Shown here piece by piece: positions 1 to 40,807 of a stretch of 40,807 nucleotides of DNA (position 1 is the first letter of the stretch; each line of letters opens with the position of its first letter). The stretch is taken from the NCBI GenBank assembly GCA_947624665.1, contig CANQLK010000002.1, forward strand, positions 1 through 40,807, read 5' to 3'. Position numbers and translations under genes: made by a program. The DNA comes from Candidatus Gastranaerophilales bacterium (GTDB taxonomy: Bacteria > Cyanobacteriota > Vampirovibrionia > Gastranaerophilales > Gastranaerophilaceae). The notes beneath the pieces were generated by a model. It was not told the DNA's origin. It saw nothing but the letters and a program-made list of their open reading frames with translations, and searched no databases.

Positions 1-741
1 TATTCTGATTGCCGTAGCAATAGTTTCAGGGTGAAGAATTCTTTCTCCTCTTACTATCGCAGCTGCTCCTTGAGCTTCATATCCCATCATTTTCGGCAGA
101 TGAGTTGATTTCTTCAGCTCATAAAACTGTTCATAACCCTTAAAATATGCAGTTATATTACCCGCATTTCCAACCGGAATAAAATGGTAATCAGGCGCAT
201 CTCCAAGTGCTTCTATAATTTCAAACGCACCTGTTTTCTGTCCTTCAATTCTGTATGGATTGACCGAATTGACAAGTGTAATGGGCGAGTTTTCCGAAAT
301 TTTAATAACCATCTCAAGTGCTTCATCAAAATTACCTTGAATTGCAATAATTTCAGCACCGTACATCATTGCCTGCGAGAGCTTACCAAGTGCAATATAA
401 CCGTCAGGAATCAAAACAAAAACTCTGACACCCGCTTTAGCACCGTAAGCCGCAGCCGCTGCGCTTGTATTTCCCGTAGAAGCACATATTATCGCCTTTG
501 AACCTTCTTCAACAGCTTTTGTAACAGCCATTGTCATGCCTCTGTCTTTAAAGCTGCCCGTAGGATTGGCACCTTCATATTTTAAGTATACTTCGCCTTT
601 AAGTCCTATTTTTTTTGCCAATTTATCTGCCCTTATTAATGGAGTATTCCCTTCGTTTAAGGTTATTACGGGGGTTTTATCGTTTACGGGTAAATATTCA
701 CGATATTTATTTATTAAACCTTGATAATGATTTCTTTCCAT
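1..741 (-). CDS. thrC: Threonine synthase, partial (C-terminus runs off the window start)
   Basis: Reverse-strand translation from ATG at 741: [36 protein letters not shown]...[19 protein letters not shown]...[20 protein letters not shown]-lysine motif [12 protein letters not shown]-like RBS upstream; followed by no stop before base 1; next to hom. Confidence 0.93.
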
Positions 742-750
742 TTTTTTCTC

Positions 751-2022
751 CTAATTCATGACTCTTAAAAGACTGTTTATTTTGTTAATGCTGTCTGATT
801 TTAAAAGATTTTCAAGTGCATTTTTAACATCTGATTCTTTACTTTTTTCGGTAATAACAACAATTTCTGCCGTATTATCTTCATCAATACCTTTTTGCAT
901 AATAGTAGAAATATTAATATTATTTTTACCGCAAATGGTTCCTATAATTCCGATAACACCCGGGTTATTGCTCGCTTGAATTGATATATAATATTCATTA
1001 TAAGTATCACCTATATCAATTTGGACTGCATTTTCATCGTGTTTACATTTAGTAAGCGGAAGCGGATAATCTGAAATTTCCAGTTCCGAAGTTAATGTTA
1101 ATAAATCCCCGACAACAGAACTTGAGGTGGGTTCCGCACCTGCACCTGCACCTGTTAAAACTAAATCTCCGACAGGATATCCTGATATCATTATTGAATT
1201 TGTTGCATTTTTAACTTTTGCGAGCAAATGTTTTTTTGCAACAAGCATAGGATGAACCCTTACATCTACTCTTCCGTCGTCTAACAACTGCCCCATTGCT
1301 ATAAGTTTGATTGTATATCCCAGTTCCTTTGCTGCTTTTATATCCTGAGGTTTTATATTCGTTATTCCTTCTGTGTAAATTTTATTAATATCTATTTTTT
1401 TATTAAAAGATATTGTTGAAAGAATAGCTATTTTATAAGCGGCATCAAAGCCTTCAACATCTCCCGTCGGATCGGTTTCCGCATAGCCTAAATCCTGAGC
1501 CTGCTTTAAAGCCGTTTCGTAAGAAAGCTCTTTTTCCGCCATTTTTGTGAGTATATAATTTGTTGTTCCGTTAAGAATGGCCGCTATTTTATTAATTTTA
1601 TTAGCGCATAATGTTGTTTTTATAGGCATTATTATAGGAATACCACCTGCTACCGCAGCTTCATATAATATTGTTACGTTATTTTCTTTAGCTAATCCGA
1701 AAAGCTCGCTTCCACGTTTAGCAAGAAGTTCTTTATTCGCCGTTACTATATGTTTCTTATTTTTTATAGCAGCTGAAAGAATTTCAAAAGCAGGACTTAT
1801 ACCTCCCGCTACCTCTATTACAATGTCTATATCGGGATTATTTACTATATCAAAAGGATTATCCGTTAAAAGATTTGTATTGAAATTTTCAATATCCCTC
1901 TTTTTATTAATATTTTTAACGGCTATATTCTCGATTTTTATTTTATTGAATGACTGCAAAAGCTTGTAAACACCGACTCCAACTGTCCCTAACCCTATCA
2001 TGCCTGCTTTAAATGTTTTCAT
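751..2022 (-). CDS. hom: Homoserine dehydrogenase with C-terminal ACT domain
   Basis: GLGTVGVGVYKLL NAD-binding start, AGGISPAFEILSAAIKNKKHIVTANKELLA, LNGTTNYILTKM, GYAETDPTGDVEGFDAAYK; ACT-like C-terminus. Confidence 0.96.
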   Translation of the reverse strand: MKTFKAGMIGLGTVGVGVYKLLQSFNKIKIENIAVKNINKKRDIENFNTNLLTDNPFDIVNNPDIDIVIEVAGGISPAFEILSAAIKNKKHIVTANKELLAKRGSELFGLAKENNVTILYEAAVAGGIPIIMPIKTTLCANKINKIAAILNGTTNYILTKMAEKELSYETALKQAQDLGYAETDPTGDVEGFDAAYKIAILSTISFNKKIDINKIYTEGITNIKPQDIKAAKELGYTIKLIAMGQLLDDGRVDVRVHPMLVAKKHLLAKVKNATNSIMISGYPVGDLVLTGAGAGAEPTSSSVVGDLLTLTSELEISDYPLPLTKCKHDENAVQIDIGDTYNEYYISIQASNNPGVIGIIGTICGKNNINISTIMQKGIDEDNTAEIVVITEKSKESDVKNALENLLKSDSINKINSLLRVMN

Positions 2023-2198
2023 TATTTCTCCGAAAATTGTATGTTCAAAAATATTATATTAGATAAATAAAAATCAATAAAGACAGTATAAAAAACTTTA
2101 AATTAAGAAATGTAACGAAAATAAAAAAAATTGAAATCGGGGAAAAAATAAAGTTTTTATATAAATGTAGATAGAGAAAATAAACAGAGGGTAAAAAG

Positions 2199-2426
2199 AT
2201 GGGAAATGGAACATATATTCCGGTATTTAATGTAGCAAATATGGCAGGATATACTACAGTATTTTCCACCTCTAAGGGCGGAGAAACGGCAGGAAGCGTA
2301 GCAAGAAACGGAGCATCAACTTCATCAGGAAGTGCATTTCAAGGTGGAGAAACAGCAGGAAGCGTAGCTTGCGGCGGTTCTTCGGGCGGTTTTTCAGGCG
2401 GATGTTCTTACAGTGCAATTGCTTAG
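2199..2426 (+). CDS. Small Gly/Ser-rich peptide with tandem GGETAGSVA motif and C-terminal CGGSSGGFSGGC (possible modified-peptide precursor)
   Basis: 75-aa ORF with 'gaggg' RBS-like sequence just upstream of ATG; two in-frame copies of GGETAGSVA (2277-2303, 2343-2369); codon usage like neighbours; no credible competing ORF on the other strand. Confidence 0.6.
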   Translation: MGNGTYIPVFNVANMAGYTTVFSTSKGGETAGSVARNGASTSSGSAFQGGETAGSVACGGSSGGFSGGCSYSAIA

Positions 2427-2454
2427 TAATATTTTTAAAAGCATGTAAGAGCAA

Positions 2455-2564
2455 TCACAAAATTTTTGATAACTGATTAATTTAATCTGGTGTCGCAACA
2501 TTACGCTTGTGCATATTGTAACCTTTTCAATACGCCACTCACAAAATTTTTGATAACTAATTAA
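2455..2564. repeat. Pair of 26-bp direct repeats TCACAAAATTTTTGATAACT(G/A)ATTAA (2455-2480 and 2539-2564) flanking dispersed repeat copy A
   Basis: Read directly; one mismatch between the two copies; 84-bp spacing start to start. Confidence 0.85.
2477..2509 (+). repeat. Dispersed repeat copy A (33-bp core TTAATTTAATCTGGTGTCGCAACATTACGCTTG)
   Basis: Identical over 33 bp to the reverse complement of 38958-38990; first part also at 12633-12652. Confidence 0.85.
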
Positions 2565-2580
2565 AATTTTAACGACATAG

Positions 2581-2616
2581 AAAAAGAAAGAGGCAGATTT
2601 TGCCTCTTTCTTTTTT
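2581..2616. terminator. Rho-independent (apparently bidirectional) terminator
   Basis: Perfect stem AAAAAGAAAGAGGCA / TGCCTCTTTCTTTTT with GATTT loop, T-run on either strand; lies 3' of the minus-strand zinc-ribbon gene and of the plus-strand peptide gene. Confidence 0.85.
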
Positions 2617-2634
2617 ATAAAGTAATTATTTAAA

Positions 2635-2910
2635 TTATTGTTGAGCTTCTTTAATAGCTGCATAACAGTCTTTGCAGTACACTTCTTTACCTTCGATTGG
2701 TTTAAAAGGTACTTTTGTTTGACAGCCGCATTTAGAACAAGTTACTTCATAAAGTTTTCTTCTGTTCTTTTGTCTTCTGTTTTTTCTGCATTCGGGGCAG
2801 CGTTTTGGCTTATTAACAAGTCCTCTTGCTGCGTAAAATTCTTGTTCACCTGCCGTAAACACAAATTCACTTCCGCAATCTTCGCAAATAAGCTTTTCAT
2901 CTTCGTACAT
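2635..2910 (-). CDS. Zinc-ribbon domain protein
   Basis: Multiple CxxC pairs (LICEDCGSEF, KRCPECRKNRR, VTCSKCGC, YCKDCYAA); resembles the small 'probable zinc-ribbon' family. Confidence 0.85.
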   Translation of the reverse strand: MYEDEKLICEDCGSEFVFTAGEQEFYAARGLVNKPKRCPECRKNRRQKNRRKLYEVTCSKCGCQTKVPFKPIEGKEVYCKDCYAAIKEAQQ

Positions 2911-3157
2911 GTTGTCTTCTCCTTAGTTTGTAATGCTTGTAAATAATTTGCGATAGGAATTAAAATTGTTTAATTACTAATTTTTATCTACACAAACATT
3001 GTATAATTATACTATATTTTTAGCAAGAAGAATGTTTCTATAAATTAATATTTTTATTATGTTAACTTATGTAAATTTTTTATTTTTAATATCTGTAATA
3101 TAGCAATAATATTGTTTTAGCATGTTTAAATGCATGGGTATGTATCTGTGAGGAAAA

Positions 3158-4270
3158 ATGGTCTATATAGCAGGAGTTCAAAGCAGAATTAACAATAGTG
3201 CGCCGTTATCTTTTAAAAAGAAAGAAGATAAAAAAGGAGCCTGTGAAAATAAGGATGAGCTTTTATATAAAGCAAGAAAAAATCACCCTGTTACATTGGG
3301 ATTAAAGATTCAGGCAAATAAACTGAAAAATGCCTTTACCACATATCCGATAAAAGGTTTGGAAGGAAGTAAAAATTCAAACTTCTACGAGTTTTTAACA
3401 ATGGGGATGGTTCCGTATTTGATAGGAAGCGGAGCAATGATAGCCGTATTCAATGCCGCAAGTGCTTTCTTTGATACGCAATCTGCCGTAAATGCTTCTA
3501 AAATAGGCAAAAAGATGGGACTTGGAGTTTTGTTCTACGGAGTAGCAAAAACTCTTTCAAAGAAATTAATCGAAACTCCCGTAAATTTAAAATACGGCAT
3601 AGATGTTAATTTACCGTACAAAAAGGTTATTAACGAATTACCCGAAAAAAGAAATAAAGATGATTTAGTTTCGTATGAATATCATAAGGCATACGAAAGT
3701 GTTGATTTCCCACGCTGGGATTTATTCTACAACAACAAGGATTTCGGTGAAAACAGAAACGATTATTATTTAAAAGTCGGAAAGAAAATGGGTTTTAACA
3801 ACGAAGATTTGGAACATGCCGATCAAAAAGTTAAACCCGTTATTAAAGAAAAAGTCATAAAAACTAGATTATTCTCTACATTAAGTTCATATTTATGGGC
3901 AGCAACAGGTGTAGGTATTGCTTCTCAAAAGCCGTGGGAAAATTTCGTCATAAATCCGTCTAAAAGATTTTTTAATTTTAAAAATTCACTAATAAATGCT
4001 AAAAAAGCAAAAGAAGCAGGAAATATTATTGCAAAGAATGACAATTTTGTTAAAGATTTTGCAAAAACTTTCGCAAAAAGTACAAAAGAATTTGTTAAAG
4101 GACATAACAAATCTACGGGTATTGCGGGAAAAATTTTGTTAAGTTCTGCAATTTGTATGACATTATTAGGAAATTTTTCAACTTTATTTGACTTTAATAA
4201 ATATAAGGGCAATAAAATTCAAGCGTCCGCTTCTATAATAGACGAAAACAAAAATAAGGTAGTATGCTGA
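3158..4270 (+). CDS. Hypothetical membrane protein, paralogous core with the downstream 784-aa protein
   Basis: 370-aa ORF with 'gaggaaaa' RBS; hydrophobic segments near the N-terminal third and C-terminus; N-terminal SFKKK motif. Confidence 0.8.
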   Translation: MVYIAGVQSRINNSAPLSFKKKEDKKGACENKDELLYKARKNHPVTLGLKIQANKLKNAFTTYPIKGLEGSKNSNFYEFLTMGMVPYLIGSGAMIAVFNAASAFFDTQSAVNASKIGKKMGLGVLFYGVAKTLSKKLIETPVNLKYGIDVNLPYKKVINELPEKRNKDDLVSYEYHKAYESVDFPRWDLFYNNKDFGENRNDYYLKVGKKMGFNNEDLEHADQKVKPVIKEKVIKTRLFSTLSSYLWAATGVGIASQKPWENFVINPSKRFFNFKNSLINAKKAKEAGNIIAKNDNFVKDFAKTFAKSTKEFVKGHNKSTGIAGKILLSSAICMTLLGNFSTLFDFNKYKGNKIQASASIIDENKNKVVC

Positions 4271-4271
4271 T

Positions 4272-6626
4272 ATGGCAAATGTATTAAACTCAATAGTATC
4301 AAATAAATCAATATATCCGAATAGCGGAAATAATATGCCTGCATATACCATAGATACGGAAGGCAAGGTAAAACCTTTGGAATATAAGGGAAAATTGTTA
4401 CCTTCAAGAATTATAGGATCTCCGATAGAATACGTAAAAGACCTTAAAAAGGATGTAGTCAGCATAGGTAAAGCTGCAAAAGGTGAAGCTAACGACCATG
4501 AACTCGGAAGAATAAATGATTTGGCTATGAAATTGGGTTCTTTAGGATTAGCCTCGTATTTATTTGTTAAAAATCCTTTAAAACTCAGCAAAGCAATGGA
4601 ATTTGCAGGTTTCGGAACCTTTTTTGCAGCAATGTCCTTGTGGCCCAAAATTGCAATACAAGCTCCATTAAAAGCAAGAACGGGTGTCGATATTCACCAA
4701 AAATATATTGATACTCAGGGTCGTAAAAAAATGTTATATCAAGATCCGCAATATGTTTTGACGGATTTGTATACAAAAGAAGATTTGGAAAAATTGGGAG
4801 ATAAACTTAAAGTAAGCAAAGATATTCCCGACAGAGATAATTTTACAAAACAAAGAGCGCAAAAAGTCGCATTACAAGGAAATACATTGTGGATGATGAC
4901 CGCAGGGTTTGCTTCTCCGTTAATGAGCGCTTTGGGTTGTAATGTGTTAGAAAAACCAATAGGTGCCGCAATTGAAAATTTGGATATGTTAACTTCCGAA
5001 AGAGCACTTAATTCGGGTAATTATCAGGGATTTTTCGGAAAAATCAAACAAAAATTTGCCGACAGATCATTCGCAAGATTTATTGAAAAAAATGCAAACA
5101 GAGCTTTAGATGATAGTTTAATAAAACAATTGAGAAACAGAATAACGGCTAATTCTTCTTTTGACCAGTTAGGTGATGCCGTTGTCGAAGAATTAAAATT
5201 GTTAAGAGAAAAATCTTCTTCTGTAGATTTAAACTTTGTTAAAAACGCATTAAAGGGAATAGTACCTGAGAATGTATTTGAATCTATGTCGCCCGAAGCA
5301 GCAGAGGCACTTAATCAAAGTATAAGCGAAGGCTCTTTTGACCATATAGCAAAAATAGTTTCGGGAGTTGTTCATACAAAACCCGGAAATAAGCAAAAGA
5401 AGTTAAGAGAAACTATTATAAAACAGTTAAATAATTATCAGTCTGAAAATTCTCCCGCATTGTCGGAAGTATCAAAATCAGTGAAAAAATTATATGAGGG
5501 TGTTGCCGAATTTTCTAAGGGTGAAAATGCTCTTAACCGCTTTATCAACTCAAGAGTAGGAAATAAATCAGGCAGCTTCGTTGCAAAACAATATGACAGA
5601 TTCGGAAACAGCTTGATGAAGTCACTTGGCTTTAATATGAAAGAATTAAGAGCTATTGCAAACGGTAATATCAATATTTTCACGGAAAGATTGGAAGCTG
5701 TTGCAAAAAATCCCGAACAATATGACAGAGCAGTTAGAAACTTAGCCCAGTTAACGGACAAATATGAACAAGTTACGGGAAAACAATTTATAGAAACAGT
5801 AAAATCAAAATCAGGCGAAATATATTCCGGTGCAAGTGAAAACATGAGAAAGAACGGATTTAAAATTATTGCCGAAAAAATTTCATCGGGAGCCGAAAAT
5901 GAAGCAGGAACAATGAAAAACTTTGTTAATTCCGAAGCTAAAAGAAACGGTCTCGGTGCAAAATCTTCATTCTACAGAGTTCTTCAAAATTTTGATATAT
6001 TCAACAGAGCCGCACAAAAAACCGATACCGGAATGAATTTATTGAAAAATCAACTCGAACAAGCAATGATAAACAACGGTGCAGGATGTGATTCCGCAAC
6101 ACTACAAAAATTGGAAGAAGCTTGCAAACGAATTCTTTTAACAGGTAATGCCAATACTCATACCGAAAAATTGGCAGAATTGTCGGACATTGAATATAAA
6201 GCCGTTATGGATGTCTTATTTGGTGAAAAATCATCAGGAATAAAAGAATCATTAACAAGGACATTGGGTAATGAAAAATCTAATGCGTTTATGAAAAATT
6301 TCAATGAATATCTGGGTGAGTTCAAAACAAAAGTGGCAAATTGGCAAAATGGTATGACAGCAAATTTATCAAGACGTGTTCATTCTCCGATAGACAATGC
6401 AGGAAAAATCTCAAACGGTATTGAAAGAAATAACATAATAGGACAGGAAACCAAAGATTTGGTTCAAGATATGGCAAAGAAAATGTATAACTCCAAGAAA
6501 TGGCTGCATATTTTTGGAGGTGCAATGGCTGTATTGACCGCCGTAACGTTAGTTGCAGGTCTTATGATAGGACGTAAAGGCGAAACGGAAAAACAGGTTG
6601 AAATGGAAAGCAGAAAAGATGGCTAA
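4272..6626 (+). CDS. Hypothetical membrane protein, long helical region and C-terminal TM
   Basis: 784-aa ORF starting 1 nt after the previous stop; C-terminal hydrophobic helix HIFGGAMAVLTAVTLVAGLMIG. Confidence 0.82.
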   Translation: MANVLNSIVSNKSIYPNSGNNMPAYTIDTEGKVKPLEYKGKLLPSRIIGSPIEYVKDLKKDVVSIGKAAKGEANDHELGRINDLAMKLGSLGLASYLFVKNPLKLSKAMEFAGFGTFFAAMSLWPKIAIQAPLKARTGVDIHQKYIDTQGRKKMLYQDPQYVLTDLYTKEDLEKLGDKLKVSKDIPDRDNFTKQRAQKVALQGNTLWMMTAGFASPLMSALGCNVLEKPIGAAIENLDMLTSERALNSGNYQGFFGKIKQKFADRSFARFIEKNANRALDDSLIKQLRNRITANSSFDQLGDAVVEELKLLREKSSSVDLNFVKNALKGIVPENVFESMSPEAAEALNQSISEGSFDHIAKIVSGVVHTKPGNKQKKLRETIIKQLNNYQSENSPALSEVSKSVKKLYEGVAEFSKGENALNRFINSRVGNKSGSFVAKQYDRFGNSLMKSLGFNMKELRAIANGNINIFTERLEAVAKNPEQYDRAVRNLAQLTDKYEQVTGKQFIETVKSKSGEIYSGASENMRKNGFKIIAEKISSGAENEAGTMKNFVNSEAKRNGLGAKSSFYRVLQNFDIFNRAAQKTDTGMNLLKNQLEQAMINNGAGCDSATLQKLEEACKRILLTGNANTHTEKLAELSDIEYKAVMDVLFGEKSSGIKESLTRTLGNEKSNAFMKNFNEYLGEFKTKVANWQNGMTANLSRRVHSPIDNAGKISNGIERNNIIGQETKDLVQDMAKKMYNSKKWLHIFGGAMAVLTAVTLVAGLMIGRKGETEKQVEMESRKDG

Positions 6627-8367
6627 TTATATTAACAAAATGATGAATAATGTTCTTCCGCAGCAAACACAAACAGTTTCTACGGTCAATCCTGCAATGA
6701 ATTATCAAGTTCCACAAACTGCTCAAACCGTTCAGGTTCAAACTTTAGGTTCCAATATACTTGAACAGTTCCTGCAAAACAGAGCTTTAATTGCCGTTCC
6801 AAGTGTTAATATTAAAGAAAATCCGAACGTTGAATATAAAAATAATCTGAGAACCAAATTTCAAAATAATGATGCCAAAATAATGGGTGTTATTATAAGA
6901 AGTCTTGGAGCTAAAGATAATACGGGAAATCAGCTTTTAAGAAAAGGTGATATAAGAGGCAATTTTAATAATGCAATAGAAAGGCTCGATGAAATGAAAA
7001 ATCTCGGGATTAACACATTGCATGTATTGCCAGTAAATCCTCCCGGAAAGAAAAATGCAATAGGAACGGCAGGTTCGGTTTATGCACCGGCTGATTTATT
7101 AAAAATAGATCCCGCTTTAGATGATCCTAATGACCCCAGAACCGTTAAAGAAGAATTTAAAAATTTCATTAATGAATGTCATAAACGTGGTATCAGCGTA
7201 ATGCTTGATTTACCCAGCTGTGCTTCTTACGATTTATTTTTGGAAAGACCCGAGTTAATGGCATTTGACAAGGATGGAACCCCCAAAACTCCCGGAGGTT
7301 GGGCTGATATCAGAATGTTTAATCCTTGGAAAGATGAGTCTAAACGTGAATTAAATCCTGATTTATTGCAATATCACAAAGATTTTGTTGATATGTGTTT
7401 GGATTTGGGCGTTGACGGTATAAGAAGCGATGTTGCGAGGACAAAACCGACCGAATTTTGGGATATTTTGGTAAAATATTCAAGAGAAAAAGACCCCGAA
7501 TTCGCTTGGTTAGCCGAAAGCTACACTTATGAAGATGCTTCTCCCCAACTTAATATGAACTATGACCGCCCTGAAGATTCCTTAAGAGCAGGTTTTGACA
7601 GCTTCTACGGTCAATACCATAATTTCCACGAATGGCTTAAGGCAGAAGACTTAGTTAATTATGTAAGAGAAAATATAGAAATGTCCGATAAACTTGATGC
7701 GGGCAAATCTTTAATAGGTTCTTTCGGTACTCATGATGATATTTCAATTATGAATCATGGCGGAGTCACCTATTCTAACCTTGTTTCAGGACTTCAAGCA
7801 ACTCTTCCGATGTTAAATCCTTATTATTTTGACGGATACCAGACCGGTGATGACTATATTTATGATTTTGAAAATGAACACGATCAAGAATCCGATACCG
7901 ATTCCGATGAATGCACCGTTCACCATGGCAGACCCGATATATTTAATTACTCAAGACCTTTAATAGGAAAACATCCCGAAATCGGCGATTTTATGAAAAA
8001 TACTCTGGATATCAGAAGCAATCCTAAATATCATGATATCTTAACAAAAGGCTCTTTCATTCCTTTAAAAACAAATAATAAAGATGATCAAATCATAGCT
8101 TTTGCAAGACATTATAACGGAAAAACATTGGTTGTCATCGCAAACAGAGATGTCAATGCCGTTCAAAGCGGTAATGTATTTATTCCCGGCTTAAATCAAA
8201 ATCAACAGCTTACTAATTTATTTAATTCTTATGGCGAAGATTCAACTATTCAGGCTGATGAAGGTAAGTTTAATGTCGATCTCGGCCCGGGGCGTATCCA
8301 TTTGTTTGAAGTAGATACCCCTGATATTGAAAATTCAGGACTCGAAGTTCTTAAACAAAAATTATAG
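6619..8367 (+). CDS. Divergent GH13 (alpha-amylase superfamily) protein, GlgE-like motifs
   Basis: Likely start ATG 6619 (MANYINKMM), overlapping the previous stop; region I VMLDLPSCASYDLF, region II GVDGIRSDVARTKPTEFWDIL, region III FAWLAESYTYED, region IV GTHDD. Confidence 0.88.
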   Translation: MANYINKMMNNVLPQQTQTVSTVNPAMNYQVPQTAQTVQVQTLGSNILEQFLQNRALIAVPSVNIKENPNVEYKNNLRTKFQNNDAKIMGVIIRSLGAKDNTGNQLLRKGDIRGNFNNAIERLDEMKNLGINTLHVLPVNPPGKKNAIGTAGSVYAPADLLKIDPALDDPNDPRTVKEEFKNFINECHKRGISVMLDLPSCASYDLFLERPELMAFDKDGTPKTPGGWADIRMFNPWKDESKRELNPDLLQYHKDFVDMCLDLGVDGIRSDVARTKPTEFWDILVKYSREKDPEFAWLAESYTYEDASPQLNMNYDRPEDSLRAGFDSFYGQYHNFHEWLKAEDLVNYVRENIEMSDKLDAGKSLIGSFGTHDDISIMNHGGVTYSNLVSGLQATLPMLNPYYFDGYQTGDDYIYDFENEHDQESDTDSDECTVHHGRPDIFNYSRPLIGKHPEIGDFMKNTLDIRSNPKYHDILTKGSFIPLKTNNKDDQIIAFARHYNGKTLVVIANRDVNAVQSGNVFIPGLNQNQQLTNLFNSYGEDSTIQADEGKFNVDLGPGRIHLFEVDTPDIENSGLEVLKQKL

Positions 8368-8377
8368 GAATACTATC

Positions 8378-8686
8378 ATGAATGTTCAATTAAATCCTAT
8401 TATCAACAAATATAATTATGTTTCTTTTAAAAAATCCGTTCTGGAACAATATGAAAAAGAAAATTCTTCCGGTTCATTCAGTAAAGATGAAATAACATTA
8501 GCCAGAACAAAAAAAGTAATATCCGAACTTAAATATATTGCTCTGGGTGTTATTATTCTGTATTTCGCAATGAAAAAAAATATTAAAATTAATAACTTAA
8601 AGAAGGAAGCAGAAAAAGCCAAAAAGCTCGCCGATTTGGAAAAACCCGTTACTATCGACTTTTCCGCTCTATTAAAAGATGCTTAA
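8378..8686 (+). CDS. Small membrane protein, hypothetical
   Basis: Likely start ATG 8378 (MNVQLNPIINKYNYVSFKKS); single TM YIALGVIILYFAM; stop overlaps that of convergent deoC. Confidence 0.7.
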   Translation: MNVQLNPIINKYNYVSFKKSVLEQYEKENSSGSFSKDEITLARTKKVISELKYIALGVIILYFAMKKNIKINNLKKEAEKAKKLADLEKPVTIDFSALLKDA

Positions 8687-9342
8687 TTATTATTCCCTTC
8701 TATTATATTGACCCCCGAACTTGTACCGAGCCTTGAAGCCCCGGCTTCTATTAGTTTGATTGCCTGTTCTCTCGTTTTAATTCCGCCTGATGCCTTTATT
8801 TTAACATTACTGCCTCTTAATACTTCCGCCATCAGCTCTATATCTTCTACCTTTGCTCCGACTCCGTTTTTTACAAATCCCGTACTCGTTTTTGCATAAT
8901 CCGCTTTCGCTTCAACAATTATTTCACACGCTTTTTTTATCTCTTCTTTTGTAAGCAAATCCGTTTCTATTATTACTTTTAATGGTATACTGCCGCAGGC
9001 ATGCTTTACTGTTTCTATATCTTTTCTTGTATATTCATAATCTTTGTCTTTTATTGATTGAACGTTCATAACCATATCTATCTCATCTGCGCCGTCCATT
9101 ATTGCTCTTTGAGCTTCAAATGCCTTAACTTTACTTAATCCTGCGCCTAAAGGAAACCCTACTACCGTTACAGTCTTTACCAAAGTGTTTTTTAAATATT
9201 CTTTGGCAAGTGCAGTATTGCATCCGTTTACACATACCCCTTTAAAATTATATTTTTTCGCATCCTCAAATAATTTAATCAGTTCTTCTTTTGTTGCATC
9301 CTGCTTTAATAACGTATGTTCTATAAATTTTTCAAGTTCCAT
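8683..9342 (-). CDS. deoC: Deoxyribose-phosphate aldolase
   Basis: IEHTLLKQDATKEEL, GFPLGAG, DEIDMVMN, KVIIETDLL, ADYAKTSTGF, KASGGIKT motifs. Confidence 0.96.
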   Translation of the reverse strand: MELEKFIEHTLLKQDATKEELIKLFEDAKKYNFKGVCVNGCNTALAKEYLKNTLVKTVTVVGFPLGAGLSKVKAFEAQRAIMDGADEIDMVMNVQSIKDKDYEYTRKDIETVKHACGSIPLKVIIETDLLTKEEIKKACEIIVEAKADYAKTSTGFVKNGVGAKVEDIELMAEVLRGSNVKIKASGGIKTREQAIKLIEAGASRLGTSSGVNIIEGNNN

Positions 9343-9344
9343 AT

Positions 9345-10109
9345 TTACCTTATGCTTTCTATAAATTCGGAGGTCTTAAATTTTTTTGGCGAATAATATT
9401 CTATATATGATTTAAGAAGATTTATGCAGATTGTACAAATCTTTTCGGTAGCTAAATCATCATATTTCGTATGTTTTGTATATTCTTCTTTTAACAAAGT
9501 ATTTAAAAATTCTATGATTTTATAATGAATTTTTGTTTTCTTTGTTATCTCGGCAGAACAGTTGCCGCATAATATTCCGCCATGTTCAATTGAAAAATAA
9601 ATATATTCCTCTTGCGGCTTTTTTAAGCATTTTACGCAATTATCCAATTCCAGTGAATAACCTGTTATGTTCATAATTTTCAGTTGGAATTTTATTACGT
9701 TGAGCATAGTTTGTTCAATGGATTTTGCGGAGGAAATTTGTTCAAGAAAAGTATAGAAAAGATTATAAATTTCTTCACTATTAGGGTCATTTTCTATACC
9801 GAAGTTGGTAACTATTTCGGAACAATACATGGCATAAAACAGTTTATTAATATCGTTACGAAGATTAAAGAATGTATTTAAAGCTTCCGCTTGGCAGATA
9901 GTATCAAGATTTCTGCCTTTATTAAGCATCATTTTGTTTGCGACAAGCAAATCCATTCTGCCGCCCAATTTACTTGCAGGCTTCTTTATTCCTTTTGCGA
10001 CACCCCTTATTAACCCTCTTTCTTTGGAATACATAAGGATAATTTTATCGGCTTCGCTTATGCTGTACGATTTAAGGTTTATAACATTTGTCGTAAATTG
10101 TTCTTTCAT
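9345..10109 (-). CDS. recO: DNA repair protein RecO
   Basis: N-terminal OB-type start with KGIKKPASKLGGRMDLL, central CxxC...CxxC zinc motif (NCVKCLKK...GGILCGNCS). Confidence 0.9.
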   Translation of the reverse strand: MKEQFTTNVINLKSYSISEADKIILMYSKERGLIRGVAKGIKKPASKLGGRMDLLVANKMMLNKGRNLDTICQAEALNTFFNLRNDINKLFYAMYCSEIVTNFGIENDPNSEEIYNLFYTFLEQISSAKSIEQTMLNVIKFQLKIMNITGYSLELDNCVKCLKKPQEEYIYFSIEHGGILCGNCSAEITKKTKIHYKIIEFLNTLLKEEYTKHTKYDDLATEKICTICINLLKSYIEYYSPKKFKTSEFIESIR

Positions 10110-10114
10110 AAAAT

Positions 10115-11206
10115 TTAAAAAGAAACCTCACTTCCGGTATAAACACCCCTCATATAGTGCATAAGTTCGTTAGGATTATCCGTGTTTTCAAGAGCAGCTT
10201 CTTTTGTAATGAGTCCTTTTTTATATAAGTTGAACAGCGACATATTAAATGTAATCATATCATCATAAGAACCTTTTTTTACAAGCTTATAAATTTCTTC
10301 AAGTTCATCTTTTATAATAAAGTCTTTGATTGTTGAAGTAGAATGCAGAAGCTCAACAGCAGGAACTCTGCCTTCGCCTTTAGCATTGGGAATAAGTTTT
10401 TGAGAAACGGAACCTCTGTATACTTCTGCAAATTGGTGTCTAACATTTTCTCTTTCGCTCGGAGGGAAGAAACTTAAAACACGATTAATCGTTTGAACGG
10501 CATTAAATGTGTGCATTGTAGCAAAAACCAAATGTCCTGTTTCAGCGGAATGCAGTGCGCCTTGTATTGTTTCCATATCTCTTATTTCGCCTATTAATAT
10601 AACATCAGGATCTTGTCTTAGTGCATATTTCAATCCTTCATTGAAGTTCAGCGTATCAATACCTATTTGTCTTTGCGTGAATATGGATTTATTACTGTGA
10701 AATACATATTCGATAGGGTCTTCGACCGTAATTATGTGTTTTCTTTTTGTATTGTTAATATGATTAAGAATGGAAGCGATGGTGGTTGATTTACCCGAAC
10801 CTGCAACACCTGTTATCAAAACAATACCGTGATCGGGTTCCGAAAATTTTTCGATCGAAGGCGGTAAATTCAGTTGTTCAAAAGTAGGTATTTCAAAGTG
10901 AACAAGCCTTATTGTTATTGAATAATTTCCGAATGTTTTTGCAACATTTATTCTGAATCGGCAAATACCTTCAATTTGATAAGGATAATCAAAGTTATAC
11001 GAATTTAATACTTTGTCAATCATAGTTTTCGGCGCAGTTTTTTGGATTACGTCAATAATATATTCCGGTGAAACTACAGGAAGCTTTGATTTCAAGATTT
11101 GCCCGTCAATTCTGAAAGAAGGTACTTCTCCGGGTATTAAATGCAAATCAGATGCACGCAATTCAAAGGCTTTTTTTAACAATCCATCTATATTGTAATC
11201 ATTCAT
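10115..11206 (-). CDS. pilT: Type IV pilus retraction ATPase
   Basis: ASDLHLIPGEVPSFRIDG, Walker A GVAGSGKSTTIA, Asp/His boxes ALRQDPDVILIGEIRDMETI, HTFNAVQTINRVLSFFPP. Confidence 0.95.
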   Translation of the reverse strand: MNDYNIDGLLKKAFELRASDLHLIPGEVPSFRIDGQILKSKLPVVSPEYIIDVIQKTAPKTMIDKVLNSYNFDYPYQIEGICRFRINVAKTFGNYSITIRLVHFEIPTFEQLNLPPSIEKFSEPDHGIVLITGVAGSGKSTTIASILNHINNTKRKHIITVEDPIEYVFHSNKSIFTQRQIGIDTLNFNEGLKYALRQDPDVILIGEIRDMETIQGALHSAETGHLVFATMHTFNAVQTINRVLSFFPPSERENVRHQFAEVYRGSVSQKLIPNAKGEGRVPAVELLHSTSTIKDFIIKDELEEIYKLVKKGSYDDMITFNMSLFNLYKKGLITKEAALENTDNPNELMHYMRGVYTGSEVSF

Positions 11207-11504
11207 TTAGCAACTCCTTACATTTACAGTATATTATTTTTTCCCAGATAAAGAAAATAATTAACAAATATAAATGATATTGATGTACAAGAACTTGCAG
11301 TTTTGTTGTTTTGAACATTTAGTTTGATATTACAATGGCAAGACTTTGATTATGGTGTAAGCTGACAAGTTCGGATTAGCAATGCGTTACACAAGATTTT
11401 CTTTTATTATTAATTTAATTTTATGCGACAATTTACAAAATAATATCTTTTGTTTAAAATTTAAGTTATTAAAAATATTAAAATGTATTATTTTAAATTA
11501 TAAA

Positions 11505-12638
11505 ATGAGAGATATTGAACCTACAGATAAAATTCAAAATCAAAAGGATATAGATGTCCAAGAATTCGGAGTTTGTCCGATGATTTTTAGCTCAATGGAA
11601 GTAAGAATGGACGGAAATGCTTATTTTTGCTGCGAACACAAATATAATAATTTATCACTGGGCAATATATATAAAGATGATTTAAACGACATTTGGAATT
11701 CTAAATTAGCTGTAACCATAAGAGAAGAAGCACTAAAAGGTAAATATCCGTATTGTAAAGGAAATGTCTGCCTTAGACTGGCAAAAGAAATCCCTGATTT
11801 TGTCTCCGTTAAAAGTATTTTTATCCCCCATCCCGAACCCGTTATGACGAAGACACCTTATTATATTGCCATATCTAAAATAAAAGATTGTAATGCACGA
11901 TGCATATTTTGTAGTGATGAAATTTATAAAACACCCGATAATGAATTGAATAATATTATTTCTATATTGAAAAATTATAAGGATTTAAAGTGTTTAACCA
12001 TATGGGACTCAGGTGATGCATTCTCTCTTATTTCCCAAAAATTTATTAAATTAATTTCGGAAGAATTTCCCGATTTGCGCTTTAAATTAATGACAAACGG
12101 AATCCTGGCAGACAAAGAAACAATAAATAGATTAAATCTCGTAAACAGAATTGAAGAACTGGATATTTCCATAAACGCAGTAAATGCAGCTACTCATAAT
12201 AAAATTTTCAGAACAGGTAAAAACGCTTTTAAAAAATTAATAAAAAACCTTGAATATATAAAAACCCTTAAAATAAATACATTCAACATTAATTTTGTCG
12301 TATGTAAATATAATTGGAAAGAGATGAAAAAATTTATTAAATTAGGCAAAAAATATAATGCCAGAGTCTTGTTTTGGGAAGTACGACTTTATGGAAATTC
12401 AGACAAACTTCAATATGACTATTATGATATAGCTGTACATCTTCGGTTTCATAAAGATTATAAAAAATTTAAAAAATATTTGTCATCAAAAGTTTTTGAA
12501 GATGAAAATATTATCATGTCACCTGTTCTGAAAAAGTTAAGATATGAGAGCTTGAACGAAAAAAAGTTTTCCTTGGATTTTGTTAACTTTTTAACAAAAT
12601 TTCATATTAGATTGACAAACAAAGAAAATAAAATTTAA
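11505..12638 (+). CDS. Radical SAM protein with N-terminal SPASM-like Cys cluster
   Basis: CxxxCxxC core motif (KDCNARCIFC); preceding SPASM-like CPMIFSSMEVRMDGNAYFCC...LGNIYKDDLNDIWNS...YCKGNVC. Start chosen at MRDIEPT (ORF track opens at 11382). Confidence 0.85.
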   Translation: MRDIEPTDKIQNQKDIDVQEFGVCPMIFSSMEVRMDGNAYFCCEHKYNNLSLGNIYKDDLNDIWNSKLAVTIREEALKGKYPYCKGNVCLRLAKEIPDFVSVKSIFIPHPEPVMTKTPYYIAISKIKDCNARCIFCSDEIYKTPDNELNNIISILKNYKDLKCLTIWDSGDAFSLISQKFIKLISEEFPDLRFKLMTNGILADKETINRLNLVNRIEELDISINAVNAATHNKIFRTGKNAFKKLIKNLEYIKTLKINTFNINFVVCKYNWKEMKKFIKLGKKYNARVLFWEVRLYGNSDKLQYDYYDIAVHLRFHKDYKKFKKYLSSKVFEDENIIMSPVLKKLRYESLNEKKFSLDFVNFLTKFHIRLTNKENKI

Positions 12639-12739
12639 TCTGGTGTCGCAAAGCTCATTCTTCGCTTGCTGTCTTGAAATTGCTTTACGCTCGGTCTTGT
12701 CACTCCTTCGGCTTATCGTAAAAATTTACTCGGGCATTT
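12631..12739 (+). repeat. Dispersed repeat copy B (long form)
   Basis: Starts AAATTTAATCTGGTGTCGCAA (shared with copies A and C) and ends ACGCTCGGTCTTGTCACTCCTTCGGCTTATCGTAAAAATTTACTCGGGCATT, matching the other end of copy C; about 30 nt extra in the middle. Confidence 0.85.
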
Positions 12740-12820
12740 AATGTAATATTCTTTAAAGTTTTTGACTATTACGTGTATTTGTTGTGTAATAGAATAGTCC
12801 AGACAGGTATCATCGAAATA

Positions 12821-15800
12821 ATGTACATTAAAGAACTTGAAGTAGATAACTTTAAATCTTTTGCAGGTGATGTTAAAATACCGTTTTTAAAAGGGTTTAC
12901 AACGGTCGCAGGCCCTAACGGCTCGGGAAAAAGTAACATCATCGACGGAATATTGTTTGCACTCGGACTTGCAAGTGCAAGGAACTTGCGTACCGAGCAG
13001 TTATCTGACTTCATTTCCACACATACAAAAAAGAATGAAGCCTATGTTAAAGTAGTTTTTGAACCTGATGACAACAGCGAAGAGAATATAAGCGTTGCAA
13101 GGAGGATTAAAAAATCCTCTCAAGGATTTAACAGTATTTATTATTTAAACGATCAAGTTACTACTTTGACGGACATTCATACCAGGCTTGAGAAATACCG
13201 CATAACTCCAAACAGTTATAACGTTATTATGCAAAGTGATGTTATGAGTATAGTCAACTGTTCAAACATTGAAAGAAGAAAGATTATAGATGAAATAGCA
13301 GGCATTGCCGATTTTAACAGAAGAATAGATAAAGCTAACGAAGAACTTTTAACCGTTGAAGAGCGTGTTGAAAATGCCAATTTAATATTATCGGAAATAG
13401 AATCTTCTATTGAAAGGCTTGCCGTTGAAAAAGAAACCGCTTTAAAGTATCAAAAGTTAAAAGCCGAAAAATTTCAGTTGGAAAGTCAAATTACAACTGT
13501 TAAATATTTTGATTTAAAAAGAAATTTAGAACTTGCTCATCAAAATATTCTTGAATTCAATAAAAAGAAAAAAGATGAAGAAGCCAATCTTAAAAAGTTG
13601 GAGGAGTCTGTTTCCGAAATTAAAAAAAGATATAATGAGATATCGGAGTCAGTTAAAAATAACGGTGAAGCAGAACAAATCGAAACAAAAAAACAGCTTG
13701 AAGAATTAAAAGGTCAGATTTCACGTAAAAATTTAGCCATAAGTTCGGTTGAAAAAACCATCCATGACAATTTAAAAACCATTGAAAATTCCAAAAACGG
13801 AATTGAAAATCACAAAGAAAAAATAGAAAAAATAACGTTAAAAATAGAAGAAAAGAAAAAAGAAATACAGGAAATCGAAGAACTTATAAAAGTTCAGGAA
13901 AAGGAATTATCCAAAATTCTTGAAGAAGTATCGGGGTTAAATAAAAATGCCGACAAACAACTTGAAGAAAGAAATAATTTAAAGAAAGAACTGGAGAAAT
14001 TAAAAGAGGAAGAATGGAATATAAAATCCGAAACAATACCGTTTGAAACCGAACTTACTTCTTTAAAAAAAGATATAGAAAATGCAAAAAAATCTTTAGA
14101 AGAGTTAATGTCATTTAAAAATAGTTATAAAGATAATAAAGATAAATTGACCGTGCAGGTTGAAGAATTAACAAAAGAGCTTGCAGATTATAAATTGGCA
14201 CAGGAAAACATAGTTTATTCTTTAGACAAAAATAAGTACGAAATGTCGGATTTAATGCATGATATACAAATTGTGCAAAGAAAAATCCTGACAATCGAAG
14301 CGCAAAAGAGTGCTTATGAGGAAGTAAATCTCGGCAGGTCAATAGATTCTATATTAAAAGCGAAAATAAAAGGAGTACATGCTCCGTTATTGCAGCTTGG
14401 GAGTGTGGATAAAGAATATTCAACCGCTTTAGAAGTTGCAATGGGCGGCAGAATGAAGAATATTGTTGTTGATGATGTTGAAACCGCAAGGGTTTGTATT
14501 GATTATCTTAAATCCGCAAGAGCCGGAAGTGCTACTTTTCTGCCTTTGGATAAGTTAAAGAAAGCACCGTCTAATCTCAGAATTCCGAATGAAAAAGGTG
14601 TTATTGATTTTGCCGTTAATTTGGTTGATTTTGATGATAAATATTTAGATGCATTCTTTTATGCACTGGGTGATACTTTAATTGTTGAAAATTATGATTG
14701 TGCAAAAAGATTAATCGGGAAATACAGACTGGTTACTTTAGATGGCAGTTTATTTGATAAATCAGGTGCTATAACAGGCGGCGACAGGAAAGATACGGGG
14801 TTAAAATTCAGTCAAAATCAGGATGATGAATTGAATAAATATAAATCGGGTTTTGCCGACATGCAAAAAAAATATGCTTCGCTTGAAAATACTCAAAAAG
14901 AACTTGAAGCTAAGCAGGAAAAAATAAGAACTAATTATTCCAATACAATGACTGCTCTTAACAGCGCAAAGCTTGAATTGAATAATCTTAATAATAATTC
15001 CGAAAATAACGAGCGCAAAATCAGTGAATATAGTGCAATAATAAAAGAAAACGAACCTAAAATTAATTCTACCGAAAAGAAGCTCGAAAAATATGAAGAA
15101 AAGCTTGTTGAAATAAACAATAATATGCTTATACTTCAAGATAAAATAACGGAAATAGAGAGCAAAATGTCGGAAGGCGAACTTAAAAAGCTTAAAGAAA
15201 TGACTTCTGCAATTGAAAATCAAATTAAAGAATATCAAAATAAAATACTTAAAATTAATAATGAAATCAATGAATCAAACAGAGATATTGATTTTAACAA
15301 GGAACTTATAAAAGCGAAAGAAGAACAGATACAAAGACTCATTAAGGATAACGAGATAGGAAGCAAAGATAAAGAGAAATATACGGCTGAAATTAAAGAA
15401 ATAGAACAAAAATCTCAGATTTTGGAAGAGAAAATAAAGACACTTTCCGAGAAACTTATTCAATTGCAAAAGCAGCGAGATGTAATTCAGGAGGAATTAT
15501 TATCTGCTGAAACTGCTAAAAACAAGACTGCAAATGAGATAGAAAAGATAGCAGAGCAGGTAGAGGCGTTTAAATCAAGAAGAAGAGAGCTTGAACCTCA
15601 GTTGGAAGAAATAAGAGCTGAACTTAAAGCTAATGAAATCGATATAAATTTATTGGTACCGACTGAAATATCAACGGAAGAGATAACAGGTAAAATACAG
15701 CGATTGCAAAAGCGCATGGAGGAGATGGAGCCTGTAAATATGCTTGCCATCCAAACCTACGATGAAGTTAAAGCCAGACAGGAAGAGAAGAAAGAGCAAA

Positions 15801-16312
15801 TAGCGACTTTAACAAACGAACGTAAAGAAATTTTAGAGAAAATGAACGGATACGAGCAGGTAAAAAAAGAAACATTCTTAAAAACATATAATAATATTAA
15901 TGAGAATTTCAAAGATATATTCGGGAAATTATCGGAAGGGGAAGGGAGTTTGGTGCTTGAAAATCCCGATAGTCCGTTTGAAGGCGGGTTAACCATAAAA
16001 GCACAAATAAGAGATAAAATGAAGCAGAAGTTAGGCGCAATGTCGGGCGGTGAAAAATCGCTTACGGCATTAGCATTAGTCTTTGCAATTCAGAAATATC
16101 TTCCTGCACCTTTTTATGCGCTCGATGAGGTTGATGCAAGCTTAGACGGATTAAATCTTGCAAGATTATCCGACATTATAAAAGAGCAGGCTAAAAATAC
16201 GCAATTTATAGTAGTTACTCACAAACAAAATATGATAAAATCAGCAGATAGAACGATAGGTGTAACTCAAAAAGAGCATGGAAAAACCCTTGTTACAGGC
16301 ATAAAGAATTAG
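12821..16312 (+). CDS. smc: Chromosome segregation protein SMC
   Basis: MYIKELEVDNFKSFAGDV...GPNGSGKSNIIDGILFALG; coiled coils, hinge, LSGGEKSLTALALVFAIQ signature, Walker B ALDEVDASLDG. Start chosen at 12821. Confidence 0.97.
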   Translation: MYIKELEVDNFKSFAGDVKIPFLKGFTTVAGPNGSGKSNIIDGILFALGLASARNLRTEQLSDFISTHTKKNEAYVKVVFEPDDNSEENISVARRIKKSSQGFNSIYYLNDQVTTLTDIHTRLEKYRITPNSYNVIMQSDVMSIVNCSNIERRKIIDEIAGIADFNRRIDKANEELLTVEERVENANLILSEIESSIERLAVEKETALKYQKLKAEKFQLESQITTVKYFDLKRNLELAHQNILEFNKKKKDEEANLKKLEESVSEIKKRYNEISESVKNNGEAEQIETKKQLEELKGQISRKNLAISSVEKTIHDNLKTIENSKNGIENHKEKIEKITLKIEEKKKEIQEIEELIKVQEKELSKILEEVSGLNKNADKQLEERNNLKKELEKLKEEEWNIKSETIPFETELTSLKKDIENAKKSLEELMSFKNSYKDNKDKLTVQVEELTKELADYKLAQENIVYSLDKNKYEMSDLMHDIQIVQRKILTIEAQKSAYEEVNLGRSIDSILKAKIKGVHAPLLQLGSVDKEYSTALEVAMGGRMKNIVVDDVETARVCIDYLKSARAGSATFLPLDKLKKAPSNLRIPNEKGVIDFAVNLVDFDDKYLDAFFYALGDTLIVENYDCAKRLIGKYRLVTLDGSLFDKSGAITGGDRKDTGLKFSQNQDDELNKYKSGFADMQKKYASLENTQKELEAKQEKIRTNYSNTMTALNSAKLELNNLNNNSENNERKISEYSAIIKENEPKINSTEKKLEKYEEKLVEINNNMLILQDKITEIESKMSEGELKKLKEMTSAIENQIKEYQNKILKINNEINESNRDIDFNKELIKAKEEQIQRLIKDNEIGSKDKEKYTAEIKEIEQKSQILEEKIKTLSEKLIQLQKQRDVIQEELLSAETAKNKTANEIEKIAEQVEAFKSRRRELEPQLEEIRAELKANEIDINLLVPTEISTEEITGKIQRLQKRMEEMEPVNMLAIQTYDEVKARQEEKKEQIATLTNERKEILEKMNGYEQVKKETFLKTYNNINENFKDIFGKLSEGEGSLVLENPDSPFEGGLTIKAQIRDKMKQKLGAMSGGEKSLTALALVFAIQKYLPAPFYALDEVDASLDGLNLARLSDIIKEQAKNTQFIVVTHKQNMIKSADRTIGVTQKEHGKTLVTGIKN

Positions 16313-16322
16313 GGAACGCTAA

Positions 16323-17210
16323 ATGTTAAATCCAAAGAATTCAGATAATTTTTATATAAATACGCCGGCCGAATTTAACGAAATGAATTTGGGATTTAAT
16401 CCTGATTCAATATTGAATTCTTCGGACGATGAATCCGATGGAATTGAGATATTGGTGCAGATGGCAAAGCAAGGGAAGATTGATCCTTGGAATATTGATA
16501 TAGCTGATATTGCAGACAAATATATGCTTCATATTTCGGAGCGAAAATCAAATAATTTAAGATTAAGCGGGCGGGCTTTATTTTTTCTTGCCGTTCTTTT
16601 GAAGCTCAAATCTAATGTTTTGGTAGGGCTTGATCCTATGCAATTTGAAGCGGAAGCGGAAGTTAATCCCGAATATGATGATAATGATGATTCATCAAGG
16701 TTTAACGATGACTTATATTATCAGGACTATTATCCCGATAATGTTATCCCCATTGAGGACATTATTCAAAGAAGAACAAGCGTTAAGCTGAACAGAAACA
16801 GAACCGTAACATTAAAGGATTTAATAAGACAGTTAGAGTTTTATGAAAGATTAGATAAGAAGCAGGCGGTCGAAAATTCTTTAGAGCGTGCAAAAAGGCG
16901 AGTCAGCAGTTATAAGAGAATGACCAATGAAGATATTATCAATCTGGCTCAGGAAGAATATATTGAAAGCAGTGTAAAGATTTTGCACGAAAATTTGGTT
17001 AAAATTTTTGAAAAAGAAGAAAAAGTTGAATTAAAAACCTTAACTTTGCTTGGTTTGGATAAAATAACAGCATATATTGCATTATTATTTTTATCGGTCA
17101 AAAGTGAATTTGACATAGAGCAGGAAGAATTTTATTCCGATTTATACGTAGTAAAAGGAAAACTTCCGGAAAAGACCGAGTTATTATCGGAAGAAGGATT
17201 GACGGCATAG
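16323..17210 (+). CDS. scpA: Segregation and condensation protein A
   Basis: IEILVQMAKQGKIDPWNIDIADIADKYM, LFFLAVLLKLKSNVLVG; directly between smc and scpB. Confidence 0.93.
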   Translation: MLNPKNSDNFYINTPAEFNEMNLGFNPDSILNSSDDESDGIEILVQMAKQGKIDPWNIDIADIADKYMLHISERKSNNLRLSGRALFFLAVLLKLKSNVLVGLDPMQFEAEAEVNPEYDDNDDSSRFNDDLYYQDYYPDNVIPIEDIIQRRTSVKLNRNRTVTLKDLIRQLEFYERLDKKQAVENSLERAKRRVSSYKRMTNEDIINLAQEEYIESSVKILHENLVKIFEKEEKVELKTLTLLGLDKITAYIALLFLSVKSEFDIEQEEFYSDLYVVKGKLPEKTELLSEEGLTA

Positions 17211-17220
17211 GAGTAATAAT

Positions 17221-17739
17221 ATGGATTTAAAATCAAGAATTGAAGCTGTATTATTCATAACAGGAAGAGCCGTAGATTTAAAAGAGATTGCAGAAATTTT
17301 ACAAGCGGAAGAAAGTGAAGTTGAAGAAGCCGTTTTGGAATTAATTATGGATTATTCCGCAAGAGAAGGCGCTTTAGAGATTGATGATGAAAACGGATAT
17401 ATTATTCAAGTGAAAAGCGAATATATGGATATAGTAGAGAAGCTTTGCCCTGTTGATATATCAGAATCCGTATTAAAAACATTAACGGTAATAGCATTAA
17501 AACAGCCTATAAGACAAGCTGAACTAAAAGAATTAAGAGGTTCATCTGCTTATGAACATATCCAAGAATTACTTGATAAAGGACTTATAAGCAGAAAAAA
17601 AGATAAAAACGGCCGTTCATATAACTTAAAAACTACGCAAAAATTTGATGAATATTTTAAAATAAAAGGAAACAGCGAGAACTTATCCAAATTGGAATCA
17701 AAGAAATTATCAGAATTACTCGAACTAAATAAAATATAA
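17221..17739 (+). CDS. scpB: Segregation and condensation protein B
   Basis: LKSRIEAVLFITGRAVDLKEIAEIL, ALKQPIRQAELKELRGSSAYEHIQELLDKGLI; follows scpA. Confidence 0.94.
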   Translation: MDLKSRIEAVLFITGRAVDLKEIAEILQAEESEVEEAVLELIMDYSAREGALEIDDENGYIIQVKSEYMDIVEKLCPVDISESVLKTLTVIALKQPIRQAELKELRGSSAYEHIQELLDKGLISRKKDKNGRSYNLKTTQKFDEYFKIKGNSENLSKLESKKLSELLELNKI

Positions 17740-17748
17740 GGAGAATGT

Positions 17749-19353
17749 ATGGAAAATCAAGATTATAGTGACGAAATAAATAAAGATTACGAGCGGAAGC
17801 TCCGTAAGAAAAAAGAAGATGACAGAAACCGCGGTTCAAAAATAACAATAATAGTAATTCTGTTGCTTTTCTTTATTATAGTAGTCGTTTATGTATTTTT
17901 AAAACAGTTAATGCCCGATTATTTAATGAGTCAGGGTAAAAAGTATTTAGAAAGAGGAATGTATGAAAAAGCGCTGCATAATTTTGATGTAGTAGCTAAT
18001 GCAAAGCCTTATGATAATGAACCCGTATATTACCAAGCATTGACATTATCCAAAATGCCGCCGACTTACGATGTTCAGAAACAATTATATGATATTTCCC
18101 AATTGGAAAATTGTGATGAAGCAGGTGAATTGGCAGAACAGGCACTTGCAAATATGCGTCAAGCTTTTGAGTCTGAATATGGTTCAACATACATTGATAA
18201 CGTACTTTATGGCAATTCACTTATAAGATGGAATAATGCAAGACCTATTACATATTCGATTTCAGGTAGTGATGTTTCTCCGGAATATATTACCGCAGTT
18301 CAAAACGCATTCTCGGAATGGGAAAATGCTACAGGCGGCGATATAAGATTCAAAGAAACAATGGGTAATAAAAATGCCAATATTATTGTAGAATTCGTCA
18401 GCAGTCTTGCACCTCTCGGTGAAAATGATGCGGAAATCTGCGGTAAAACGGTTCCTTCAGTAAAGGATAAAACATTAAACAGTATGGTTATTTACTTAAA
18501 GAAAACAGATAGTGAAGGAAACAATTATAATTACGATAATTTGACCACACTGGTTCTGCATGAAATAGGTCACGCATTAGGACTTAGCGGTCACAGCGCT
18601 GACCCGAGCGACGTAATGTCTTATGACTCAGAATATATTAACGGAGGAACCTACAGAAAAAGTCCTTCGGAAAGAGATATTAATACTCTGAGATTAGTTT
18701 ACAGATTAATTCCTGATGTTATTGATACTCCCATACCCCAATCAGAATATTCAAAATTCTATCATCATTATGTATTAACTTCATACCCGGGTGAAAACTT
18801 TGAAATGGAAATTCAAAGACTCCTGAGAAAATTACAGGATGACAGAAGAAATATAGTAACTTGGGTTGATTTGGCTATAAACTACGCTTATAAACGTCAA
18901 TATGCCCGTTCAAACTATGTTTTAAATAATGTAATTCCTCTTGTTCAGGATGATTTACCAAATCAGCACGTTGTTTTATATAACCTCGCTGCTAATTACT
19001 ACAAATTAAGAGATTATGATACCTCTTTAAAATATCTTATGATGGCAGAACATATTAAGCAGGATTTGGATACAAAAATCCTTGAAACATTCTTGGATGT
19101 CAGATTTGGTAATCTTGATATCGCAAAAGAAAAACTATATCTTCTTTTGAAAGAATATCCCGATAACATTGACGTAGCTCTGAAACTGGCAGAAGTATAT
19201 CATATAGAGAAAAACAGGAATATGGAAAATAAAGTTATTGATGACTTTGTAAAAGCTAACCCGGATTCAATTAGCGACAGAAGGATCTTAAAGTATCAAG
19301 CTCAAAAGAACTTTTATGTCGGTGTAAAGGATATTGACCTTCAAAATCAATAA
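17749..19353 (+). CDS. Membrane-anchored matrixin-like (M10-type) zinc metalloprotease with TPR-like repeats
   Basis: Basic N-terminus then TM KITIIVILLLFFIIVVVYVFL; HEIGHALGLSGHSADPSDVMS (HExxHxxGxxxH plus Met-turn); TPR-like segments both sides of the protease core. Confidence 0.85.
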   Translation: MENQDYSDEINKDYERKLRKKKEDDRNRGSKITIIVILLLFFIIVVVYVFLKQLMPDYLMSQGKKYLERGMYEKALHNFDVVANAKPYDNEPVYYQALTLSKMPPTYDVQKQLYDISQLENCDEAGELAEQALANMRQAFESEYGSTYIDNVLYGNSLIRWNNARPITYSISGSDVSPEYITAVQNAFSEWENATGGDIRFKETMGNKNANIIVEFVSSLAPLGENDAEICGKTVPSVKDKTLNSMVIYLKKTDSEGNNYNYDNLTTLVLHEIGHALGLSGHSADPSDVMSYDSEYINGGTYRKSPSERDINTLRLVYRLIPDVIDTPIPQSEYSKFYHHYVLTSYPGENFEMEIQRLLRKLQDDRRNIVTWVDLAINYAYKRQYARSNYVLNNVIPLVQDDLPNQHVVLYNLAANYYKLRDYDTSLKYLMMAEHIKQDLDTKILETFLDVRFGNLDIAKEKLYLLLKEYPDNIDVALKLAEVYHIEKNRNMENKVIDDFVKANPDSISDRRILKYQAQKNFYVGVKDIDLQNQ

Positions 19354-19358
19354 GTAAA

Positions 19359-20666
19359 TCAGATTAAAATTCCGGTTAAATCATATTTAACAGCTCCCGT
19401 TATTTTGGCGGTAATAATATCGCCGGGCATGACGGGAGTTGTTGTATTTATATATATAAGTCCGTCTACTTCGGGAGCATCTTTATATGTGCGGGCAATA
19501 ACAAGCCCTTTTTCATTAACCGCTTCCGCTATACATTCAATTTCTTTTCCAATCATTTTTTTGTTCATATCTTCAGATATATTCTGCTGCAACAGCATCA
19601 ATTCTTTTCTTCGCTGTTTTTTTACTTTTGCACTTATTTGCGGTTTTAACGTATAAGAAGCTGTATCTTTTTCTCTTGAATATTCAAAAACTCCCAGTCG
19701 GTCAATTTTCATTTCTTTAACAAAATTATAAAGTTCTTGAAAATCTTCTTCCGTTTCTCCGGGGTAGCCTGTAATAAATGTTGTTCTTACAGCTGCATCA
19801 GGTATTAGCTTACGTATTTTTTTTATAAGCTTTCTATTATCCATAACGGGTCTGTTCATTGCTTTTAACATATTTTTGCTTACGTGCTGCAGCGGTACAT
19901 CTATATATTTTACGACTTTATCAAGATTATTTATTGTTTCCAAAAGTTCATCCGTTATTAAAGAAGGATATGTATACATAATCCTTATCCAATTTAATTC
20001 TTCAATTTGGTTTAATTCCTTCAAAAGTTCAATTAAAGAAGGTTTTCCATATATATCTTTACCGTAACTTGTGGTATCCTGCGCAATAAGAACAATTTCG
20101 CCGACACCTTTTTCGGCAAGATTTTTTGCTTCGTTTACAATATTTTCTATTTTTCTTGATTTATAATGCCCTCTAAGCTTTGGAATTACGCAATATCCGC
20201 AATTAAAATCACATCCGTCTGCAATTTTTATATATGAACTTGCACCAACCGTAATTTGCTGTCTTTCAACATCTTCGGGGTAATTATAATCAGGATTTTC
20301 ACTTACTTCATAGCAGGTATCTTCTTCTTTAGTAATTTTTTTTATAACATCGGTAATTTTATCAATATCCGAAGTTCCTATAAAAGCAATAGCTTCAGGG
20401 ATTAATGCTTGCAGTTCTTTTTTATGTTTTTGCGCTAAACATCCTGCTATTATTACCTTTTTCCCTGCTTTTATCATATCAAAAATCGAAGCTACGGATT
20501 CTTTTTCCGCATCGTGTATAAATGAGCATGTATTTATAATTACAAAATCCGCTTTCGTTTCATCAAGTGTAATCTGATATCCTTTTGAAGCAAGTTTGCC
20601 CAGCATTAATTCGGAATCCACCAGATTTTTTGCACAACCGTGATTTATTAAAGCTATTTTTCTCAT
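19359..20666 (-). CDS. rimO: Ribosomal protein S12 methylthiotransferase RimO
   Basis: GCAKNLVDSELMLG, radical SAM DGCDFNCGYCVIPKLRGHYKSR, TFITGYPGETEEDF, TRAM-like C-terminus. Confidence 0.94.
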   Translation of the reverse strand: MRKIALINHGCAKNLVDSELMLGKLASKGYQITLDETKADFVIINTCSFIHDAEKESVASIFDMIKAGKKVIIAGCLAQKHKKELQALIPEAIAFIGTSDIDKITDVIKKITKEEDTCYEVSENPDYNYPEDVERQQITVGASSYIKIADGCDFNCGYCVIPKLRGHYKSRKIENIVNEAKNLAEKGVGEIVLIAQDTTSYGKDIYGKPSLIELLKELNQIEELNWIRIMYTYPSLITDELLETINNLDKVVKYIDVPLQHVSKNMLKAMNRPVMDNRKLIKKIRKLIPDAAVRTTFITGYPGETEEDFQELYNFVKEMKIDRLGVFEYSREKDTASYTLKPQISAKVKKQRRKELMLLQQNISEDMNKKMIGKEIECIAEAVNEKGLVIARTYKDAPEVDGLIYINTTTPVMPGDIITAKITGAVKYDLTGILI

Positions 20667-22201
20667 TCTTTATTCTTTCTTTCAAATATTTTTATATCGT
20701 ATTTTTCTTCCCGCAGATTGAAGTTTTTATTTATAAATTCCAAAAATTCTTTTGCATAATCCTCTCCAAAATATCTGCTTCCGTATTCAATGTTATCAAT
20801 AGGAAGTATTATGAAATAATCGGGCATGTTTTTATTAAAGTGTTCTATTATTTTGTCAGGGCCAAAAACATCGGTATAAAATAATGGAATTAAGCTGAAA
20901 TAGAAATAATCTCCCGTTCTGTCCGTTATATAATTTATAATACTGCCTTCGGGAAGTACCACAATTTTATCTTGAGGTTTTGTGTTATTAAAAACATATT
21001 TACAGGAATAATCAATCATCCTGCCTTCTTTTGCGTATGTTGTAATGCTTCCTTTCGGAGTATTCAGCGTATAATTTTTGTTTTTAAGTGATGAAAAATC
21101 ATCCGCAAAAAACAGTATTATACATATTAATAAAATTAATTCGGTAAATTTTTTATAATATCTTGAATATAAGATTAAGGCGCAAAGAGCGCAAATAGGG
21201 AACAAAAACAGTCCCATGTGTCTGATATTCAAATATATAAATGATTTAGCACATGCAATAAAAGAACACAATACAAATATAAACAAAGGTTTATCTGAAT
21301 ATATTTTTTTTGCATTCATAATAAAAAACAAAATATTCAGTAAAGGAAGCAGTGCAAAAATTGAAAAAATCCCGTTATTTTTTATTAACCCGAATAAATA
21401 TGAAAAATGAAAAAAACCGCCTGTCTTTGAGAAGAACAGTTTTATAAGAGGTGCGTTTATCAAATTCCATATTAAATATATATTATCTTTTATATCTGCC
21501 GTATTTAAACCTTGTATTATCAAAATAACAAAACAAATCAAAGGAACACTTAAAAAACTCATAAAGCATATCGGTAATTTCTTTATTCCAACAGGTTTTA
21601 CAAATATTAAAGTATACAAAATAATTAACGGCATAATAAAAAATTCATACTTATTTGATATGCAAATTCCCGAAAACAGGCATGATAAATATGCGAAATA
21701 ACTTTTTTCACATTTAATATACTTTATTAAAAATAAAACAGATAACAAAAATGAAGAAAGTGCGTAAATTATGGCAAAAGAATATGTCAGATTGGAATTA
21801 TATAAAAAAACGGGATAAACGATAGCAAAAATCATGCCCGCCGAAAAAAGAAAACTCAAATGTTTTTTAATAAATTCAATCCCCAGTAAATAGAGAGTAA
21901 TGATGATAAGAAGCGAATTTAAAATTGCAAAATTATATAAAACAGAAATACTCTGACCGAAAATTTTCATTAAAAAGCAGTTAACAAAGTATGAGAGAGG
22001 CCCGTAAATATTAAAAATATCTTTATATAAAACAAATCCATCCTGCATAGCCTGCGGAATAAAAAATTCTCTTCCCGTATCTATAAGAAGCAAGCCTTGT
22101 TTCAGATAGAAAAACGGCAGGCATGAAAAAAAGATAATAAATATCAGCAATATAAAAAAACGATTATTTTTTATAAAGCTTTGCATGGAATTAACCCTCA
22201 T
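20663..22201 (-). CDS. Polytopic membrane protein, GT39/PMT-like glycosyltransferase
   Basis: 512 aa with many TM helices; N-terminal loop IDTGREFFIPQAMQDGFVLYKDIFNIYGPLSYF resembles the acidic loop of GT-C enzymes. Confidence 0.7.
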   Translation of the reverse strand: MRVNSMQSFIKNNRFFILLIFIIFFSCLPFFYLKQGLLLIDTGREFFIPQAMQDGFVLYKDIFNIYGPLSYFVNCFLMKIFGQSISVLYNFAILNSLLIIITLYLLGIEFIKKHLSFLFSAGMIFAIVYPVFLYNSNLTYSFAIIYALSSFLLSVLFLIKYIKCEKSYFAYLSCLFSGICISNKYEFFIMPLIILYTLIFVKPVGIKKLPICFMSFLSVPLICFVILIIQGLNTADIKDNIYLIWNLINAPLIKLFFSKTGGFFHFSYLFGLIKNNGIFSIFALLPLLNILFFIMNAKKIYSDKPLFIFVLCSFIACAKSFIYLNIRHMGLFLFPICALCALILYSRYYKKFTELILLICIILFFADDFSSLKNKNYTLNTPKGSITTYAKEGRMIDYSCKYVFNNTKPQDKIVVLPEGSIINYITDRTGDYFYFSLIPLFYTDVFGPDKIIEHFNKNMPDYFIILPIDNIEYGSRYFGEDYAKEFLEFINKNFNLREEKYDIKIFERKNKE

Positions 22202-24773
22202 TATTAAAGGTTAAAGTAAGCTGCGGAACTTCGGGAAACGTTTGTTTTGATTTTTTTACCGACAAATCCTTAGAATAATCTTTCTGCATTCTGTTCATAA
22301 TACTTTGAGCTTTGGAAACAACAGAATCAGGCAGTCCTGCCATTTTTGCAACCTGAATACCGTAACTTTTGCTTGCGCTGCCTTGTATAACTTTTCTTAA
22401 GAAATTAATTTTACCGTTTTCCTCGGAAAGCGTAATTCTGTAGTTTTTAATTTGTTCAATGGAATTAGCCATAACGTTAAGTTCATGGTAATGAGTTGCA
22501 AAAATTGTTCTGGCTTTAATCTTTGTTGCAATATATTCTGCAACCGACCAGGCGATGGCAACTCCGTCGTAAGTTGAGGTTCCTCTGCCTATTTCATCAA
22601 GCAGAATTAAACTTTTTTCGGTTGCACTGTTCAGAATAAAAGCGGTTTCATTCATTTCGACCATAAAAGTCGATTGTCCGAGCGATAAATCATCGACAGC
22701 ACCTACTCTTGTAAAGATTTTGTCAACGATACCTATACGTGCATAAGAAGCAGGAACGAAAGAGCCTATTTGCGCCAGCAGAACAATAAGTGCATTTTGG
22801 CGCATATATGTTGATTTCCCCGCCATATTCGGGCCTGTTAATATCATAAACTGTGTTTCTTCATAATTATGAGTATCGGCAATCAGTTTTAAGTCATTCG
22901 GAACATATTGCCCCATAGGCAAAATCTTTTCTACAACAGGGTGTCTTCCGTCTTTTATGTATATTTCGTTTGTATCGGTTATCTCGGGTTTAACATAATT
23001 TGATTCTATTGCATTTAGTGCAAACGATAATAAAACATCCGCCCTTGCAATAAAGTGTGAAGCCTCTTTTATAATATCTACAAATGATTTGGAGTATTCG
23101 GCAAGGTCGTTAAATATTTTTTGTTCAAGCTCTATTGTTTTAAATTGTGCTGAAAGCACGTCATTTTCGTGATTTTTGAGTTCTTCCGTCGTATATCTTT
23201 CGGTATTTGTAAGAGTTTGCTTTCGTACATAATTTAAAGGAATGCGGTTAATATTTGATTTCGTAACTTCGATAAAGTAGCCGAAATTTCTGTTATAGCT
23301 AACTCGAAGGTTATTAATTCCCGTTATTTCTTTTTGCTGAGCTTCAAATTTTTTAAGCCAATCTTCTCCGCCCGTTAAAAGGCTTCTGAAATAATCCAAA
23401 TCGTTATTAACGTTATTTTTAATAAATCCGCCGTCTTTTATATTAATACCCGCATTTTCGTCAATTGTACGATTAATAACGGAAGCGAATTCAACAAGTT
23501 CATCCGAGTTTTTTATAAATTCGTTTAAATATTTACTGTTAAATGTTTTAAATATACCCGAAAGATTAGGGAACAGGCTGAAAGTATTTTTGAGTGCCAG
23601 AAAATCTCTGGGATTAGCACTACCGTTGCTGATTTTTATTGCAAGACGCTCTATATCGCAAATTCTGCCAAGGATTTCAGATAAATTTAATCTGGAAGAA
23701 GTATTGTTAATAAGTTCTTCAACGGAATTTAATCTGTTATTAAGTTCGTTAATATTTTTAACCGGTTGGGTTATCCAATTTTTAAGCAGTCTTGAACCCA
23801 TTGGAGATTTAACCTTATCTATTGCCCAATATAGACTTCCGTATTTAATTTTATCTCTGGAGGTTTCGGTGAGTTCTAAGTTTCGTCTTGTAGAAGCATC
23901 GATAGAAACAAATTCAGAGGTTGAATACGGTTTAATAACATCAAACTTAGGCAGGGTTCCTTTTTGAGTTTCTATAATATAATCCCAAATAGCACCCGCC
24001 GCAAGAAAAGCGATTTTATATTCATTAAATCCGAAAGCTTCAAGTGAATTTACATTAAATACCTGTTTTATCTTTGATATGGCATTTTCTTCATCGAAAG
24101 AGGAGATTGCCATTTTGGTACAAGGGTAAATACTTGTAATTTCATCAGGCAAATCGGCTTTTTCTTCGGGTACTATCTGAAACGGTTTTAGTTTAAGTTT
24201 TTTAACGGGAGTCAAAATTTCAGAAGGTTTAATTCTTGCGAGTTCAGCCAAAATATCAATCAGAGAACCTTTTGTAACTTTAAACTCTCCCGTAGAAATA
24301 TCAGTATAAGCCAATCCGAAAATATTATCAGATTTTATAACTGCCGCAAGATAATTGTTTCCCGTAGGTTCAAGCAGATTTAATTCCGTAATAGTTCCTG
24401 CGGTAATGGTTTTTACAATATCACGTTTAACAAGTCCTTTGACTTCCTTTGGATTTTCCAATTGTTCACAAACGGCGACTTTATAATTTTTGTTTAAGAG
24501 TTTCGGGATATAAGTATTAAGCGATTTAACGGGAATTCCCGCCATGGGAACTTTGCCTATTTCTCCTCCGTCTTTGTGAGTCAGGGTTAAGCCGAGTTCT
24601 TTTGAAAACAATATTGCATCTTCAAAAAAACCTTCATAAAAATCGCCCATTCTGTATAAAAGAACAACTTCCTGATATTGCCTTTTTATATCAAGGAATT
24701 GTTTGAACATTGGTGTTGCATGTTCATAGTCGACTTCCAAACTATTACAATTCTTGATTTCTTCATTTATCAT
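22191..24773 (-). CDS. mutS: DNA mismatch repair protein MutS
   Basis: TPMFKQFLDIKRQYQEVVLLYRMGDFYEGF, LTGPNMAGKSTYMRQNALIVLLAQIGSFVPA, LLDEIGRGTSTYDGVAIAW. Confidence 0.97.
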   Translation of the reverse strand: MINEEIKNCNSLEVDYEHATPMFKQFLDIKRQYQEVVLLYRMGDFYEGFFEDAILFSKELGLTLTHKDGGEIGKVPMAGIPVKSLNTYIPKLLNKNYKVAVCEQLENPKEVKGLVKRDIVKTITAGTITELNLLEPTGNNYLAAVIKSDNIFGLAYTDISTGEFKVTKGSLIDILAELARIKPSEILTPVKKLKLKPFQIVPEEKADLPDEITSIYPCTKMAISSFDEENAISKIKQVFNVNSLEAFGFNEYKIAFLAAGAIWDYIIETQKGTLPKFDVIKPYSTSEFVSIDASTRRNLELTETSRDKIKYGSLYWAIDKVKSPMGSRLLKNWITQPVKNINELNNRLNSVEELINNTSSRLNLSEILGRICDIERLAIKISNGSANPRDFLALKNTFSLFPNLSGIFKTFNSKYLNEFIKNSDELVEFASVINRTIDENAGINIKDGGFIKNNVNNDLDYFRSLLTGGEDWLKKFEAQQKEITGINNLRVSYNRNFGYFIEVTKSNINRIPLNYVRKQTLTNTERYTTEELKNHENDVLSAQFKTIELEQKIFNDLAEYSKSFVDIIKEASHFIARADVLLSFALNAIESNYVKPEITDTNEIYIKDGRHPVVEKILPMGQYVPNDLKLIADTHNYEETQFMILTGPNMAGKSTYMRQNALIVLLAQIGSFVPASYARIGIVDKIFTRVGAVDDLSLGQSTFMVEMNETAFILNSATEKSLILLDEIGRGTSTYDGVAIAWSVAEYIATKIKARTIFATHYHELNVMANSIEQIKNYRITLSEENGKINFLRKVIQGSASKSYGIQVAKMAGLPDSVVSKAQSIMNRMQKDYSKDLSVKKSKQTFPEVPQLTLTFNNEG

Positions 24774-24843
24774 AGCTATACTTAATGTATTACAAATTTA
24801 CCTTATTTTCAACGAATATTAAAGTTTTAGTAAAGGAGTTTTA

Positions 24844-25446
24844 ATGAAAGGTTGTTTAAGCTTAGTTATAAAATTATTAATTGCCATACTCATTTTTTTC
24901 GGACTGGTACATTTAGGTATTATCGATTTTATTAAAAATAAAATCCAAGAACATAATACCGTCACTAAAGAACATATAATCGATGATACAAAAGATGTAA
25001 TTGATTTATCTCAAATAAATGAAGAATATTCGGTAGATAAAAACTTAAAAATACTAAAAAACAGAATGATTATAGCCGAACATAAAGCAACAGGTCAAAA
25101 AATGATTATCATTGAACCTAAAAATGAAAATATTTTAACAAAAGAAGATATTAAAGCAGATACCGTTCAGAAAAAAATAGATGATACAATCAATAAATAT
25201 AAATATCAGGTGGTTAAATTCGATAGCGTAAAAGTCACAAAACATGGTGATTTTGAAGGTTTAGGTCAAAATATTCCATACGTAAAAATAGAAGCAAAAA
25301 TTTCTAATCTGCCTATTAAGGATGTAGAAGGCATCTTAGGAGTTGCAGAAAATGAAAGCGGTAAAAATCTCATTCTATTATCCGTTAATGAAAACGGGAA
25401 ATATTCTCAAATAATAACCGATGCATTTTTTGAGAAAGTTAAATAA
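24844..25446 (+). CDS. Hypothetical protein, single N-terminal TM
   Basis: AAAGGAG RBS; LVIKLLIAILIFFGLVHLGII helix; no family recognised. Confidence 0.75.
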   Translation: MKGCLSLVIKLLIAILIFFGLVHLGIIDFIKNKIQEHNTVTKEHIIDDTKDVIDLSQINEEYSVDKNLKILKNRMIIAEHKATGQKMIIIEPKNENILTKEDIKADTVQKKIDDTINKYKYQVVKFDSVKVTKHGDFEGLGQNIPYVKIEAKISNLPIKDVEGILGVAENESGKNLILLSVNENGKYSQIITDAFFEKVK

Positions 25447-26543
25447 TGCAAAATCAATATAAAAAATTAATGAAAAAATGCATAAGTTTGGCAAAAAAAA
25501 GCGAAGGCAGAGTATCACCTAATCCTCTGGTCGGCGCAGTTATCTTTGATGATGATTTCAGAATAATTTCTCAAGGCAGGCATGAAAAATACGGGGAAAA
25601 TCATGCGGAAAGAAATGCGATTTTGTCCGCAAAAGAAGATTTAAGAGGAAAATCCATCATAGTTAATTTAGAGCCGTGTTCGCATTTCGGAAAAACTCCG
25701 CCTTGTGCTGATTTGATTATTGAAAAAGGCTTAAAACGTGTAATAATAGGTATGAGCGACCCTAATCCGATTGTATCGGGCAGAGGCATAAAAAAACTTA
25801 AAGAAGCAGGAATTGAAGTTATTGAAGGAATTCTTGAAAAGGAATGTAAAGAACTTAATGAAATTTTTCTAAAAAATCAACTGGAGAAAAAACCTTTTAT
25901 TGCAATAAAAACGGCAACTACATTAGACGGAAAAATAGCAACGGCTTCAGGTTCTTCAAAATGGATAACGGATGAATATTCGAGAAACGAGGTTCAAAAA
26001 CTCAGAAATAAATATGATGCCATATTAACAAGTTCAGCTACGGTTATAAAAGATAATCCTTCTTTGACATGCCGGATGAAAAACGGCAGAAACCCCGTCA
26101 GAATAATTCTTGATACAAATTTAAATACGCCCTCAGGAAGTAAAGTATATGAGAATAATGCGGAAATAATTATTTTAACGGGCGAACACGTTGCCGACAG
26201 CAGGATAAAAAAACATAAAACCTGTGCAAAATATATAAAATGCCCCGTTAAAAACGGTCATATAGATTTAAATAAAGCTGTAGATTTAATATATCAGCAG
26301 GGAATAATGAGTATTCTTACAGAATCGGGCGGAATTTTAAATAACGCATTTATTCAGGAAAACCTTGCAGATAGATTAATTCAGTTTGTTGCACCTAAAA
26401 TATTATCGGATAAAACGGGCAAAAATTTTTCAGAAGGCTGTACTCGTTCCGACATATCGGAATGTAACAATTTAATTATTACCTCGACGAAACAACTAAA
26501 ACACGATATAATTATTAACAGCATTTTTATAAAGGACATCTGA
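25446..26543 (+). CDS. ribD: Bifunctional diaminohydroxyphosphoribosylaminopyrimidine deaminase / reductase
   Basis: VSPNPLVGAVI, HAERNAI, NLEPCSHFGKTPPCADLII, ATTLDGKIATASGSSKWIT. Confidence 0.95.
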   Translation: MQNQYKKLMKKCISLAKKSEGRVSPNPLVGAVIFDDDFRIISQGRHEKYGENHAERNAILSAKEDLRGKSIIVNLEPCSHFGKTPPCADLIIEKGLKRVIIGMSDPNPIVSGRGIKKLKEAGIEVIEGILEKECKELNEIFLKNQLEKKPFIAIKTATTLDGKIATASGSSKWITDEYSRNEVQKLRNKYDAILTSSATVIKDNPSLTCRMKNGRNPVRIILDTNLNTPSGSKVYENNAEIIILTGEHVADSRIKKHKTCAKYIKCPVKNGHIDLNKAVDLIYQQGIMSILTESGGILNNAFIQENLADRLIQFVAPKILSDKTGKNFSEGCTRSDISECNNLIITSTKQLKHDIIINSIFIKDI

Positions 26544-26544
26544 T

Positions 26545-26853
26545 TTGCAAATTTCAAAAATCCAAACAAATCCAACCGTATATAAAAAAAATAATTTTAA
26601 AGGGAATGATAATAAATTTGTTCCCAAAACAAAGGCAGGCAAATATATAGACAGATTTGTTAAAAATGCAGCCGAATCTACTCCCGTATTTTTGGGAATG
26701 GCAGCTATTTGGGCTTTTTATGATAAATCAGCGTTAAATGTAAATTTTAAAAAAGCTTTTTCCGATAACATAAAAAAATTTTTTATGCCCATGTTAGTTG
26801 TTTCTTCAGCATTTTTATCTTATATTGATAACAGAGATGAAAAAAAGAGATAG
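26545..26853 (+). CDS. Small membrane protein, hypothetical
   Basis: TTG start 1 nt after the ribD stop; NNFKGND motif near N-terminus; two hydrophobic segments. Confidence 0.6.
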   Translation: MQISKIQTNPTVYKKNNFKGNDNKFVPKTKAGKYIDRFVKNAAESTPVFLGMAAIWAFYDKSALNVNFKKAFSDNIKKFFMPMLVVSSAFLSYIDNRDEKKR

Positions 26854-26890
26854 TTTTACACTTTGATGATTTTGATAACGGAATTGAATT

Positions 26891-28492
26891 ATGGAACAAG
26901 ATATAAATGAAAAACTGTATAATTTACAAAAGAATGTACTTGAACTTCACAATTTATTTGATTTAAACATGTTGGCAAATCAGTCACATTCGGTTGAAGA
27001 TTTGCTTTCGAAAGTATCATTGCTGATAAAGAATTCTGTTAATGTTAAGAATTTAAGATTTTTTATATTTAGTAACGGAATGTTTCAAACGAAAAGTATA
27101 GCAACCAATACGGATTTGCATTTTGAATTTCCCGCCGAGAATGCACCGTTTTTGCAAAACGAAAATGAAGGACTGATAAAAATTACCAATAATGACGGGA
27201 GTCCGATATATAAAACTTTCTGGGTTACATATAAACTTAGAGAACTTGAAAGTGAATATATGAAAGTTTTTTATGTTGAAGATGTTCCGTTTTGCATTTG
27301 CAGTATAGGCAAAAAAGAAGATAACAGTGATTTTAACGAAGACGATTTTAAATATTTAAACCAGATTTTTAACTGCATTGAACCTATTTTAAGGAAATTT
27401 ATCAAAAATAAAGAACAAGAAAACAAAATTATGGAGTTGAATAAAACAATCCATAATCTTTCTATTTTGTATAATATCTCTCAGGCAGTAAATTTTATCG
27501 ATGACTTAAAAAGGCTGATAAGCGTAATATTAGATAAAGCAATAACAACCGTAAATGCAGAAAAAGGCTCATTAATGCTGTATGATTCATCCGATAATAC
27601 GCTGCAAGTTAAAGTTGTATACGGACTTAAAGATAAAAAAGCGGAAGATGATATAAACAACGGTATAATAGAATGCAGTAAAATAGAGCCGAACAGCGGA
27701 ATTGCAGGAAAAGTATTTACCGAAAAGAAATCCATAATAACAAACCTTGGAGGTAAAGACCCGAGATTCAGCCAATTTAAAGGTGAAGCAAAGGTTTCAT
27801 CTTTAATCTGCGTACCTTTAATAGCTAAAGGCGAATGTATAGGAATTATTAATATTACAAACAAGAAAAACGGTAAACTGTTTAACAAAAAGGATTTGGA
27901 ATTCGTTGAAGCATTAGCTAATCAGGCTTCTATTGCCGTTGATAATGCTCAATTATATGAATTAGCAACAAAAGACGGTTTAACTAAATTATACATCCGC
28001 AGACACCTGTTTAATTTGCTTGAAGCAGAAATTAAAAGAGTAGAAAGATATCATCACGTATTATCCGTCTTGATGATGGATATAGATGATTTCAAAAAAG
28101 TTAACGATACATACGGACATTTAGTAGGTGACATGGTTTTAAAAGAAATAGCAAATGCTATTCAAAAAACGGTAAGGCATGTTGATATCCCCGCAAGATA
28201 CGGCGGTGAAGAATTTACTATAGTTCTGCCTGAAACAACCATTAATAACGCACTTACCATTGCCGAAAGATTAAGGAAAAAAATCAGCGAAATTTCAATA
28301 AAAATCGACGAAGAAAATACCGTAAGACCGACAATAAGTATAGGCGCAGCAGAATACCCCAATGCCGCCGATAACATGAACGATTTGATTGATGCCGCAG
28401 ATAAAGCTCTATACACTTCCAAAGAAAACGGCAAAAATTGTATCCACATGTATTTTGACAATAATATTACTAAATATTTAGATAAACAATGA
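26891..28492 (+). CDS. GAF domain-containing diguanylate cyclase (GGDEF)
   Basis: GAF-like region (EKGSLMLYDSSDNTLQVKVVYG...GIAGKVFTEKKSIITN); GGDEF active site RYGGEEFTIVLPET, RxxD I-site (RHVD) five residues before it. Confidence 0.92.
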   Translation: MEQDINEKLYNLQKNVLELHNLFDLNMLANQSHSVEDLLSKVSLLIKNSVNVKNLRFFIFSNGMFQTKSIATNTDLHFEFPAENAPFLQNENEGLIKITNNDGSPIYKTFWVTYKLRELESEYMKVFYVEDVPFCICSIGKKEDNSDFNEDDFKYLNQIFNCIEPILRKFIKNKEQENKIMELNKTIHNLSILYNISQAVNFIDDLKRLISVILDKAITTVNAEKGSLMLYDSSDNTLQVKVVYGLKDKKAEDDINNGIIECSKIEPNSGIAGKVFTEKKSIITNLGGKDPRFSQFKGEAKVSSLICVPLIAKGECIGIINITNKKNGKLFNKKDLEFVEALANQASIAVDNAQLYELATKDGLTKLYIRRHLFNLLEAEIKRVERYHHVLSVLMMDIDDFKKVNDTYGHLVGDMVLKEIANAIQKTVRHVDIPARYGGEEFTIVLPETTINNALTIAERLRKKISEISIKIDEENTVRPTISIGAAEYPNAADNMNDLIDAADKALYTSKENGKNCIHMYFDNNITKYLDKQ

Positions 28493-28545
28493 AATTTTGT
28501 AAATAATCATAAATATTTGGCACAAGCAAATAATCCTAAAAATAT

Positions 28546-28580
28546 TATTGCAATATAATTATAATAGTATATTGCAATAA
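28546..28580. promoter_or_regulatory. Perfect 13-bp inverted repeat TTATTGCAATATA-N9-TATATTGCAATAA enclosing TATAAT
   Basis: Arms 28546-28558 and 28568-28580 are exact reverse complements; TATAAT at 28560-28565; coaD ATG at 28594. Confidence 0.75.
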
Positions 28581-28593
28581 AAAGGTAAAAAGG

Positions 28594-29076
28594 ATGAAAA
28601 CGGCTATATATCCCGGAAGTTTTGATCCGATAACAAAAGGACATCTTGATGTTCTAAAAAGAGCTGCGGATATTTTTGATAAAGTAATCTTGGTCGTTTC
28701 CGTTAATGTTAACAAAAAAAGCTTTTTATCACTGGAAGATAAATTATCATTGATTAAAGAGTCTTGCAAAGACATAAAAAATGTTGAAGTGGACAGCTTT
28801 GACGGACTTACGATAGAATATGCAAAAAAAAGAAATGCAAATGTATTGATAAGAGGACTTAGAGCCGTTTCGGACTTCGAATACGAAATGCAGCTGTCAC
28901 AAGCAAACAGCGCTCTTTGCAATGATATTCACACCGTTTTTTTAATTACAAAACCCAAATACAATTTTATATCATCAGGTACGGTAAGGGAAATTGCGCT
29001 TATGAAAGGCGACGTTTCAAAATTCGTTCCCGAACCGGTTGCTAAATTTTTAGAATCCAAGTATACGAAAGGTTAA
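28594..29076 (+). CDS. coaD: Phosphopantetheine adenylyltransferase
   Basis: AIYPGSFDPITKGHLDVLKRA, LIRGLRAVSDFEYEMQ, ISSGTVREIA. Confidence 0.97.
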   Translation: MKTAIYPGSFDPITKGHLDVLKRAADIFDKVILVVSVNVNKKSFLSLEDKLSLIKESCKDIKNVEVDSFDGLTIEYAKKRNANVLIRGLRAVSDFEYEMQLSQANSALCNDIHTVFLITKPKYNFISSGTVREIALMKGDVSKFVPEPVAKFLESKYTKG

Positions 29077-29080
29077 AGTC

Positions 29081-29656
29081 ATGACAGAATTACGAATCAG
29101 TCATCTGATAGACGAAGCAGATGAATTATTAGATAATAAGTTCCATATAGGAAGTTATTGCTTGCTTATGAATACTGATGATATTCAGGATATTTTAAGC
29201 AAAATTCGTGCTATATTGCCTGAAGAAATTAAAACCGCAGAAATGATTTTAAAACGCAGAGATGATATCTATATGGAAGCTCAAAGCAGAGCCGACAGAA
29301 TACTCAGTGAAGCCCAAAATACAGCCTCTAACATCTTAAGCGAGTCCGAATTAATTAGAGCAGTCAGAGAAAAAGCAGCTAAAATTCAAGAACAAGTTAA
29401 AGAAAGCTGCGAAGAAATGAAAAATAAAGCGGCAGAAGAAGCCGAATCACTGAAAAGAGCTGCATTTAAAGAAGCTACAGAAACCAGAGAAGGTGCTAAA
29501 GCTTATGCCGAAGAAATTCTTAATAACTTGGAACACGATATTGATAAAATGCACAGGCATGTTAGAAGTTGTCAGGAATTTTTAGCTCAAAAAAAAGAAC
29601 AGGTAAGGGAACCTCTTACGGATATTAACGACAACATTAATAGAGTTGGCGCATAA
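29081..29656 (+). CDS. Coiled-coil protein (AtpF/DivIVA-like), function unknown
   Basis: 191 aa, Ala/Glu/Lys-rich helical heptads; 4 nt after coaD. Confidence 0.75.
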   Translation: MTELRISHLIDEADELLDNKFHIGSYCLLMNTDDIQDILSKIRAILPEEIKTAEMILKRRDDIYMEAQSRADRILSEAQNTASNILSESELIRAVREKAAKIQEQVKESCEEMKNKAAEEAESLKRAAFKEATETREGAKAYAEEILNNLEHDIDKMHRHVRSCQEFLAQKKEQVREPLTDINDNINRVGA

Positions 29657-29686
29657 CATTAACAATTAAATATATAGGAAAATAAA

Positions 29687-31051
29687 TTGCCATCAAAAGT
29701 TATTAAAAAAACGGATACGGATACGCTGAAATTGCTGCCTCAAAGTATTGAGGCGGAAGAAGCCGTGCTTGGTGCCGTTCTTGTAAACCCCGTATCTATC
29801 GGAAGAGTTGTGGAATTCCTTAAACCTGACAGTTTTTATAAACCTGCACACAAATTAATCTATGAAGCCGTGCTTGAACTTTATAATAAAAATGAACCTG
29901 TTGATATAGTTACGGTTTCAGAGTTTTTAAGAAACAATGAAAACCTTGAAAAAGCAGGCGGAAGAGCTTATATTAATGATTTGGCTCTTAATGTCGTTAC
30001 TACGGCAAATGTGGAATTCTACGCAAAAATCATTCAGGAAAAAGAAATTAAACGTGCACTTATCAATGCGGGTTCCGAGATTGTTGCTATGTCTTATGAA
30101 AACGAAGAAACTTCCGCAGTGCTTGATAATGCTCAAAAACTGATATTCAACATAGCTTCACAAAAAGATACGGCTGAATTAATTCCTATTCAGGATTTGG
30201 TTGTTCAAAGTTATGAACAGATAGAGGACAGATATAATAACAAAGATGATTTGGTAGGTGTAACGACAGGCTTTTATGATTTAAACGCATTAACTTCAGG
30301 ACTACAAAAGTCAGATTTGATAATACTCGCAGCACGTCCATCCATGGGAAAAACGGCATTTGCGTTAAATCTTGCTCAAAATGTCGCTATGCAGGGGAAA
30401 AAAGGTGTTGCTATATTTTCTTTGGAAATGCCTAAGCAGCAGCTTGTAAAACGTATGTTATGTGCAGAAGCCGAGGTTGATACTCAAAGAATAACTTCAG
30501 GTCACATGCAGCCTAAGGATTGGGAAAAACTGGTTGATGCTATGACAAGATTATCCGATGCCAGAATTTATATTGATGATTCATCTGGCGTAACCGCAAC
30601 CGATATTAAAACAAGATGTAGAAGATTAATGATGGAGGAAAAAGACCTCGGTTTAATTGTTATTGATTATCTTCAGCTTATGGAAGGCGGAGGAAATCCT
30701 AATGACAGAAATCAGCAGATTTCCGCCATTTCCCGTTCGTTAAAAGGTCTTGCAAGAGAACTTGACGTTCCTATTATTGCACTCTCTCAATTATCAAGAC
30801 AGGTTGAACAACGCCCCGATAAGCGTCCAATGCTTTCGGATTTAAGAGATTCAGGTGCCATCGAGCAGGATGCCGATATTGTTGTTTTTATTTACAGAGA
30901 TGAATATTATAATAAAGATTCCGTAGAAAATAAGGGGAAGGCTGAAATTATTATTGCTAAACACAGAAACGGCCCTACGGGAACCATTGAATTATTATTT
31001 CAGTCTAATATTACCAAGTTTAAGAACAAAACCAAAACCACCGAATTTTAG
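29687..31051 (+). CDS. dnaB: Replicative DNA helicase DnaB
   Basis: LPQSIEAEEAVLGAVL, ARPSMGKTAFALNLA, IDYLQLMEGGG, LRDSGAIEQDADIVVFIYRDEYY; TTG start with AGGAAAA RBS; no intein. Confidence 0.96.
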   Translation: MPSKVIKKTDTDTLKLLPQSIEAEEAVLGAVLVNPVSIGRVVEFLKPDSFYKPAHKLIYEAVLELYNKNEPVDIVTVSEFLRNNENLEKAGGRAYINDLALNVVTTANVEFYAKIIQEKEIKRALINAGSEIVAMSYENEETSAVLDNAQKLIFNIASQKDTAELIPIQDLVVQSYEQIEDRYNNKDDLVGVTTGFYDLNALTSGLQKSDLIILAARPSMGKTAFALNLAQNVAMQGKKGVAIFSLEMPKQQLVKRMLCAEAEVDTQRITSGHMQPKDWEKLVDAMTRLSDARIYIDDSSGVTATDIKTRCRRLMMEEKDLGLIVIDYLQLMEGGGNPNDRNQQISAISRSLKGLARELDVPIIALSQLSRQVEQRPDKRPMLSDLRDSGAIEQDADIVVFIYRDEYYNKDSVENKGKAEIIIAKHRNGPTGTIELLFQSNITKFKNKTKTTEF

Positions 31052-32277
31052 CTCTTTATGGTGTTATATATACTGCCTATCATATAAAGGCTTCCTGTTA
31101 TTACTTTTAATTCCTTTCTTTTTAAAACGCAAAGAAGGTCTTTTTCAGTTATCCTTTTTATATTTTTTAGATGCGTTACTTCGTTTATATATTGTTCAAA
31201 TTTTACCGCATTTTTATGATTAAACTCTAAAAAATATATTTCATCATTTTGATTAAAAAGAATTTGTGCAATTTTTTTATAGTCTTTAGTATTAATGGTA
31301 GAGTATATAAAAATCTTTTTTTCATCAGGGAAGTAGAAATCAAGATTTTTCTTAAGCTCTAAAGCACCATCGGGATTGTGCGCACCGTCGATTAATATAT
31401 TTTTTTCTTTGTTATATTCCAATCTTGCGCCCCATTTTATGCTTTTAAGTCCTTTTTTTAAATCAATTTTATAATTTAAGCTTTTCAAATAATCGCATGC
31501 CTTTAACACCAAAGCTGTATTCTGTTTTTGATACAGACCTAAAAGCGGAAATTCATATTCTTTTTTGTTAGTTATTAAAATATTCTTATTATCCTTAAAA
31601 ACTATTTCCGACTCTTTATTAACCGTAATCAATGTGGCTTTTTTATTTTCTGCGGTTTTTTTTATGACATTTATCCCCTTGTTTTTTGAAGAAACAATTA
31701 CTATAGAATTTTCTTTAATAATTCCCGCTTTTTCAAAAGCAATTTCATCTATGGAATTACCGAGTCTGTCCGTATGGTCAAGTGAAATTGATGTTATAAT
31801 TGATAAAACGGGATGTTTAGAAATATTTGTTGCATCAAATCTTCCTCCCAGTCCTGTTTCTATTATTGCAATATCTGTTTTGTTATCGAAAAAATATTTA
31901 AATGCGCATGCCGTTAAAATTTCAAATTCGGTTAAATTTATATTGTTTTTATCTGCTATTGAACAAATATTTTCAATGTATTTTGCGAAATCTTTTTTTA
32001 AAATATTCTTGTTATTGGTTTTAATTCGTTCCGTGTATTCGACCAAATGAGGACTTGTATATAAACCTGTTTTGTATCCAGAGCATTTTAAAATATTGGC
32101 TAAAATAGCGCAGACAGAACCCTTTCCGTTAGTTCCCGCTATATGAATTATTTTTATTTTATCTTGAGGATTTCCTAATAAAGCAAGAATTTTTCTAATT
32201 CTTTCTAAGCCGGGGTTAATATAAAATTTTTCCTGTGAAGTTAAAAGTTTTTTTGCATTGTTGTAGTTCATTATCAT
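31048..32277 (-). CDS. folC: Dihydrofolate/folylpolyglutamate synthase
   Basis: GLERIRKILALLGNPQDKIKIIHIAGTNGKGSVCAILANIL, GLGGRFDATNI, DGAHNPDGA. Confidence 0.95.
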   Translation of the reverse strand: MIMNYNNAKKLLTSQEKFYINPGLERIRKILALLGNPQDKIKIIHIAGTNGKGSVCAILANILKCSGYKTGLYTSPHLVEYTERIKTNNKNILKKDFAKYIENICSIADKNNINLTEFEILTACAFKYFFDNKTDIAIIETGLGGRFDATNISKHPVLSIITSISLDHTDRLGNSIDEIAFEKAGIIKENSIVIVSSKNKGINVIKKTAENKKATLITVNKESEIVFKDNKNILITNKKEYEFPLLGLYQKQNTALVLKACDYLKSLNYKIDLKKGLKSIKWGARLEYNKEKNILIDGAHNPDGALELKKNLDFYFPDEKKIFIYSTINTKDYKKIAQILFNQNDEIYFLEFNHKNAVKFEQYINEVTHLKNIKRITEKDLLCVLKRKELKVITGSLYMIGSIYNTIKS

Positions 32278-32280
32278 AAA

Positions 32281-33399
32281 TCAGTTCTTTATAATACTTT
32301 TCAGTTGGCTGACTATATCAAGTGCAGGGTTATTTTTAGCTAGTTCTTTAGCTTTTTCGCTCATTTTTTGCAGAGTTTCACCATTATTTATTTCTTTAAT
32401 TTTATCAAGCAAATTTTCCTGATTGCATTCTGAATCTTCTAAATAAAGTGAAACCCCTTTTTCACACATTTCACGTGCATTTTTTCTTTGATGGTCTTGT
32501 GCTGCGTATGGATAGGGAATAAGTATTGAAGCTAAATTGCACTGAATAATTTCAGTTAAACTTAAAGAGCCCGCTCTTGCTATTACCATATCAGAAGCTT
32601 TTAACGGATAAACCATTTCATCAAAATACGGGCGCACCATTATGTTTTTATTATTTTTAAATTCGGGATAAACCGTTTCCAAATCAATAATAACTTCTTC
32701 ATATTTTTTCTTACCTGTTTGAAGAATTACATAAAAACCTAAATCTTCGGATAAAGTTTGTAAGATATTAACCATGGCGGAATTAATTGTTTTCGCGCCT
32801 TGAGAACCGCCCATGGCAAAAAGTACTTTTTTATCCGTTGGGATTTGAAGTTTTTCTCTTGCCTGTTGTTTTGTAACGGTAAAAAACGCTTCACGAACTG
32901 GATTTCCGTTACATATTATATCTTTTGATTTTAATACAGTTTTAGAGCTTTCAAAAGCAACGGAAACGATTTTTGCTTTAGGCGCTGCAAATTTGGAAAC
33001 TAATCCCGGAACGGAATCGCAATCGTGTATCATATAAGGCTTTTTCATCATGATTGCAGCCGTAACGATAGGTGCCGAAACGTATCCTCCTGTTGTAAAT
33101 ATCGCATCGGGGTTATATTTTTTTATGTATGATTTAGCTTTTAAAACTGCGAAAAAGAATTGTACTGCCCACTTTGGCATATCTATACTGATTTTTCTGG
33201 GCATGCCAGTAACTTTAACAGGCAGAAATTCAACCGCAGGGTAATTTTTGGCAATATCAAATTCAAGATTGTCGGGATTACCTATATAGTATATTTTTTC
33301 GGTATCATCTTGTTTTAGGAGATAATCTATAACAGTAAAAGCAGGATATATATGCCCGCCTGTTCCGCCGCCTGATATGAAATACGTTTTATTGGACAT
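32281..33399 (-). CDS. murG: UDP-GlcNAc--undecaprenyl-diphospho-muramylpentapeptide GlcNAc transferase
   Basis: SGGGTGGHIYPA, GGSQGAKTIN, ARAGSLSLTEI, PYPYAAQDHQRKNA. Confidence 0.96.
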   Translation of the reverse strand: MSNKTYFISGGGTGGHIYPAFTVIDYLLKQDDTEKIYYIGNPDNLEFDIAKNYPAVEFLPVKVTGMPRKISIDMPKWAVQFFFAVLKAKSYIKKYNPDAIFTTGGYVSAPIVTAAIMMKKPYMIHDCDSVPGLVSKFAAPKAKIVSVAFESSKTVLKSKDIICNGNPVREAFFTVTKQQAREKLQIPTDKKVLFAMGGSQGAKTINSAMVNILQTLSEDLGFYVILQTGKKKYEEVIIDLETVYPEFKNNKNIMVRPYFDEMVYPLKASDMVIARAGSLSLTEIIQCNLASILIPYPYAAQDHQRKNAREMCEKGVSLYLEDSECNQENLLDKIKEINNGETLQKMSEKAKELAKNNPALDIVSQLKSIIKN

Positions 33400-34531
33400 T
33401 TATCGGAAACCTTCTTATTCTTTTTTTAGAAATATTTAATAATATACCTATCATACACATGGTAATAAATAAAGAAGTACCGCCGTAGCTGATAAATGGC
33501 ATAGGTACACCTGTTGCAGGGAACATAGAGCTTGCAACTGCGATATTAATATATGCTTGAATACATATAGAAACGGTTATACCTGCGGAAAGGAGTTTAC
33601 CGAACAAGTCTTCACATTTGGCGGAGATTAAAAGACCTCTTTGAAGAAAAGCCAAAAACAGCCCGATAATAAGCAGGCAGCCTAAGAATCCGAATTCTTC
33701 CGCCCAAACGGCATAGATAAAGTCGGTATGACCTTCGGGGAGCCAGCCTAATTTTTGGCGGGAATTCCCGTAGCCTTCTCCGAAAAACCCTCCAGCTACA
33801 AAGGCAAGCATTGATTGTATTATGTTATAACCTGCCCCGTATGGATCGGATTCGGGATTTAACCATATCATTATTCTTTGCTTTTGGAAAGAGCGTAATG
33901 CAAAGCATAATCCGAATACGCCCATACCTATTGTACTTGCAATCAGTTTTATGCTTCCTCCCGCTATAAAGTACATATATAAAGAAGAAGCAGCCAATAT
34001 CATACACATACTTAAATTCGGCTGTTTAAATATAAATCCGAGCATTATAACAATGGGAATATAATATTTAAACATCTTGCCGTTAGTAATATTTATATCT
34101 TTGGAAAATGCACTGGAGAGCAATAACATAACTGCAAGTTTAGCAGCTTCGGACGGTTGAAATTGAATGGGACCTATTGTCAACCATCTTGTTGCACCGT
34201 TTACGGTTGTTCCTTTAAAGTGTACGGCTATTAATAGAACTATGATAATCCAAGCAAACGGAAGCGCAGCTCTATCTAAAACCTTATAGTTGAATCTGCT
34301 CAATGTAAACATGCCTATACAGCCCAATATAAACCATATAAACTGCCTTGATACAAAGAATGTAGAAGGAGCACCCTGCATTATACATTTTGGAGCACCT
34401 GCCGAAAATATTGCCAAAAATCCTACTATTATTAAAAACAGCACGATAAATACCAATGTCGTATCATAAGATGACAATATTACATTTTTATTTACTTGTT
34501 GTTCCGATTCATTATAGTTTGGATTTGACAT
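33389..34531 (-). CDS. ftsW: Cell division/peptidoglycan polymerase FtsW (SEDS)
   Basis: FQPSEAAKLAVML, LGWLPEGHTDFIYAVWAEEFGFLG, MPFISYGGTSLF. Start chosen at MSNPNYNE (ORF track opens at 34639). Confidence 0.94.
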   Translation of the reverse strand: MSNPNYNESEQQVNKNVILSSYDTTLVFIVLFLIIVGFLAIFSAGAPKCIMQGAPSTFFVSRQFIWFILGCIGMFTLSRFNYKVLDRAALPFAWIIIVLLIAVHFKGTTVNGATRWLTIGPIQFQPSEAAKLAVMLLLSSAFSKDINITNGKMFKYYIPIVIMLGFIFKQPNLSMCMILAASSLYMYFIAGGSIKLIASTIGMGVFGLCFALRSFQKQRIMIWLNPESDPYGAGYNIIQSMLAFVAGGFFGEGYGNSRQKLGWLPEGHTDFIYAVWAEEFGFLGCLLIIGLFLAFLQRGLLISAKCEDLFGKLLSAGITVSICIQAYINIAVASSMFPATGVPMPFISYGGTSLFITMCMIGILLNISKKRIRRFPINVQ

Positions 34532-35864
34532 AATTTTTAAACACTTCTCCTCTGTGTTCATAGCTGTTAAACATATCATAGCTTGCGCAAGCGGGTGATA
34601 AAAGAACCACTTCATTATCTGTTTCCAGCGATTTATCAACGGCTTCTTCCAGTGAAGAAGCTGTTATTATATTTGTAAATCCGTTCATTTCCATATTTTC
34701 TTTAAAACGATTTGTCGCTTCACCTATAAGAATAACCGTATTTACATATTTATTTATATAATCTTGGCAAAATTCCGTTAAATCGGTATTTTTGTCACGC
34801 CCCCCGGCTATTAATGCAAGCTTTTTACCTTCAAATGATTTTATTGCCACAAATGATGCCTCGGGATTGGTTGCTTTTGAATCATTATAAAATGCTTTTC
34901 CGTTTATTTCGCCTGCATATTCTATCCTATGCTCAACCGCTTTAAAGGATTTAATTTGTTCTCTTATATGTTCGGTTGATATTCCCGTTATTTTTGCTAT
35001 AACTATTGCGCACATAATGTTTTGATAATTATGTTCACCAACCAGAGTTATATCTTTTGTATCAATAATAAATTCTTCTTCGCCTTTCTTTTTAAAGAAA
35101 ATAGCATTATTTCTTAAGAAACAGCAATTATCCCCGACTTCTTTTGCATAAATATATTTTTCGCCGTAATAATGTTTTGAGAATTCATATATTTTTTCAT
35201 CGACACCTGAAAATACCGCATAGGCAGGCTGTTTATAATCTTTAAACAAACTTGCTTTAGCTTCAAAATAATTTTCCAAATTTCCGTGCCAGTCAATATG
35301 GTCCGGAGTAAATGTTAAAAAACAGGCTATCTGCGGTCTGAATGTAGGGGATGTTGCAAGCTGAAACGAGCTTACTTCGCATACATAATAGTCAACCTTA
35401 TTTTCTAAAAGTGATGTCGGCGGAATCCCTATATTTCCGCAGACAGGAGCATTATATTCACTGCTTAATATGTGTGAAGCAAGCATTGTTGTTGTTGTTT
35501 TTCCGTTTGTTCCGGTTATTGCTATAAATGGAGCTGCGGATTCTAAATATGCCAGTTCTATTTCACTTATTATCGGTATATTTTTTTCTTTAAGTCTTTG
35601 GAAAATCTCACTTTTTGGCGGTATCCCCGGACTTGTTATTGCTATATAAGAATCATTTATAAATTCTTCGCTGTGAGCTCCCGTTTCAACTTTTATACCC
35701 TCTTTTATAAGCTCTTCATATATCTCACGGTTTTTTTCCGTGATTTGATTATATTCCGTTACATAACAATCGGCACCTTTTCCTGAAAGATATTTTGCAG
35801 CTGCCGCTCCGCTTTTTGATAACCCCAATATTAATACTTTTTTATCCGTCCACTTTCTTCTCAT
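34512..35864 (-). CDS. murD: UDP-N-acetylmuramoylalanine--D-glutamate ligase
   Basis: KKVLILGLSKSGAAAAKYL, AITGTNGKTTTTMLASHIL, FTPDHIDWHGNLENYFEAK, LIAGGRDKNTD. Start chosen at MRRKWTD. Confidence 0.95.
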   Translation of the reverse strand: MRRKWTDKKVLILGLSKSGAAAAKYLSGKGADCYVTEYNQITEKNREIYEELIKEGIKVETGAHSEEFINDSYIAITSPGIPPKSEIFQRLKEKNIPIISEIELAYLESAAPFIAITGTNGKTTTTMLASHILSSEYNAPVCGNIGIPPTSLLENKVDYYVCEVSSFQLATSPTFRPQIACFLTFTPDHIDWHGNLENYFEAKASLFKDYKQPAYAVFSGVDEKIYEFSKHYYGEKYIYAKEVGDNCCFLRNNAIFFKKKGEEEFIIDTKDITLVGEHNYQNIMCAIVIAKITGISTEHIREQIKSFKAVEHRIEYAGEINGKAFYNDSKATNPEASFVAIKSFEGKKLALIAGGRDKNTDLTEFCQDYINKYVNTVILIGEATNRFKENMEMNGFTNIITASSLEEAVDKSLETDNEVVLLSPACASYDMFNSYEHRGEVFKNYVKSKL

Positions 35865-35875
35865 ATTCTTGCCTT

Positions 35876-36850
35876 TTACCATAAAATTTTAAATAATGTC
35901 ACTGCTGCAGTACAAAATATTATACTTACCAACGAAAAAACAAGCACTATCTTATTTTCACTCCAAGAACAAAGCTCAAAATGATGATGTATAGGACTCA
36001 TTTTAAAAACACGTTTACCTGTTAATTTATAACTTGTTACCTGTATTATAACCGATAAAGTTTCTATACAAAATACAATTCCTATAAGCAAAATCCATAA
36101 TTCAAATTTGCCCATTACTGCAATGGTTCCGAGTAAACCTCCGAGTGCTAAAGAGCCTGTATCTCCCATAAATACTTTTGCGGGATATCTGTTAAAATAT
36201 AAAAAAGCACCGCACGAGCCTGCTGCTGCTGCTGATATTATTGCTATATCATTCTGACCCGTTATTAAACATATTATAGTACATGCTATCATTGCTATTA
36301 CACAATTTGATGATGCCAAACCGTCTAATCCGTCGGTTAAATTTACCGCATTCGAAACTCCCGTTATAAATAATACGGCAAATATCGGATACAAATAGTG
36401 TAAATCTATGCTGAATTGACCTGTACTTATATAAGTCTGTTGCGCTAATGTCATATAAACAGCAGGCAAAAGGGATATTACTATTTGAAAAAATAACTTG
36501 TTTCTGGGTTTTAATCCTGCCTTATTTTCTTTATGTTTAATCTTGCCTAAATCATCCGTTAGCCCTGCTAACATAAAAAAGAAAAATGTCATTAATATTA
36601 TTAAAGATACTTCCGTTAGTGCCTGTTTCATTGTTAATGCCGCTAATGAAGCTAATATGACAGGTATTACTATAAATATACCGCCTGTTGTCGGAGTTCC
36701 CGCTTTTTTTGCATGGTTTTCGGGTGCATCCTCTAATATATACTGTGTGTACATTTTTTTCTTTAGAAAGTCTATATATACCACTCCCATCAATAATGTT
36801 AATACTATTGATACAAGCATTGATACTATTACTAATATATTTGAACCCAT
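35876..36850 (-). CDS. mraY: Phospho-N-acetylmuramoyl-pentapeptide-transferase
   Basis: HAKKAGTPTTGGIFIV, TDDLGKIKHKENKAGL, NAVNLTDGLDGLA, MGDTGSLALGG, KMSPIHHHFEL. Confidence 0.97.
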   Translation of the reverse strand: MGSNILVIVSMLVSIVLTLLMGVVYIDFLKKKMYTQYILEDAPENHAKKAGTPTTGGIFIVIPVILASLAALTMKQALTEVSLIILMTFFFFMLAGLTDDLGKIKHKENKAGLKPRNKLFFQIVISLLPAVYMTLAQQTYISTGQFSIDLHYLYPIFAVLFITGVSNAVNLTDGLDGLASSNCVIAMIACTIICLITGQNDIAIISAAAAGSCGAFLYFNRYPAKVFMGDTGSLALGGLLGTIAVMGKFELWILLIGIVFCIETLSVIIQVTSYKLTGKRVFKMSPIHHHFELCSWSENKIVLVFSLVSIIFCTAAVTLFKILW

Positions 36851-36852
36851 TG

Positions 36853-38202
36853 TTATTGTTCTAACTCCTTGATTATATCTTCAAATTTCATAAATCTTGA
36901 TGCTTTTAACAGAATATTTGAATTTTCGGGTAATTTATTTTTTATAAATTCACAAAGTTCCTTCTTTGTTTCAAAATGAACGGTTTTTATATTTGCAGGC
37001 TTAATGTATTCAGCAAGCTTTCCTATTGTTAAAACATAGTCGCAATCAAATTGTTCAAGAAACTTGCCTGTTTCCTGATGATATTCTTCCTCATTGAGTC
37101 CGAGTTCACCCATATCACCAAGTACTACCGATTTTGGTGATGGTGTGAAAGATAAAAATGTCTTTATTGCCGCTTTTACCGATTCGGGATTTGAATTATA
37201 TCCGTCGTTTATTATTTTAAATCCCTTTATTTCCTGAATATCCCATCTCTTTTCTATTGGACTAAATTCACTTAGTCCTTTTGCAATAATATCGGGAGTT
37301 AAACCTGCATAAAGACCTGCTTCTATTACACTTAGTGAGTTTTGAATATTATGTTCACCTGATACATTTAATTTATAAGTATATCCTTTATATTCAAACC
37401 TGCTGTATTCGGATGTCATTTCCATTATTTTTAAATCTTTATCATCTAAGCCGAAATATATTGTTTTATGCTTATTATCATTTATTTGTTTAATTAATTT
37501 ATTGTCATGAGATATAAGAACTCCGTCTTTTTTTAAGAATTTTGTAATTTCAAATTTAGCTTTAGCTATATTTAAAAGCGAACCCAATCTTCCAATATGA
37601 GCGCTTCCCGTATTAACTATCACTGCAATATCGGGTTGAGCATACTTTGATAAAAGTTCTATTTCGCCAAAACCTCTCATCCCCATTTCAACGGTTAAAT
37701 ATTTCGTATCTTCATTTATTGCCGACAGCGTTTGACATAAACCTATTTCATTATTGTGATTTAATTCCGATTTAACGGTATTTCCCGCATTTTTAAATAC
37801 GGAGTACATCATTTCTTTTACTGTTGTCTTTCCGCTGCTTCCCGTTATTGCTATTGTATACGGATTAATTTTATTCTTATAAAAATTAGCAAGCTTTAAG
37901 TATGCTTCTTTTGTGTCATTTACGTAAAGAATTATATCCGCTTTTTCAAATAACTTATCTTTATCGGTTGTAAAATATCCTTTTGCCCCTTTTTCAAGCG
38001 CATTTTCAATAAAATTTTCACCATCAAAATTCTCACCTTTTAAAGGAATATATATTTCGTTGTTTTGTATCGTTCTTGTATCGGTTGAAAAAGAATATAA
38101 TCCGTTTTCATTATCACATTTTATAATTTCGGCTTGTGTCGCTTTTATTATTTCTTCAAAGTTAAGTTTCATTTTATCCCCAGTCTTTTTAAATTCTATC
38201 AC
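36853..38202 (-). CDS. murF: UDP-N-acetylmuramoyl-tripeptide--D-alanyl-D-alanine ligase
   Basis: AITGSSGKTTVKEMMYSVF, LNHNNEIGLCQTL, EMGMRGFGEI, INDGYNSNPESVKAA, LGDMGELG. Start may be internal at 38172. Confidence 0.95.
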   Translation of the reverse strand: MIEFKKTGDKMKLNFEEIIKATQAEIIKCDNENGLYSFSTDTRTIQNNEIYIPLKGENFDGENFIENALEKGAKGYFTTDKDKLFEKADIILYVNDTKEAYLKLANFYKNKINPYTIAITGSSGKTTVKEMMYSVFKNAGNTVKSELNHNNEIGLCQTLSAINEDTKYLTVEMGMRGFGEIELLSKYAQPDIAVIVNTGSAHIGRLGSLLNIAKAKFEITKFLKKDGVLISHDNKLIKQINDNKHKTIYFGLDDKDLKIMEMTSEYSRFEYKGYTYKLNVSGEHNIQNSLSVIEAGLYAGLTPDIIAKGLSEFSPIEKRWDIQEIKGFKIINDGYNSNPESVKAAIKTFLSFTPSPKSVVLGDMGELGLNEEEYHQETGKFLEQFDCDYVLTIGKLAEYIKPANIKTVHFETKKELCEFIKNKLPENSNILLKASRFMKFEDIIKELEQ

Positions 38203-38246
38203 AAAACAGTTTTATTAATTTAATTGTGAAGTTATAATATATTGTT

Positions 38247-38924
38247 ATGGATATACTTAATTTACTAAAAAAGAATGCTGATGAAAAATATAAAATTTTT
38301 TCTTCCTCGCTTATTCCGAATAAAAATAATATATTAGGAGTAAGGCTGCCCGTATTAAGGAAATTAGCTCTTCAAATTAACGATAAAGAAGATTTTATAA
38401 ATAATTATAAGTGCCATTATGTAGAAGAATATATGCTTAAAGGGATTTCCATAGGTCTTTTAAATAAGAATGCCGAGGAATTGATTAAAATTATTGAAAA
38501 ATTTATTCCTTATATCGATAACTGGGCAGTTTGTGACTCTTTTTGCGCAAGCTTAAAATTTGTACGCAATAACCAAAAAATTGTCTGGAAATTTTTAAAA
38601 CCTTATTTTAAATCAGATAAAGAATATGAAATTCGTTTTGCTTTTGTTATGCTCTTAAATTATTTTATTAATGATGAATATTTAGATGAAATAATATCTT
38701 TGATTGACGGTTTTAAAAATGAAAAATATTATGCCAAAATGGCATGCGCATGGTGCTTTTCCGTCTTATATACAAAGTATCCCTCTAAGAGCTTAGAATA
38801 TTTAAAAAAATCTAACTTAGAGGTTTGGACATATAACAAATGTATTCAAAAAACATGCGAATCCTTAAAAGTTGATAAGCAAACAAAACAAATGCTTAAA
38901 AAACTCAAAAGAATGTCCGAGTAA
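38247..38924 (+). CDS. DNA alkylation repair (AlkD-like HEAT repeat) protein
   Basis: ILGVRLPVLRKLA, YVEEYMLKGISIGL, IDNWAVCDSFCASLKF, RFAFVMLLNYFI, YYAKMACAWCFS. Confidence 0.88.
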   Translation: MDILNLLKKNADEKYKIFSSSLIPNKNNILGVRLPVLRKLALQINDKEDFINNYKCHYVEEYMLKGISIGLLNKNAEELIKIIEKFIPYIDNWAVCDSFCASLKFVRNNQKIVWKFLKPYFKSDKEYEIRFAFVMLLNYFINDEYLDEIISLIDGFKNEKYYAKMACAWCFSVLYTKYPSKSLEYLKKSNLEVWTYNKCIQKTCESLKVDKQTKQMLKKLKRMSE

Positions 38925-38990
38925 ATTTTTACAATAAGCCGAAGGAGCGGAAAGACCAAGCGTAATGTTGCGACACCAGATTAAATTAAC
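38912..38990 (-). repeat. Dispersed repeat copy C
   Basis: Reverse complement TTAATTTAATCTGGTGTCGCAACATTACGCTTGGTCTTTCCGCTCCTTCGGCTTATTGTAAAAATTTACTCGGACATT matches copies A (33 bp) and B (both ends). Confidence 0.9.
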
Positions 38991-40149
38991 CGAATAACAT
39001 AAAAATATGTCTGAACGCAAAATCAACAATATATTTACCGAACATGAATGTAATAACGGTAGAAATTAATAGTGAAGGGCCGAAAGGTATAGCTGAAAAT
39101 CCTTCTTCATTTACGGTTTTCTTAAGTCTTGTTATTGTATCTATAGCAAAGAATATCAATAGCACTACAAATCCGATAAGAACATATAAATTTAAAGAAT
39201 ACTTACTGCTTAATAGCCAGTAAATTATTGCAATAAAAAAGAAAGCGGATAAAGAAAATAATAATCTGAATTCGGATTTATCATAAAGCCGTTTAATGAA
39301 TTGAGGCAAAATACAGACAGCTTGAATTAATATAGCAAGCGGAATTGCCGCAAATATGTATACCCAACCCAATAAAGCTCCTGAAGCTGCGGCTATATAT
39401 GTATCACCTTCTCCGAATGCTCTTTTGTTCTTTTTTACATATTCATTTATATCAAAGTTTTCACTGTTTTCTTCATTTTCTGTATTCTCTTCACTTTCGA
39501 CGTTATCCGAATTTTCAACCTTTTGAACTTCATTATTTTGATTTTGTTCTAAAATTTCATTATTTTCGGGTGTTTCGTTATTTTCGGTTTTATGTTCATC
39601 TTTCTTTTCGTCTTTTCTTACAAGATAATATGCAAGCTTGGCTATCAGTTCCATAATTATTACACCTGTAATCAACCCGATAAGAGGAATTGTATAATTT
39701 TGTATTCCGTTAATATACAATGATGTTATTATGGAAATTATAATCAATACCCATAAATGAGCATTATAAGTAGATTGTTCCTTAATATCGGTAATTGTAA
39801 TTACTGTTGCCGTGCATAACCATATAAGTAAAAGAATTGTTTTTATTGACAAACCGAAAATCAAAAAAACGGCAACAAATAATAAAGCGGTAAAAGCTTC
39901 AACAATAGGATATTGAATGCTTACTTTACAACCGCAATTTCGGCATTTGCCTTTAAAGGTCAAAAAATATGAAATTATGGGAATATTATCGTACCATTTT
40001 ATTGGTGAATTACACTTTGGGCATTTTGAAGCAGGCAAGATTATTGATTCTTTCGATATCGCTCTTAGTGCAACTACGTTCAAAAAACTTCCTATGCATG
40101 CTCCCGTGATAAAAACAAAAAAACATGCCAGAGTAATTTCATCAATCAT
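38986..40149 (-). CDS. Prepilin peptidase (type IV leader peptidase/N-methyltransferase)
   Basis: FITGACIGSFLNVVALR, CPKCNSPIKWYDNIPIISYFLTFKGKCRNCGCKVSIQYPIVE, catalytic TDI and FGEGDTYIAAA; long acidic Asn/Glu-rich insert before the second Asp motif. Confidence 0.93.
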   Translation of the reverse strand: MIDEITLACFFVFITGACIGSFLNVVALRAISKESIILPASKCPKCNSPIKWYDNIPIISYFLTFKGKCRNCGCKVSIQYPIVEAFTALLFVAVFLIFGLSIKTILLLIWLCTATVITITDIKEQSTYNAHLWVLIIISIITSLYINGIQNYTIPLIGLITGVIIMELIAKLAYYLVRKDEKKDEHKTENNETPENNEILEQNQNNEVQKVENSDNVESEENTENEENSENFDINEYVKKNKRAFGEGDTYIAAASGALLGWVYIFAAIPLAILIQAVCILPQFIKRLYDKSEFRLLFSLSAFFFIAIIYWLLSSKYSLNLYVLIGFVVLLIFFAIDTITRLKKTVNEEGFSAIPFGPSLLISTVITFMFGKYIVDFAFRHIFMLFG

Positions 40150-40157
40150 ATTTCCGC

Positions 40158-40807
40158 CTATACTTTTTCTTTTTCCGATAATATTTCAAGAAGATTATTT
40201 AGTGCTTTTCTTAGTCTTCTTGACACCTGCATTTGTGAAATACCGAGTTTTTGTGCTATTTGCGTTTGACTTAAATCCTCAAAATAATTCAGGACAATAA
40301 CTTCCTGTAATTTATTATCGAGTTTTTTAATAGCATCATTAATTAAAATTTTGTCTTCCTGAAAAGATTCAAGATTATAATGATTATCGTCGGCAATTTT
40401 ATCAAACAAAGATAACGTTTCATCATTACCCGTCGTAATTATTTGGTCTAGGGAAATTGTTTGTTTTCTTCTTTCAACGTCAATAACTTCTTTAATTTTA
40501 CAGACAGAAGTACCCAATTCTTCTGCAAGAACTGCTTCAGAAGGTTCATTACCTTTATCGTCTTTTAATTTTTGCATAAGCCTGTTTACTCTGTATGCAA
40601 GTTCGTATATTTCTCTTGGTGCCTTTATCATCGATACTTTATCACGAAGATAATGTCTTATTTCACCCGTTATAAGATAAGTTGCATAGGTTTTAAAATT
40701 TTCGCTGACTTTAGGATTATACAGCTGAATAGCTTTAACCAAACCGACACATCCTACTTGAATAATATCCTCAACGGGGTCAGTATTTCTTCTTGCAAGA
40801 CCTCTTG
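40158..40807 (-). CDS. RNA polymerase sigma factor (group 3, SigF/SigB-like), partial at window end
   Basis: Reading frame stays open to 40807 (RGLARRNTDPVEDIIQVGCVGLVKAIQLYNP...FKTYATYLITGEIRHYLRDKVSMIKAPRE); region 4 HTH LSQTQIAQKLGISQMQVSRRLRKAL. Confidence 0.92.
   Translation of the reverse strand, partial: RGLARRNTDPVEDIIQVGCVGLVKAIQLYNPKVSENFKTYATYLITGEIRHYLRDKVSMIKAPREIYELAYRVNRLMQKLKDDKGNEPSEAVLAEELGTSVCKIKEVIDVERRKQTISLDQIITTGNDETLSLFDKIADDNHYNLESFQEDKILINDAIKKLDNKLQEVIVLNYFEDLSQTQIAQKLGISQMQVSRRLRKALNNLLEILSEKEKV

What the first reader, a model, noticed from the sequence alone, without database searches (positions are those of the whole stretch)
2199..2426. Gly/Ser-rich 75-aa peptide with GGETAGSVA duplication and CGG-x-GGC tail: possible RiPP-like precursor
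Seen: good RBS, ORF with two identical GGETAGSVA nonapeptides 22 residues apart, ending ...GSVACGGSSGGFSGGCSYSAIA with only two Cys. Knowledge: duplicated core segments and Gly/Ser/Cys-rich C-termini after a conserved leader are typical of ribosomally made, modified peptides. Inference: precursor peptide or small secreted/structural repeat peptide; no modifying enzyme is adjacent, though a radical SAM-SPASM protein is encoded about 9 kb away.
Basis: partly seen in the sequence, partly recalled or inferred. Interest (0 to 1): 0.6.

Follow-up and report, generated by a model that had tools for sequence, protein, structure and literature searches.

The report
New repeat-peptide family with shared promoter
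This small gut-bacterial gene is real and belongs to an undescribed family of short, Gly/Ser-rich proteins built from a repeated 'ETAGSVA' motif, switched on by a promoter shared with other proteins that look exported without the usual signal; it is probably an exported structural peptide rather than a modified antibiotic-like peptide.

Summary
The ORF (2199-2426, +, 75 aa, two identical GGETAGSVA copies) is confirmed and is a translated gene: close relatives show dN/dS 0.09-0.38. It belongs to a family matching nothing in Pfam, NCBIfam, PHROGs or PDB, found in 26 of 41 genomes of its genus and, by profile, in 88 of 383 genomes (15 genera) of the gut order Gastranaerophilales. Members (52-138 aa) carry usually two, up to seven, copies of E[TS]AG[ST][VLI]A at 10-11-residue spacing, plus a Gly/Ser tail ending in a short conserved motif (SFSAIA-like). 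The RiPP reading is not supported: N-terminal region, linkers and Cys are not conserved; no shared neighbour is an enzyme; rSAM, YcaO and C39 genes do not track the peptide. A three-part promoter element with near-constant spacing precedes nearly all members. Using it as a probe found further members missed by the profile, and other unrelated proteins almost all lacking Sec signals. All 39 genomes tested carry a flagellum-like type III export gate, 37% identical to the true flagellar FlhA where both occur. Best reading: an exported, disordered repeat peptide, probably a type III substrate, acting outside the cell. Gene, family and promoter are shown; export route and function are inferred.

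The parts
2199..2426 (+). 75-aa ORF, ETAGSVA-repeat peptide
   Evidence: dN/dS 0.09-0.38
2277..2303 (+). GGETAGSVA copy 1 (residues 27-35)
   Evidence: conserved in the family
2343..2369 (+). GGETAGSVA copy 2 (residues 49-57); the 13 residues between the copies look like a degenerate repeat
2406..2423 (+). conserved C-terminal motif SYSAIA
2186..2191 (+). ribosome-binding site AGAGGG
   Evidence: GGAG-type sites at the same place in relatives
2100..2169 (+). conserved promoter element (model R1): TTAAGAAATGTAACGAAA (2103-2120), TTGAAAT (2131-2137), GTTTTTATATA (2153-2163)
   Evidence: the only strong R1 match in the window, 47.6 bits, next 10.7
2581..2615 (.). perfect 15-bp inverted repeat with T/A runs, likely terminator shared with the convergent zinc-ribbon gene

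Best explanation
The gene encodes a small, probably disordered structural peptide of a new family: a variable N-terminal segment, 10-11-residue repeats with the conserved core E[TS]AG[ST][VLI]A, and a flexible Gly/Ser tail ending in a short conserved motif. It is made from a dedicated conserved promoter together with a small set of other proteins without Sec signals. The most likely mechanism is export in unfolded form through the non-flagellar, flagellum-like type III export apparatus that these bacteria all carry, followed by a role outside the cell, such as surface coat, adhesion or beta-type self-association through the repeats. Shown here: gene, family, selection, promoter element, absence of Sec-type N-termini, presence of the export gate. 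Inferred: that the shared promoter marks export substrates, the export route, and the outside role.
For: Purifying selection concentrated on repeats and C-terminus: pN/pS 0.18 and 0.22 against 0.76 elsewhere. In 65 members, 176 motif copies with invariant G (the search pattern required it), spaced mostly 10-11 or 21-23 residues. Promoter element aligned upstream of 59 of 65 members from many genera while the peptides diverge. The promoter as a probe found ETAG-containing peptides in G064, G066 and G067, which the profile had not listed as hits, plus coiled-coil, 55-aa, glycine-zipper and repeat proteins. Simple Sec-signal test: 0 of 65 peptides, 1 of 48 other promoter-linked proteins, 119 of 668 background genes. 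N-termini Ser/Thr/Asn-rich (35% and 31% against 20%) and poor in charge, as in type III substrates (general knowledge). FlhA-type gate protein in 39 of 39 genomes, as fragments at contig ends in the window's own. Own-genome cluster of FlgB/C/F/G-like, SLT, FliE, FliF, FliH, FlhA and FliI ATPase genes. This FlhA is a separate clade, 36-38% identical to the flagellar one. No confident globular fold: pLDDT 45 and 38.
Against: The link to type III export is indirect. The export operon itself has no R1 promoter. The export gate is also present in genomes without the peptide, so its presence does not discriminate. The promoter could simply be a strong or alternative-sigma promoter. At least one R1 hit lies before a gene with a Sec signal (L201) and some before CopG-like regulators. 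Second copies in one genus lack the promoter. The peptide is missing from many genomes of the genus, so it is not essential.
Confidence: 0.42

Rival explanations
1. RiPP precursor: the peptide is modified by an unlinked enzyme and cut into a small product; either the repeats are cores, or they are recognition sites around variable cores.
For: Repeats flank variable segments; tail rich in Ser, Gly and Cys; some precursors elsewhere are unlinked to their enzymes (general knowledge); rSAM-SPASM proteins are common in the genus.
Against: No conserved leader, no conserved Cys, no shared neighbouring enzyme; rSAM relative, YcaO and C39 absent from many peptide-bearing genomes.
Confidence: 0.15
2. 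Cytoplasmic small protein: the repeats bind a partner (protein, membrane or nucleic acid) inside the cell, and the promoter is a stress or growth-phase promoter.
For: No Sec signal; conserved Glu/Thr/Gly motif; a zinc-ribbon gene lies next to it in several genera.
Against: Composition (Gly/Ser tail, few charges) and the kinds of genes sharing the promoter; the neighbouring zinc-ribbon gene stays in genomes without the peptide.
Confidence: 0.22
3. Self-assembling surface amyloid or adhesin exported by another, unknown route.
For: Tandem 10-11-residue repeats with Ser/Gly/Ala and beta-branched residues; strands placed at each repeat in the low-confidence model; repeat-number variation between genera.
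Against: No Sec signal, so not a curli-like route; model confidence too low to support a fold.
Confidence: 0.17

Closest known systems
Microcin B17-type and other Gly/Ser/Cys-rich RiPP precursors
   Same: Short; Gly/Ser/Cys-rich C-terminus; no Sec signal
   Different: No conserved leader; Cys not conserved; no YcaO in most carriers; housekeeping neighbourhood
Multi-core RiPP precursors such as cyanobactins
   Same: Conserved short repeats around variable segments
   Different: No linked protease or modifying enzyme; conserved C-terminal motif; repeat number from one to seven with near-regular 10-11 spacing
Flagellar and injectisome type III substrates
   Same: No cleavable signal; disordered Ser/Thr-rich N-terminus; export apparatus in the genome
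   Different: No sequence similarity found to any known substrate family; export not shown
Functional amyloids such as curli
   Same: Gly/Ser-rich tandem repeats, possibly beta-forming
   Different: Repeat length and sequence differ; no Sec signal; no curli-like accessory genes seen nearby
Partial flagellar gene sets reported in Gastranaerophilales (PMC3787301, PMC4040986)
   Same: Same kind of gene set in the same order of bacteria; read there as loss of flagella
   Different: Here the non-flagellar FlhA forms its own clade and coexists with the flagellar FlhA, so it is not simply a decayed flagellum

Membership tests
RiPP precursor | conserved leader, variable core | tested here: not met
   Leader 34% mean identity, repeats 86-99%
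RiPP precursor | linked or co-occurring modifying enzyme | tested here: not met
   No shared enzyme neighbour; rSAM relative and YcaO not tracking. Other enzyme classes not tested
RiPP precursor | modified mature product | not testable with these tools
   needs mass spectrometry
Cys-dependent RiPP classes (lanthipeptide, sactipeptide, thiazole type) | conserved Cys in the core | tested here: not met
   12 of 65 peptides have no Cys
Double-glycine leader peptides | GG site with a C39 peptidase/transporter | tested here: not met
   GG before repeat 1 is not universal; C39 in 9 of 40 genomes, including peptide-less ones
Type III secretion substrate | no Sec signal; disordered Ser/Thr-rich N-terminus | tested here: met
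   0 of 65 Sec-like; S+T+N 35% against 20% background
Type III secretion substrate | export apparatus in the same genomes | tested here: met
   39 of 39 genomes; own-genome cluster
Type III secretion substrate | secretion depends on the apparatus | not testable with these tools
   needs mutants and a culture
Functional amyloid (curli type) | Sec signal and dedicated secretion pore | tested here: not met
   No Sec signal; no such genes among shared neighbours
Regulatory RNA | conservation of RNA rather than protein | tested here: not met
   dN/dS 0.09-0.38; no Rfam match over its gathering score

The most novel reading that the evidence does not exclude
The ETAGSVA peptides and their promoter partners are the substrates of a non-motile, flagellum-derived secretion organelle that is universal in gut Gastranaerophilaceae and was previously taken for remains of lost flagella; the peptides form part of its extracellular structure or coat.
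Probability: 0.2. Interest if true: 0.85.

Novelty: new variant of a known kind. Interest (0 to 1): 0.58.

Why it matters
It adds an unannotated small-protein family, with a recognisable promoter, to a hard-to-culture gut lineage. The promoter is a handle for finding co-expressed, probably exported proteins without database homologues. It also makes testable whether the 'partial flagella' of non-motile Gastranaerophilales are a working secretion system.

Tried and rejected
Database families: no match for the peptide in Pfam, NCBIfam, PHROGs or PDB, none in phage records and none confirmed in viral contigs. Regulatory RNA: only sub-threshold Rfam matches. Conserved neighbour enzyme: none; upstream neighbours change between genera while the peptide stays. 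rSAM partner: dropped. Double-glycine export: dropped. YcaO: dropped. AlphaFold2 on the window peptide and on a seven-repeat member: both low confidence, so no fold search was made. R1 promoter on the type III operon: none found. Papers: nothing found on these peptides; flagellar loss in this order is described in PMC3787301 and PMC4040986. A resemblance of the TTGTAACAA part of the promoter to cyanobacterial regulator sites was considered from memory and not tested.

Full report
Observation. The ORF at 2199-2426 is as described: a 75-aa frame with an AGAGGG ribosome-binding site and two identical GGETAGSVA nonapeptides 22 residues apart. A repeat this long did not appear in 20,000 shuffles. 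The genome has one copy.

It is a gene. A single-sequence search found matches in 21 of 58 genomes (the window's own included), all in one genus; a profile raised this to 26 of 41 in the genus. Public records name most carriers Candidatus Gastranaerophilales. Close pairs give dN/dS of 0.09-0.38. Pooled over all pairs, pN/pS is 0.18 in the repeats, 0.22 in the last seven columns and 0.76 elsewhere. Invariant residues use several codons.

Locus. In the genus the gene sits between hom (divergent) and a small zinc-ribbon gene (convergent), with conserved housekeeping genes around. Eight genomes keep a hom/zinc-ribbon interval in which I saw no recognisable peptide; others have diverged versions, one with five TAGT[IL]A-type repeats. 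In other genera the upstream neighbours are different, for example dnaJ/grpE. The zinc-ribbon gene is next to the peptide in at least four genera, but it also stays when the peptide is absent.

Family. An order-wide profile search matched 88 of 383 genomes in 15 of 52 genera. Many are weak matches, but the ORFs read from 36 of the 38 regions fetched around profile hits are small and carry the motif; two (L171, L173) were not read because of stops in the match. In 65 peptides I counted 176 motif copies by a pattern that fixes G: A in 175 at the last position, E in 167 at the first. Copies are spaced mostly 10-11 or 21-23 residues apart, up to seven per protein. Twelve peptides have no Cys. Nothing in Pfam, NCBIfam, PHROGs or PDB matches the window peptide. 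AlphaFold2 gives no confident fold.

Promoter. Upstream DNA is more conserved than most of the peptide: TTAAGAATGTAACAAAA, then TGAAATT, then AAATGTTTTTATATA, at near-constant spacing. A simple pattern for it occurs about once per genome in the genus, mostly at this gene, and led to two further repeat peptides upstream of a phosphoglycerate mutase gene. The element aligned in 59 of 65 members. A sequence model of it (R1) searched in 22 genomes again had the window gene as the best hit in its own genome. In three genomes of two genera with no listed profile hit (G064, G066, G067) it found ETAG-containing peptides. It also found other families: MGYALFAQRKI-type coiled coils (one in the window's own genome), ~108- and ~130-aa coiled coils, 55-aa proteins, MTVSFQNGS proteins with a C-terminal glycine zipper, and RTX-like repeat proteins. 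By a simple rule only 1 of 48 of these, and 0 of 65 peptides, looks Sec-exported, against 18% of background genes. The model was built from peptide promoters, so its hits at those peptides are by construction; hits at unrelated genes, and at peptides not used in it, are the informative ones.

Export apparatus. Every one of 39 genomes tested has an FlhA-family protein; several from other genera have two full-length ones. The two kinds are 36-38% identical to each other but 67-87% and 82-96% within kind. In the window's genome the non-flagellar kind lies, split over contig ends, in a cluster with FliI, FliH, FliF, FliE, a transglycosylase and FlgB/C/F/G-like rod proteins. Earlier papers read partial flagellar sets in this order as loss (PMC3787301, PMC4040986). 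Coexistence of both kinds in one genome argues for a separate system, though I have not surveyed hook or filament genes.

Interpretation. An exported repeat peptide fits composition, selection pattern, lack of Sec signal and company under the promoter. Type III export is the most economical route but rests on co-presence and N-terminal composition only; the export operon does not carry the promoter. The RiPP reading fails on leader, Cys, neighbourhood and three enzyme tests, but not every enzyme class was tested.

Limits. The genomes appear to be metagenome assemblies, the window's own is 88% complete, absences are soft, and E-values of the promoter model are rough.

Noticed in passing
window 2455-2474 and 2539-2558: Identical 20-bp direct repeats TCACAAAATTTTTGATAACT, 84 bp apart, between the peptide and the terminator-like inverted repeat. 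Not searched genome-wide.
   Followed up: no
L268, L269 (window's own genome, other contigs); L259, L265, L266: Flagellum-like type III cluster with its own FlhA clade, FlhA-family proteins being present in all genomes tested.
   Followed up: partly
L236, L239, L241, L250; L271:8193-8480: Coiled-coil proteins of the MGYALFAQRKI type with a conserved C-terminal end like ATPKYNGVG, under the R1 promoter; a short protein in L271 has a similar ending.
   Followed up: partly
L098 (G022), same locus as the window peptide: A CHAP/NlpC-like ORF (judged by eye, not scanned) without a Sec signal lies where the peptide is in other species; a weak partial R1 match is in the same locus.
   Followed up: no
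L196 (G003): R1-like promoter before a small protein made of DMDLDR tandem repeats.
   Followed up: no
window 3158-4270, 4272-6626, 8327-8686: Conserved unknown proteins in synteny with the peptide; some start with short N-terminal motifs such as SFKK or YVSFKKS, loosely like the YVSLLS of the peptides.
   Followed up: no
window 11382-12638: rSAM-SPASM protein whose best relative in the genus is 46% identical, while more distant paralogues are abundant, often in clusters.
   Followed up: partly
G059 (L085) against L004 and L005: The G059 peptide looks mosaic: its N-terminus matches L004, the rest matches L005, suggesting recombination.
   Followed up: no
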